From contig JAGXKN010000024.1 in NCBI GenBank assembly GCA_018335195.1, forward strand, positions 1-51,026: a stretch of DNA of 51,026 bases, in the 5' to 3' direction. This document shows, piece by piece, positions 1-51,026 of the stretch. Positions within the stretch are counted from its first letter, which is position 1; every line of letters starts with the position of its first letter. Position numbers and translations under genes: made by a program. The notes below the pieces were generated by a model. That model had not been told where the DNA came from. It worked only from the letters and a program-made list of their open reading frames with translations, and searched no databases. The DNA comes from Desulfobacterales bacterium. Lineage in GTDB: Bacteria; Desulfobacterota; Desulfobacteria; Desulfobacterales; Desulfosalsimonadaceae.

Positions 1-10
1 TGTGGCCAAC

Positions 11-66
11 AAAAAAGCCCCAAGGATGCGGCCGGGGGGAACCCGCGGCACATTCATGGGGCTTTT
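11..66 (-). terminator. Rho-independent terminator after tRNA-Leu/secG
   Basis: Read on the minus strand, AAAAGCCCC and GGGGCTTTTTT form the outer stem, and a GC-rich inner hairpin (GCCGCGGG pairing with the CCCGGCCGC side) lies between them. The structure ends in a run of T and lies about 35 bases beyond the 3' end of the tRNA, as expected for the terminator of the secG-tRNA transcript. The A-run on the other side means it could also work for transcripts coming from the left. Confidence 0.75.
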
Positions 67-99
67 GGGATTATACTTTTTGAATTATTTCTATAAAAA

Positions 100-186
100 T
101 GGTGCCGAAGGCCGGATTTGAACCGGCACGGGCGGTGCCCACTACCCCCTCAAGATAGCGTGTCTACCAAATTCCACCACTTCGGC
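100..186 (-). tRNA. tRNA-Leu (anticodon GAG)
   Basis: This is an 87-nt type II tRNA read on the minus strand. The acceptor arms GCCGAAG and CTTCGGC pair perfectly, the D-arm contains the usual GGTAGACACG, and the T-arm contains GGTTCAAATCC. The anticodon stem CTATC/GGTAG encloses a seven-base loop TTGAGGG, which gives anticodon GAG (reads CUC and CUU). A long variable arm is present, as expected for leucine tRNAs. The CCA end is encoded in the genome at 100-102. It lies just downstream of secG; Escherichia coli has the same pair (secG-leuU, also GAG). Confidence 0.95.
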
Positions 187-227
187 ACGAAAACGGTTTT
201 ATCGCCGCCGCAAGCGCGTTGCACTGG

Positions 228-611
228 TTACTGGGCGTTTTCATCGGCAGACGAAGGGGCCTGCTGAGACTGACCCTGTTGCGCTGCCGGCATGTCCGGG
301 CTTTCCCCGCCAATCGGCGACTGCGGTGCCTCCTGGCTTTGTTCGGCAGCCGGTTTCATGTCGCCGACCACGGATTTGTCCCCGCTTTTGGAGATAACAG
401 CCAGGGACAGGGATGTCAGCATGAATACGACGGCTGCCACAGTGGTGGCTTTGCCCAGAAAGGAGGAAGCCCCGGTCTGGCCGAAAAGCGTCTGGTTGCC
501 CGCACCGCCGAACATGGCGCCCATGGACGCGCCCTTGCCGGTCTGAAGCAGCACAATGGCGATCAGCGCAAAACAAACGATCAGGTGAATGAGAATAATC
601 AGTACATGCAT
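228..611 (-). CDS. secG: Protein translocase subunit SecG
   Basis: Small integral membrane subunit of the SecYEG translocon, which assists SecA-driven export across the inner membrane. The 127-residue product has a first membrane helix at about residues 2-22, the family motif LLQTGKGASMGAMFGG in the cytoplasmic loop, a second helix at about 55-75, and a polar tail rich in Q, S and E that is longer than the core family needs. Its ATG shares one base with the tpiA stop codon (TAATG), so the two are translationally coupled. The tRNA-Leu follows 41 bases downstream. The tail is low complexity and probably not essential to function (inference). Confidence 0.95.
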   Translation of the reverse strand: MHVLIILIHLIVCFALIAIVLLQTGKGASMGAMFGGAGNQTLFGQTGASSFLGKATTVAAVVFMLTSLSLAVISKSGDKSVVGDMKPAAEQSQEAPQSPIGGESPDMPAAQQGQSQQAPSSADENAQ

Positions 612-1378
612 TATGACGCAGACTTATAATGTATAATTTCGGAAAATGTGTCGGGTTTCAGGCTGGCCCCGCCGACCAGCGCCCCGTCGATATCGGGCAG
701 CGCCATCAACTCCGAGATATTTTCCGGCTTGACGCTGCCGCCGTACAGAATCCGGGTGGCCTCGGCGGTTTCCGCGCCAAAGCGTTTTTCCAGAAACGAC
801 CGGAGCCGTGCATGGACTTCCTGAGCCTGCTCCGGAGTGGCGGTTCTGCCCGTGCCGATGGCCCAAACCGGTTCATAAGCAATCAGTGCAGGTTTGAACG
901 CATCAGCAGTTAGCCTTTTTAACCCGTTTTCCATCTGTTTGTCAAGTATGGAAAACGTTTTATCCGCATCCCGCTCGGATTCCGTTTCCCCCACGCAGAT
1001 GACGGGAATCAGGCCCGCGGCCAGCGCGGCAGTGATTTTCCTGTTAACGGTCTCATCGGTCTCCCCGAAATACTGTCGGCGCTCGGAATGACCGATAATC
1101 ACGTACCTGCATCCGGCAGATACCAGCATGGGACCGGAAACTTCCCCGGTATAAGCCCCTTCATCTTCCCAGAACAGGTTCTGGGCGCCCAAGTCCACGG
1201 GCGTGTCCCGGAGAATCCGGGAGACCGTGGTCAGGGCCGTGGCAGGCGGGGCGATCATGATATCAACCCCGGCTGCGTCCGAGATTTTCTGAACCAGCGC
1301 GCCGGCGGTTTCCTCGGCCTCGGGGCAGGTTTTATACATCTTCCAGTTTCCGGCAATCATGGGTCTTCGGGTTGTCAT
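611..1378 (-). CDS. tpiA: Triosephosphate isomerase
   Basis: Interconverts dihydroxyacetone phosphate and glyceraldehyde 3-phosphate in glycolysis and gluconeogenesis in the cytoplasm. At 255 residues it is of normal length. The N-terminal substrate loop (GNWKMYK, Lys about 13), the catalytic His in IIGHSERR (about 97), the catalytic Glu in AYEPVWAIGTG (about 168) and the phosphate-gripping loops (YGGSV, GALVGGASL) are all present. A strong GAGGAGG ribosome site lies just before the ATG. It sits between gap and secG on the same strand; pgk, which often lies between gap and tpiA, is not in this cluster. Confidence 0.97.
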   Translation of the reverse strand: MTTRRPMIAGNWKMYKTCPEAEETAGALVQKISDAAGVDIMIAPPATALTTVSRILRDTPVDLGAQNLFWEDEGAYTGEVSGPMLVSAGCRYVIIGHSERRQYFGETDETVNRKITAALAAGLIPVICVGETESERDADKTFSILDKQMENGLKRLTADAFKPALIAYEPVWAIGTGRTATPEQAQEVHARLRSFLEKRFGAETAEATRILYGGSVKPENISELMALPDIDGALVGGASLKPDTFSEIIHYKSAS

Positions 1379-1393
1379 GAAAACCTCCTCGAA

Positions 1394-2395
1394 CTATAGC
1401 TGCTTTCCGATCATTTCCGCAACATCGACCACTCTTTCGGAATACCCGGTTTCATTGTCATACCAGGAAAGGATCTTGACCATGTTTTCGATGACGTAGG
1501 TATTTTCCGCATCCACGATGGAAGACAGCTTGTTTCCGTTGAAGTCTTCGGATACAAGGGGGTCTTGGCTGAATCCAAGAATGCCGGCAAGCGGGCCCTG
1601 GGCGGCGTCCTTGAGCGCCTCATTGACCGCATCGGCCGAGGCCGGCTGTTTCAAGGTGGCGGTCAGGTCCACGAGCGATACGTTGGGCGTGGGCACCCGG
1701 ATGGCCATGCCGTTTAGCTTGCCGTTAAGATCCGGCAGGACCAGCCCCACGGCCTTGGCCGCACCCGTAGTCGTCGGAATCATGGACATGGCCGCCGAAC
1801 GGGCGCGCCTTAAATCCTTGTGGGGCGCATCCAGCAGGCGCTGGTCGCTTGTATAGGAATGCACGGTGGTCATCAGGCCGGTGATGATGCCGAATTTTTC
1901 ATGAAGCACCTTTGCCACCGGTGCCAGGCAGTTGGTGGTGCAGGAGGCGTTGGATATGATGTGATGTTGGGTGTTGTCATAGGTGTCATCGTTGACGCCC
2001 ATGACGATGGTCATATCCGGGTCCTTGGCCGGTGCGGAGATAATGACTTTCCGGGCCCCGGCGGAAAGATGCTTGGCCGCGCTGTCGCGGTCCCGGAACA
2101 GGCCCGTGCATTCGGCCACGACGTCCGCGCCGTGTTCCTTCCATTTCAGGTTGGCCGGGTCCTTTTCCGCAGAGACCTGGATGGTATTGCCGTTGACCGC
2201 GATGGCGTTTTCCCTGGGTTCGATTTCCGCATCCGTGCGGCCGTGCACGGAATCGTATGTCAGCAGGTGGGCCAGAGTCTTGGTATCCATGATATCGTTT
2301 ACCGCTGTTACCTCAATATCTGAGCGGTTCAGTGCCGCCCGGAACACGAGCCTTCCGATTCTGCCCATCCCGTTGATGCCGAGTTTAATCGCCAT
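1394..2395 (-). CDS. gap: Glyceraldehyde-3-phosphate dehydrogenase, type I
   Basis: Oxidative phosphorylation of glyceraldehyde 3-phosphate to 1,3-bisphosphoglycerate with NAD(P). The 333-residue chain has the Rossmann signature GINGMGRIGR at the N-terminus, the active-site motif SNASCTTNCLAP (catalytic Cys near 150), the base-acting His in TTVHSYTSDQ, and the C-terminal SWYDNETGYSERV signature. The ribosome site AAGGAGG is placed ideally before the ATG. The gene precedes tpiA by 15 bases and they are probably cotranscribed. In a Desulfobacterota host it may run mainly in the gluconeogenic direction (inference). Confidence 0.97.
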   Translation of the reverse strand: MAIKLGINGMGRIGRLVFRAALNRSDIEVTAVNDIMDTKTLAHLLTYDSVHGRTDAEIEPRENAIAVNGNTIQVSAEKDPANLKWKEHGADVVAECTGLFRDRDSAAKHLSAGARKVIISAPAKDPDMTIVMGVNDDTYDNTQHHIISNASCTTNCLAPVAKVLHEKFGIITGLMTTVHSYTSDQRLLDAPHKDLRRARSAAMSMIPTTTGAAKAVGLVLPDLNGKLNGMAIRVPTPNVSLVDLTATLKQPASADAVNEALKDAAQGPLAGILGFSQDPLVSEDFNGNKLSSIVDAENTYVIENMVKILSWYDNETGYSERVVDVAEMIGKQL

Positions 2396-2448
2396 TTTTC
2401 TACCTCCTTATCTCCTTGCTTCGAAGTGAATGCATTGCGTAAAATCGA

Positions 2449-2865
2449 TTATCCCCGCTTGTTGCCTTTTAAAATATCGCTGGCCAGGGAAATGCTTTTT
2501 TTGCCGTATTCCTCGATGGTTTTTACCAGAACGGGCAGATCCGATTCCCGGTTCCGATGATTGGCGGCCTTGATCAGCACCGGCAGGTTTACCCCGGAGA
2601 TCACTTCGATGCTGCCTTCTTCCAGAAACGAGTAGCTCAGGTTCGAAGGCGTGCCGCCGAACATATCGGTCAGGATGATAATGCCGTCGTTCTGGTTTAC
2701 CGAGTTAATTGCTTTCTGGATCCTACTTCTAAGTTTATTCACATCCTGGGACAAGTCAATGGAAACCGATGTCACCGCCTCGGGCCGTTCGTCAAAAATT
2801 GCAGCGGCGGTTTCTATGAGCGTTTCACCGAGTTGTCCGTGTGTGACGATAACAATGCCGACCAT
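2449..2865 (-). CDS. PTS EIIA component, mannose (EIIA-Man) family
   Basis: A 138-residue single-domain protein of the EIIA-Man fold. The N-terminal strand is followed by VTHGQLGE, whose His near residue 9 is the expected phosphate acceptor; FGGTPSN marks the second conserved loop. It has no IIB domain and no membrane component nearby, so a sugar-transport role is unlikely. It lies 9 bases after rapZ at the end of the rpoN-hpf-ptsN-rapZ group, where E. coli has the HPr-like npr. The likely role is regulatory phosphotransfer together with PtsN (inference from context). Confidence 0.85.
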   Translation of the reverse strand: MVGIVIVTHGQLGETLIETAAAIFDERPEAVTSVSIDLSQDVNKLRSRIQKAINSVNQNDGIIILTDMFGGTPSNLSYSFLEEGSIEVISGVNLPVLIKAANHRNRESDLPVLVKTIEEYGKKSISLASDILKGNKRG

Positions 2866-2874
2866 ATAAATTCC

Positions 2875-3750
2875 TCAGATTCCGTTTTTAATGTCCACAT
2901 CCCGGTGCGTCAGCCGGACAGGGCGGCCCGGTTTGTTTAAATATTCGTACAGCGCCGCTGAAATGGCCACGGAGCGATGCTGGCCGCCGGTGCATCCCAC
3001 TGCGATCGTCAGGTACGCTTTGCCCTCCTTTTCGTAAAGTGGCAGTAAAAAGTCAACCAAATCATGAAATTTTTCCATGAACGTCCGGGTCGTGGTGTTA
3101 TTGAGCACAAAATTGCGCACGGACTGGTTCCGTCCGTCCAGCGGTTTTAACTCGGGAATAAAAAACGGGTTGGTGGTAAACCGCACATCCATGATCAGGT
3201 CCGCGTCGTGCGGAGTGCCGTGCTTGAATCCGAAGGATAAAACGTTGACGCGCATGGGCCTTGCCTGGACCACGTGTTCGATCAGGTTGGAAATCACGGA
3301 TTTGAGGTCATGCACGTTGTATTTGGAGGTGTCAATGATTCGGTCTGCAAGTTCCCGGATCGGTGACATTTGTTTGATTTCGGCGCGAATGCCTTCCTGC
3401 AGACTACAATCCTGGGAAAGCGGGTGATGGCGACGGGTCTGGCTGTAACGTCTCAGGATTATGGTCTCGTCAGCCTCAAGGAACAGCACTTCGATGTTAA
3501 AGCCTTTCCGGCGGAGTTCCTGGAATGTCTCGGGAAAAGCGGACAAAAATCCCTTTTCCCGCATGTCCATGACAAATGCAAGTCCGGCGATTTCCGGCTC
3601 ATCCTGCAGCGGCAGCTCCATGAACTTGGGCAGCAGGGTGACCGGCATGTTGTCCACGCAGTAGAAGCCGGTATCTTCCAGGGCTGCCAGCGCAACACTT
3701 TTTCCCGAGCCGGACAGGCCCGTGATGATGATGATTTTATGCCGGTGCAT
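2875..3750 (-). CDS. rapZ: RNase adapter protein RapZ (P-loop nucleotide-binding)
   Basis: Member of the RapZ (YvcJ/YhbJ) family, 291 residues. The N-terminal Walker A motif is GLSGSGKS (about 10-17). The C-terminal half carries the family signatures SFGFKHG, DVRFTTNPFF and the sequence around GCTGGQHRS, which in E. coli RapZ belongs to the RNA- and metabolite-binding domain. In E. coli it steers the sRNA GlmZ to RNase E to control amino-sugar synthesis; whether this host has such an sRNA cannot be told here. The start overlaps the ptsN stop (TGATG), so the pair is translationally coupled. Confidence 0.93.
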   Translation of the reverse strand: MHRHKIIIITGLSGSGKSVALAALEDTGFYCVDNMPVTLLPKFMELPLQDEPEIAGLAFVMDMREKGFLSAFPETFQELRRKGFNIEVLFLEADETIILRRYSQTRRHHPLSQDCSLQEGIRAEIKQMSPIRELADRIIDTSKYNVHDLKSVISNLIEHVVQARPMRVNVLSFGFKHGTPHDADLIMDVRFTTNPFFIPELKPLDGRNQSVRNFVLNNTTTRTFMEKFHDLVDFLLPLYEKEGKAYLTIAVGCTGGQHRSVAISAALYEYLNKPGRPVRLTHRDVDIKNGI

Positions 3751-4208
3751 CAGAAATCCTCATCCACCTCGCCGATGGTGCTGATGATATCGGCCGGGGC
3801 TTTTGCCTGCATCAGCTTTTCTTTAAAGGAGGCTTCCTTGAGCAGCTTGGAGATCCTTGCCAGGATCCGCAGGTGAATACCCGTGGAATTGTCCGGACTC
3901 AGCAGCAGAAAGAAGATATGGGTGGGTTTGCCATCGAGTGCATCAAAGTTGACGCCCTTGTGGCTCAGGCCGAATCCGAGTACAAGAGACTCCAGTCCAT
4001 TGATTTTTCCGTGGGGTATGGCAATGCCGTCGCCGATGCCCGTGCTGCCCAGGCGTTCGCGTTCGATGAGAACGCGCACGATCTCCCGGTGGTCAAGCCC
4101 GGTCAGTTCCGCGACCGGTTGGGCCAGTTCATCGATCACGCCTTTTTTGTCTCCGGAACTCAGATCTGTGAGCACGGTCTGTTCATTGATGTAATCGAGT
4201 ATTTTCAT
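3750..4208 (-). CDS. ptsN: Nitrogen-regulatory PTS protein EIIA-Ntr
   Basis: A 152-residue PTS EIIA type-2 domain protein. The phosphorylatable His lies in GIAIPHGKI (near residue 68), with the family motif ERLGSTGIGDGIA just before it. PtsN proteins take phosphate from HPr-type partners and regulate potassium transport, nitrogen response and envelope functions by binding target proteins. Its position between hpf and rapZ in the rpoN neighbourhood is the classical one. It overlaps rapZ by one base. No HPr or EI-Ntr gene is in the window, so the upstream donor must be encoded elsewhere. Confidence 0.93.
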   Translation of the reverse strand: MKILDYINEQTVLTDLSSGDKKGVIDELAQPVAELTGLDHREIVRVLIERERLGSTGIGDGIAIPHGKINGLESLVLGFGLSHKGVNFDALDGKPTHIFFLLLSPDNSTGIHLRILARISKLLKEASFKEKLMQAKAPADIISTIGEVDEDF

Positions 4209-4272
4209 CGGATTGGTGCCTTTTTTAAAGTCCGCATGCCAACACGCGACAGCGGCGGATCAGGTTGTCTTT

Positions 4273-4809
4273 TCAGCTCACCGGCTGGATCAGTCCGAGA
4301 TCTCCGTCGTTTCGCCGGTACAAGACATTGATCTGGTTGGTCCGGGCGTTTCGAAATACCAGGAAGTTGTTGGATATCAGGTCCATCTGCATGGTGGCCT
4401 CATCCACGTCCATGGGTTTATACTCGATATTCTGAACCACGACCTGTGGGGCGGGATTTTCTTCGGATATGGCCTTTTCGGGGTTCTGGGGGCTTTTTTC
4501 TTCTCCCCGTCCGCCGCCCTGCCGGTGGCTTTTGATCTTGGCCTTTTGCTTTTTGAGCTGTTTTTCCAGCTTGTCCAGGGCCAGGTCAATGGATGAATAC
4601 ATGTCGCTGGAATCTTCCCGGCATACGATATTCAAACGGTCTCCGTTCAACCGGATTTCCGCGATGTGGCGGATCTTTTCCACGGTGAGCACAACATGGG
4701 CCTCGGCCGGGTTGTCCAGCAGCTTGTCCAGGCGGTCAAGCTTGGTGCTCACGTAGGATTTCAGATGATCCGAGGTATCAAGGTTCTTGAAGGTAACGGT
4801 GGTTTGCAT
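4273..4809 (-). CDS. hpf: Ribosome hibernation promoting factor, long form
   Basis: Binds the 30S subunit near the decoding site and promotes formation of inactive ribosome dimers under starvation. The N-terminal domain (about 1-100) is the HPF/RaiA fold, with YVSTKLDRLDKLLDN and DMYSSIDLALDKLEKQLKKQ. A charged linker rich in K, E and P (about 105-125) leads to the C-terminal dimerisation domain with KPMDVDEATMQMDL and NQINVLYRRNDG. At 178 residues it is a long form, the type that forms 100S particles alone, unlike the short HPF of E. coli. It lies 14 bases after rpoN. Confidence 0.93.
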   Translation of the reverse strand: MQTTVTFKNLDTSDHLKSYVSTKLDRLDKLLDNPAEAHVVLTVEKIRHIAEIRLNGDRLNIVCREDSSDMYSSIDLALDKLEKQLKKQKAKIKSHRQGGGRGEEKSPQNPEKAISEENPAPQVVVQNIEYKPMDVDEATMQMDLISNNFLVFRNARTNQINVLYRRNDGDLGLIQPVS

Positions 4810-4823
4810 AAACTGCTGCCCCC

Positions 4824-6263
4824 TTATAGCTGTTTGCGTTTGCTCGAAGGAAGAATGCCCATCATTTCCCTGTATTTGGCAACCGTCCGCCTGGCGATCC
4901 GGATGCCGGAAGAGGCTGACAAAAGCTCTGCGATTTTCTTGTCACTAAACGGCTTTCTGGGATTTTCCTGCGCAATGATGTTTCGCATTTCCTCCTGAAC
5001 GCTGGCGGATGCGATGGTCTGGCCATTATCACGGTTTATGGAGCTGTTAAAGAAGAATTTCAGCTCGAAGATGCCGTGGGGGGTGTGGGCGTACTTGTTG
5101 GTGGTGACGCGGCTGATCGTGGATTCATGCATCTCGATGTCCTCGGCCACGTCGCGCAGCACCATGGGCTTGAGATGTGAAATGCCTTGGTCGAAAAAGT
5201 CCCGCTGGAATTTCACGATGCTTTGCATCACGTTGTAAATCGTCCGGCGCCGCTGCTGAATGCTTTTGATCAGCCATTCGGCAGAGCGCAGCCGGTCCCG
5301 GATATAGGAGCGGGTATCTTTGTTTAAGCGCTGGCCCTTTTTGACGGCCTGCTTGTAATAGTTGTTTATGTGAAGCTGCGGAATATCGTCGTCATTGAGC
5401 AGAACAATATAATCGTCGCCCTCCCGGTATACATACACGTCCGGTGTGATGTAAATCTGGTCTTCTTCTCCGTACCTGGCCCCGGGCCGGGGATCGAGCT
5501 GCTGGATGGCGTGAATCGCCGCGGAAATGGTTTCCATGTCTGTCTTCAGGCTTTTTGCAATGGCCTGGTAACGCTTGTTTTCCAGATCCTTGAGGTGATC
5601 CCGGATAATGGCTGTGACCACCGGATCGTCAATGCCCAGGTGCCGGGCCTGGATCAACAGACATTCACCAAGGTCTCTGGCGCATATGCCGGGCGGATCA
5701 AAGGTCTGCATCAGGGCCAGAACCTCCTGAACCTTTGATACGGAGGATTCCGCCATGCGCACGATTTCTTCATCAGGTACGTCCATGTACCCGAATTTGT
5801 CCAGATTGCCGATAATAAGGCTGCCGATCATCTCTTCTTCAGCCGTGGGAAGCGTCATGAGCAGCTGCCAGCGCAGGTGGTCGAACAGGGTGGTTTTGCT
5901 GGCGGTAAATGCCTCGTAATTGGGGGCTTCTTTTTCTTCGGACTCGAAGTAGACCTTGCCCACGGAGCTGTACTCATCCATGTACTGCTGCCAGTCCAAA
6001 TGGTCCTCAAAGGATTCCTCGACCGTGACCTCTCTGGCCCCGTCGGGCTCGGAGGTCTCCGGGGCCTCTTCCTGCTCGGCCTGTTCCCGGGCTTCTGCGG
6101 TTTCGGATTCCTCCTCCAGCGTGGGATTGTTTTCCAGCTCCTCTCTGATGGTTTCCACGAGTTCCATGCGGGATAACTGCAGCAGCTTGATCGCCATCTG
6201 CAGTTGCGGGGTCATTACCAGCTGCTGCTGGAGTTTTAAGTTTTGTTGAAGTTCAATCGCCAT
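4824..6263 (-). CDS. rpoN: RNA polymerase sigma-54 factor
   Basis: Alternative sigma factor recognising -24/-12 promoters and needing an AAA+ activator. The N-terminal activator region is Gln and Leu rich (MAIELQQNLKLQQQLV, then QLQMAIKLLQLSRMELVE), an acidic region follows, and the C-terminal RpoN box (IARRTVAKYREMMGI) lies near the end. An upstream ATG at 6344 would add 27 residues overlapping lptB by 80 bases; the start at 6263 matches the usual N-terminus, gives 479 residues and follows the lptB stop directly. A sigma-54-dependent response regulator lies in this window at 14.2 kb. Confidence 0.95.
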   Translation of the reverse strand: MAIELQQNLKLQQQLVMTPQLQMAIKLLQLSRMELVETIREELENNPTLEEESETAEAREQAEQEEAPETSEPDGAREVTVEESFEDHLDWQQYMDEYSSVGKVYFESEEKEAPNYEAFTASKTTLFDHLRWQLLMTLPTAEEEMIGSLIIGNLDKFGYMDVPDEEIVRMAESSVSKVQEVLALMQTFDPPGICARDLGECLLIQARHLGIDDPVVTAIIRDHLKDLENKRYQAIAKSLKTDMETISAAIHAIQQLDPRPGARYGEEDQIYITPDVYVYREGDDYIVLLNDDDIPQLHINNYYKQAVKKGQRLNKDTRSYIRDRLRSAEWLIKSIQQRRRTIYNVMQSIVKFQRDFFDQGISHLKPMVLRDVAEDIEMHESTISRVTTNKYAHTPHGIFELKFFFNSSINRDNGQTIASASVQEEMRNIIAQENPRKPFSDKKIAELLSASSGIRIARRTVAKYREMMGILPSSKRKQL

Positions 6264-6264
6264 T

Positions 6265-6990
6265 TCAGAGTCTGAACTTTTCGCCGAGATAAATTTCGCG
6301 GGCGGCCGGGCTTCCGGCAATGGTTTCCGGATCGCCGGATTCAAGAACCTGCCCGTTATTTAAGATATATGCCTTATCACATGAACCGAGGGTTTCGCGC
6401 ACATTGTGGTCGGAGATCAGTATGCCGATACCCCTCCGGGTCAGGTGAGATATGATATTTTGGATGTCAATGACCGCAAGGGGATCGATGCCCGCAAACG
6501 GCTCATCAAGCAGGATAAATGCAGGGTCTGTTGCCAGGGCCCGGCTGATTTCAAGCCGGCGGCGCTCGCCTCCGGACAAAAGACCTGCTTTCTGCTCGGA
6601 AAGCCGCTTGATGCCGAGTTCTGCAAGCAGATCATCTGCCTTACGTTTTTGTTCGGCCTTTGACAGGGGAAGAGTCTCGAGAATCGCCATGAGATTATTG
6701 CGCACGCTGAGTTTCCTAAAGACCGATGCTTCCTGGGGCAAATAGCCCACCCCTTTTCTGGCCCGCAGATGCATGGGAAAACCGGTGATGTCCTCGTCAT
6801 CGAGGACAACTTGGCCGGCCTCGGGCCGGATCATGCCTACGGTCATGTAAAACGTGGTGGTTTTGCCCGCCCCGTTGGGACCCAGCAGGCCGACCACCTC
6901 GCCGCCGGAGACTTCGAGGTTTACACTGTCGACAACTTTTCTGCCATGGTAGGTTTTTACCAGGTCTTTGAGTCCCAGTTGTCTTGTCAT
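6265..6990 (-). CDS. lptB: LPS export ABC transporter ATP-binding protein LptB
   Basis: Cytoplasmic ATPase that drives extraction of lipopolysaccharide from the inner membrane together with LptFG. The 241 residues contain Walker A (GPNGAGKTT), Q-loop (YLPQEASVFRKL), ABC signature (LSGGERRRLEISRAL), Walker B (FILLDEPFAGIDP) and the switch His (LISDHNVRET). The ATG overlaps the lptA stop by four bases (ATGA). The genes for LptF, LptG and LptD are not in the window. The order lptC-lptA-lptB-rpoN is the one seen in many proteobacteria. Confidence 0.96.
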   Translation of the reverse strand: MTRQLGLKDLVKTYHGRKVVDSVNLEVSGGEVVGLLGPNGAGKTTTFYMTVGMIRPEAGQVVLDDEDITGFPMHLRARKGVGYLPQEASVFRKLSVRNNLMAILETLPLSKAEQKRKADDLLAELGIKRLSEQKAGLLSGGERRRLEISRALATDPAFILLDEPFAGIDPLAVIDIQNIISHLTRRGIGILISDHNVRETLGSCDKAYILNNGQVLESGDPETIAGSPAAREIYLGEKFRL

Positions 6991-7598
6991 TTCTGTGCAC
7001 CGTTGGACCGGCCCCGGCTGCCTGTCTCGCCGTTTGGTTCGGAACCGGATTGGAAAACTGCTTCCACCCGGCCGTCGTTGTCACCGCTGACAACCACTTC
7101 CCCGGTGTTTCGATTCAAGGTAATTTTCCTGCCGGTAATCACGCTGTCACTGCCTTCAAGCCGGGCGGTATCGCCTGTGAGCACAAGCATTCCGTCTTTT
7201 GCAGTGTATACCGCTTTTTCACAGTGGGCGGTGCTGTCCTGAAAATTAATAATTACGCTGCCCGTGGCAGTTACCCGCCGGATGGCCTCTTCGTTTACGC
7301 CGCCCTCCTGCATATCCGAGTCCGCCCCGGATTCGTAAAAAACTTTCAGGCTTTCGGAGCGAATGGTGGTATCGGCCTGGGTGGCATGGACCTCGCCGAT
7401 GAATTCAGCCACATTCCGGTCGGATTGCATCACCATCCGCTGTGCCGTGATATTGATTGTCCCGCCTCCGGGCGCGAACATGCCTGCTGATTTTGCCGGC
7501 CTGACGAAAAAAAGCAACAGGCAGACCAGGCAAAGGCCGGCGGCCAAAAGCAGGTGTGCCGATATTTGCTGCGGCGTAAAGTCTTTAGTCTTTGTCAA
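6987..7598 (-). CDS. lptA: Periplasmic LPS transport protein LptA (OstA-like)
   Basis: Beta-jellyroll bridge protein that carries LPS across the periplasm from LptC to LptD. The 203-residue product has an N-terminal hydrophobic export signal (about 12-33) with likely cleavage after AKSA, then the OstA repeat pattern of strands with ITAQRMVMQSDRNVAEFIGEV, SLKVFYE, GSVIINFQDSTAHCEKAVY and SVITGRKITLNRNTGEVVVSG segments. The start appears to be TTG at 7598, inside the end of lptC; no closer ATG is available before the signal sequence. It overlaps both neighbours, so the lpt genes are tightly coupled. Confidence 0.88.
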   Translation of the reverse strand: MTKTKDFTPQQISAHLLLAAGLCLVCLLLFFVRPAKSAGMFAPGGGTINITAQRMVMQSDRNVAEFIGEVHATQADTTIRSESLKVFYESGADSDMQEGGVNEEAIRRVTATGSVIINFQDSTAHCEKAVYTAKDGMLVLTGDTARLEGSDSVITGRKITLNRNTGEVVVSGDNDGRVEAVFQSGSEPNGETGSRGRSNGAQK

Positions 7599-8178
7599 TT
7601 TGGTTTATCCGTGCTTCCACGTTACCACTTAATCTCAGGGTCCCGGTATTGATTTCAAATTCGCCGGAATCGGCTGTAAATTGCGAGTTTTGCCCGGCAA
7701 CCGATATTTCTGATTCTGCATATATTATATTGGAGTCGTGCTGATAATGCAAGTTTTCGGTATTCAGCACGTATCCGGAATACCGGCAGACCACAGATCC
7801 GCTCACTGAAACGTTCCGGGTCTGCGTATTGAATTGTCCCTTTTCACCAGTCAGACGGACCGCGCCCCGGCCTTCCGGGAAAAACCGCATTTGCACGTCC
7901 GACAGGGTCGCCTGGTTTTCGCCGGAATACAACTTTGCCGTTGCCGCCTCCAGGATCCAGGAAGTTCTTGCCTCGCGGGTGGCCGTATGCCGGAACCCGT
8001 TGATCGACAGGGTGGCTGCCGAATTTTCCGGAGCATCCGGTTTTTCCACCAAGCGGGTCTGCATCCGGAAGCGGACAAACGCAAGCACCAGCAGGCCGGC
8101 CAGTATAATGATGACAAGCGTTAATATCCGCTTGTACCGGCGCGCCCCGGGTAATTTCAAAGTGCCGCCTATACCCAC
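7585..8178 (-). CDS. lptC: LPS export system protein LptC
   Basis: Bitopic membrane protein that accepts LPS from the LptBFG transporter and hands it to LptA. A single membrane helix lies at about residues 18-37 (ILTLVIIILAGLLVLAFV), followed by a periplasmic beta-jellyroll of about 155 residues with the pattern typical of LptC/DUF1239. The start is GTG at 8178, overlapping the kdsC stop by ten bases. Sequence conservation in LptC is low, so the call rests on the helix-plus-jellyroll layout, length and position between kdsC and lptA. Confidence 0.85.
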   Translation of the reverse strand: MGIGGTLKLPGARRYKRILTLVIIILAGLLVLAFVRFRMQTRLVEKPDAPENSAATLSINGFRHTATREARTSWILEAATAKLYSGENQATLSDVQMRFFPEGRGAVRLTGEKGQFNTQTRNVSVSGSVVCRYSGYVLNTENLHYQHDSNIIYAESEISVAGQNSQFTADSGEFEINTGTLRLSGNVEARINQIDKD

Positions 8179-8684
8179 GATTGAAGGATTTCCTCCCAGA
8201 GCCCCCTATCCTTTAGGATGCGCTCGCAAATTTCGCGTACCGCTCCTTTTCCGCCGCATTGCCGGGTGACAATATCTGCGGATTTGATGACCTCTGGATG
8301 AGCATCTGCTACGGCAATGCCGACCCCGACACTTTTCATGATTTCAATATCCGGGAGATCGTCTCCCATAAAGGCCGCATTTTCCGGCCGGCATTCGTTT
8401 TGTTCCAGGATCGATGCCAGCAGTGCGGACTTGTCGCCGATTCCGCTGTAACAGAAATCGAGTTTCAGCTCTGCAGCCCGGCGGTCCAATGCTTCTGACT
8501 GGCGGCCTGTAATTACTCCCACCATGAGGCCGGCATCCCTTAACATGCGGATGCCGAAACCGTCCTTGACGTAAAATGTCTTGGACTCGCTGTCCGCACC
8601 CGTATATGTAATTTCGCCGGGGGTTAACACCCCGTCGACGTCAAGGATCAGGAGTGTGATGTTTTTCAGCCTGGAATCGGTCAT
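8169..8684 (-). CDS. kdsC: 3-deoxy-D-manno-octulosonate 8-phosphate phosphatase KdsC
   Basis: HAD-superfamily phosphatase that hydrolyses Kdo 8-phosphate to Kdo for the LPS inner core. Motif I is LILDVDGVLTPG, with the nucleophile Asp and the general acid Asp two residues apart; motif II is VITGRQSEAL; motif III surrounds a Lys in GDKSALL; motif IV is FMGDDLPDIEIM. There is no cap domain, as usual for this tetrameric subclass. Length about 171 residues. The first in-frame start is TTG at 8690 overlapping the kdsA stop; the ATG at 8684 is preferred, though no strong ribosome site is visible for either. Confidence 0.93.
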   Translation of the reverse strand: MTDSRLKNITLLILDVDGVLTPGEITYTGADSESKTFYVKDGFGIRMLRDAGLMVGVITGRQSEALDRRAAELKLDFCYSGIGDKSALLASILEQNECRPENAAFMGDDLPDIEIMKSVGVGIAVADAHPEVIKSADIVTRQCGGKGAVREICERILKDRGLWEEILQSWV

Positions 8685-8686
8685 TG

Positions 8687-9508
8687 TCAAAATTGCGCCT
8701 GCGCCTGGGAAGTCGCCTTGAATTGAATCAGCATCTGTTCAACGGTTTCCAGGTGAATCGAGTTTGGACCGTCGGACAGGGCTTGGTCCGGATCCGGGTG
8801 CACCTCGATAAATATGCCGTCCGCACCCGCCGCCAGGGCAGCCCTGGCCAGCAGCGGGGCGAACTGTCGCTGTCCGGCAGATGCGCCGCCGGCCCCGCCC
8901 GGAAGCTGGACGCTGTGGGTGGCGTCAAATATGACCGGGCATCCAGTTTCCTGCATAATCGGGATGCTTCGCATATCCGCCACCAGGTTGTTGTAGCCGA
9001 AGGATGCGCCCCGCTCGGTTAGAAGAACCCGCGCGTTGCCCGCATCTCTTGCCTTTTCAACCACGTTGGTCATGTCCCATGGCGCCAGGAACTGGCCCTT
9101 TTTAATGTTTACGGGCTTGCCGGTGCGCGCGGCCGCAACAATCAGGTCTGTCTGGCGGCACAGAAACGCCGGGATCTGGATGACATCGAGCACTTCTGCG
9201 GCGGCAGCGGCCTGCCCGGGCAGGTGTATGTCCGAAACCACCGGGATCTCCAGTTCACGCCGGATTTCGGCCAGCATCGCAAGCCCGGTTTTTTCTCCCG
9301 GCCCCCGAAACGAGCGAATCGAGGTTCTGTTCGCCTTATCATAGGAGGCCTTGAAAATAAAAGGGATTTCCAGGCGTTCAGCGATTTCCTTGAGACTGCG
9401 GGCGATATGCATCACCCCGTCCCGGCTTTCAATTACGCACGGTCCGGCCACAAGGACAAACGGGCTTTTGCCGCCCACTGGTATATGATTTATATAAATC
9501 GGTTCCAA
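8687..9508 (-). CDS. kdsA: 2-dehydro-3-deoxyphosphooctonate aldolase (Kdo8P synthase)
   Basis: Condenses phosphoenolpyruvate with arabinose 5-phosphate to form Kdo 8-phosphate, the first committed step of Kdo synthesis. Conserved features are [10 protein letters not shown] near the N-terminus, [26 protein letters not shown], the [12 protein letters not shown] strand and [11 protein letters not shown]. The reading frame is open to an ATG at 9682, but the extra 58 residues are unlike the family. A TTG at 9508 has an excellent AAGGAAG ribosome site six bases upstream and gives 273 residues, the family length, so it is chosen. It heads the minus-strand Kdo/LPS/rpoN operon. Confidence 0.95.
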
Positions 9509-9570
9509 TTCTGTCTTCCTTTCACGGCAGTCGTGAAGCAGGACTTTTTTATTGAATTTTTTTCTGTCGC

Positions 9571-9586
9571 CTCGTGACTGCACGAG
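9571..9586. promoter_or_regulatory. Perfect stem-loop in the kdsA / M23-peptidase divergent region
   Basis: CTCGTG and CACGAG form a perfect six-base inverted repeat around ACTG. It lies 63 bases upstream of the chosen kdsA start, within the 299-base divergent region 9509-9807. It could be an operator or a leader hairpin of the kdsA transcript. Apart from this and the promoter-like site at 9741 nothing else is recognisable in that region. Confidence 0.3.
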
Positions 9587-9740
9587 TGGTATGCTGTTTG
9601 CCGGCCTGCAATCTCTGGCCGCGTTTTTGCATAACACGTTAGAATCGGGATTGATTGCAGTAGACCGGGGCCTTTGCAGCAAAATCCATGCCTCCTGTTA
9701 CCCCGCACGTCTGCAAAAGTCAAGATGCGAAAATAAGGCC

Positions 9741-9769
9741 TTGCCACAAAATCGCCGACCTGCTAAAGA
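9741..9769 (+). promoter_or_regulatory. Candidate sigma-70 promoter for the M23-lepB-pyrBC genes
   Basis: TTGCCA (9741-9746) and TAAAGA (9764-9769) are separated by 17 bases. The -35 box matches consensus at five of six positions, the -10 box at only three. Transcription would start near 9776, giving a short leader before the ATG at 9808 and its AGGA ribosome site. The match is weak and position is the main support. Confidence 0.3.
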
Positions 9770-9807
9770 TACGGTTCAATAAAAATGACATGAGGAAACA
9801 GGAACAC

Positions 9808-11199
9808 ATGAGATCGAAAAAGAACGGAAGCGGAACACGTTTTAAGTACGGATTGCTTACCATATTGTGCCTGGTGATGCTTGCCGGGGCATTGTGGCTG
9901 CTGATCGCCAAGTTTGAAGGCAAGCCGCCGGTAATCAATCTTGAAATGGCGGATGAATACATTGCCGCTGACGCACAGATTCCGGTTTCTGTAAAAGATT
10001 CGGACAGCGGGATTCGCAAGGTCTGGATTGCCCTGATGCAGGAGGGAGAGGAAACCGTGCTCAGGGAACAGACCTGGGAGGCGGGCGCGACCCTGACAAA
10101 AGACGGCAAAAGAAGCTTTTCCCTGGAAGTCAAGCCCGGGGATCTGGGGTTCTCTGACGGAGAGGCACTGCTGCGCGTGGCGGTGTGGGACCATTCCTGG
10201 CGGAGTTGGTTTTCCGGCAACCGTGCCTACACGGAAAAAGATCTGGTCATTGATACCGTGTCGCCGAGGGTGGAGGTGCTCACCCGCCAGCACAACATCC
10301 GGCAGGGCGGATCCTGCCTGCTCATTTACCGGCTTTCGGAGGCGTGCAAAAAGCACGGCGTTTCCGTGGACGGGCATTTCTTCCCGGGATACAGCGGGTA
10401 TTTCGACGATCCGGATGTGTATCTATCGTTTTTCGGGGTTGGTCATGATCAGCCGGCGGATGCGGAAATGCATGTGCGGGCCGTGGATCGTGCCGGCAAT
10501 TCCGCGCGCACCGGATTTCATTATTATCTCGGCAAAGGACGTTTCGATGCCGAGCGGCTCAACATATCCGGGCAGTTTTTGAGAAAGATCCTGCCCGAGT
10601 TCCGGGGAGCCTCCGGCATGCCGGAAGATGCCGATCCGGTAAAGCTGTTTTTATTTGTAAATCAGGAACTGCGGCGCAGAAACAACCAGACCATTCTTTC
10701 CGCGGCCGGGAAAACCGATACCCGCTTGCATTGGTCCGGCGCGTTTACGAGGCTGCCCAATTCCGCAAGAAAGGCATCCTTTGCCGACCGCCGGACCTAT
10801 GTTCACAAAGGAGAGGTTATAGACAAGAAGGTGCACCTGGGTATTGATCTGGCCTCCACCCGGCAGGCGCAGGTGCCTGCGGCCAATGCGGGCCGGGTGA
10901 CATTTGTCGGGCAGGCCGGGATATACGGCAATGTGGTTACCATTGATCACGGTTTCGGGCTTTTTTCCGTGTATGCCCATCTCAGCCGGAGCCTGGTGGA
11001 GGAAGGTCAGATGGTCAATCAGTCCGATGTGATCGGATATACCGGCAGTACGGGTTTGGCCGGCGGAGATCATTTGCATTTCGGCATGTTCATCCAGGAG
11101 GTGTTTGTCAATCCGGTGGAATGGTGGGACGGGTCCTGGATTCAAAACAATGTCGCGGCAAAGCTGGAGTATGTCCGGGGCTTGCTCAGCAGGGAGTAA
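9808..11199 (+). CDS. Membrane-anchored M23 (LytM-type) peptidase
   Basis: Probable peptidoglycan endopeptidase or LytM-type regulator acting in the periplasm. The product (463 residues) has a short basic N-terminus, one membrane helix at about 14-33 and a periplasmic region with beta-rich, Ig-like segments (DSDSGIRKVWIAL, VRAVDRAGNSAR). The C-terminal M23 domain (about 350-445) contains HLGIDLA, YGNVVTIDHGFGLFSVYAHL and HLHFGMF, so the zinc ligands (H, D, H) and catalytic His are present. It is probably active, unlike degenerate LytM activators. The frame is open from 9688, but ATG 9808 has AGGA five bases upstream. It is divergent from kdsA and followed by lepB. Confidence 0.88.
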   Translation: MRSKKNGSGTRFKYGLLTILCLVMLAGALWLLIAKFEGKPPVINLEMADEYIAADAQIPVSVKDSDSGIRKVWIALMQEGEETVLREQTWEAGATLTKDGKRSFSLEVKPGDLGFSDGEALLRVAVWDHSWRSWFSGNRAYTEKDLVIDTVSPRVEVLTRQHNIRQGGSCLLIYRLSEACKKHGVSVDGHFFPGYSGYFDDPDVYLSFFGVGHDQPADAEMHVRAVDRAGNSARTGFHYYLGKGRFDAERLNISGQFLRKILPEFRGASGMPEDADPVKLFLFVNQELRRRNNQTILSAAGKTDTRLHWSGAFTRLPNSARKASFADRRTYVHKGEVIDKKVHLGIDLASTRQAQVPAANAGRVTFVGQAGIYGNVVTIDHGFGLFSVYAHLSRSLVEEGQMVNQSDVIGYTGSTGLAGGDHLHFGMFIQEVFVNPVEWWDGSWIQNNVAAKLEYVRGLLSRE

Positions 11200-11241
11200 G
11201 CCGGTGGATATCCCTGATAATTTAAGTTAATTACAATCTGA

Positions 11242-11904
11242 TTGCTGAAATTGAAGAAAAAGGCGGAATCCCGACAAAACTCAGAGCAGACCGGCAAAAG
11301 GGGCAAGAGCCGGCTTCGGGAAAACATCGAAGCCATCGTGATAGCGGTTCTTCTGGCGCTTTTTATACGGGCGTTTGTGGTTCAGGCATTTAAAATTCCG
11401 TCCGGCTCCATGGAACCGACCCTCCAGGTCGGAGACCATATTCTGGTCAACAAGTTCATATACGGGATCCGGCTGCCGGTCACAAATACCACCATTATAC
11501 CCGTGAGCGAGCCGGAAAAGGGGGATATCATCGTGTTTGAGTACCCCGTTGAACCGGACAAGGATTTTATCAAGCGCGTGGTGGGGGTTCCCGGGGACAC
11601 TGTTACAATCAAGGACAAGAAGGTATACGTAAACGGCCGCCGGGTAGACAATTACCCGGTAAAGCACACGGAAAAAGGCATATTGTCAGGGTCGGTGAAT
11701 AAGCGGGACAATTTCGGCCCGGTATCCGTTCCGGAGAATGCTTATTTCGTTCTCGGAGACAACCGGGACCACAGCTACGACAGCCGTTTCTGGGGATTTG
11801 TCCGGGAAGGGGCCATTAAGGGGGAGGCCTTTATCATCTACTGGTCTTGGGACAGTGATGCCTTCGGGGTCAGGTGGGGCCGAATCGGGAAGGTGCTGCA
11901 CTAA
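11242..11904 (+). CDS. lepB: Signal peptidase I
   Basis: Membrane-bound Ser/Lys protease that removes Sec and Tat signal peptides on the outer face of the inner membrane. After a basic N-terminal tail the membrane helix ([19 protein letters not shown]) leads into the catalytic motif [14 protein letters not shown] (nucleophile Ser). The catalytic Lys is in [12 protein letters not shown], and the domain E signature [14 protein letters not shown] is intact. Length is 220 residues with a single N-terminal helix. There is no ATG before the helix; TTG at 11242, directly after an in-frame stop, or TTG at 11251 must serve, so the exact start is uncertain. pyrB starts 16 bases after it. Confidence 0.92.
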
Positions 11905-11920
11905 CAGCAGGGGGCTGCCG

Positions 11921-12859
11921 ATGCAGTGGACAAAAAAGGACATCCTGGACATTGAGCAGCTTTCACCGGATGAAATCGAGCTCATCTTTGAAACTGCCTT
12001 TGGCTTGAAGGAAATCTCGGAGCGGCCGATCAAAAAGGTGCCCACGCTGCGGGGGCAGACCATTGTCCTGTTTTTCATGGAACCCAGCACCCGTACCCGG
12101 GTGTCCTTTGATATTGCCGCAAAACGGCTTTCCGCTGACAGCCTTGCCATTGCCGCTGCCTCCAGCAGCATTGTCAAAGGCGAAACCCTGCTTGATACTG
12201 CAAGCAATCTCCAGGCCATGAAGCCGGATATCATAGTCATGCGCCATTCCTCGGCCGGCGCACCGCATCTGCTGGCCCGCACCCTGGATGTTTCAATCAT
12301 CAATGCCGGCGACGGCATGCATGCGCATCCCACCCAGGCGCTGCTCGATATGATGACGGTAAAGGAGAAAAAGGGCGGATTGTCCGGGCTTAATGTGGCA
12401 ATCATCGGAGACATCTCCCATAGCCGGGTGGCCCGATCCAATATTGTCGGGTTTACCAAGATGGGCGCCAGCGTTCGCGTAGCAGGACCGCCCACCATGA
12501 TCCCGCCGGGCATCGAGCATCTCGGTGCGCAAGTGGCCCCCAGCGTGGACGAGGCCTTGACGGATGCGGATGTTGTCATCATGCTGCGCATTCAGAAGGA
12601 ACGCATGCGGCGTTTTCTGTTTCCCACGGAGCGCGAATACGCCAGGCAGTATGGGCTAAACGATCAGCGGCTTGGTCGGATCAGGCCGGATGCGCTGATC
12701 ATGCATCCCGGGCCGTTGAACCGGGGTGTGGAAATCTCCCCCGAGGTGGCCGACGGTCCGTTTTCCGTGATTCTCGACCAGGTGACAAACGGGGTGGCTC
12801 TTCGCATGGCCCTGTTTTACCTGCTGGCAGGAGGCACGCGTGATGCAGATGCAGATTAA
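11921..12859 (+). CDS. pyrB: Aspartate carbamoyltransferase catalytic subunit
   Basis: Catalyses carbamoyl phosphate plus aspartate to carbamoyl aspartate, the committed step of pyrimidine synthesis. The 312-residue protein has the carbamoyl-phosphate site [20 protein letters not shown] in the middle, and the aspartate-binding region with [15 protein letters not shown] 11921 has an AGGGGG ribosome site seven bases upstream; an open frame further upstream lies inside lepB and is rejected. No regulatory pyrI follows; instead pyrC overlaps its end by 17 bases, as in bacteria whose ATCase associates with a dihydroorotase-type partner. Confidence 0.96.
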
Positions 12860-14150
12860 AGGCGGCCGGGTCCTCGATCCAGGGGTTTTTGATGGCCCGG
12901 CAGACATATTGATAAAAGACGGCATTGTCGCGCAGGTGGTGCCCCTGGGGGCGAACGGCCAAACAGCGCCGGCCGGCACGACCGGCGGGTCGGGCGAGCG
13001 CATCATTGATGCCCGGGGGATGCTGGTGGTGCCCGGGCTCGTGGACATGCACGTGCATTTGCGGGAACCCGGCCAGGAATACAAGGAAACCATAGACACC
13101 GGCACCCGTGCGGCTGCAGCCGGGGGGTTTACGTCCGTATGCGGCATGCCCAATACATCGCCGGTAAATGACTCGATTTCCGTTACCCGGTATATACTCG
13201 AGCAGGCTGCCCGCTGCCGGCGAACCCGGGTGTATCCCGTGGGTGCGGTCAGTGCCGGGCTGTGCGGAGAACAGCTTGCGGAATTCGGGGATTTAAAGGC
13301 TGCCGGTGCTGTGGCGGTAACCGACGACGGAAGGCCGGTTTCAGATGCTCAGCTCATGCGGCGGGCCATGGAATATGCCAGGGGCATCGGCCTTCAGGTG
13401 ATTTCCCACTGTGAGGAACTCAGCTTGTCAGGCGGCGTTATGAACGAGGGCGTCGTATCCACCCGCATGGGACTGCCCGGCATTCCCAACGCAGCTGAAA
13501 GCGTCATGGTGATGCGCGATATTGCCTTGAGCGAGCTCACCGGCTCGCCGGTTCATATCGCACATGTGAGCACCCGGGAATCGGTTTCCGCCATTCGTGC
13601 AGCCAAGGCCAGGAATACGCAGGTCACAGCAGAAACCGCTCCCCATTACTTTACACTGACCGAGGAGGCGGTAAAATCCTACGATACCCGGGCTAAGATG
13701 AACCCACCGCTTCGGACGGCAGCAGACCGGGAAGCGGTGATCGCGGGACTGGCTGACGGGACCATTGATGCCATTGCCTCGGATCATGCGCCGCACGCAA
13801 GGGTTGAAAAAGACCTGGAGTTTGATCTTGCGGCAAACGGGATTATCGGCCTGGAAACATCGTTGGCCTTGGGGCTGCGCTTGGTGGGAGCCGGCGCGCT
13901 GACCCTGGAGCAGCTCATCGCGCTCATGTCGAAAAATTCGGCCGCCATCATTGATAAACCCTGCGGCCTGTCTGCCGGCCAGCCAGCGGATGTAACGATC
14001 ATTGATCCTGAAGCCCGATACACCTACCGCGCAACCCAGGGGCGATCCAAGGGCCGCAACACGCCTTTTGACGGCTGGGACCTCAAGGGCCGCGCGGTGT
14101 ACACAATTGTTGACGGCACCATCGTTTTTGACCTTTCAGAAGAGATATAG
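12843..14150 (+). CDS. pyrC: Dihydroorotase (type I)
   Basis: Zinc amidohydrolase that closes carbamoyl aspartate to dihydroorotate. The 435-residue product has the metal-binding [15 protein letters not shown] after VVPGLVDM, the [12 protein letters not shown] segment, metal-ligand histidines in VISHCEE and IAHVST, and the catalytic Asp in AIASDHAPH. The motif set and length match class I dihydroorotases. GTG 12840, ATG 12843 and ATG 12849 are possible starts; AGGAGG lies eight bases before ATG 12843, which is chosen. It overlaps pyrB, which suggests coupled translation and possibly a PyrB-PyrC complex (inference). Confidence 0.95.
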
Positions 14151-14169
14151 CAGCAACCATCAAGCGCTT

Positions 14170-15567
14170 ATGCCGGAAGAAGCCAAGCTACTCATAGTGG
14201 ACGACGAATTGAGCATGCGCGAATTCCTTGAAATCATGCTCAGCAAGGAAGGATACCGTGCCGAAAGTGCGGAAAGCGGCAAACAGGCCAATGCCATGCT
14301 GGAGCGGGAAACCTATGATCTTGCGCTCTGCGATATCCGGCTGGGAGACATCAGCGGCCTGGAGGTGCTGCGCAAGGCCAAGCAGGTGAATCCGGATACG
14401 GTCGTGATCATGATTTCCGCATACGCCACTGCGGAAAACGCCGTTGAGGCCATGAATGAAGGGGCCTACGATTATTTGCCCAAGCCGTTTAACAATGACG
14501 AGCTCAAGCAGACCATCGCCAAGGCTCTGGAATTAAAAACGCTTTCGGATGAGAAAAAGCGCATTGACGATGAACTCCTGGAAAGCCTTCACTTCGGCCT
14601 TCTGGTGGGCAACAGTCCCCGGATGAAGCATATTTACGCGATTATCGAGCAGATCGCTCCCACCAAAACCAGCGTGATGATCACCGGAGAAAGCGGCACC
14701 GGCAAGGAGCTGATTGCAAAGGCGATTCACAATCAGAGCGATCGGCACGACAAGCCTTTTGTGGTCATAAACTGCGGCAGTATTCCGGAAACGCTTATGG
14801 AAAGCGAGTTTTTCGGATACAAGAAAGGCGCCTTCACCGGGGCGAACCAGGACAAGAAGGGCCTGTTTGAAGTCGCGGACAAGGGCACGGTGTTTATGGA
14901 CGAAGTCGGGGAATTAAGCGCCCAGATGCAGGTCAAGCTGCTGCGGGTGGTGCAGGAACGCTCATTTAAACCCGTGGGCGGAAACGATGATATTTCCGTG
15001 GACATCCGGATTATTGCCGCCACCAACAAACAGCTTGAAGACGAGGTGATTGCCGGGCGTTTCCGCGAGGACCTTTATTACCGCCTCAACGTGGTGGAAA
15101 TCAAGGTCCCGCCCCTGCGCGAGCGCAAGGCGGATCTGCGCGCACTGGCCCAGCACTTTCTGGAAAAATATTCCCGGCAGGCCGGAAAGGAGATCACCAA
15201 GATCTCTTCCTATGCCGTGGATCTGCTCCAGAAGTACGATTTTCCCGGCAATATCCGAGAGCTGGAAAATCTCATTGAACGCAGCGTGGCCCTGTCCACA
15301 ACCAATATCCTGCTGCCGGACAATCTTTCCCTTTCGATTCACAAGCGAAGATGGATTGAAGGCATTGAAAACCGGCGCTTTGATCTCGATGATGTGGCCA
15401 ACGGGGTGGCGCTGGACAATATCCTGGCGGAAATCGAGCGCGCCTACCTGGAAAAGGCGCTTTCATGTGCCAACGGCAACAAGAACAAGGCCGCCGAGCT
15501 GCTCGGCATTAGCTTCCGCTCGTTTCGCTACCGATGCAGCAAGCTGGATATCGAGAAACCGGAGTAG
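14170..15567 (+). CDS. Sigma-54-dependent response regulator, NtrC/PilR type
   Basis: Two-component transcription activator of sigma-54 promoters. An N-terminal receiver (about 5-120) has the acidic pair VDDE, the phosphoacceptor Asp in LALCDIRLGD and the conserved Lys in LPKPF. The central AAA+ domain (about 145-380) has Walker A GESGTGKE, the sigma-54 contact loop GAFTGA and Walker B VFMDEVGEL. A Fis-type helix-turn-helix closes the protein (NKNKAAELLGISFRSFRYR). Length is 465 residues. The frame extends upstream into pyrC, but ATG 14170 begins a normal receiver. It resembles PilR-type regulators; no partner kinase is next to it, so the signal and targets are unknown. Confidence 0.9.
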   Translation: MPEEAKLLIVDDELSMREFLEIMLSKEGYRAESAESGKQANAMLERETYDLALCDIRLGDISGLEVLRKAKQVNPDTVVIMISAYATAENAVEAMNEGAYDYLPKPFNNDELKQTIAKALELKTLSDEKKRIDDELLESLHFGLLVGNSPRMKHIYAIIEQIAPTKTSVMITGESGTGKELIAKAIHNQSDRHDKPFVVINCGSIPETLMESEFFGYKKGAFTGANQDKKGLFEVADKGTVFMDEVGELSAQMQVKLLRVVQERSFKPVGGNDDISVDIRIIAATNKQLEDEVIAGRFREDLYYRLNVVEIKVPPLRERKADLRALAQHFLEKYSRQAGKEITKISSYAVDLLQKYDFPGNIRELENLIERSVALSTTNILLPDNLSLSIHKRRWIEGIENRRFDLDDVANGVALDNILAEIERAYLEKALSCANGNKNKAAELLGISFRSFRYRCSKLDIEKPE

Positions 15568-15583
15568 AAACAGCATAAAAGAC

Positions 15584-15660
15584 AACCACGAAGGGCACGA
15601 AGTACACGAAGGAAAATTGTATGATATCTTTCTTCGTGCTTCTTTGTGTTTTTCGTGGTT
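15584..15660. repeat. CCACGAAG-type hairpin repeat
   Basis: The left arm (AACCACGAAGGGCACGAAG followed by TACACGAAGG) is closely matched by the inverted right arm (CTTCGTGCTTCTTTGTG followed by TTTTTCGTGGTT), giving a 77-base imperfect palindrome with a short AT-rich loop. It fills most of the 128-base gap between the response regulator and the ABC-F gene. The arms consist of repeated CACGAAG units. It looks like a dispersed palindromic element and not a terminator, since no T-run follows. Confidence 0.75.
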
Positions 15661-15695
15661 TTATCATTCTGACCATTCGGAAAATCGTTTGATAA

Positions 15696-17588
15696 ATGAT
15701 TAATATTGAGGGATTGAGCAAAAGCTACGGCGGAAACGTTCTTTTTGATGACGTCAGTTTCAAGATTAACGCCCGGGAGCGCGTCGGGCTCGTGGGACGA
15801 AACGGTCACGGAAAGACCACGCTTTTCCGGATGATTCTCGGACTGGAAAGCCCGGATGCCGGGATCATCAGTTGTCCGAAGAATTACCGCATCGGTCATG
15901 TCTCCCAGGTGCTGGAATTTTTCGAATCCACGATTCTTGCAGAGGGCATGCGCGGACTGCCGGCGGATTCCGCAGATGAACACTGGCAGGTGGAAAAAAT
16001 TCTTACCGGTCTGGGCTTTTCTCCGGCAGACATGCAGCGCGCCCCGGCGGAATTTTCCGGCGGCTACCAGGTGCGCCTCAACCTGGCCAAGGTGCTGGTC
16101 TCCAAGCCGGACATGCTGCTGCTCGACGAGCCCACCAACTATCTCGATATTACCTCCATCCGCTGGATACGTCGCTTTCTGGTCAACTGGCCCGGAGAGC
16201 TGTTTTTAATTACCCATGACCGGAGTTTCATGGACCAGGTGGTTACCCATATCGCCGGTATCCACCGGAAAACGGTACGCAAGGTCGCCGGCAACACGGA
16301 GAAGTATTACAGCCAGATTGCACAGGAAGAAGAGGTCTACGAAAGGACCCGGCAAAAGGATGAACGCCGGAGAAAGGAGATCGAGCGCTTTATCAGCCGG
16401 TTTCGCGCCAAGGCCCGACTGGCCAACCTGGTACAGTCCAGGGTTAAAACCCTTGAGAAGCTCACGCGCAAGGAAAAGCTGCAAAAAGCCAAGTCCCTGG
16501 ATTTCTCGTTTAACAATTGCCCGTTTTCCGGCAAATACATGCTGAGCGCGGAAAATGTCTCTTTTTCCTATGATTCAGCCCGGAGCGGGGACCAGGCCGG
16601 CGGCAATCCCCTGATATCTGATTTTTCCATGACCATCGGCCCGCAGGACCGCATCTGTATTGTGGGAAAAAACGGGGCGGGCAAGACCACCCTGCTCCGG
16701 CTGCTGGCCGGCGATCTTCAGCCGACTTCCGGGCGGATTGAAAATCACCCCAATTGCTTCAGCGGGCTGTTTGAGCAGACCAATATCCAGACCCTGGTGG
16801 ATGAGCGCACCGTGGAAGCGGAAATCCTGGCCGCAAATCCGGACATGGGGCGCCAGGGGGCCAGAAATATTTGCGGGTCCATGCTTTTTGAGGGCGATGA
16901 CGCGCTGAAAAAGATCCGGGTGCTTTCCGGCGGGGAAAAATGCCGGGTAATGCTGGGCCGGCTTCTGGCCACGCCCGCAAACTTTCTGCTGCTCGACGAA
17001 CCCACCAACCATTTCGACATGGAATCCTGCGATGCCCTGCTTGCAGCCATTGATTATTTTGACGGCGCCGTGGTAATGGTCACGCACAATGAAATGTTCC
17101 TTCACGCCCTGGCACAGCGACTGGTGGTTTTTCAGGGCGGCGGCATCGATGTGTTTGACGGCACCTATCAGCGTTTTCTCGAGGATGTCGGATGGGAGGA
17201 GGGCGATGACGTTTCCCGCAGCGCGGCCGCCCCCGGAGCCCCAAGGCCGGTTGCGGAGATGAGCAAAAAGGAGTTCCGGCGGCGGCGCTCGGCCATTGTG
17301 TCGGAAAAAGGACGGGTCTTAAAGCCGATCGAGGATCGGATCGAGCAAGCCGAGGCGGCCATTATCCAGTGGGAGGCGGAAATCGAGGAGCTCAACCGGC
17401 AAATCCAGGCTGCAAGCGGAAACGGGAACGGAACCGAGATTTCCCGGCTTTCCAGGCAGCTCCACGAACTGGGGGAAAAGGTTGATGCCGGGTTTGCAGA
17501 TCTGGAAAAACTCGCTGCAGATGCAGACGCAAAGCGGGCGGAATTCGATGCACAGCTCGAAGACCTGGAAGCCCGCAAGCCTTTCTGA
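15696..17588 (+). CDS. ABC-F family ATPase
   Basis: Cytoplasmic protein with two ABC domains and no membrane segments, of the ABC-F class that acts on ribosomes. Domain 1 has Walker A GRNGHGKTT, signature FSGGYQVRLNLA and Walker B LLLDEPTNYLD; domain 2 has GKNGAGKTT, LSGGEKCRVML and LLLDEPTNHFD. An arm rich in K, R and E lies between the domains (about 215-270). The C-terminal 130 residues form a charged coiled coil (EFRRRRSAIVSEKGRVLK onwards). The layout is closest to Uup/YheS-type housekeeping members; antibiotic resistance is not implied. Length 630 residues. It ends in a hairpin shared with the convergent neighbour. Confidence 0.9.
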   Translation: MINIEGLSKSYGGNVLFDDVSFKINARERVGLVGRNGHGKTTLFRMILGLESPDAGIISCPKNYRIGHVSQVLEFFESTILAEGMRGLPADSADEHWQVEKILTGLGFSPADMQRAPAEFSGGYQVRLNLAKVLVSKPDMLLLDEPTNYLDITSIRWIRRFLVNWPGELFLITHDRSFMDQVVTHIAGIHRKTVRKVAGNTEKYYSQIAQEEEVYERTRQKDERRRKEIERFISRFRAKARLANLVQSRVKTLEKLTRKEKLQKAKSLDFSFNNCPFSGKYMLSAENVSFSYDSARSGDQAGGNPLISDFSMTIGPQDRICIVGKNGAGKTTLLRLLAGDLQPTSGRIENHPNCFSGLFEQTNIQTLVDERTVEAEILAANPDMGRQGARNICGSMLFEGDDALKKIRVLSGGEKCRVMLGRLLATPANFLLLDEPTNHFDMESCDALLAAIDYFDGAVVMVTHNEMFLHALAQRLVVFQGGGIDVFDGTYQRFLEDVGWEEGDDVSRSAAAPGAPRPVAEMSKKEFRRRRSAIVSEKGRVLKPIEDRIEQAEAAIIQWEAEIEELNRQIQAASGNGNGTEISRLSRQLHELGEKVDAGFADLEKLAADADAKRAEFDAQLEDLEARKPF

Positions 17589-17601
17589 CAGGCTTGCGGG
17601 C
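17571..17601. terminator. Perfect hairpin over the ABC-F stop codon
   Basis: GCCCGCAAGCC and GGCTTGCGGGC form a perfect 11-base stem around a nine-base loop that contains the TGA of the ABC-F gene. It lies between two convergent genes and may stop transcription from both sides. No clear T-run follows, so intrinsic termination is uncertain. Confidence 0.5.
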
Positions 17602-17645
17602 AAGGGATACATCTTCGTGTTTATAAGCCACGGTTTGCATATCGC

Positions 17646-19193
17646 CTACACGGTGGATTCGGATTTCCACAAAATTTTGTAAAGATCATGCCGCCGGCTC
17701 TGCAGATTGCGCACACTGCCCTGCTGGCGCAGTTCCTTGAGCAGGTCCAGGTCCAGGTCCACCATCAGGGTCATTTCCGTGTTGGGTGTGGCCTCGGCGG
17801 CAATGGCGTCGTGCGGGAAGGCAAAATCCGACGGCGTGAACACCGCGGCCTGTGAATACTGGATATCCATGTTTTCCACCCGCGGCAGGTTGCCCACTGA
17901 TCCGGATATCGCCACGTAGCATTCGTTTTCAATGGCCCGGGACTGGGCGCATCTTCTTACGCGCAGATAGGCGTTCTTGGTATCGGTCCAGTACGGCACC
18001 AGCAGGATGTTCATTCCCTTGTCCACCAGGTACCGCGAGAGTTCGGGAAATTCCACATCGTAACAAATCAAAATCCCGATGTTGCCGATGTCCGTGTTGA
18101 ATATCTTCAGATCATTTCCGCCGCGCAGGCCCCAGTACAGGGACTCATCCGAGGTGATGTGAAGCTTGTACTGTGCATCCCAGGTGCCGTCCCTGCGGCA
18201 CAGATAGGATACGTTATACAGGTGGTCTCCGCTGTATTCCGGCACGCTGCCGGCCACGATGTTGATGTTGTAGGCCAGGGCCATCTGGAGAAAGGATTCC
18301 CGGAGCGGCTCGGTGTACTCTGCCAGCGAGCGCATTGATTCGGCCGGGTTTTCCTGGTTGAAGTTGGCCAGCAGGGGGGCGTTTAACAGTTCCGGAAACA
18401 GGATCAAATCCGAGTTGTACCCGGCCACGGCATCCACGAAAAATTCAGCCTGGTGAATGAAATCGTCAAACGAGGCAAACGGGCGCATCTGCCACTGGAC
18501 CACGCCCACGCGCGGATAGGCTTTTCTGCCGCCGAAAAGCTTGCGCTTTTTTTCATAGTAAATGTTGTTCCATTCCATGAGAATCCCGTAAGCGTTCGAC
18601 TGACTGTCTTCCGGGATATAGTCCTTGAGAATCTTCTTGATGTGAAAATCATTGGCCAGCTGAAAGGAGAGCACCGGATCGTAGATCTCGTTGTCCTTGA
18701 CCTTCTGGATGTACTGCTGGGGGGTGAGCTCTTCATGATGTTCGCTGTACCCGGGAATCCGGCCGCCGAAAATAATGCCCCTGAGGTTGAGTTCCTCGCA
18801 CAGCTCCTTTCTGGCGTCGTATAGGCGCCTGCCCAGGCGGAGACCGCGATACTCCGGATGGACGAAAATATCAATGCCGTAGAGGACATCGCCGTCCGGG
18901 TCGTGCTTGTTTAATCGGCCATCGCTCACCACGTCGTCATAGGAGTGCTTTTCTTCATACATATCTGCATTGACAATGATGCTTAAGGCCGCGGCAATAA
19001 CCTTGCCCTTGTCCTCGATGCAGATCTGGCCTTCCGGGAAACGGTGGATCAGAGTGTGAAATTCGCTGCGGTCCCAGGCACCCATCTGGTCGGGATATAC
19101 CAGGTCCATGATCTCCTTGACGTCCGGGTAATCGTCGGTGGCCAGGTTCCGCACCTGAAGTTTGTGCTCGGATTCCTGGTTTGTTGTATCCAT
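17646..19193 (-). CDS. GNAT acetyltransferase fused to carbon-nitrogen hydrolase (nitrilase family)
   Basis: Two-domain cytoplasmic protein of 515 residues. The N-terminal part (about 15-215) is a GNAT fold with the acyl-CoA loop VHPEYRGLRLGRRLY. The C-terminal part (about 225-500) is a CN-hydrolase with the Glu-Lys-Cys triad: Glu in LFPELLNAP, Lys in AQYKLHIT, Cys in ILICYDVEFPE. The combination suggests an amidase working with acetyl transfer on the same or related substrates, but the substrate is unknown. The frame is open to 19283; ATG 19193 has AAAGGA directly upstream and starts a plausible N-terminus. Promoter-like boxes lie in the 106-base gap shared with the divergent small membrane protein. 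Confidence 0.88.
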   Translation of the reverse strand: MDTTNQESEHKLQVRNLATDDYPDVKEIMDLVYPDQMGAWDRSEFHTLIHRFPEGQICIEDKGKVIAAALSIIVNADMYEEKHSYDDVVSDGRLNKHDPDGDVLYGIDIFVHPEYRGLRLGRRLYDARKELCEELNLRGIIFGGRIPGYSEHHEELTPQQYIQKVKDNEIYDPVLSFQLANDFHIKKILKDYIPEDSQSNAYGILMEWNNIYYEKKRKLFGGRKAYPRVGVVQWQMRPFASFDDFIHQAEFFVDAVAGYNSDLILFPELLNAPLLANFNQENPAESMRSLAEYTEPLRESFLQMALAYNINIVAGSVPEYSGDHLYNVSYLCRRDGTWDAQYKLHITSDESLYWGLRGGNDLKIFNTDIGNIGILICYDVEFPELSRYLVDKGMNILLVPYWTDTKNAYLRVRRCAQSRAIENECYVAISGSVGNLPRVENMDIQYSQAAVFTPSDFAFPHDAIAAEATPNTEMTLMVDLDLDLLKELRQQGSVRNLQSRRHDLYKILWKSESTV

Positions 19194-19235
19194 AATTCCT
19201 TTCTGTTTTGTTTGCGGGATGAATTTGTGTGTATA

Positions 19236-19264
19236 TTGACACAGCCTGAGAATACGGATATAGA
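19236..19264 (+). promoter_or_regulatory. Sigma-70 promoter for the small membrane protein
   Basis: TTGACA (19236-19241) and TATAGA (19259-19264) are separated by exactly 17 bases. The predicted start near 19271 leaves a leader of about 29 bases to ATG 19300. Confidence 0.65.
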
Positions 19265-19277
19265 CAGGAGACGACAA
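19249..19277 (-). promoter_or_regulatory. Candidate sigma-70 promoter for the GNAT-nitrilase gene
   Basis: On the minus strand TTGTCG (19277-19272) and TATTCT (19254-19249) are 17 bases apart. The site overlaps the plus-strand promoter almost completely, so the two divergent genes probably compete for or share control. Confidence 0.4.
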
Positions 19278-19299
19278 CTCCATTAAACATGAATTCGTT

Positions 19300-19563
19300 A
19301 TGAATTGGAAGGCTATTTTGGACCGAAAACCGTATTCAAGTCAAGATTTGCTGCAACTGATCTGGGGTGCGGCCCTGGCAATCATGGGCCTGGCCTTTTT
19401 TTTCCGGGTTTCGACCGTCATGGAGCGGATTGCCGAGATGGAATATCCCGCCTCGGTTGAGATTTTTCTGCGCATCGGATTTTACTTGATCGCCGTGATT
19501 CTGCTCGGCGGCGGGATCAAGAAAATATACCGTTTCCTTGAGATCACAAAAAACAGGGAATAA
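19300..19563 (+). CDS. Small two-helix membrane protein, unknown function
   Basis: An 87-residue product with two hydrophobic helices at about residues 19-38 (LIWGAALAIMGLAFFFRV) and 52-71 (FLRIGFYLIAVILLGGGIKK). The ends are charged and probably cytoplasmic. It is not recognisable as a known family. It has its own good promoter and lies divergent from the GNAT-nitrilase gene and 50 bases upstream of the GAF-GspE ATPase. No strong ribosome site precedes the ATG. A role as membrane partner of the downstream ATPase is possible but unsupported. Confidence 0.65.
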   Translation: MNWKAILDRKPYSSQDLLQLIWGAALAIMGLAFFFRVSTVMERIAEMEYPASVEIFLRIGFYLIAVILLGGGIKKIYRFLEITKNRE

Positions 19564-19581
19564 AACGGCATCTCCCTGTTT
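19551..19581. terminator. Hairpin over the stop codon of the small membrane protein
   Basis: AAACAGGGA and TCCCTGTTT form a nine-base stem that encloses the TAA stop codon. Only a short T/A-rich tail follows on the plus strand, so it may attenuate transcription into the GspE-type gene and not end it fully. Confidence 0.4.
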
Positions 19582-19613
19582 ATATGAAAGCCGGCAAATA
19601 CAGGTGAAGTTTT

Positions 19614-21938
19614 ATGACCGAATCGGATTCACTTTATTCCCGCACGACAAGCTCGGATGACACCCGGGGCACCATTGACCATCTCCAGTCAGAAGTCGCC
19701 TATCGTACCCGTTTGCAGGAAATTACCAATGCCATATATGCCGCCGCCAACCTTGATGAGATCCTGATTGATATTAAAGATCAGATCGTGGACCTGGTCG
19801 GGGGCCAGCGCATCACCATATATTACGTGGACGGGGTCAGGCGGGAACTGGTCTCCCGGTTCAAGTCCGGAGACGAAGTATCCGAAATCCGGCTGCCGAT
19901 CAACAACAGCAGCATTGCCGGCTACTGTGCCGCCAATCAGAAGATTCTCAACATCCGGGATGTTTATGACACCAATGAGCTTTTTGACATTGATCCGGCC
20001 CTGAGCTTTGACAGCACCTGGGACAGCAAAACCGGGTTCCAGACAAAGCAGGTGCTGATTGCCCCCATTGTGTTCAAATCGTTTATGCTCGGTGCCCTTC
20101 AGTTGATGAACCGAAACGGAGGCGGCCGGTTTACCGAACAGGAAGAGGAAAACATCTCCGAGCTGGCCAAGATCATGGGCATTGCCCTGTATAAGCAGAA
20201 AAAGATGGAGGCCAGCAAAAAGAGCAAGTTTGATTACCTGCTGGAAAACCACATCATGACCCGCAAGGAGCTTGACAATGCGGTCTCCGAGGCCCGGGAG
20301 AAAGACAGGTCCATCGAGACCCACCTGATCGAGCATCTGAAAATCCCCAAAAAGGAGATACTTGAAGCGCTGAGCCGCTACTATGATATCCCTTACATTG
20401 AATACCGCAATGACCTGCCCATTCCCGGGGAACTGCTCAGAGGACTGAACGTTCCGTTCATGAAGAAAAATGTGTGGGTGCCGATCCGCTTGGAAAACGG
20501 CAACGTGCTCATTGCAATCGACAACCCGGATGACCTGAAGCGCCTGGATGAGATCCGGAGCCTTTTTCCCGGCAGAAAGGTCAAGCTCGCCATTGCGATG
20601 AAAAACGACATCCTGGAGATTATCAAGCATTTTACCCAGGAAAAAGCCCAGCAATCCTCCATTGACGACATCCTCTCCCAGCTCCAGGATAATGACCTGG
20701 AACTCGAGGAGGAAGCCGCATCCGTGGACGAGGAAAGCGGGGCGGTGGTCCGGCTGGTCAACAAGATCATCCTGGATGCCCAGGCGCGCGGAGCATCCGA
20801 TATTCACCTGGAGCCCTATCCGGGGCGGCAGAACACGCAGGTCCGCATCCGTGTCGACGGGGCCTGTTCAGCTTACCAGACCATTCCTTACAGCTATAAA
20901 AATGCGGTGGTCGCCCGGATCAAGATCATGGCGGATCTGGATATTGCAGAAAAGCGAAAACCCCAGGATGGCAAGATCCGGTTTAAGAAGTTCGGGGGAA
21001 AGGACATCGAGCTTCGCGTGGCCACCGTGCCCACCCAGGGCGGGCTCGAAGACGTGGTCCTGCGGCTTCTGGCCGCGGGCGAGCCGCTGCCGCTGGACCG
21101 CATGGGTTTTTCCAGGCGGAATTACGAGGCTTTTGTCAATTCCGTAAGCACTCCCTACGGCATGATCCTGGTTTGCGGTCCCACCGGTTCGGGCAAGACC
21201 ACGACCCTGCATTCGGCGCTACGTTATATTAATGACATCGAGCGCAAAATCTGGACCGCCGAGGATCCGGTGGAAATCACCCAGAAAGGACTGCGGCAGG
21301 TGCAGGTCAAACCGAAAATCGGCTATGACTTTGCCGCTGCCATGCGGGCCTTTCTGCGGGCGGACCCGGACGTGATCATGGTCGGCGAGATGCGGGATCA
21401 CGCAACCACCCAGATGGGCATCGAGGCCTCCCTGACCGGGCACCTGGTCTTTTCCACGCTGCATACCAACAGCGCGCCGGAAACCGTTACCCGGCTTCTG
21501 GACATGGGCATGGATCCGTTTAATTTTGCCGATGCCCTGCTTTGCATCGTGGCCCAGCGTCTGGTGCGGACCCTTTGCAGTGAATGCAAGCAGCCGTATC
21601 ATCCGGATCGCGGCGAATACGATCAACTGGTCCGGGAATACGGGCCGTCAGAATTTGAAAAGGATTTAAACATTCCGTACTCCGAAGATCTTCAGCTTTT
21701 TGTGCCCAAGGGGTGCCAGGTCTGCAACAATACCGGTTATCGGGGCCGGATGGGAATTCATGAACTTCTTCTGGCTTCTGACGAGATCAAGCAGTTGATC
21801 CAGAACCGCGCCATGATGAGCCAGATCCGTGACAAGGCAGTGTACGAGGGCATGACAACGCTCAAGCAGGACGGCATTTCCAAGGTTTTTGCCGGACACT
21901 GTGACCTGTTGGAAGTCCGGAAGGTCTGCATCCGGTAA
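19614..21938 (+). CDS. GspE/PilB-type secretion ATPase with N-terminal GAF domain
   Basis: Hexameric ATPase of the type II secretion/type IV pilus assembly family, 774 residues. Residues about 35-195 form a GAF domain (from ITNAIYAAANLDEILIDIKD to ENISELAKIMGIALY), unusual for this family. A GspE_N/MshEN domain (about 205-345, DIPYIEYRNDLPIPGELLR) follows. The motor (about 370-770) has the Asp box, Walker A CGPTGSGKTTTLHS, Walker B ADPDVIMVGEMRD, the His box LVFSTLHTNSAPE and a zinc-binding tetracysteine loop (CSEC and CQVCNNTGYRGR). No pilin, PilC or secretin genes are nearby, so it is an orphan here. The GAF domain may let a small molecule gate the motor (inference). Confidence 0.88.
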   Translation: MTESDSLYSRTTSSDDTRGTIDHLQSEVAYRTRLQEITNAIYAAANLDEILIDIKDQIVDLVGGQRITIYYVDGVRRELVSRFKSGDEVSEIRLPINNSSIAGYCAANQKILNIRDVYDTNELFDIDPALSFDSTWDSKTGFQTKQVLIAPIVFKSFMLGALQLMNRNGGGRFTEQEEENISELAKIMGIALYKQKKMEASKKSKFDYLLENHIMTRKELDNAVSEAREKDRSIETHLIEHLKIPKKEILEALSRYYDIPYIEYRNDLPIPGELLRGLNVPFMKKNVWVPIRLENGNVLIAIDNPDDLKRLDEIRSLFPGRKVKLAIAMKNDILEIIKHFTQEKAQQSSIDDILSQLQDNDLELEEEAASVDEESGAVVRLVNKIILDAQARGASDIHLEPYPGRQNTQVRIRVDGACSAYQTIPYSYKNAVVARIKIMADLDIAEKRKPQDGKIRFKKFGGKDIELRVATVPTQGGLEDVVLRLLAAGEPLPLDRMGFSRRNYEAFVNSVSTPYGMILVCGPTGSGKTTTLHSALRYINDIERKIWTAEDPVEITQKGLRQVQVKPKIGYDFAAAMRAFLRADPDVIMVGEMRDHATTQMGIEASLTGHLVFSTLHTNSAPETVTRLLDMGMDPFNFADALLCIVAQRLVRTLCSECKQPYHPDRGEYDQLVREYGPSEFEKDLNIPYSEDLQLFVPKGCQVCNNTGYRGRMGIHELLLASDEIKQLIQNRAMMSQIRDKAVYEGMTTLKQDGISKVFAGHCDLLEVRKVCIR

Positions 21939-22026
21939 GGGAATACGTTTCACGGAACAGAAAAGAAGCGGGCTTTAAATTGGGCTCGGAAGCATCGGAA
22001 ACGCATTCTATTGGTAATGTAAAAAA

Positions 22027-22036
22027 TTAACGTTAA
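22027..22036. promoter_or_regulatory. TTAACGTTAA palindrome upstream of the methylmalonyl-CoA promoter
   Basis: A perfect ten-base palindrome (TTAACGTTAA) with a partial repeat GGTTAA just after it, 25 bases before the -35 box. Possible upstream regulator site; AT-rich context makes chance occurrence possible. Confidence 0.35.
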
Positions 22037-22060
22037 GGTTAATTCACTTTGCGATTATAC

Positions 22061-22090
22061 TTGACAGTGGCAACCGGCGAATATTATAAA
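22061..22090 (+). promoter_or_regulatory. Sigma-70 promoter of the methylmalonyl-CoA pathway cluster
   Basis: A perfect TTGACA (22061-22066) is followed after 18 bases by TATAAA (22085-22090), or after 17 by TTATAA. It lies 93 bases before the epimerase ATG in a 245-base gap and has no competing gene. It is the best promoter match seen in the window and probably drives mce and the downstream pathway genes. Confidence 0.75.
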
Positions 22091-22100
22091 ATTTGAAAAA

Positions 22101-22115
22101 GTAAGTAACACTTAC
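22101..22115. promoter_or_regulatory. Operator-like palindrome GTAAGT-AAC-ACTTAC
   Basis: Perfect six-base arms GTAAGT and ACTTAC separated by AAC. The site begins 10 bases after the -10 box and so covers the initially transcribed bases, the classical place for a repressor of TetR or GntR type. No regulator gene lies beside it, so the protein that binds is unknown. Confidence 0.6.
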
Positions 22116-22183
22116 ATACATAACCGGAGACAGAGAAACCGCCTGAATTCACAGTCGGATTCATAATTTGCGAGGTATGGAAA

Positions 22184-22585
22184 ATGAAGGTGCTTCATAT
22201 TGATCACATCGGCGTTGCAGTCAACAGTAATGCCGAGGCCGGGTCTTTCTGGTCAGATGTTCTGGGCCTGCCCTATGAAGGCGAGGAAACCGTGGAATCA
22301 CAGAAGGTCAAAACCGCCTTTTTCCCGGTTGACAAAAGCGAGGTGGAACTGCTGGAATCCACTGACGAGCAGGGCCCGGTTTCAAAATTCATTGAAAAAA
22401 AGGGTCAGGGCGTGCACCATATCGCCTTCAGGGTCGATGACATCGAGGCCGCTCTGGCAGAGCTCAAGGAAAAGGGGATTGACCTGATTGACGAAAAGCC
22501 CCGGCCCGGTGCAGGCGGTACGAAAATCGCCTTTATCCATCCCAGGGCCACCGGCGGCGTGCTCGTGGAGCTCTGCGAACGGTAA
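22184..22585 (+). CDS. mce: Methylmalonyl-CoA epimerase
   Basis: Vicinal-oxygen-chelate metalloenzyme that interconverts the R and S forms of methylmalonyl-CoA, linking carboxylation of propionyl-CoA to the mutase. The 133-residue protein has two VOC repeats. Metal ligands are visible as His in LHIDHIGVAV, His in GQGVHHIAFRVDDI and Glu in GGVLVELCER at the C-terminus; KPRPGAGGTKIAFIHP is the typical late motif. GAGG lies eight bases before the ATG. First gene of the pathway cluster; the mutase follows 207 bases later after a hairpin repeat. Confidence 0.95.
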   Translation: MKVLHIDHIGVAVNSNAEAGSFWSDVLGLPYEGEETVESQKVKTAFFPVDKSEVELLESTDEQGPVSKFIEKKGQGVHHIAFRVDDIEAALAELKEKGIDLIDEKPRPGAGGTKIAFIHPRATGGVLVELCER

Positions 22586-22590
22586 GTTTG

Positions 22591-22715
22591 GAAAATTCGA
22601 AATCCGAAGCAATACATAAAAACCGAACTATCAAATGACAGAAACAATGAAATGATGATCGTTTGGTTTTGGTGATCGTGCCTCTCGAATTTCGGATTTC
22701 GACATTCGGATTTTG
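22591..22715. repeat. ATTCGAAATCCGAA-type hairpin repeat, copy 1
   Basis: The left end AATTCGAAATCCGAAGC is mirrored at the right end by TCGAATTTCGGATTTCG, giving a palindrome of about 120 bases in the mce-mutase gap. Internal segments (CAGAAACAATGAA, GTTTTGGTGAT) recur in the copy at 31150-31297, so this is a dispersed family. It lies inside a cotranscribed cluster and would fold in the mRNA. Confidence 0.8.
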
Positions 22716-22792
22716 GCTGACCCCCGAGTTTCAGTCAGTCATGAAATAAGATTTTGTGCTTCAACTGAAATTACAGGACAAGGAACCCCGAT

Positions 22793-24922
22793 ATGGCTGA
22801 GCATCCCGAAAAACCCAGATGGATCGACCTTGCCAGAAAGGAACTCAAGGACAAGCCCGTTGAGTCCCTGGAAAAGCAAACCCCGGAAGGCATTACCACC
22901 CATCCCCTGTATACCGCCGAGAATCTCGAGGGAATTGATTTCGTCAATTCCCTGCCCGGGATTTCCCCGTTTGTCCGCGGGCCCCGGGCCACCATGTACA
23001 CGGTGCGGCCATGGACCATCCGGCAGTATGCCGGTTTTTCAACGGCACGGGAGTCCAACGAATTTTACAAACGCAACCTGGCCGCCGGCCAGAAGGGCCT
23101 TTCCGTGGCCTTTGACCTTGCCACCCACCGGGGCTATGACTCGGATCATCCCCGGGTGATCGGGGATGTGGGCAAGGCCGGGGTGCCCGTGGACACCGTG
23201 GAGGATATGAAGATCCTGTTTGATGAAATCCCGCTGGACAAGATGACCGTGTCCATGACCATGAACGGCGCGGTGCTGCCGGTGATGGCCGCCTACATCG
23301 TGGCCGCGGAAGAACAGGGCGTGGATCAGGAAAAGCTTGCCGGCACGATCCAGAACGATATTTTAAAGGAATACCTGACCCGCAACACTTATATTTATCC
23401 GCCGGATCCGTCCATGCGGATCGTATCCGATATTATCGGCTACTGCTCAAAGCACATGCCCAAGTTCAACACGGTGAGCATTTCCGGTTACCATATGATG
23501 GAGGCCGGGGCCGATTCCGTGCTCCAGACCGCATTCACCCTGGCAGACGGACTGGAATATGTGCGCGCGGCCTTGAATGCCGGGCTCGAGATTGACGCCT
23601 TTGCCCCGCGCCTGTCGTTTTTCTTCGGCGTGGGCATGAATTTTTTCATGGAAATCGCTATGCTGCGGGCGGCCCGCTACCTGTGGGCGGACCTGATGGA
23701 CCAGTTCAACCCCCAGGACCCGCGATCCAAGATGCTGCGCACGCACGTGCAGACCTCCGGGTGGAGCCTGACCCAGCAGGATCCCTACAACAACATCATC
23801 CGGACCACTCTGGAGTGCCTGGCTGCGGTACTGGGCGGCACCCAGTCGCTGCATACCAACGCCTTTGACGAGGCAGTGAGCCTGCCCACGGACGTCTCGG
23901 CCCGGATCGCCAGAAACACCCAGCTCATCGTCCAGGAAGAATCCCGGGTCACCAACACCGTCGATCCCCTGGGGGGCTCCTATTACGTGGAATGGCTCAC
24001 CGACCAGATTGTCAAGGAGGTGCGCAAGGTCATCAACGAGGTTGAGGAAATGGGCGGCATGGCCAAGGCCATTGTGGAGGGCATGCCCAAGATGCGCATC
24101 GAGGAGGCCGCCGCCCGGCGCCAGGCGCGCATCGACCAGGGAATCGATCCCGTCATCGGGGTCAACAAGTACCCGGTGGAAGAGGAAACCGAGGTTGACG
24201 TGCGTGAAATTTCCGATTCCGTACGGGACGAGCAGATCAACTGGGTCAACCGGATCCGTGAAGAACGCGATGACGCGGAAGTCCGCCGGTGCCTGGAAGC
24301 GCTCACCCAATGCGCGGAATCCGGCGGCAATCTGCTGGAGGCATGCATCAAGGCTATCCGGGCACGGGCCACGGTGGGCGATGTCACAGAAGCCATGGAA
24401 AAGGTATTCGGCCGCTACGTTGCCACGACCCAGTGCATTTCCGGGGTATACGCGGGCGAGTACCAGGATGACGAGATCATCAAAACTATCCGCAAGCGGG
24501 TGGACGATTTTGCGGAAAAGCACGGCCGGCGGCCCCGGATTCTGCTGACCAAGATGGGGCAGGACGGACACGACCGGGGCGTGAAGGTCGTGGCCACGGC
24601 GTACGCGGATCTCGGATTTGACGTGGATTTAAGTCCCATGTTCCAGACCCCGGCAGAGGCGGCCAAGATGGCCGTTGAAAACGATGTCCACGTGGTGGGG
24701 GTTTCCAGCCTGGCAGGGGCGCACAAAATCCTGGTGCCCCAGATGATCGAGGAGCTCAAAAAACAGGGCGGAGAGGATGTGCTGGTGGTGGTCGGCGGCA
24801 TCGTTCCGCCGGTGGATTATGATTTTCTCTATAATGCAGGCGTGGCAAAGGTGTTTGGCCCGGGCAGCATGGTGACGGATTCAGCCAACCAGGTGTTAAA
24901 CGCGCTTGAGCAAAATGCCTGA
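22793..24922 (+). CDS. Methylmalonyl-CoA mutase, single-chain with B12 domain
   Basis: Adenosylcobalamin-dependent enzyme converting (R)-methylmalonyl-CoA and succinyl-CoA. The catalytic TIM barrel (about 1-540) includes [49 protein letters not shown] and [21 protein letters not shown]. The C-terminal B12 domain (about 575-705) has the cobalt-binding DGHDRG, then [12 protein letters not shown] and VVVGGIVPP. At 709 residues it contains both modules in one chain and no small subunit gene is present. AAGGA precedes the ATG. It overlaps meaB by eight bases and follows mce. In this host it can work in either direction, for propionate oxidation or formation. Confidence 0.96.
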
Positions 24923-25913
24923 AGACGCCGCATATTATATTGAAGGGGTGCGCGCCGGAAACCGGAAGGCCATATCAAAGACCATCACCCTGATCGAAAG
25001 CGCTCTTTCCGGACACCAGGAACTGGTTTACACGGTGCTCGATAGTCTGCTGCCGTATACCGGAAACGCGGTTCGGCTCGGCATTACCGGGGTGCCCGGG
25101 GTCGGCAAAAGCACCTTTATTGAAACTCTCGGTATGCGGCTTATTGAAAAGGGCCACCGGGTTGCCATCCTGGCCGTGGACCCGAGCAGCGCCAAGAGCG
25201 GCGGCAGCATCCTGGGGGATAAAACCCGGATGGAAAAACTGGCGGCCCATGAGCAGGCCTTTGTCCGTCCGTCGCCCTCGGGCGGCGCGCTGGGCGGTGT
25301 TGCCAGAAAGACCCGGGAGACCATGACGGTGCTGGAAGCCGCGGACTATGACGTGGTCATGGTCGAGACAGTGGGCGTTGGCCAGTCCGAGTTTTCCGTG
25401 GCTTCCATGGTTGATTTTTTCCTGGTACTGCTGATTGCCGGGGCCGGAGACGAGCTCCAGGGCATCAAGCGCGGGATTATTGAACTGGCAGACGCCATGG
25501 CCGTAAACAAGGCCGACGGTGAAAACGCGGTCCGGGCGGAAAAAACCAGAAAAGATTATGAAAACGCGCTGCACCTCATGGCACCCAGGTCAGATGGCTG
25601 GCAGCCGCCGGTGCTTGCATGCAGCGCGCTGGAAATGACCGGAATTGATGAAATCTGGGACACCGTACTGGCGCATCGCCGCAAGATGGAGGCCTCAGGG
25701 GAGCTTTTCCGGAAACGAAGCCGACAGGCCCGCGACTGGTTTGATTTCCTGGTGGAAGAGGGTCTGAAAGAATGGTTTTACGGACTTTCAGAAGTGAAAT
25801 CGCTTCTGCCGGATCTGACCCGGCGCCTGGAACTGGGAGATACAACGGCCATGGCTGCCGCCAGGCAGCTGCTGGAGCTGGTCACGCACGAATATGAAAG
25901 GAAACAGACATGA
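24915..25913 (+). CDS. meaB: Methylmalonyl-CoA mutase-protecting GTPase MeaB (ArgK family)
   Basis: G3E-type GTPase chaperone that loads adenosylcobalamin into the mutase and protects it from inactivation. The 332-residue protein has Walker [10 protein letters not shown], the [19 protein letters not shown] segment typical of the family, the switch region [12 protein letters not shown] and the guanine-specificity motif [11 protein letters not shown] three codons upstream is possible, but ATG 24915 is preferred. It overlaps the mutase stop and is followed by the carboxyltransferase with an ATGA overlap. Confidence 0.95.
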
Positions 25914-27463
25914 GCGGCGTATCGGACAAAATACAGGAGCTTCTTGAAAAAAAGGCCCGGATGCGGGAAATGGGAGGCGCCAAGGCGGTGGAAAAACAGC
26001 AGGAAAAGGGCAAGCTCACCGCCCGCCAGAGGCTGGACCACCTCTTTGACGAAGGCACGTTCCGGGAAATCGATATTTTCGTCAAGCACAGGTGCGTGAA
26101 CTTCGGCATGGACGAGGCGGATATCCCTTCAGACGGTGTGATCACCGGTCACGGCCGTGTGGCGGGTCGTCCCGTATTCGCGTTTGCCCAGGATTTCACG
26201 GCCCGGGCCGGCACCCTGGGCGAGATGCACGCCAGAAAGATCTGCAAGGTTATGGACCTGGCCATGAAGTCCGGCACACCGGTGGTCGGGTTTAACGATT
26301 CCGGCGGTGCGCGCATCCAGGAGGGCGTGGATGCGCTCTGCGGCTACGGCGAGATTTTCTACCGCAACTCGATTGCCTCAGGCGTGATCCCGCAGATTTC
26401 TGCCATCATGGGGCCTACGGCCGGAGGTGCGGTCTATTCCCCGGCTATGACCGACTGGGTGTTCATGGTCAAAAAGACCAGCCACATGTTTATTACCGGT
26501 CCCCAGGTGATCAAGAGCGTGACCGGCGAGGAGATTACTTTCGAGGACCTGGGTGGAGCCACCACGCACAATGAGAAAAGCGGGGTCGCACACTTTTCGT
26601 GCGAATCCGACGCGGATGCCATTGAACGGATCCGCAGCATGCTTTCTTTTCTGCCGGCAAACAATATGGAAGACCCGCCAGTCGTGGACACCGGGGATGA
26701 TCCGGAAAGACGCGACGAGCGCTTAGACGGCATCGTCCCGGAAGATCCCAACCGGGCTTATGACGTCAAGGACATCATTTCCTGGATCGTGGACAACGGG
26801 GAATTTTTCGAACCCCACGAGCATTACGCCAAGAATATCGTTGTGGCGCTTGCGCGTCTTAACGGCCGCACCGTGGGAATCATTGCCAATCAGCCCAAGT
26901 TCCTTGCCGGATGCCTGGATATCGACGCCTCGGACAAGGCCACCCGTTTTATCCGGTTTTGTGATGCATTTAATATTCCGCTTTTGACCCTGGCGGACGT
27001 GCCCGGGTACATGCCGGGTTCCGACCAGGAATGGGGCGGCATTATCCGCCACGGGGCCAAGCTCCTGTGGTGCTATTCCGAGGCCACTGTGCCCAAGCTG
27101 CTGGTGATTTTGCGCAAGGATTACGGCGGGGCCTATATTGCCATGTCCTCCAAGCATTTAGGCGCGGACATGGCTTTTGCCTGGCCCACCGCAGAGATCG
27201 CGGTCATGGGCGCCGAAGGCGCGGCCAATATTATTCACCGCAAGACCATTGATAATTCGGATGATCCGGAGGCCACCCGCAGGGAAAAGGTCGAGGAATA
27301 CCGGGACCTGTTTTCCAACCCGTACGTGGCTGCCAACCGTGGATATATCGATGACGTGATCGTGCCCAGCGAGACCCGGTCCAGGCTGATCGAAGCCCTG
27401 GAAGTCCTGTGCACCAAGCGGCAGTCCCTGCCGCCGAAAAAACACGGCAATATTCCGGCCTAA
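25910..27463 (+). CDS. Acyl-CoA carboxyltransferase, 12S / MmdA type
   Basis: Biotin-dependent carboxyltransferase subunit acting on methylmalonyl-CoA/propionyl-CoA. The 517 residues form the usual tandem crotonase-like domains: N-terminal FDEGTFREIDIFVKHRC and GFNDSGGARIQEGVDAL with the oxyanion region MGPTAGGAVYSPAM, and C-terminal DVPGYMPGSDQEWGGIIRHGAKLL, GGAYIAMSSKHLGAD and GAEGAANIIHRK. No biotin carboxylase lies nearby. With the 5S-biotin gene downstream it should form a methylmalonyl-CoA:oxaloacetate/pyruvate transcarboxylase and not an ATP-dependent carboxylase. Strong AAGGAAA ribosome site; overlaps meaB by four bases. Confidence 0.92.
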   Translation: MSGVSDKIQELLEKKARMREMGGAKAVEKQQEKGKLTARQRLDHLFDEGTFREIDIFVKHRCVNFGMDEADIPSDGVITGHGRVAGRPVFAFAQDFTARAGTLGEMHARKICKVMDLAMKSGTPVVGFNDSGGARIQEGVDALCGYGEIFYRNSIASGVIPQISAIMGPTAGGAVYSPAMTDWVFMVKKTSHMFITGPQVIKSVTGEEITFEDLGGATTHNEKSGVAHFSCESDADAIERIRSMLSFLPANNMEDPPVVDTGDDPERRDERLDGIVPEDPNRAYDVKDIISWIVDNGEFFEPHEHYAKNIVVALARLNGRTVGIIANQPKFLAGCLDIDASDKATRFIRFCDAFNIPLLTLADVPGYMPGSDQEWGGIIRHGAKLLWCYSEATVPKLLVILRKDYGGAYIAMSSKHLGADMAFAWPTAEIAVMGAEGAANIIHRKTIDNSDDPEATRREKVEEYRDLFSNPYVAANRGYIDDVIVPSETRSRLIEALEVLCTKRQSLPPKKHGNIPA

Positions 27464-27478
27464 AAGTGTGATAAGCCT

Positions 27479-27592
27479 GTAAAAAGTCTTTTTTACAGGT
27501 AGTGTTAAGTTTTAAGTGATTAAGTGTTTAAGTAAAATCAAAAGCTTATCTTTTTATTGCTTGGCGGGCATAACATTTTTAAGACTTTTTAC
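27479..27592. repeat. Short element bounded by 12-base inverted repeats
   Basis: GTAAAAAGTCTT (27479-27490) and AAGACTTTTTAC (27581-27592) are exact inverted copies 90 bases apart. The left end also forms a local hairpin with ACAGG (27476-27499, CCTGTAAAAAG against CTTTTTTACAGG). The interior is AT-rich with repeated TTAAGT motifs. It lies between the carboxyltransferase and the small protein and has the look of a tiny non-coding mobile element. Confidence 0.6.
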
Positions 27593-27634
27593 GAAGCCAT
27601 CAAAGTATGAATGCAAAAAAGAAAGGCGATTCGC

Positions 27635-27859
27635 ATGAGAAAAAAAGAAAGCGCCGCCATAGCTGCAGTGTTGCACCATCTGGCATGCCGGCAGCAGCAG
27701 GCGGAAGTCTCGGCAGCCGAAGAAGCCGCAGAAGCATCTCCGGTCGAGGCGCCCCAGGCACAAGTTGTCGTCCGGGCCGTACAGCATCCCTGGGCCTTAA
27801 GCGGCAGACAGGGACAGATGCGGATGCGGACCATGATGCAGATGAAAGCGTTTCATTAA
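27635..27859 (+). CDS. Small accessory protein of the transcarboxylase (74 residues)
   Basis: A 74-residue product that begins MRKKESAAIAAVLHHLACRQ, has a low-complexity Ala/Glu/Pro/Val linker in the middle, and ends in HPWALSGRQGQMRMRTMM followed by QMKAFH. It has no membrane helix, unlike the delta/gamma subunits of sodium-pumping decarboxylases. AGG lies eight bases before the ATG, and the next gene starts 32 bases after the stop. The layout (amphipathic N-terminus, flexible linker, conserved-looking C-terminus) and position between the 12S-type and 5S-biotin genes suggest an assembly or linker subunit of the transcarboxylase. Longer starts at 27611 lack a ribosome site. Confidence 0.7.
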   Translation: MRKKESAAIAAVLHHLACRQQQAEVSAAEEAAEASPVEAPQAQVVVRAVQHPWALSGRQGQMRMRTMMQMKAFH

Positions 27860-27891
27860 AATAAACACGACCAATCCGAGGAGACCCGGGA

Positions 27892-29973
27892 ATGACTGAA
27901 CACCATGAACTCAAGCAAACGGAAATCCAATATGACAAGGACCGACCGGCAGCGCCAAACCCGGTTAAATTCGAGGACCTGACCCTGCGCGACGGGCACC
28001 AGTCCCTATTTGCCACCCGGGGCCGAACCGAGGACATGGTCCCGGTGGCCGAGATGATGGACAACATCGGTTTCTGGGCCGTTGAAGTGTGGGGCGGGGC
28101 CACGTTTGACACCATGCATCGGTTTTTAAATGAAGATCCGTGGGATCGGATACGTACCTTAAGGCGATACTTTAAGAAAACGCCTTTTTCAATGCTTTTG
28201 CGGGGCCAGAACCTGGTGGGATACCGCAATTATCCCGATGACGTGGCCCGGGTGTTTGTGGAGCGGGCCGCGGAAAACGGCATGGATATTTTCCGGACCT
28301 TTGACGCGTTAAATGATTTTCGCAACTTTGAGACCGTGGTGGACGTGATCAAGAAATCCGGCAAGCATTTTCAGGGCTGTGTGTGCTATTCCATGACCGA
28401 GCCGCGCATGGGCGGCAAAGTTTACAATCTCGACTATTTCCTGGAAAAGGCCAAGGAACTCGAGGAAATGGGCGCGGATACGATCTGCATCAAGGACATG
28501 GCCGGTCTGCTTTCCCCTTATGATGCATTTCCCCTGTTTAAGACGCTGAAGGAAAACATCTCGGTGCCGCTGCACCTGCACAGTCATTTCACCTCGGGCA
28601 TGGCGCCGCTGACCCACCTCAAGGCCATTGAGGCGGGCGTGGACATTATCGATACCTGCATGAGCTCCTATGCCTACCGAACCTCGCATCCGGCCGTCGA
28701 GCCCATGGTTATGTCGCTTCTGGGCACAAACCGGGATACGGGCCTTGACATTGAGGCCCTGGCCGAGATCAACGAAAAGCTGGAAAAAGACATCCTGCCC
28801 AAGTACAGGCACCTGCTCGATGACTCCAAGGTCTCGGTGATTGATATCAACGTGCTGCTCCACCAGACGCCCGGCGGGATGCTTTCCAACCTGGTCAATC
28901 AGCTCCGGGAAATGGATGCCCTGGATCGCATCGATGAGGTCTACGAGATGCTGCCCAAGGTTCGAAAAGACCTGGGCCAGGTTCCCCTGGTCACGCCCAC
29001 CAGCCAGATCGTGGGCATCCAGACGGTCAACAACGTGCTGTTTGATGACGAGAACGAAAGCTACAAGATGATTACCTCTCAGGTCAAGGATCTGTGTTTC
29101 GGGCTTTACGGAAAGACGCCGGCAGGGGTGAACCCCGAAGTTCAGAAAAAGGCGCTTAAGGGGTATCCGCGCGGTGAAAAACCCATTGAATGCAGGCCTG
29201 CGGAAATTTTGGAGCCCGAGCTTGAGGATGCCAAGGAAGCAGTCAAGGATATTACCACGGATATTGACGACGTGCTCATTTATGCGTTGTATCCGGTCAC
29301 CGGCAAGAAATTTCTGAAGTACAAGTACGGCCTGGAAACCCCGCCGGAGTCGGTTCAGCCCAAAAGCCTGGAAGCGGCCAAAAAGGAAGAGGAACTGGTG
29401 CGCAGGGTCAGAAACGGCGAGCTCAGGGACGTGCTTGAGCAAAGGGAGAAAAAGGCCGAACCGCCGGAGGGGGAAAACGTCCACAAGTTCAGCGTGTACG
29501 TGGACGGCGAGCAGTTCGAGGTGGCAGTGGAAGATCCGGGAATGCCTTATATTACAGGCGACCCCGCTGCCCAGCCAGCACCTGCCGCCCCCGCCGGTCC
29601 GCGCCGCGCGGCCCCGGCAGGCGCTTCGACCGGCTCCCCGGCCCGGCCCGCACCCTCGGCACCCAAGCCCGGGGCCCTGGCTGCAAAACCCGAATCTCCC
29701 AAGGAGGCGCCTAAAGAAGAACCCAAGGAATCTGCTTCAAAACCGGCTGCAGACGTGGAAGGCCATCAGATCAAGGCCCCCATGCCCGGCATTGTTATCC
29801 GGTACGAGAAAAAGGCGGGAGATACCGTTGATGAAGGAGAGACCGTGGTGGTCCTGGAAGCCATGAAAATGGAGAATTCCCTGCCCACGCCCGTGGCCGG
29901 AACAGTGAAGGCCATTAATTTTTCCGAAGGCGATTCGGTTGCCAAAAACGACGTGCTTTGCGTGATCGGATAG
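27892..29973 (+). CDS. Transcarboxylase 5S subunit fused to biotin carrier (OadA/PycB type)
   Basis: The 693-residue protein joins an HMG-lyase-like TIM barrel to a biotinyl domain. The barrel (about 20-300) has EDLTLRDGHQSLFATRGRTE with the metal-site Asp, the Lys in DTICIKDMAGLL and LHLHSHFTSGMA with the metal-site histidines. The conserved carboxylase domain runs to about 470. A linker rich in A, P, K and E (about 560-620) leads to the biotin domain with VLEAMKMENSLPTP (biotinylated Lys). It decarboxylates oxaloacetate and passes the carboxyl group on via biotin. With the 12S-type subunit it completes a transcarboxylase linking oxaloacetate/pyruvate to propionyl-CoA/methylmalonyl-CoA. GAGGAG precedes the ATG. 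Confidence 0.92.
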   Translation: MTEHHELKQTEIQYDKDRPAAPNPVKFEDLTLRDGHQSLFATRGRTEDMVPVAEMMDNIGFWAVEVWGGATFDTMHRFLNEDPWDRIRTLRRYFKKTPFSMLLRGQNLVGYRNYPDDVARVFVERAAENGMDIFRTFDALNDFRNFETVVDVIKKSGKHFQGCVCYSMTEPRMGGKVYNLDYFLEKAKELEEMGADTICIKDMAGLLSPYDAFPLFKTLKENISVPLHLHSHFTSGMAPLTHLKAIEAGVDIIDTCMSSYAYRTSHPAVEPMVMSLLGTNRDTGLDIEALAEINEKLEKDILPKYRHLLDDSKVSVIDINVLLHQTPGGMLSNLVNQLREMDALDRIDEVYEMLPKVRKDLGQVPLVTPTSQIVGIQTVNNVLFDDENESYKMITSQVKDLCFGLYGKTPAGVNPEVQKKALKGYPRGEKPIECRPAEILEPELEDAKEAVKDITTDIDDVLIYALYPVTGKKFLKYKYGLETPPESVQPKSLEAAKKEEELVRRVRNGELRDVLEQREKKAEPPEGENVHKFSVYVDGEQFEVAVEDPGMPYITGDPAAQPAPAAPAGPRRAAPAGASTGSPARPAPSAPKPGALAAKPESPKEAPKEEPKESASKPAADVEGHQIKAPMPGIVIRYEKKAGDTVDEGETVVVLEAMKMENSLPTPVAGTVKAINFSEGDSVAKNDVLCVIG

Positions 29974-29992
29974 GAAACCAAGCGGAGTTGTT

Positions 29993-31150
29993 ATGAAAAT
30001 ACACGAATACCAGGCCAAGCAGCTGTTTTCCGAATACGGGGTCGCCATTCCCAAGGGCGGGGTGGCCGAAAGCGCGGATGAAGCCAAGGCGGTGGCAGAA
30101 ACCCTGGGCGGCTTTCCCGTGGCGGTAAAGGCCCAGATCCATGCAGGCGGCCGCGGCAAGGGCGGGGGTGTTAAAATTGCCGATGACATCTCCGAGGTGG
30201 TCAAACATGCAGATGCGATCATCGGCATGAACCTTGTCACGCCCCAGACCGGACCCGAAGGGCAGCCGGTCAAGCGGGTGCTTTTGGAAAAGGGGTTAAA
30301 CATTGAAAACGAGCTTTACCTCAGCCTGACCGCGGACCGGGAAAACGCCGGGATCCTGATCATGGCCAGCGAGGCCGGCGGCATGGACATCGAAGAGGTG
30401 GCCGCACAGACCCCCGAGAAAATCATCAGGGTGCATGTCAATCCCCTGGCCGGGATTTATCCGTATCATTGCCGGCAGGCCGCCTTTGGCCTGAACCTGG
30501 AAAAGGAGCTGATCAAGCCGTTCTCCCAGATGCTCACCGCGCTTTACAAGTTGTTTGTGGACCGGGACTGCTCGCTTGTGGAGATCAATCCCCTGGTGAT
30601 CACGCAGGAAAAGCAGCTTTATGCACTGGATGCAAAGGTCAGCTTTGATGACAACGCGTTGTACCGCCAGAAGGAAGTCGTTGAAATGCGCGACTTTGAC
30701 GAGGAAGACCCCATTGACGTGGAGGCCTCCAAGTACAACCTCAATTACATCAATCTCGACGGCACGGTGGGCAACATGGTCAACGGCGCGGGCCTGGCCA
30801 TGGCGGTCATGGACACCATCAAGCTGGCCGGGGCGGAGCCGGCCAATTTTCTGGACGTGGGCGGCGGCGCCACCGCGGAAATGATCGAAAACGGGTTCCG
30901 GCTGATCCTGTCGGACAAGAAGGTCAAGGCGATTTTGATCAACATTTTCGGCGGCATCCTGCGCTGCGACGTGCTGGCCAGGGGTGTTGTGAAGGCGGCC
31001 CGGAACACGGAGATCAACGTGCCGCTGGTGGTGCGCATGGAAGGCACCAATGTGGAAGAGGGCAGACAGATACTGGCTGATTCCGGGCTCGATCTGCAGA
31101 CGGCCAGGGATCTCAAGGACGCCGGCGAGAAGGTAGCAGCACTTGTATAA
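29993..31150 (+). CDS. sucC: Succinyl-CoA synthetase (ADP/GDP-forming) beta subunit
   Basis: Forms succinate, CoA and ATP/GTP from succinyl-CoA together with SucD. The 385-residue chain has the ATP-grasp part with MKIHEYQAKQLFSEYGV, AVKAQIHAGGRGKGGGVKI and CSLVEINPLVI, and the C-terminal ligase domain with NGAGLAMAVMDTIKLAG, NFLDVGGGA and FGGILRCDVLARGVV. GGAG lies five bases before the ATG. It starts 19 bases after the transcarboxylase gene and is separated from sucD by a 225-base gap holding a hairpin repeat. Confidence 0.96.
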   Translation: MKIHEYQAKQLFSEYGVAIPKGGVAESADEAKAVAETLGGFPVAVKAQIHAGGRGKGGGVKIADDISEVVKHADAIIGMNLVTPQTGPEGQPVKRVLLEKGLNIENELYLSLTADRENAGILIMASEAGGMDIEEVAAQTPEKIIRVHVNPLAGIYPYHCRQAAFGLNLEKELIKPFSQMLTALYKLFVDRDCSLVEINPLVITQEKQLYALDAKVSFDDNALYRQKEVVEMRDFDEEDPIDVEASKYNLNYINLDGTVGNMVNGAGLAMAVMDTIKLAGAEPANFLDVGGGATAEMIENGFRLILSDKKVKAILINIFGGILRCDVLARGVVKAARNTEINVPLVVRMEGTNVEEGRQILADSGLDLQTARDLKDAGEKVAALV

Positions 31151-31297
31151 AATTCGAAATTCGAATATCGAAATCCGAAGCAATGACAAAAATCCAAATG
31201 GTTTAATTACAGAAACAGTGAACTCACGATACCCCGTTTTGGTGATTTGGTCATTATAGATTTCGAACTTGTTTCGAATTTCGTGCTTCGAATTTGT
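31150..31297. repeat. ATTCGAAATCCGAA-type hairpin repeat, copy 2
   Basis: Starts AAATTCGAAATTCGAATATCG, then CGAAATCCGAAGCAAT as in copy 1 at 22591. The interior shares CAGAAACAGTGAA and GTTTTGGTGAT with copy 1, and the right end (TTTCGAATTTCGTGCTTCGAATTT) pairs back to the left. It fills most of the sucC-sucD gap; nothing else is recognisable there apart from the region just before sucD. Confidence 0.8.
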
Positions 31298-31375
31298 GCT
31301 TTAATGAGCCTGGAGGTTCTGCAGAGTTCCTTATAGACTCATTTTTCAAATAACACAGCAAGTCGGGGTTTAGGT

Positions 31376-32245
31376 ATGAGTATATTTGCGGATGCGGATA
31401 CGCGGCTGGTGGTTCAGGGAATTACCGGGAAAGAAGGGCAGTTCCATGCGCGCCAGTGCGTGGAATACGGCACAAAGGTGGTGGCCGGCGTCACGCCCGG
31501 CAAGGGCGGGCAGAAAATGGATGCCATTCCGGTGTTTAACTCGGTTGCCGAGGCGGTTTCCGAGGCCGGCGCCAACTGCAGCCTGATATTCGTCCCGCCG
31601 CCGTTTGCAGCAGATGCCATCATGGAGGCCGCGGATGCCGGCGTTGACCTCATTGTCACCATTACCGAGGGCATTCCTGTACTTGACATGATGCGGGTAA
31701 AACACTATCTGAAAACCAGTTCCGCACGGCTGATCGGCCCCAACTGTCCGGGCATCATCACGCCGGGGGAGGCCAAGGTCGGCATCATGCCGGGCCCGAT
31801 CCATAAGCCGGGCGGGCCCATCGGGGTTGTGTCGCGCTCCGGGACCCTGACCTATGAAGTGGTTTATCAGCTCACCCTGCAGGATATCGGCCAGACCACC
31901 TGTATCGGCATCGGCGGGGATCCGGTCAACGGCACAAATTTTATCGATTGTCTGGCGGCCTTTGAGGCAGATCCGGATACCCGGGGCGTGGTCATGGTCG
32001 GCGAAATCGGGGGAAGCGCCGAAGAGCAGGCTGCTGAATTCATCCGGCAGAACATGTCCAAGCCCGTGGTGGGCTTTATCGCCGGAATGACCGCCCCGCC
32101 GGGGCGGCGCATGGGGCATGCGGGGGCCATTATTTCCGGCGGCGCCGGCACGGCCCAGGGCAAGGTCGAAGCTCTGAAGGCCGGGGGAGCGCATGTGTGC
32201 GAAGATCTCGGCCGGCTCGGCGAGCTCTGCGCAAAAGTTTTTTGA
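31376..32245 (+). CDS. sucD: Succinyl-CoA synthetase alpha subunit
   Basis: Carries the phosphohistidine intermediate and binds CoA. The 289 residues include the CoA-binding Rossmann part with [16 protein letters not shown] and VTPGKGGQ, the family signature around [26 protein letters not shown], and the active-site His in [21 protein letters not shown]. Length matches the family. No strong ribosome site is seen before ATG 31376. Works with sucC upstream; sdhC follows 66 bases later. Confidence 0.96.
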
Positions 32246-32311
32246 TTGTTCAATGATCAATGTTCTAAAGAAGGTTAATGCGGTTATTATTTTTATCCGG
32301 GAGCCGATGAT

Positions 32312-32953
32312 ATGAACTGGTTTGTGCAAAACATTTCCACGGCCGTCGGCAAAAAGCTGCTCATGGCCATAACCGGCCTGGGATTCTTGGGGTTTATCGC
32401 AGTCCACCTGGCCGGCAACATCACATTTTACTTCGGCAAGGACGCCTTTCTCCATTACGTGGAAACCCTGCACGCCCTGGGCCCGGTAATTGTCATCGTG
32501 GAGCTTGTGCTGCTGGCCCTTGCGGTAATTCATGTGAGCACCGGGACCGTGCTTTTCACGCGGAATTGGCAGGCCCGCAAAACGCGGTATGCTGTCGACA
32601 AGTCCGCCGGCGGCCGGACCATCGGTTCACGCACCATGCCGTATACGGGCTTTTTGATCCTGCTGTTTGTGATCCTGCACCTGTGCCAATTCCATTTTAT
32701 CGACAGAACACAGCAGACACCGTATGACGCTGCGGTGAACACTTTCAGCAATATTTTTTATGCCCTGATTTACATCGGCGCGGTGATCCTGGTGGGCATC
32801 CATATCCGGCACGGCTTCTGGAGCCTGTTTCAGAGCCTGGGATTAAATCACGAAAAGTACATGCCGGCCATCCGCGCGGTGGGCATTGCATTTGCCATTG
32901 CCGCTGCCGTGGGCTTTGCTTTTATTCCGATCTATATCCGCGCAGTCACCTAA
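32312..32953 (+). CDS. sdhC: Succinate dehydrogenase/fumarate reductase cytochrome b subunit
   Basis: Membrane anchor of the succinate:quinone oxidoreductase. The 213-residue product has five hydrophobic helices (about 15-38, 58-82, 108-130, 150-172, 190-210). Candidate heme-ligand histidines are in [30 protein letters not shown] and [13 protein letters not shown] single five-helix subunit without SdhD matches the diheme Wolinella/Bacillus type, in which electron transfer can be coupled to proton movement across the membrane. A GGGAG ribosome site precedes the ATG. First gene of sdhCAB. Confidence 0.92.
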
Positions 32954-32967
32954 AAAGAGGTTCATCC

Positions 32968-34881
32968 ATGACACTGGAATCCAAAATACCGGCCGGTCCG
33001 CTGCATGAGAAATGGGACCGGCACCGTTTCGATCTCAAGCTGGTCAATCCGGCCAACAGAAAGAAGTTCGAGATTATCGTTGTGGGCACTGGACTTGCCG
33101 GGGCTTCTGCAGCAGCCACCCTGGCCGAGCTCGGCTACAACGTGAAGAACTTCTGCATCCAGGACTCGCCCAGGCGCGCCCACAGCATTGCCGCCCAGGG
33201 CGGGATCAATGCCGCCAAGAATTACGCCAATGACGGCGACAGTATCTGGCGTCTTTTTTACGATACGGTCAAGGGCGGTGATTTCAGGGCCAGGGAGGCC
33301 AACGTATATCGACTTGCACAGTTGAGTGTGAATATCATCGACCAGTGCGTGGCCCAGGGCGTGCCGTTTGCCCGGGAATACGGCGGCCTGCTTGACAATC
33401 GCTCCTTTGGCGGCGCCCAGGTTTCGCGGACCTTTTACGCCAAGGGGCAGACCGGCCAGCAGCTATTGCTTGGCGCCTACAGCTCGCTTATGCGCCAGGC
33501 GGCAAACGGGCGGGTCACGATTTTTCCCCGCAGGGAGATGCTGGATCTGGTCAAGGTCGACGGCCGGGCCCGGGGCATCGTGGTGCGCAACCTGGTGACC
33601 GGCGAGCTGGAGTCCCACAGTGCCCATGCCGTGGTGCTGGCCACGGGCGGGTACGGAAACGCTTATTTTCTGTCCACCAATGCCATGTCATCGAATGTCA
33701 CGGCCGCCTACCGCTGCTACAAGAAGGGGGCGTATTTCGGGAATCCGTGCTTTACCCAGATTCATCCCACATGCATTCCCGTGCACGGCACCTACCAGTC
33801 CAAGCTCACCCTGATGAGCGAAAGCCTGAGAAACGACGGACGGGTCTGGGTACCCAAGGAACCCGGGGACAAGCGGCCGCCCGAGCAGATCCCCGAGTCC
33901 GGGCGGGACTACTACCTGGAGCGAAAGTATCCCAGCTTCGGCAATCTGGTGCCCCGGGACGTGGCCTCGCGCAACGCCAAGGAACAGTGCGACAAGGACA
34001 AGGGCGTGGGCGAGACCGGACTGGCGGTCTACCTGGATTTTGCCGATGCCATTGCCCGCGACGGCCGGGAGGCAATTGCAGACAAGTACGGCAACCTTTT
34101 TGAAATGTATGAAAAGATCACCGGCGAGGATCCATATGTTACGCCCATGCGGATTTATCCGGCAGTGCATTATACCATGGGTGGCCTGTGGGTGGATTAC
34201 AACCTGATGACCACAGTTGACGGGCTGTTTGCCCTTGGCGAGGCCAATTTTTCCGATCACGGGGCCAACCGCCTGGGGGCCAGCGCTCTGATGCAGGGCC
34301 TGGCAGACGGCTATTTCATCATTCCCTATACCCTGGGGGGATATCTGGCAGGTGCGTCCCTGCCGGAGGTGGATGCATCCGCCACGGAATTCAGGGAATC
34401 CGAGGAACGCATTCGGGAACAGGTTGACCGGATGCTGTCAATTGACGGCAGGCGGACGGTGACCGACTTCCACAAGTCCCTGGGCAGGATCCTGTGGGAT
34501 GAATGCGGCATTGCCCGGGATGAGCAGACCCTGGAGAAGGCCAGGGCGGATATTGCCGAGCTTCGGGCCGAATTCTGGCAGAACGTAAAGGTGCCTGGGG
34601 ATGCCGCGGACTTGAATCAGGCCCTGGAAAATGCGGGCCGGGTGGCGGACTTCATGGAGTTCGGCGAACTTATGGTCAAGGACGCCATCGAGCGCAAGGA
34701 ATCCTGCGGATGCCATTTCAACACCGCATACCAGACCGCGGATCACGAGGCCCTGCGCGATGACGAGAATTTCTGCCACGTTTCTGCATGGGAGTATACC
34801 GGGCCGGACACGGACCCCATCCATCACAGGGAACCGCTTTACTTTGAAAACGTGGAACTGACACAGAGGAGCTACAAGTAA
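32968..34881 (+). CDS. sdhA: Succinate dehydrogenase/fumarate reductase flavoprotein subunit
   Basis: Catalytic subunit oxidising succinate or reducing fumarate on the cytoplasmic face of the membrane. The 637 residues show the FAD Rossmann motif [19 protein letters not shown], the covalent-flavin His in [35 protein letters not shown], and the late FAD motif [19 protein letters not shown]. The motifs and length fit the B-type (Wolinella/Bacillus-like) enzymes. AGAGG precedes the ATG; sdhB begins immediately after the stop. Confidence 0.96.
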
Positions 34882-35637
34882 ATGAGCAGCCAAACCATAA
34901 ACCTGACGCTCAAGGTCTGGCGCCAGAATAAAAACAACCCCAGGGGCGCACTGGAAACCTATCCGGCAAACAACATTTCCACGGACATGTCTTTTCTGGA
35001 AATGCTTGATGTGGTCAACGAGGAGCTGACCGCAGAGGGCGTTGAGCCCATTGCCTTTGATCATGACTGCCGCGAGGGCATCTGCGGAATGTGCGGTGCA
35101 GTGGTCAACGGGCGGGCCCACGGTCACATGCCCGAGACCACCCTGTGTCAGCTCCACATGCGGCATTTCAACGACGGCGATACCATCGTGATCGAGCCCT
35201 GGCGGGCCCGGGCTTTTCCAGTGGTCAAAGACCTGGTGGCGGACAGCAGCGGCCTGGACAAGATCATCCAGGCCGGGGGCTATATCTCGATTAATGCCGG
35301 CGGTCCCCAGGACGGCAATGCCATTCCCATTGCCCGGGATAACGCGGAAAAAGCCTTTAATGCGGCGACCTGCATCGGATGCGGGGCATGCGTGGCCGCA
35401 TGTCCCAATGCTTCGGCCATGCTGTTTACCGGTGCAAAGATTTCCCACCTAGCGCTTTTGCCCCAGGGAAAACCAGAGGCAAAAAATCGGGCGCTTGCCA
35501 TGGTGCGGGCCATGGACGAGCTCGGATTCGGAAACTGCTCCAATGAAGCCGAGTGCGAGGCCGAATGCCCCAAAGGAATTTCCATCCGGGAAATCGCGCG
35601 CATGAACCGTGAATTCATCAAGGCGGCATTTTCATAA
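34882..35637 (+). CDS. sdhB: Succinate dehydrogenase/fumarate reductase iron-sulfur subunit
   Basis: Electron-transfer subunit with three clusters. The N-terminal ferredoxin domain has [10 protein letters not shown] plus a later Cys (TTLCQLHM) for [2Fe-2S]. The C-terminal domain has [15 protein letters not shown] and, near the end, [15 protein letters not shown] for the [4Fe-4S] and [3Fe-4S] clusters. Length is 251 residues. Its ATG follows the sdhA stop without a gap, with GAGGAG inside the end of sdhA. It feeds electrons to or from SdhC heme and menaquinone (family knowledge). Confidence 0.96.
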
Positions 35638-35671
35638 AATCGTATCCCGAAAAGCGGCTGGGGAGGTGCAC

Positions 35672-35953
35672 ATGAAAATTGTCAAATGGCTGGGATTTCT
35701 GGGACTGCTCGGGGGACTGCTGCTGGCCGGTTTTCAGGGCATTGCCATGATCATGGGCCAGGGCGACGAAGGGTTTTACACCCACACTCTGGTTACCCTC
35801 TTCGGCGAGGAAAACTTTACCTGGGTTCAGAGTTTTCCGGTGGCCGCTTTACGCAGTGGCATTGAGTTTGTCGTGCAATCTCCCATCTACGGGGTAATGA
35901 CCTGTGTGGGTATTCTGCTGCTGATCATTCACGGGCTTTTTGTGAAAGGATAG
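35672..35953 (+). CDS. Small membrane protein downstream of sdhB, unknown
   Basis: A 93-residue product with a first hydrophobic helix at about 5-27 (LGFLGLLGGLLLAGFQGIAMI) and a second at about 70-90 (GVMTCVGILLLIIHGLFV). The loop between is mildly acidic and aromatic. GGGAGG lies five bases before the ATG, a strong ribosome site; a longer frame from 35609 overlaps sdhB and is rejected. It follows sdhB by 34 bases on the same strand, so it may belong to the sdh operon as an accessory subunit. It is not a recognised SdhD or SdhE. Confidence 0.75.
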   Translation: MKIVKWLGFLGLLGGLLLAGFQGIAMIMGQGDEGFYTHTLVTLFGEENFTWVQSFPVAALRSGIEFVVQSPIYGVMTCVGILLLIIHGLFVKG

Positions 35954-35975
35954 GCATCTGAAGCCGCAAAAAGGG

Positions 35976-37451
35976 CTACTTTTTCGACTTTAACGCCTCC
36001 TGGAGCTTTTCCCCGAGCGCGCCCATGCCGGAATCCGAACCGCCGCCCGGGTCTTTTTTGTAGGATTGCCATTCCTGTTTATCCGCCGCATCCGCCACAT
36101 CCAGCGATATTTTGCGTTCTGCCGGGTGGATCGCCTCGATGCTCACAGCAATAGGGTCATCCACCTTTTGTTTTTCGATTTCTTTGACATTGCTTGCCGC
36201 ATTGATTCTGGAAACCGGCAGCAGTCCCACTATTCCGGGCTCCAGGGCCACAAAGTAGCCGAAGGATTCCTTCTTTTCAATGGTGCCGGTGACCCGCTGG
36301 CCCGCCTGGTACCGGAATTCGATATGCATCCAGGGATCGCCCTCGGCGTCTTTCAGGCTCAGGGAAATCCGGCGGTTTTCCGGGTCAACGGACTTGACCA
36401 TGACCGCAATCCGGTCTCCCGGCGAAACCACGTCTTCCGCCTTGAGCACCCGCTTTTTGTAACTCATTTCACTGATATGCATCAGGCCTTCCACGCCCGG
36501 GGCAATTTCCACAAATGCCCCGAAATCCGCGCACCGGGTGACTCGGCCTTCCACCTTGTCGCCGTGGCCGAATTTTTCCGTGATGTTTTGCCACGGATCG
36601 CCTGCAGCCTGCTTGACGGAAAGCGAAATCCTGCCTTGTCCTCCGGATTTCTCCGGTTCCCGGATGTCGAGGATTTTTACGCGCACCGGGTCATTGACAG
36701 CCAAAACATCCCCGGGTTTTTCCACCCTGGACCAGGAAATTTCGGAAATATGCACCATTCCCTCCACTCCGGGGTGCAGCTCCACGAACGCCCCGTAAGG
36801 CATCAGCCGGGTTACCCGGCCATCCAAGATGTCGCCGGGAGAAGCGGTTTTTAAGAACTGCTCCCGCTGCTCGGCCATGTAGCGATTGAGCAGTTCCCGC
36901 CTGGAGATGACAATGTTTCTTCCCTTTTCTTCGATGCGGGTGACGAGGAATTCATATTCCCCGCCCACGTATGAATCAGGTTCTTCCACATAGGCGGTAT
37001 CCATCTGGCTCACCGGGCAGAAAGCGCTTTTGCCCATGACCTGCACCCGGAAGCCGCCCTTGCAGGTTTCGGTGACTTTGCCCTGCACCGGTATCTTGCT
37101 GCGGTAGGCCTCATAGAGCTGACTGATGCCGCTTTGCCCGGTCATGGCCTTGGAAAGGCGGATTTCGCCCTCATCCTTGGCAACAACGTAAAGCGTTACG
37201 GAATCGCCGAGGTGATAGGGCATGTTTCCGTCATTGTCCAGCAGCTCGGAGCTGTCTACCACCCCGTCGATTTTGGTGCCGGTATTGAGAAAGACGTTTT
37301 CCCCGCCAATGGCGATGATTTCTCCGGTGACCTGCTCGCCGACCCGCAGGTCATCCTTCATTTCCTTCATGTAGGATTCAAACAGCTCTTCGAAATTTTG
37401 TTCTTCCCCGGATTCGTCCGGGGTTTGGGGGTCGTTGTTCTGTTCTGACAT
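35976..37451 (-). CDS. S1 RNA-binding domain protein (ribosomal protein S1-like)
   Basis: A 491-residue protein built of five tandem S1 OB-fold repeats (roughly residues 30-100, 110-185, 195-275, 280-365, 370-450), with the hallmarks GAFVELHPGVEGMVHISEISW and GAFVEIAPGVEGLMHISEMS in repeats 3 and 4. The N-terminal 25 residues and C-terminal tail are polar and acidic. It may bind mRNA and the 30S subunit, or act in RNA turnover. Canonical S1 in this group usually has six repeats, so this may be a paralogue (inference). An ATG at 37472 is possible, but GGAG six bases before ATG 37451 favours the latter. Confidence 0.85.
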   Translation of the reverse strand: MSEQNNDPQTPDESGEEQNFEELFESYMKEMKDDLRVGEQVTGEIIAIGGENVFLNTGTKIDGVVDSSELLDNDGNMPYHLGDSVTLYVVAKDEGEIRLSKAMTGQSGISQLYEAYRSKIPVQGKVTETCKGGFRVQVMGKSAFCPVSQMDTAYVEEPDSYVGGEYEFLVTRIEEKGRNIVISRRELLNRYMAEQREQFLKTASPGDILDGRVTRLMPYGAFVELHPGVEGMVHISEISWSRVEKPGDVLAVNDPVRVKILDIREPEKSGGQGRISLSVKQAAGDPWQNITEKFGHGDKVEGRVTRCADFGAFVEIAPGVEGLMHISEMSYKKRVLKAEDVVSPGDRIAVMVKSVDPENRRISLSLKDAEGDPWMHIEFRYQAGQRVTGTIEKKESFGYFVALEPGIVGLLPVSRINAASNVKEIEKQKVDDPIAVSIEAIHPAERKISLDVADAADKQEWQSYKKDPGGGSDSGMGALGEKLQEALKSKK

Positions 37452-37744
37452 GTTGGACTCCAGATATTTCATCGCATTATTGTGCCGGATTTTCGGGGAT
37501 CCGGTTTACGAATCTGTATTAATTTGTCATAATATCACATCTCCGGGAACCGATAAAGGGCAATCCGCAGGCGCGGCCCCGATCCCGAAGTTCTAGCCCT
37601 TTCGGCAGGGCGGCGGCGTTGAAAGTGAAGACTGAAGATTTATATTTTTATTTCATATAGTTTTATACATTTCATTTGTGGTTGCAAAAGCCGGACCGGG
37701 AAGATTTTTCCGGTCTGTATCCGGATATGCGAAAAGGAGCGCCT

Positions 37745-40012
37745 ATGTTTACCCGATGGCTGCCGTGGAAGTTTATTGTCAAACGGGCGGCAAAGCGATT
37801 CGGTATTATTGACCCGATTCAACTCGCCGCCCGGGCCCGCCGGTTTTCACAGCCCTCCGAGGTCCAGGAGCCCATAGAACTGCTGCGCGCCGGGATTATC
37901 TTCCACGCTAGGGGCCTGATCAATACCAAGGCGATTCAATACAATCTGGACTGGATATGGCCCTTCTGGGTGCAAAAGCAGTTCAATCCCCGGGACTACT
38001 CATTCATCCCGCGCGGCTTTGCCTTCAGCCACGTCAATATAACCCATCGCAACTGGACTGCAGTCGGACATCCGGATCTGCCGGTCTATCCCATCATGGA
38101 TCCGCGGGGCTTGGTCACGCCCCTGTATGACGGGTGGTCCCTGGACTTCTGGATCATTGATGCCCGGGGAGAAAAAATGATCCCTTCCATGGGCGATGAC
38201 ACGGATCAGCATCTGGATACCCGGGATGGGTTGAAGCTTGTCAACCGATGCCATGCAGACGGTATTGACCTCAATACCGAACTGCAGATGGAATGGGAGA
38301 ATAACTCGGCCCTTGCGGTGATTTCTTCGCGCGGACGGGCAAAACAGGGCGGTTGGCTCGTGGTGGCCCTGCGCCCCTATAATCCGGAAGGTATCCAGTT
38401 TATCGAATCCATTGAATTTCAGGATCACGCCAGGCCGTTCTGGCTGATCAACCGGCATGCGCGGATATACATGGATCGGCAGCCGGAAAAGGTTCTTTTC
38501 TCGGATTATTCCGAGGGAGACGTGATTGATAAGTGGCGCGGCCCGCAGAGTGTTAACAGTGTGAAGTGCAGGGTGGGCATGGCCACATCTGCTGCGTTTT
38601 TTCCGCTCCCGACAGATCAGGAGCAAAGCCTTCGGGTTTCCGTGGACCTGGAAAAGGACATGCCGGCGCGCAGTACGCGCAGGAAAACACCCGTGCACAC
38701 CTGGGAGGGGTTGCTGGCTGAAACCGCGCTGTTGGAAGTTCCGGATGAAAAGTTCCGGTTTCTCTATGATACGGCGGTTCGCACCCTGCTCATGCTCTCG
38801 GCCCTTGATCCGGTGCCGGGGCCGTATACCTACCGCCGGTTCTGGTTCCGGGATGCCTGCCTGATGTTAAACGCCATGATGGCGGCAAACATGGTGGGCC
38901 GCAGTTCCATGTGCATCAATCGCTTTCCGGCCAGGCAAAAGACCAGCGGGTATTTCCAGTCCCAGGAAGGCGAATGGGATTCCAACGGTCAGGTGCTCTG
39001 GATCATGGGCCGCTACCTGCGCCTGACCGGACACAGACCTCCCCGGAGCTGGCTTGATGCGGGCCTGAAGGCAGCAGCGTGGATTGAAAAAAAGCGCACC
39101 CGGAAAAGACCCGGAATGCGTCATGGCGGACTGCTGCCGGCGGGTTTCAGCGCTGAGCACCTGGGGCCCAATGATTATTATTATTGGGACGATTTCTGGG
39201 GGCTGGCGGGCTTGGGCGAAGCCGCGGCAATGGCCCGCAAATATCACAGCGCGGCCATGGGCGAGAAACTCGATGCATTTTACCAGGATTTTTTAAAGTG
39301 TATATTCAGCAGTATTTCCGCCATTCCGGAGTGGAAAAGCCGGCGTGCGGTGCCGGCCTCCCCGTATCGCCGCATGGACGCCGGGGCGATCGGTTCCCTG
39401 GTGGCGGATTATCCTCTGCAGCTTACCCCGGCCGGGGATCCGAAGATTATGAATACTGTGGAATTTTTGATGAACCACTGCTTTTATGAAGGCGCCTTTT
39501 TCCAGGACATGATTCATTCCGGGATCAATGCGTACCTGACCCTGGATATCGCCCAGACCCTGCTGCGGGCCGGGGATTTGCGTTATCAGGCACTGATTCG
39601 GAATGTGGCGGATCTGGCCTCGCCTACCGGCCAGTGGCCGGAGGCGATCCATCCGCATACCAAGGGCGGATGCATGGGAGACGGGCAGCACGGATGGGCC
39701 GCGGCCGAATGGGTGCTTATGATGCGGAACCTGTTTGTACGGGAAGAAAAAGCCGACTTGGTGATCGGATCAGGGGTGTTTCCGCAATGGCTTTCCGGGT
39801 CGAAAACCCTGCGGTTCGGACCGACGCCCACCCCGCACGGCCCTGTTACCGTGCGCATTGCCCCGCAGGACAGGGCCGCACAGGTGGAAATCGAAGGATA
39901 TTGGAATGACCGCTCGCCTGAGATCCGGATCGAGATTCCGGGCTTTGAGGCTGCAGCAGTGGCTGCCGGAGAAAACATCACCCATCTGCGAAAAGAGGTT
40001 TCAAAAAAGTGA
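37745..40012 (+). CDS. Glycosidase-like (alpha/alpha)6-barrel protein
   Basis: A 755-residue protein without signal peptide. The N-terminal part (about 40-300) is beta-rich and resembles the sandwich domain before many six-hairpin glycosidases. The C-terminal half (about 330-690) looks like an (alpha/alpha)6 barrel of GH15/amylo-glucosidase type, with YRRFWFRDACLML, GEWDSNGQVLWIMGRYL, NDYYYWDDFWGLAGLGEA and TGQWPEAIHPHTKGG, which hold candidate acidic catalytic residues. The substrate is unknown. AAGGAG precedes the ATG by five bases; a longer frame from 37676 is rejected. Translation is coupled to the GT4 gene by a GTGA overlap, so both probably act on one glucan or glycolipid. Confidence 0.7.
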   Translation: MFTRWLPWKFIVKRAAKRFGIIDPIQLAARARRFSQPSEVQEPIELLRAGIIFHARGLINTKAIQYNLDWIWPFWVQKQFNPRDYSFIPRGFAFSHVNITHRNWTAVGHPDLPVYPIMDPRGLVTPLYDGWSLDFWIIDARGEKMIPSMGDDTDQHLDTRDGLKLVNRCHADGIDLNTELQMEWENNSALAVISSRGRAKQGGWLVVALRPYNPEGIQFIESIEFQDHARPFWLINRHARIYMDRQPEKVLFSDYSEGDVIDKWRGPQSVNSVKCRVGMATSAAFFPLPTDQEQSLRVSVDLEKDMPARSTRRKTPVHTWEGLLAETALLEVPDEKFRFLYDTAVRTLLMLSALDPVPGPYTYRRFWFRDACLMLNAMMAANMVGRSSMCINRFPARQKTSGYFQSQEGEWDSNGQVLWIMGRYLRLTGHRPPRSWLDAGLKAAAWIEKKRTRKRPGMRHGGLLPAGFSAEHLGPNDYYYWDDFWGLAGLGEAAAMARKYHSAAMGEKLDAFYQDFLKCIFSSISAIPEWKSRRAVPASPYRRMDAGAIGSLVADYPLQLTPAGDPKIMNTVEFLMNHCFYEGAFFQDMIHSGINAYLTLDIAQTLLRAGDLRYQALIRNVADLASPTGQWPEAIHPHTKGGCMGDGQHGWAAAEWVLMMRNLFVREEKADLVIGSGVFPQWLSGSKTLRFGPTPTPHGPVTVRIAPQDRAAQVEIEGYWNDRSPEIRIEIPGFEAAAVAAGENITHLRKEVSKK

Positions 40013-41292
40013 ATATCTGCATGTTTACAAATACCTACCTGCCTCATGTAGGAGGTGTGGCCAAGTCCGTGTCCTGTTTTGAGGAGGATTTGAGAAAGCT
40101 CGGCCACCGGGTGTTGATCGTGGCCCCGACCTTTCTTGACAATCAGGCCGGCAGCCCGGAGGATCCCCAGGTGCTGCGGGTGCCTGCCATACAGAATTTC
40201 AACGGCAGCGATTTTTCCGTCCGCATTCCCATCCCGTTTATTATTGACGAGAAAATCGACGAATTTGCACCGGATATCATTCACAGTCATCACCCGTTTC
40301 TTCTCGGGGATGCGGCCATGCGGGTGGCTTACCGCCGGAATCTGCCGCTGGTATTCACCCATCATACCCTGTACGAGGAATATACCCATTATGTTTCCTC
40401 GCAGTCGCCGGTAATGAAACGGTTTGTCATCAAAATGACCACGGCTTATGCCAATATGTGTACGCAGGTGGTGGCGCCGAGCAAAAGCGTTGCAGACCTG
40501 ATCAAACAGCGGGGCGTAAAAACACCGGTGGCGGAAATTCCCACGGGCGTGGATTTCGAGGCGTTTGCCACCGGGCAGGGCGTCCGGTTTCGAAAACGCT
40601 TCCGGATCCCGGAAAACGCCAGGCTTATCGGTCATCTCGGACGGCTCGCCCCGGAGAAAAATCTGGAATACTTGGCAAAAGCGGTACGGGCTTACCTGGA
40701 AAAAGACCCGGATGCCTGGTTTCTCGTGGTGGGTGACGGACCAGACCGGGAGCGGATTGAAAAAAAATTTGCCCGCCGGGGCCTGGACAAAAGGCTGGTA
40801 ATGGCCGGCAAGCAGACCGGGCAGGAATTGATCGACGCCTACAGCGCCATGGACCTGTTTGTTTTTGCCTCCAAAACCGAAACCCAGGGCATGGTTGTTG
40901 CTGAAGCCATGGCAGCGGCAACACCCGTGATCGCGCTGGATGCTTCGGGTGTGCGCGAGGTGGTCAAAGACGGAATAAACGGCCGCCTGCTGTCTGTCAA
41001 CGCCCCGCAAAAAGCGTTTTCAGGGGTGATCGCCGAATTTTTCGCAGACGAAGGCCGGGACTGGGCGGAAAACGCCCGGCAGACCGCTGAAAAGCTGGAC
41101 CGGCGAAATTGTGCCGGGCTTCTTTCCGATATGTACGCGCAAATTCAGAAGACCCCGATGGTAAAGAAGCCGGCGAATCTCGATGACATCTTCGGCCACT
41201 GGGATGAGCTTTTAAAATCAGTTCGCATCGAGTGGGAAATGCTGTCCAGCAAAATCAACGCAGTGGCCAAGACGCTTCAGCCTTGGGATTGA
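40009..41292 (+). CDS. GT4-family glycosyltransferase
   Basis: Retaining glycosyltransferase of GT-B fold, 427 residues, probably at the cytoplasmic membrane face. The N-terminal domain has MFTNTYLPHVGGVAKSV and DIIHSHHPFLLGDAAMR; the C-terminal nucleotide-sugar domain has IPTGVDFEAF, LAPEKNLEYLAKAV, VVGDGPDRERIEKK and the EX7E motif in ETQGMVVAEAMAAATPVIA. It resembles diacylglycerol glucosyltransferases and starch/glycogen-type GT4 enzymes, but acceptor and donor cannot be read from sequence. The start is GTG at 40009, overlapping the preceding stop by four bases with AGAGG ten bases upstream. Confidence 0.88.
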   Translation: MNICMFTNTYLPHVGGVAKSVSCFEEDLRKLGHRVLIVAPTFLDNQAGSPEDPQVLRVPAIQNFNGSDFSVRIPIPFIIDEKIDEFAPDIIHSHHPFLLGDAAMRVAYRRNLPLVFTHHTLYEEYTHYVSSQSPVMKRFVIKMTTAYANMCTQVVAPSKSVADLIKQRGVKTPVAEIPTGVDFEAFATGQGVRFRKRFRIPENARLIGHLGRLAPEKNLEYLAKAVRAYLEKDPDAWFLVVGDGPDRERIEKKFARRGLDKRLVMAGKQTGQELIDAYSAMDLFVFASKTETQGMVVAEAMAAATPVIALDASGVREVVKDGINGRLLSVNAPQKAFSGVIAEFFADEGRDWAENARQTAEKLDRRNCAGLLSDMYAQIQKTPMVKKPANLDDIFGHWDELLKSVRIEWEMLSSKINAVAKTLQPWD

Positions 41293-41319
41293 GCGGATTT
41301 TTTTCGGAGGAAATCAAAA

Positions 41320-42285
41320 ATGCCCAGAGACCAGAAAACAACGACGTCACTGATATACGGCCCGGTGCCTTCCAGGCGCCTGGGGCGTTCGTTGGGCGTG
41401 GATATCGTACCCTACAAGACCTGCACGTATGACTGTATTTACTGTCAGATTGGCCGAACCCCACAGACCACTATCGAACGCAAACCCTATATTCCGGCTG
41501 CACGGATCGTTTCCGAACTCGAAGTCAGGCTCCGCTCCGGGGTGCGGCCGGATTACGTTACAGTCGGCGGTTCGGGCGAGCCCTGCCTGCACAGCGAAAT
41601 CGGGGAGATTATTCTAAAGATCAAGGAAATGACTGATGTCCCGGTGGCGGTGTTGACCAACGGCGCGCTGCTTTGGTCTCCGGATGTACGCGGTGCGCTG
41701 CTGCCTGCAGACGTGGTGCTGCCCTCATTTGATGCCTTTGATGCCCACAGCTTTCAAAAGATTAACCGGCCGCATCCGGATATTTCATTTGAAACTATGA
41801 TTCAGGGGATTGCGGATTTCCGGTCGGTTTATTCCGGGCGGATCTGGCTGGAAATTTTTATCATAAAGGGCGTCAATGACACCGAGGATGCGATGGCCGC
41901 CTTTGGTCCGCATATTGCAGAGATCAACCCGGACCGCATTCATGTCAACACGGCGGTGCGCCCGCCGGCTGAAAAATATGCCGGCCAGGTTTCCGAGGAG
42001 GCGCTTCAACGGCTTGCCGAAAAACTGGATCCGCGGGCGGAGGTGATTGCAGAATTCAGCGGCGAAAGCCGGGATGGCAATAAAGACGACATGAACCAAG
42101 AGATCCTGGAAATGCTTTCCCGCCGGCCCTGCACGGCACAGGATATCGCCGCCGGCCTGGGCCTGCCCCTGGACGCCGTGGACCGGCAGGTAACTGACAT
42201 GGCCCGAAGCCAAACGATCCAGACCCGCCGCAGCGACGGCAGGCTCTACTATTTCCGGCCTGCCGAAAAGACAACAGACCACTAG
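41320..42285 (+). CDS. Radical SAM protein with C-terminal winged-helix region
   Basis: A 321-residue protein of the COG0731-like radical SAM group. The cluster motif is CTYDCIYC (C-x3-C-x2-C, about 36-43), preceded by the subgroup signature YGPVPSRRLGRSLGVD. The SAM-binding GGSGEP and the strand VAVLTNGALL follow. The last 65 residues (NQEILEMLSRRPCTAQDIAAG onwards) look like a small helix-turn-helix or winged-helix domain, perhaps used for nucleic acid binding. Function unknown; relatives are annotated as tRNA-modifying or generic. A textbook GGAGGAAA ribosome site precedes the ATG. It lies 27 bases after the glycosyltransferase. Confidence 0.85.
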   Translation: MPRDQKTTTSLIYGPVPSRRLGRSLGVDIVPYKTCTYDCIYCQIGRTPQTTIERKPYIPAARIVSELEVRLRSGVRPDYVTVGGSGEPCLHSEIGEIILKIKEMTDVPVAVLTNGALLWSPDVRGALLPADVVLPSFDAFDAHSFQKINRPHPDISFETMIQGIADFRSVYSGRIWLEIFIIKGVNDTEDAMAAFGPHIAEINPDRIHVNTAVRPPAEKYAGQVSEEALQRLAEKLDPRAEVIAEFSGESRDGNKDDMNQEILEMLSRRPCTAQDIAAGLGLPLDAVDRQVTDMARSQTIQTRRSDGRLYYFRPAEKTTDH

Positions 42286-42310
42286 TAGCGGTTGTCCGGG
42301 ACCTGAAAAA

Positions 42311-42465
42311 AGAAATTCGAGTCTTCCCGAATTTTCGCAGGATCGGGCCGGCGGGGAAGTTTGCGCATTTGCCGTCCGCGGGCGCGCCCGATGCATCTGC
42401 GCAAACCACCCCGCCGACACGCCCTGACCAATCCCTCGATAGCTGCCCCGCACATCCAGGCTCGC
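42311..42465 (-). repeat. Imperfect-palindrome element, copy A (inverted relative to 48.1 kb copy)
   Basis: Read on the minus strand, this stretch aligns with 48075-48230 on the plus strand: shared blocks include CGGCGGGG, AGATGCAT, CCCCGCCGGCC and CCTGCGAAAAT in the same order and spacing. Its core (42350-42415) folds with GGCGGGG and TTTGCGCA on one arm and TGCGCAAA and CCCCGCC on the other. It lies in the 308-base gap between the radical SAM gene and the convergent 3D-domain gene; no protein is supported there. Confidence 0.75.
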
Positions 42466-42484
42466 ATGGCTTCAATCTTCTCGG

Positions 42485-42511
42485 CGTAGGGGCGAACCTG
42501 TGTGTTCGCCA
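42485..42511. repeat. GGCGAAC-CTGTGT-GTTCGCC palindrome
   Basis: GTAGGGGCGAACCTGTGTGTT followed by CGCC contains perfect seven-base arms GGCGAAC and GTTCGCC. This unit resembles a palindrome that is dispersed in many bacterial genomes. It lies in the same gap as the larger element and 83 bases beyond the end of the 3D-domain gene. Confidence 0.6.
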
Positions 42512-42593
42512 GGAAATACGGTTTTAAATGTTTGCGGGACCGGGGCTGGTTTTTCTCGTGTGCGAGATTGACGGGGCGTTTATGCCGGACAGT

Positions 42594-43142
42594 TCAGGGA
42601 TAAATCGTGACTTTAACTTTCCGCCGCCCCCATTGCAGAGCCTCGTGATGGGATTTGTAAAATATGTCCAGGCGGTTTGGGCCCTTGATGGCGCCGCCGC
42701 GGTCCTCGACCACACCGCAGCCGTAGCCGGGTACGTACATGCGGGTGCCGAATGCGTAATATCGGGTATCCGCGGCAATGGTGCCGTCCTGTGACAGAAA
42801 CAGCCAGGGAAACAGAACAATTCGCACCGGGATCATCCAGGGGTGGACCAAGCTGTCCACGGAAAACAGGCCCGGGCGGGGTTCACGGGGTTTGGTGCCG
42901 GAGGCGGTCAGGCCGGAATAGGGCGCACCCGCTTTCGGGCCTTTGGTAATATAGCGATTCCAGAAATCAAGCTTGAGACATTTCCAGGAGCCTCTTTCCC
43001 AATCGCAGCACTGGCCGCACCCGCAATAAGAGGTAACCTCCATAATGCGCGTTTGGGGCTTTGCCCCGCATGCACAAAGCGCCAGAATCAACCCGGTGAT
43101 CAGAAACAGAAATACAATCCTGGACAGACGGCGGCGATCCAT
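42594..43142 (-). CDS. 3D-domain lipoprotein
   Basis: A 182-residue exported protein. The N-terminus (basic RRR, hydrophobic helix, then LCAC) looks like a lipoprotein signal with Cys 25 as the likely lipidated residue. A cysteine-rich segment (SYCGCGQCCDWERGSWKC) follows. The C-terminal part is a 3D (double-psi beta-barrel) domain as in MltA/YuiC-type proteins: LTASGT, then TIAADTRYYAFGTRMYVPG, VVEDRGGAIKGPNRLDIFY with the three conserved Asp. Such domains can cleave peptidoglycan glycan strands. It ends the minus-strand cluster, three bases after the radical SAM gene. Confidence 0.85.
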   Translation of the reverse strand: MDRRRLSRIVFLFLITGLILALCACGAKPQTRIMEVTSYCGCGQCCDWERGSWKCLKLDFWNRYITKGPKAGAPYSGLTASGTKPREPRPGLFSVDSLVHPWMIPVRIVLFPWLFLSQDGTIAADTRYYAFGTRMYVPGYGCGVVEDRGGAIKGPNRLDIFYKSHHEALQWGRRKVKVTIYP

Positions 43143-43145
43143 ACG

Positions 43146-44345
43146 TTATGATTCGTCCTTTTCGCTCCAGACCCCCGGAATTACAGTATCACAGAATCTG
43201 CACCTGCCGCCTGACAGCCCCGCGGCGGAAATCTCGTATCCCTGTCGCTCGATGATCATTTCCCCGCAGTTGTGGCAATAGGTATGGTTTGCCTCGTGCC
43301 CGGGCACATTGCCGATATAGACATACCGGATGCCCTCTTCCATGGCGATTTCGCGCATCTGTTCCATGGCGGACACCGGCGTGGGCGGCAGGCGGTCGAG
43401 CTTGTAATGGGGATAAAAACGCAGAAAATGCAGGGGATGGTTGCCCCCGAGATTGTCCGTGATCCATTTGCACATGTCGCGGATCATATCCGGGTCATCC
43501 ACATAGCCAGGCACCAGAAGCGTTGTCATTTCAAAATGTACGTTTTTTTCATTAAGCGTTTTGAAGGTGTCCAGCACCGGCTGCAGGCGGCCGCCGTTTA
43601 GTTTCCGGTACAATTTGTCGTCAAAGGACTTGAGATTGATGTTGGCGGCATCCAGGACCTCGCACAGGGCCAGCAGCGGCTCGCGGTTGACATACCCGTT
43701 TGAGATCAACAGGTTTTTTACCTCCTTTTGCCGGGCAATACGCGCGGTATCCATCATGTATTCAAAAAACGTCAGGGGCTCGGAATAGGTATATGCGATG
43801 GCCCGGGCATCCGTGCGAAGCGCCCGCTGCACTGCCGCCTCGGGAAACAGGTCATAGTGCCGGACATCTTCGGGCCGGACCTGGGAGATTTCCCAGTTCT
43901 GGCAGTTCAGGCACCGGAAGCTGCATCCGGTGGCGGCCATTGAAAAAACGCGGTTCTGCGGGAGAAAGTGAAAAAGCGGTTTCTTTTCAATCGGATCCAC
44001 ATGAACGGAACAGGGATTTCCGTAGGCAAGCGTATACAGCTTGCCGTACATGTTGACCTTGGAACGGCATATGCTGCGATCGCCCACAGACAGGGTGCAG
44101 TGGTTGGGGCAGACATTGCACGCCACTTTCCCGCCGGCCAGCTTTTCGTAGGAAAACGCTTCCCTGGACCATTTCCAGAGCTCGTCCGGGGCGTCATCCT
44201 TAAATACGTGTACCCGCCCGACCGACTTCTGTCCGTCTGCGGCGCCGGCCGGGCGCACCAATCCGGCACCGCCGCCCAGGGCCGCCCAGAGGCAGGCCCC
44301 GCTGCAGCCCAGAAGAAAGTTTCTGCGGGACAGGTTATGTATCAT
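43146..44345 (-). CDS. amrS: AmmeMemoRadiSam system radical SAM enzyme
   Basis: A 399-residue radical SAM protein of the group that co-occurs with Memo and AMMECR1 proteins; its reaction is not established. The N-terminus has a twin-arginine signal (SRRNFLLG, hydrophobic stretch, likely cleavage near GAADG). A CNVCPNHCTL and ICRSK cysteine region follows, then the radical SAM motif GCSFRCLNCQNW and LTFFEYMMD. Near the C-terminus extra cysteines (CHNCGE and CRFCDT) suggest another metal site. A Tat signal on a radical SAM enzyme is unusual because SAM and reductant are cytoplasmic. Start is ATG 44345; TTG 44351 is possible. It overlaps the upstream gene by 11 bases. Confidence 0.9.
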   Translation of the reverse strand: MIHNLSRRNFLLGCSGACLWAALGGGAGLVRPAGAADGQKSVGRVHVFKDDAPDELWKWSREAFSYEKLAGGKVACNVCPNHCTLSVGDRSICRSKVNMYGKLYTLAYGNPCSVHVDPIEKKPLFHFLPQNRVFSMAATGCSFRCLNCQNWEISQVRPEDVRHYDLFPEAAVQRALRTDARAIAYTYSEPLTFFEYMMDTARIARQKEVKNLLISNGYVNREPLLALCEVLDAANINLKSFDDKLYRKLNGGRLQPVLDTFKTLNEKNVHFEMTTLLVPGYVDDPDMIRDMCKWITDNLGGNHPLHFLRFYPHYKLDRLPPTPVSAMEQMREIAMEEGIRYVYIGNVPGHEANHTYCHNCGEMIIERQGYEISAAGLSGGRCRFCDTVIPGVWSEKDES

Positions 44346-46440
44346 AGGCAACGGTCACAAACGTCAAACTGAGCGTTTTCATGCCGATTAAGGCCGCCGC
44401 GGTCCAAATCAGTCCGAAATAGGGCATCAGCACCACGCTGACTGCCAGGGTGCCCACGGCCGCCCCGATGAGATCTGCTGAAAACGCCCGGACAGCCGCT
44501 GGGTTTTCTCGGCCGCCCACGTGCAGCGCCACCGGAAACTGAATGCCGCAGGCCAGGGATACGATCCCGCCAAAAAGAAGGAAGGCAGATTCCGGCAGCA
44601 CATCCCCGGCAAACCAGAGTGCGGCCATAAATGCGGCCACGGCCGCGATCAGCACGATGTCTGTCAAGATAAACAGGCGGCGACCGATATTCCTGTGGTA
44701 TTCCCCGATCACGGCGCCGGGCAGCAGGCCTGCCAGAAATACGGTGACAATCAGTCCGATCTCAAAATAAATATATCCGAAAAAGACCTGAAATGCAAAT
44801 ATCACCAGTACTTCGCTGCCCATGGTCATGGCGCCGGTGGTAAACAACACGAATTCCTCGCTTCGGCTCCGCAGCAGGTAGAATGCCAGTCCCAGCGCGA
44901 GCAGACCCATAAACACTGCGGGCGTGCTTTCAAACTCGGCAAACCACTGGGAAAACATAATGCCCACCAGTCGGGGCACATAATCGGTATTAACCGGGGC
45001 GTCGGCCTGCAGCCGGGATTTTATCTGACGTATTCGATCGGGTGTGACATTGCCGGTATAATATCCCCGGACAAATTGTGTGGAAATGTTTTTTTCCGCC
45101 AAGCCGGCAGGGATGTTCGTATCAAGGGACCGGTCGGCGCACAGAAAATAGAGGCGCTGGCCGGGCAGCATGAGGATATCGGAAAAGTGCGCCGAGGCGG
45201 TCTGGTGCAAAATCGAGATCTTTTCTCCCTGGATCTCCGAGATGTAATTGCCCGGGTCGTTGGTATGGAATGAGAAAATCCCGTTGTCGGTCAGGTGACG
45301 GCGGGCTTCAGCGAAAAACCGGATGGTAAAAAACCGGTTGATCTGGAATGTTTCCGGCTCGGGCAGATTGACGAGAATGGCGTCGTATTGCTTGTCGCTG
45401 CCGGATAGAAAAAGGCGGGCATCCTGGTGAATCACGTTTAGCCCCGGGATCTTGCGGAGCATGTCATATTGAAACAGTGCCCGGGTAATGGCCGGATCAA
45501 TTTCCACGTAATCCACGGATGCGGGTTCGTATTTCCGGATCTGGCGCATCATGCCGCCTTCTGCGGAAACCAGTAGCACGTGCTCCACCGTGTCGAGCTG
45601 GGACAGGGGGTAATGCACGGATTCTTCGGCCTGGACCAGGTTCTGGTCTGAAAATACGGGCCTGCCGTCGAGAAACAGCGTATGCTGCCCTTGGTTTTTG
45701 AAGATCTCTACCCTGCCGTACCGGGACTCTTTGTAGTGCACAAGTTCGCCGACAGGCCTTTGAAGGGACGGCGTTTCTGTCCAGAGCATGGCGGTCAGAC
45801 CGGCGATGCCAACAGCCGCGGCCAGGCCGAGGGCCAGGCGGAAGCGCCGGCCCGGGGGGACCAGAAAAAAGGCGGAAGCCAGCAGGGCAGCATTCACGAT
45901 GACCAGGGCCTGCATGGGCGTGGCAAAAAAGACCAGCAGAAAGGAAAAAAGGGCCCCTCCGCTCATATCCCCGATGTTGTCCGCGATATAGATCCGGGTA
46001 CCGGAAAAGCCCGGCTCCAGGACCCGGGCGCAAAACAGGCTGTAGGGAAGCACAAAGCCCAGCAGCAGACAATAGGGTGCGATCGTGGCCAGAATATAGC
46101 CAAAGGTGGCGTAAAAACCAACCGCGCTTCCCGTAACAAACAGCACATCCCGCAAGACCCTGACCGCAAGCAGGGTCAGGGGGGAGAGCACGGCAAGCAG
46201 CATGGTCAACAGGGACAGCCGGGTGCGGTCCGGGGGCAGAATCCGGGAGCCTGCAAGTCCTGACGCCCATGTGCCAAAACCACCTATCACCAGCCAGGAA
46301 AACAGGATCAGGGCAATGACAAATTCATTGCCCTGGAATCTGGAGAGAAATTCGCGGATAATCAGCAACTGGCTGACCACCGAGGAGATCCCGGTGACAA
46401 CGACCAGCTGCAGGATTCTGCCCTCAGTCCCGCTCTTCAA
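44335..46440 (-). CDS. Membrane protein with spermidine-synthase-like domain
   Basis: A 701-residue protein. About seven helices at residues 8-215 and about six more at 495-695 flank a soluble Rossmann domain (about 230-450) related to polyamine synthases: FLDGRPVFSDQN, ESVHYPLSQLDTVEHVLLV, VDYVEIDPAI and HQDARLFL. Key positions differ from true spermidine synthases: the glycine-rich SAM loop reads SAEGGM, and the strand that normally ends in a catalytic Asp (VDxxDP) reads ILVNLPEPE. It is thus unlikely to make spermidine. The only start available is TTG 46440, overlapping the Memo-AMMECR1 stop. It is embedded between the AmmeMemoRadiSam genes. Confidence 0.85.
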   Translation of the reverse strand: MKSGTEGRILQLVVVTGISSVVSQLLIIREFLSRFQGNEFVIALILFSWLVIGGFGTWASGLAGSRILPPDRTRLSLLTMLLAVLSPLTLLAVRVLRDVLFVTGSAVGFYATFGYILATIAPYCLLLGFVLPYSLFCARVLEPGFSGTRIYIADNIGDMSGGALFSFLLVFFATPMQALVIVNAALLASAFFLVPPGRRFRLALGLAAAVGIAGLTAMLWTETPSLQRPVGELVHYKESRYGRVEIFKNQGQHTLFLDGRPVFSDQNLVQAEESVHYPLSQLDTVEHVLLVSAEGGMMRQIRKYEPASVDYVEIDPAITRALFQYDMLRKIPGLNVIHQDARLFLSGSDKQYDAILVNLPEPETFQINRFFTIRFFAEARRHLTDNGIFSFHTNDPGNYISEIQGEKISILHQTASAHFSDILMLPGQRLYFLCADRSLDTNIPAGLAEKNISTQFVRGYYTGNVTPDRIRQIKSRLQADAPVNTDYVPRLVGIMFSQWFAEFESTPAVFMGLLALGLAFYLLRSRSEEFVLFTTGAMTMGSEVLVIFAFQVFFGYIYFEIGLIVTVFLAGLLPGAVIGEYHRNIGRRLFILTDIVLIAAVAAFMAALWFAGDVLPESAFLLFGGIVSLACGIQFPVALHVGGRENPAAVRAFSADLIGAAVGTLAVSVVLMPYFGLIWTAAALIGMKTLSLTFVTVAYDT

Positions 46441-47920
46441 AATACTGGGCCTGGTAGGTAAAGACCTGCAAGTCGCCCTTTTCCCATGCGTCCGGCGGCA
46501 GTCCGGCTTTCATGCAGAGCTGCTGAAGAAAGGATTTTTTGTCCGGAAGCTGTTCCCAGACCTGCGGCAGGAAGGTGGCGCTGCGTGCGCCTTTTTGGAT
46601 GATGAGCCCGTCGACATGGGTGCGGATCTTGTCGAGCAGGTCTTGGGCATCCGTGTATTCAAGCGGCTGCGGCTCGGTGAGCAGGCTGACCTCGATCTGA
46701 ATTCTGGAGAATTCTTCCGGAGACAGGGGGCCAAACCGCGGGTCATTAAAAGCCGCATTTACGGCGTTGTCCCTGACCCCCTCTATTAGCGGTTTTTCAG
46801 GCACCAGGTTTCCGATACAGCCTCGAAGCTGGTCATTGATTTTCAGAGTGACAAAAGTGCCGCGGTTGGATTGGAAGACCGGGTCCCGGGTGGCGTCGTC
46901 TCCGACCGGTGAACCCCCGGTTTTCAGGCCCAGGCGATCTGCGATGCTTTTGCGGGCCACTTCCAGCAGCACCTCTCCTTTTTCCCTGCTGATTTCCTGG
47001 TTGTTTTCATGTTCACTCATACGGGCTTCTCCATAAAATGCGATGGTTGCGTAACCGACCACTTGATCGCGCCTGCCGGCGGTATCCCCGCTGTTGGCAT
47101 AATGCAGCAGCCGGGGATTCCATTGTTTCCCCCGCGCTATTTCCATGAGCACCAGAAGCGGTTTCCAGCCGCATGCGCGCCGCGGGTCGGCCCCAAGTTC
47201 TTCCGATTTCATGCCTGTGATGATCTCGATTGTCGTGCGATCCCGGGATAAGGCCTCTCTATATGGCAGGTAATGGGACAGGTCTGTACTGACAATGATC
47301 AGGGTGTTGCTGTCCACGACGGTTTCAAGTGCCCCGGCATAGGATTCGATCTCATTGTTTTTTCCGAGCACGATCGGAATAATTTCAAAATCCGAAAGCC
47401 ATGTCTGCAGGAACGGGAGGATCACTTCCACGGCGTGTTCGCGCCTATCCGAGGCCGCAACCGGGCGGAACATCTCATACTGCTTTCGAAGGCGCGCGGC
47501 ATCCGCGTGAAGGTCCACATTGCCAAGTGGTGTCCGGTAACTGTCCGCATCGCTGATGGCCCCTTTGGCAAAGCCCACCCGGTGGTCCGGAGCCATGATA
47601 ATGATTTTGGAAAATGATTGTCCTTCCAGGACCTGTGCGGCACGGGCTGCAACGGGTCCGGAATACCGGTAGCCGGCATGCGGCATGATCAGGGCTTTCA
47701 GGGGCCGATCCGGAAGGTCTTTCACCGGATCCTTACGTGCCTGCCGGCTCATCTGCTCGATAGTTTGGGCAAGTTCATCCGGGTCCGCCGGGTAAAACGT
47801 TCCTGCCACCGCGGGCTTGCGCACTTCTCCGGCCTGAACTCCGGGCGCCGGCGTCCCGGCAAGCCAGATTGCGAGCAACGAAAAAATTACCGTAATGTAT
47901 TTTGCGCTGCAGGCGGACAT
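46424..47920 (-). CDS. Memo-AMMECR1 fusion protein (AmmeMemoRadiSam proteins B and A)
   Basis: A 498-residue exported two-domain protein. Residues 1-30 form a Sec signal peptide with likely cleavage after VQA. The Memo domain (about 35-290) starts KPAVAGTFYPADPDEL and has metal-site candidates in MPHAGYRYSGP, APDHRVG and the SHYLPYREA region. The AMMECR1 domain (about 310-495) has the signature LRGCIGNLVPEKPL and DPRFGPLSPEEF. These are usually two proteins; here they are one chain, implying they act together. It heads the minus-strand cluster and has a sigma-70-like promoter. Function of both domains is not established. Confidence 0.9.
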   Translation of the reverse strand: MSACSAKYITVIFSLLAIWLAGTPAPGVQAGEVRKPAVAGTFYPADPDELAQTIEQMSRQARKDPVKDLPDRPLKALIMPHAGYRYSGPVAARAAQVLEGQSFSKIIIMAPDHRVGFAKGAISDADSYRTPLGNVDLHADAARLRKQYEMFRPVAASDRREHAVEVILPFLQTWLSDFEIIPIVLGKNNEIESYAGALETVVDSNTLIIVSTDLSHYLPYREALSRDRTTIEIITGMKSEELGADPRRACGWKPLLVLMEIARGKQWNPRLLHYANSGDTAGRRDQVVGYATIAFYGEARMSEHENNQEISREKGEVLLEVARKSIADRLGLKTGGSPVGDDATRDPVFQSNRGTFVTLKINDQLRGCIGNLVPEKPLIEGVRDNAVNAAFNDPRFGPLSPEEFSRIQIEVSLLTEPQPLEYTDAQDLLDKIRTHVDGLIIQKGARSATFLPQVWEQLPDKKSFLQQLCMKAGLPPDAWEKGDLQVFTYQAQYFEERD

Positions 47921-47972
47921 GGCGTTTAACGGATTTTTGTGTCACGGTATTAAAAATAACAATTATTTAAAA

Positions 47973-48001
47973 AATTTACATGGCTTTGCGGATCCTGTCA
48001 A
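47973..48001 (-). promoter_or_regulatory. Sigma-70 promoter of the AmmeMemoRadiSam cluster
   Basis: On the minus strand TTGACA (48001-47996) and TAAATT (47978-47973) are separated by 17 bases. The start near 47966 leaves a leader of about 45 bases before the ATG at 47920. The downstream region is AT-rich. Confidence 0.55.
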
Positions 48002-48447
48002 ACAGATAATCCTCAGGCTATCCCGGAACCGGGTCTACCCGGCTGACTTAACGTTCCATAAAACGGTTTATCTTTAAACTGTGGATTGATCGGCGGAAGC
48101 TTTCGATGGTCTGCACAGGGGTGAACGGCGGGGACTGTTTGTGAGATGCATTGAGCGCAGCAGCGGTCAGCATTCGAACAGATTGTCCCCGCCGGCCGCC
48201 CCCTGCGAAAATCGTTGAAGCCAGATGTTTTTTTGCAGGGCGCAACGGATTTGAAAACTAACAGCAACCAACCGGCTATTCGTTGGCTGAATCGGAAATT
48301 TTCCTTTCGATCCCGATTTGGATTTGGATTTGAATAGGGTGGGTATGCTTTGACTTGCAGGAATGCCTGTGCAAAATTCAGGGCTGTGCGCGGGTTATGG
48401 GGAGGTTTGGGAATTTATCGATAACTGGCAGCATAGCGGGAAAACGG
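48002..48447. other. Rest of the 527-base gap between divergent genes
   Basis: The gap 47921-48447 holds the cluster promoter (47973-48001), a short hairpin at about 48019-48049 (CCCGG/CCGGG flanked by TCAG/CTGA), the palindromic element copy B (48075-48230) and an unassigned stretch before the phosphoesterase. No protein-coding signal or RNA gene is recognised. Confidence 0.5.
48075..48230 (+). repeat. Imperfect-palindrome element, copy B
   Basis: Homologous to the minus-strand reading of 42311-42465. The core folds with GGGG, CGGCGGGGAC, TGTTTG and GATGC on the left, and GCAT, GAACA, GTCCCCGCCG and CCCCCTGC on the right, giving a long interrupted stem between about 48113 and 48205. A further inverted pair CCCTGC/GCAGGG lies at its right side. 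It is non-coding in all frames as far as can be judged. Confidence 0.75.
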
Positions 48448-49107
48448 ATGATTGTGATCGGACTCAGCGATATTCACGGCCAGACTGCTGCCATGGACCG
48501 GCTCGGGAAGATACTGCAGAAAGCCGACGTGGTGGTGCTTGCCGGTGATATCACCAATTTCGGAAACGCCCGGCACGCCGGGCGTGTGGTGGAATCCGTG
48601 CGGCGGTATGCCGGCTGCGTGCTGGGGGTGCCCGGAAACTGCGACTACCCGGGAGTGGCGGCCTATCTGGATCAGGAGGGCATGAATCTGCACGCAAAAT
48701 CCCGAGTAATTGTGGATATCGGTTTTGCGGGGCTGGGCGGGTCGCTTTTTACGCCTTTTCACACCCCGAACGAGCATTCCGAAACCGAGATCCGGCGCTT
48801 TTTATCCGGGGCCGCCGCAGGGTTGCCGGAAAACTTGCCTTTTGTGCTGGTAAGCCATCAACCGCCGATCAATACCAACTGCGACCGGATCCGTTCCGGA
48901 AAGCATGTCGGCAGCCGCGTGCTTTGGGAGTTTATCGAAACACGGCAGCCACTGGTCTGCATTACCGGGCATATCCACGAATCCGTGGACACGGACCGGA
49001 TCGGTGATACCATGATCATCAACCCTGGCCGGTTCGGGAAGGGCCGTTATGCATTTGTAGAGATCCGTGACGAAATAACGTTTGCGGAGGTCCGGTCGAT
49101 TGCCTGA
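48448..49107 (+). CDS. Metallophosphoesterase (calcineurin-like)
   Basis: A 219-residue single-domain phosphoesterase with the full set of dinuclear metal motifs: SDIHGQ, AGDITNFG, GNCD, LVSHQPP and TGHIHES. The substrate is not predictable; small members of this family act on cyclic nucleotides, nucleotides or protein phosphates. No export signal is seen. The frame is open from 48355, but the domain starts right at MIVIGLSDIHG, so ATG 48448 is chosen although its ribosome site is weak. It is convergent with the FmdB-type gene. Confidence 0.85.
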   Translation: MIVIGLSDIHGQTAAMDRLGKILQKADVVVLAGDITNFGNARHAGRVVESVRRYAGCVLGVPGNCDYPGVAAYLDQEGMNLHAKSRVIVDIGFAGLGGSLFTPFHTPNEHSETEIRRFLSGAAAGLPENLPFVLVSHQPPINTNCDRIRSGKHVGSRVLWEFIETRQPLVCITGHIHESVDTDRIGDTMIINPGRFGKGRYAFVEIRDEITFAEVRSIA

Positions 49108-49120
49108 AAAAGCGATTTTT

Positions 49121-49145
49121 GGCCCATTTTCAGCTTGAAGGGCCC
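49121..49145. terminator. Weak hairpin between convergent genes
   Basis: GGCCC and GGGCC flank a 14-base loop in the 22-base gap and the end of the FmdB-type gene. An AAAAA/TTTTT pair lies next to it at 49107-49120, so a transcript from either side would end with U-rich sequence. Confidence 0.3.
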
Positions 49146-49378
49146 GGGATGTCAATCGTGGAGCAGGTGTTGCCGGAACCGCAGTTCTTTGCAGTAATCG
49201 TGGGCGAAGCGCCTTTGTCAGAGCCCTTGGTGTAGCTGACCCGGCTTAACATCCGCTCCAGGGTTTCGCTGCCGCAGGCGCTGCATTTCATTTCCACTTT
49301 TTTGGATGCATCGCTTGATTTCACGATGATTTCCTGAATATTTCCGCACTGGGCGCATTTGAATTCATATATGGGCAT
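49130..49378 (-). CDS. FmdB-family zinc ribbon protein
   Basis: An 82-residue protein starting MPIYEFKCAQCGNIQE, the signature of the FmdB regulatory-protein family. Two CxxC pairs (CAQC and CSAC) form a zinc ribbon over residues 8-37. The tail is short, Gly/Ser/Lys rich and ends in an extra CGSGNTC. Family members are tied by name to formamidase regulation, but their true role is unclear. GGAA precedes the ATG. Confidence 0.88.
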   Translation of the reverse strand: MPIYEFKCAQCGNIQEIIVKSSDASKKVEMKCSACGSETLERMLSRVSYTKGSDKGASPTITAKNCGSGNTCSTIDIPGPSS

Positions 49379-49499
49379 GGTGAGGGTTCCTTTCCGGACC
49401 TGATTTTATTTTCCCGTTGCGTTAATTCGAAGCCGGAAAAGCATGCGGAAATGATCCGGCAACGATGAATATCACACAATTATCAATAAACATCGGGCG

Positions 49500-49529
49500 T
49501 GTCAATCCGCAGCGGATTTTCAATTGACA
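49500..49529. promoter_or_regulatory. Inverted repeat overlapping the -35 region of the MFS gene
   Basis: TGTCAAT (49500-49506) and ATTGACA (49523-49529) are perfect inverted copies with CCGCAGCGG between them. The right arm contains TTGACA, which with TATAGT at 49549-49554 (19-base spacing) could be the promoter of the transporter. An operator controlling the transporter is plausible. Confidence 0.45.
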
Positions 49530-49627
49530 ACCGCCAGCAGGCATACAATATAGTTCGGATATATTGCGTTGCGCCATCTTCTCAGGACCCCGAAGCCCGA
49601 AAATAACACCAGGAACCGGAAGCGTCC

Positions 49628-50812
49628 ATGCAGAACTCGATTCTCATCACAATCTTATCGGCCATATTTATCGCCCTGGTGGGCATTGGCATCATTGCGC
49701 CGGTGATGCCCATATATGCCACAGATCTGGGGGCGACGGGTTTTGACCTGGGCCTGATCGTGGCCGGGTTTTCCCTGAGTCGGGGCGTGCTGCAGCCTTT
49801 TATCGGCGGCCTTTCAGACCAGCACGGCAAAAAGCGTTTCATGGTGCTCGGGCTGCTGATATATTCGGTGATCGGTTATACATATACCCTGGCAACCGCC
49901 GTGGGGCACCTGATCGCGATCCGCATTCTCCACGGCATGGGCTCGGCAATGATCATTCCCATGGCCATGGCCTATATCGGTGACATGTCTCCTGAGGGAG
50001 AGGAGGGAAAGTACATGGGCATGCTCAATATCTCCCTTTTTGCCGGAATCGGCGGCGGGCCGGTGCTGGGCGGATTTTTCCTGGATCTTTGGGGCCAGAA
50101 TTCCGCCTTTTACGCCATGGCGGTTCTCAGCATCGTTTCCATGGCGCTTGTGGCCGCGCTTTTACCGAAACAGAAAAGCATCCGGATAAATGCCGACAAG
50201 GGATCGATGCTTGCCGTTTTCCGGCTGATGCTCAAAAGTTCCCGGGTGATGGGGATGCTGCTTTCCCGGATGGCCACCATGATTATCATGATTCCCTCTA
50301 TCGCGTTTCTGCCGATTCTTATGCAGAAGACCATGGGTGCCACCGGACTCGAGATCGGGCTGGTGGTGACATGCAGAACCCTTGTCAACGCGGTCATGCA
50401 GATCCCTTTCGGCAAATTGGCAGACCGCAGGCAAAAACACCTGCTGATTTTTGTCGGCTCCACCGTCATCAGCCTCGGCATGCTTCTTGTGCCGTCTGCC
50501 CCCAGTGTAGTCACACTCATGATCCTGTTTGCAATGATCGGTGTCGGAGAGGCAATTGTTTGGCCGAGCCTGGGGGCGCTGGCCACCGAGGAGGGTCGTA
50601 CTTACGGCCAAGGCTCCATGATGGGGGTGTTTAACATGTCCATGAGTGCCGGGCTTTTTGTCGGATCCATGGGGGTGGGCAGCCTCATGGATATATTTGG
50701 CATTGCCTGGGCCTTCTATTGCGTGGCTTTGATTCTTTTTGCCAGTACAGTCGCGGCAGTAATCATGATCGGGCCTTCGCCGATTCGAGTACAGGAAAAG
50801 ATCTCCTCGTAA
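49628..50812 (+). CDS. Major facilitator superfamily transporter
   Basis: Secondary transporter of the inner membrane, 394 residues with about 12 hydrophobic helices and a longer central loop near residues 180-195 (KQKSIRINADKGS). The conserved MFS loop motif after helix 2 appears as GGLSDQHGKKR, and its counterpart in the second half as GKLADRRQKH. It looks like a drug-efflux or metabolite-proton antiporter of the DHA1 type, but the substrate cannot be read from sequence. No partner gene lies within the window. Confidence 0.88.
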   Translation: MQNSILITILSAIFIALVGIGIIAPVMPIYATDLGATGFDLGLIVAGFSLSRGVLQPFIGGLSDQHGKKRFMVLGLLIYSVIGYTYTLATAVGHLIAIRILHGMGSAMIIPMAMAYIGDMSPEGEEGKYMGMLNISLFAGIGGGPVLGGFFLDLWGQNSAFYAMAVLSIVSMALVAALLPKQKSIRINADKGSMLAVFRLMLKSSRVMGMLLSRMATMIIMIPSIAFLPILMQKTMGATGLEIGLVVTCRTLVNAVMQIPFGKLADRRQKHLLIFVGSTVISLGMLLVPSAPSVVTLMILFAMIGVGEAIVWPSLGALATEEGRTYGQGSMMGVFNMSMSAGLFVGSMGVGSLMDIFGIAWAFYCVALILFASTVAAVIMIGPSPIRVQEKISS

Positions 50813-50878
50813 AAAGCCGTTTCTCCCGCCAGCGCGGTATTTTTGCAAAAAAGAAATCCGTAAGCACCTTGGCTGATC

Positions 50879-50952
50879 GGCGGCGCGAAAAAGGCGTTTC
50901 CTCGCTCCGGGAGCCTCAATTTTCGCTCGGAAACCCGCTTTTCCGCACCGCC
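50879..50952. repeat. Long imperfect hairpin downstream of the MFS gene
   Basis: GGCGGCGCGAAAAAGGCG with TTTCC is matched by an inverted GGAAACCCGCTTTTCCGCACC with GCC, differing at only a few positions. A small inner hairpin (GCTCCGGGAGC) sits in the loop. It lies in the 214-base right end of the window (50813-51026), which contains no supported gene. It may be a dispersed repeat; the window ends before its surroundings can be judged. Confidence 0.6.
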
Positions 50953-51026
50953 GTCAGGGCAACGAAGTGCAATTTCGAGAGAGCGGAAAAAAAGGACTTC
51001 CTTGGAGGTGTTGCAGACGGGTCCCT

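Follow-up and report, generated by a model that had tools for sequence, protein, structure and literature searches.

To our knowledge, radical SAM enzymes are regarded as confined to the cell interior, since they depend on SAM and on a strong reductant. The locus described here raises the question of whether this holds for AmrS, the radical SAM member of the AmmeMemoRadiSam trio. The window, by which we mean the whole stretch of 51,026 nucleotides analysed (contig C2 of a 3.29 Mb genome, 99.7 percent complete), carries at 42594-47920, on the minus strand, an operon that encodes a Memo-AMMECR1 fusion, a membrane protein, AmrS and a lipoprotein with a 3D domain, in that order (Table 1). An initial annotation had read an export or membrane feature in each of these four adjacent genes and had placed the whole system at or outside the inner membrane. 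The gene calls bear out the first part of this reading: the four ORFs are in place, and a twin-arginine (Tat) motif followed by an h-region in AmrS, a Sec-type signal in Memo-AMMECR1 and a lipobox in the 3D protein can be read from the sequence. The membrane gene starts with TTG and overlaps Memo-AMMECR1 by 17 bases; AmrS starts at the TTG at 44351 or, more likely, at the ATG at 44345, which gives an 11-base overlap with the membrane gene, and 3 bases separate it from the 3D gene.

Table 1. Features of the operon, with positions in the window
Feature	Position	Strand	Basis
Memo-AMMECR1 fusion (AmmeMemoSam B + A), 498 aa, N-terminal Sec-type signal	46424..47920	-	TIGR04336, 237.7 bits (cut-off 26); TIGR04335, 209.3 bits (cut-off 99)
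Predicted signal peptide region of Memo-AMMECR1, residues 1-30, ending GVQA	47831..47920	-	sequence; paralogue L036 without it
Memo domain, residues 34-295; H81, H113 and C250 match the iron site of human MEMO1	47036..47821	-	
AMMECR1 domain, residues 317-494; sole AMMECR1 found in the genome	46439..46972	-	
Membrane protein of MFS fold, 701 aa, with a SpeE-like domain inserted	44335..46440	-	
SpeE-like domain, residues 232-500, predicted periplasmic	44941..45747	-	
Radical SAM enzyme AmrS, from the likely start at ATG (with TTG the ORF extends to 44351)	43146..44345	-	
Twin-arginine motif SRRNFL of AmrS	44313..44330	-	sequence; conserved in relatives
Radical SAM motif CSFRCLNC (C143, C147, C150)	43902..43925	-	cysteines invariant in 26/26 aligned AmrS
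3D-domain lipoprotein, optional neighbour	42594..43142	-	present at 7/58 named loci whose flank is long enough
Lipobox LCAC of the 3D protein	43068..43079	-	sequence

Export signals of AmrS and Memo

All three AmmeMemoRadiSam families (TIGR04335, TIGR04336, TIGR04337) score over their NCBIfam cut-offs (for AmrS, 345.1 bits to TIGR04337 against 220) and are encoded in this one operon. Unlike known AmmeMemoRadiSam, the AmrS and Memo(-AMMECR1) of the window carry export signals, and signal-less versions of both are encoded in the same genome: a second AmrS on contig C35 (frame of 342 residues, beginning MEARLYE) and another Memo on contig C17 (beginning MSLRKPVF). Since these paralogues lie on other contigs and lack signals, the window copy is a separate set, which its signals would direct out of the cytoplasm. 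We regard this export form as a variant of AmmeMemoRadiSam in its own right.

We judged Tat and Sec signals by custom rules, and topology by AlphaFold and loop charge, both in a sample of genomes from the window's phylum and in 80 named loci, the best 80 of 193 relatives kept from a contig scan. After matches below 300 bits and duplicates had been dropped, 269 distinct AmrS were scored, with 166 passing the Tat rule, 101 failing it and two truncated copies tallied apart. The 166 span at least 39 families; the motif reads RR in 147 of them, RK in 11 and KR in 8, and its conserved F is present in 154. The same test passed 196 of 8300 shuffled AmrS extensions and 62 of 998 neighbouring ORFs (for which the start-codon condition was left out). 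Chance and mis-called starts, considered as sources of the signal, are ruled out by these controls together with its conservation.

The envelope location also depends on the homologues in relatives, in which a lack of signals was named at the outset as one observation that would overturn it. The signals are kept: 66 of the 68 distinct AmrS of the named loci pass the Tat rule, and the other two are a broken frame (L140) and a sequence that is Tat by eye (L199). Among the AmrS that lie within 5 kb of the membrane gene in the other sampled genomes, 44 pass and 8 fail. All 90 complete Memo proteins within the same distance have a Sec-type signal or anchor, a count that has weight only against its background, because the Sec rule is loose and also lets through 257 of the 998 neighbour ORFs and 5 of the 101 non-Tat AmrS. 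With its conserved twin-arginine signal, and with TatC encoded in the genome, the window AmrS is a predicted Tat substrate, and the AmmeMemoRadiSam set is very probably located at the envelope.

The claim that the whole system lies outside holds for AmrS and Memo, as far as their signals tell, but is too strong for AMMECR1. Of the 19 separate, complete AMMECR1 genes located no more than 5 kb from the membrane gene, six fail the loose signal rule (L083, L096, L167, L181, L186 and L202) and the other 13 pass it; two of those that pass, in L172 and L173, show no signal by eye, and the AMMECR1 of L302, which is not near a membrane gene, also lacks one. In six loci (L167, L172, L173, L181, L186 and L202) Memo and AMMECR1 are split in two genes, of which Memo keeps its signal and AMMECR1 apparently starts without one. 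Other exceptions concern AmrS. Seven genomes of family f20 (loci L085, L089, L090, L092, L097, L101 and L325) have a signal-less AmrS at a distance of 1.1-1.7 kb from the membrane gene, and five of the seven have a Tat copy elsewhere by the rule; three genomes of family f21 (G049, G085 and G011) have the membrane protein and a membrane-anchored Memo, with no Tat-AmrS seen; and L190, a named locus, lacks an AmrS within 6 kb.

A transporter-like partner with a SpeE-like domain

The AlphaFold model of the membrane protein (32 sequences; pLDDT 90.4, pTM 0.90) contains 13 membrane helices, the number first proposed, but the last of them is 55 residues long, which on an MFS fold suggests 14 spans, seven before and seven after the SpeE-like domain. 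In the predicted model the helical part has the MFS fold, matching G6PT1 (9ll1; Z 30.5 over 352 residues, 3.6 A) and PepTSt (5oxk; Z 27.3 over 366 residues, 4.0 A), the latter presumably with 14 helices, and the middle domain matches SpeE (1uir; Z 27.8 over 264 residues, 2.8 A). A Pfam match to Spermine_synth (44.6 bits, cut-off 22.9) agrees with the latter. The positive-inside count, taken as K + R in loops, places the SpeE-like domain outside in all 32 sequences.

When aligned to 1uir, D340 is invariant and E313 nearly so; we take these positions to be adenosine-binding sites in SpeE. The positions of the DxTDP acids, which we take from SpeE structures to be catalytic, vary across 20 sequences by eye, and near relatives of the window protein read [ND]LP[ED]PxTxQxNR instead. 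Thus, the SpeE fold is present and its catalytic acids are replaced. Since the positions of the adenosine site are kept and the catalytic acids are not, we infer that the protein is a transporter bearing an adenosyl-ligand site rather than an aminopropyltransferase. An active spermidine synthase is ruled out by the replaced motif and by scores below cut-offs: although MFS-type helices are joined to a SpeE fold here too, as in the fused MFS/spermidine synthase NF037959 and in PRK03612-type SpeE, the window protein reaches 25.8 bits against a curated cut-off of 40 for the former and 99 against 472 for the latter.

The distribution of this protein follows that of exported AmrS. AmrS scores over its cut-off in 271 of the 297 sampled genomes, and the membrane protein is matched at E 1e-10 in 114 of them, 104 at 86 bits or more. 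We compared these 104 with 80 of the 183 match-free genomes, hand-picked rather than random, as a broad and fairly complete set; the 10 weaker matches, one of which (G041) has a Tat-AmrS, were put in neither group. Co-occurrence of the membrane gene with AmrS, proposed initially as a check, is borne out for the exported form: of the 104 genomes with the membrane protein, 88 have a Tat-AmrS by our rule, versus 2 of the 80 without it (Fisher p 7e-33, kinship ignored). The 88 is a lower bound by the rule, because some AmrS copies in the former group are unread. Read by eye, G048 among the 88 was passed in error, and G135 and G023 among the 16 misses do have a Tat motif. In the group without the membrane protein, the 26 AmrS frames of at least 365 aa were read and shorter ones were excluded by length, the shortest Tat-AmrS frame uncut by a sequence end being 367 aa; in one of its two positives, G295, a truncated match to the membrane protein lies where the same contig ends. 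As a control for kinship, in the 14 families that hold both kinds of genome, 12 are concordant, none is opposite and two are ties. On a FastTree phylogeny of 214 AmrS (15 from named loci), the Tat label changes 8 times versus 71 in shuffles, and export is therefore seldom switched.

At the level of the locus, 71 of the best 80 relatives hold Memo, AMMECR1, the membrane gene and AmrS together. Seven lack AmrS, six of which end within or soon after the membrane gene (L190 does not), and two lack Memo and AMMECR1. The closest named relative of the membrane protein, in a Desulfobacteraceae assembly (L126), is 92 percent identical. Clustering of the neighbour genes found no further conserved partner general to these operons. 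The co-distributed MFS-SpeE partner is a further difference from known AmmeMemoRadiSam, and we consider it very likely that this membrane protein and the exported AmrS are functionally paired. Whether it also solves the supply of SAM, as had been suggested, is a weaker proposition: the MFS fold, the outward SpeE-like domain and the co-occurrence with Tat-AmrS fit it, and we tentatively propose that this protein may supply SAM to exported AmrS.

Catalytic sites and possible electron donors

Across 26 aligned AmrS (22 of the exported type and 4 signal-less), C143, C147, C150 and eight further cysteines are invariant, and the identity of both types to the window AmrS ranges from 39 to 62 percent. 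Its nearest solved sequence (E 2.3e-13) and fold is pyruvate formate-lyase (PFL) activating enzyme (PDB 3cb8, 3c8f), with the model matching 3cb8 at Z 22.9 over 225 residues (2.2 A). By its CxxxCxxC motif and PFL-activase-like barrel, AmrS is a radical SAM enzyme, which differs from the PFL activase in its extra N- and C-terminal cysteine motifs and its Tat signal. The NCBIfam and Pfam scans of neighbouring genes in the window identified no glycyl radical enzyme. In Memo, the triad H81, H113 and C250 is invariant in 12 of 12 proteins and corresponds to H49, H81 and C244 of human MEMO1 (PDB 7kq8), from which the window Memo differs by its signal and its fusion to AMMECR1. According to PMC11081632, human MEMO1 binds iron or copper at this triad. 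The term "Memo-Ammecr1 systems" is credited to Burroughs 2019 in PMC7159879, and the literature listings searched, which did not extend to the text of Burroughs 2019, contained no description of a reaction for the trio.

A second radical SAM gene lies at 41320-42285 of the window, convergent with the operon and below every NCBIfam cut-off. Elsewhere in the window, a 778-aa ORF at 37676-40012, beside a GT4 glycosyltransferase, has no Pfam or NCBIfam match at E 0.001.

In a few exported AmrS there is a possible haem-c motif: CxxCH stands between the Tat signal and the radical SAM domain in 5 of 166 Tat-AmrS versus 0 of 101 non-Tat AmrS; the window AmrS has none there. By itself the motif is weak evidence, since it also occurs inside the cysteine-rich enzyme domain in both groups (21 of 166 Tat, 16 of 101 other AmrS). 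A wider search with one CxxCH-bearing AmrS (395 genomes, E 1e-120) gave 14 matches, eight of them, from five families, with the motif and a later histidine (L019, L220, L274, L326, L332, L360, L362 and L369). The 12 matches above 470 bits, which we took as a subgroup, are all Tat, and the four of these that lack CxxCH belong to one genus. Haem c is attached outside the cytoplasm, and the motif therefore supports export and hints at an electron route. Haem may bind at the CxxCH of these Tat-AmrS, and the eight proteins with the motif and a later histidine are possible haem-c radical SAM fusions.

Motif tests for other electron donors beside the operon found none at the 44 Tat-AmrS that adjoin the membrane gene, and no donor gene is a conserved neighbour of the operon, which counts against the exported model. 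Ferredoxin-like motifs occur near 7 of 56 Tat-AmrS without an adjacent membrane gene, 0 of 44 with it, 2 of 66 in named loci and 2 of 91 non-Tat AmrS; for NapH-like motifs the respective counts are 5 (all in family f16), 0, 0 and 2 (NosR-like), and for two or more haem motifs 2, 0, 0 and 2. The NapH-like polyferredoxin genes of f16 (L213:7176-8123, L217:2660-3688, L234:1825-2745, L311:3283-4002 and L316:5801-6826; Pfam scan of the first) are candidates for an electron conduit to the Tat-AmrS of that family. In families f21 and f41, NosR-like genes with FMN_bind and Fer4_5 are found at L008:2-1087, L010:2676-3944 and L007:1-963 (the last by similarity only), close to a signal-less AmrS and a Memo with a membrane anchor. 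Genes for aldehyde:ferredoxin oxidoreductase (e.g., L197:9897-11744) recur near 12 Tat-AmrS versus 2 other AmrS, and DUF362 near 8 versus 1, one representative of each having been scanned with Pfam. We treat all these recurrences of aldehyde:ferredoxin oxidoreductase, DUF362, NapH-like, ferredoxin-like and haem motifs as leads only.

A proposed periplasmic system and its alternatives

The explanation that we put forward is a periplasmic AmmeMemoRadiSam variant. As its signal implies, AmrS would fold and gain its iron-sulfur clusters in the cytoplasm before Tat export, while Memo-AMMECR1 would cross via Sec and fold outside. There, AmrS may act together with Memo, which has the iron site, and with AMMECR1 on a substrate in the periplasm or envelope, by radical chemistry of the PFL-activase kind. 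The MFS-fold protein, whose SAM/MTA-type domain faces outward, could bring SAM out, hold it or recover its products. For the source of electrons we have leads only, towards carriers in the envelope such as haem c or proteins of the NapH/NosR type. We lean slightly towards radical SAM catalysis outside the inner membrane; the full explanation, SAM step included, we regard as plausible, if a little short of probable. A more specific version, in which the cluster-loaded, Tat-exported AmrS catalyses outside with SAM from a dedicated MFS-SpeE transporter and with electrons fed in by its own haem c in one subgroup, is somewhat unlikely in all its parts.

The rival that deserves most attention, although we think it unlikely, is that exported AmrS no longer cleaves SAM and acts as an iron-sulfur redox or metal partner of Memo, with MFS-SpeE carrying a polyamine, a nucleoside or another metabolite. 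It would fit a periplasm in which we know of no SAM or strong reductant, the metal triad kept in Memo, its use for iron or copper in human MEMO1 and the possible haem-c motif of some exported AmrS. Against it, exported AmrS keep the radical SAM cysteines without exception, as the signal-less ones do, and the membrane partner has a SAM/MTA-type fold with the adenosine-site positions kept. Catalysis could instead precede export. Because Tat translocates proteins that are already folded and loaded with cofactors, AmrS would meet no lack of SAM or reductant if it acted while still in the cytoplasm, whether on itself or on a substrate, and then left spent or loaded, with Tat as quality control and the membrane protein exporting the product. 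Although separate AMMECR1 genes often lack a signal and the membrane part is an MFS transporter fold, as this would have it, Memo would have to cross separately, given its signals (90/90, over the background of 257/998), and the SpeE-like domain faces outward in every sequence; we consider such an order of events improbable. That the signals are non-functional and the proteins cytoplasmic can hardly be right: the signal-less minority of separate AMMECR1 genes agrees with it, but the Tat motif recurs by rule in 166 AmrS of at least 39 families while paralogues have no such extension, and the co-distribution with an outward-facing membrane partner and the possible haem-c motifs also speak against it.

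There remains the link to peptidoglycan, offered in the initial annotation as one hypothesis, in which the 3D lipoprotein would be a working partner of the system. By its Pfam match (59.9 bits, cut-off 23.8) and its lipobox, the protein is a predicted 3D lipoprotein, like 3D-domain cell-wall proteins (PF06725), and in seven named loci, as in the window, its gene is the next one after AmrS and shares its strand. Of the 58 named loci in which 700 bases or more follow AmrS, however, 51 do not have it, and across 355 loci searched it turned up nowhere beyond those seven and the window's own. This distribution rules out the 3D protein as a core member; it is an optional neighbour and not a conserved part of the AmmeMemoRadiSam set, and peptidoglycan-linked chemistry is therefore unsupported and highly improbable. 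A GPVPSRRLG-type radical SAM protein, as encoded at 41320-42285, is found in 10 other loci, of which six also bear the 3D gene (L128, L133, L170, L171, L178 and L194), so the two look like local synteny.

A phrase search of the literature, which covered few subscription papers and no bioRxiv preprints, found no paper that names a radical SAM enzyme as periplasmic, exported, secreted, extracellular or extracytoplasmic. If the periplasmic reading is true, this export form, widespread and co-inherited with its transporter-like partner, would break the rule that these enzymes are intracellular only, and it would suggest that SAM is trafficked into the periplasm. The AmmeMemoRadiSam trio would then gain a setting in which to seek its substrate.
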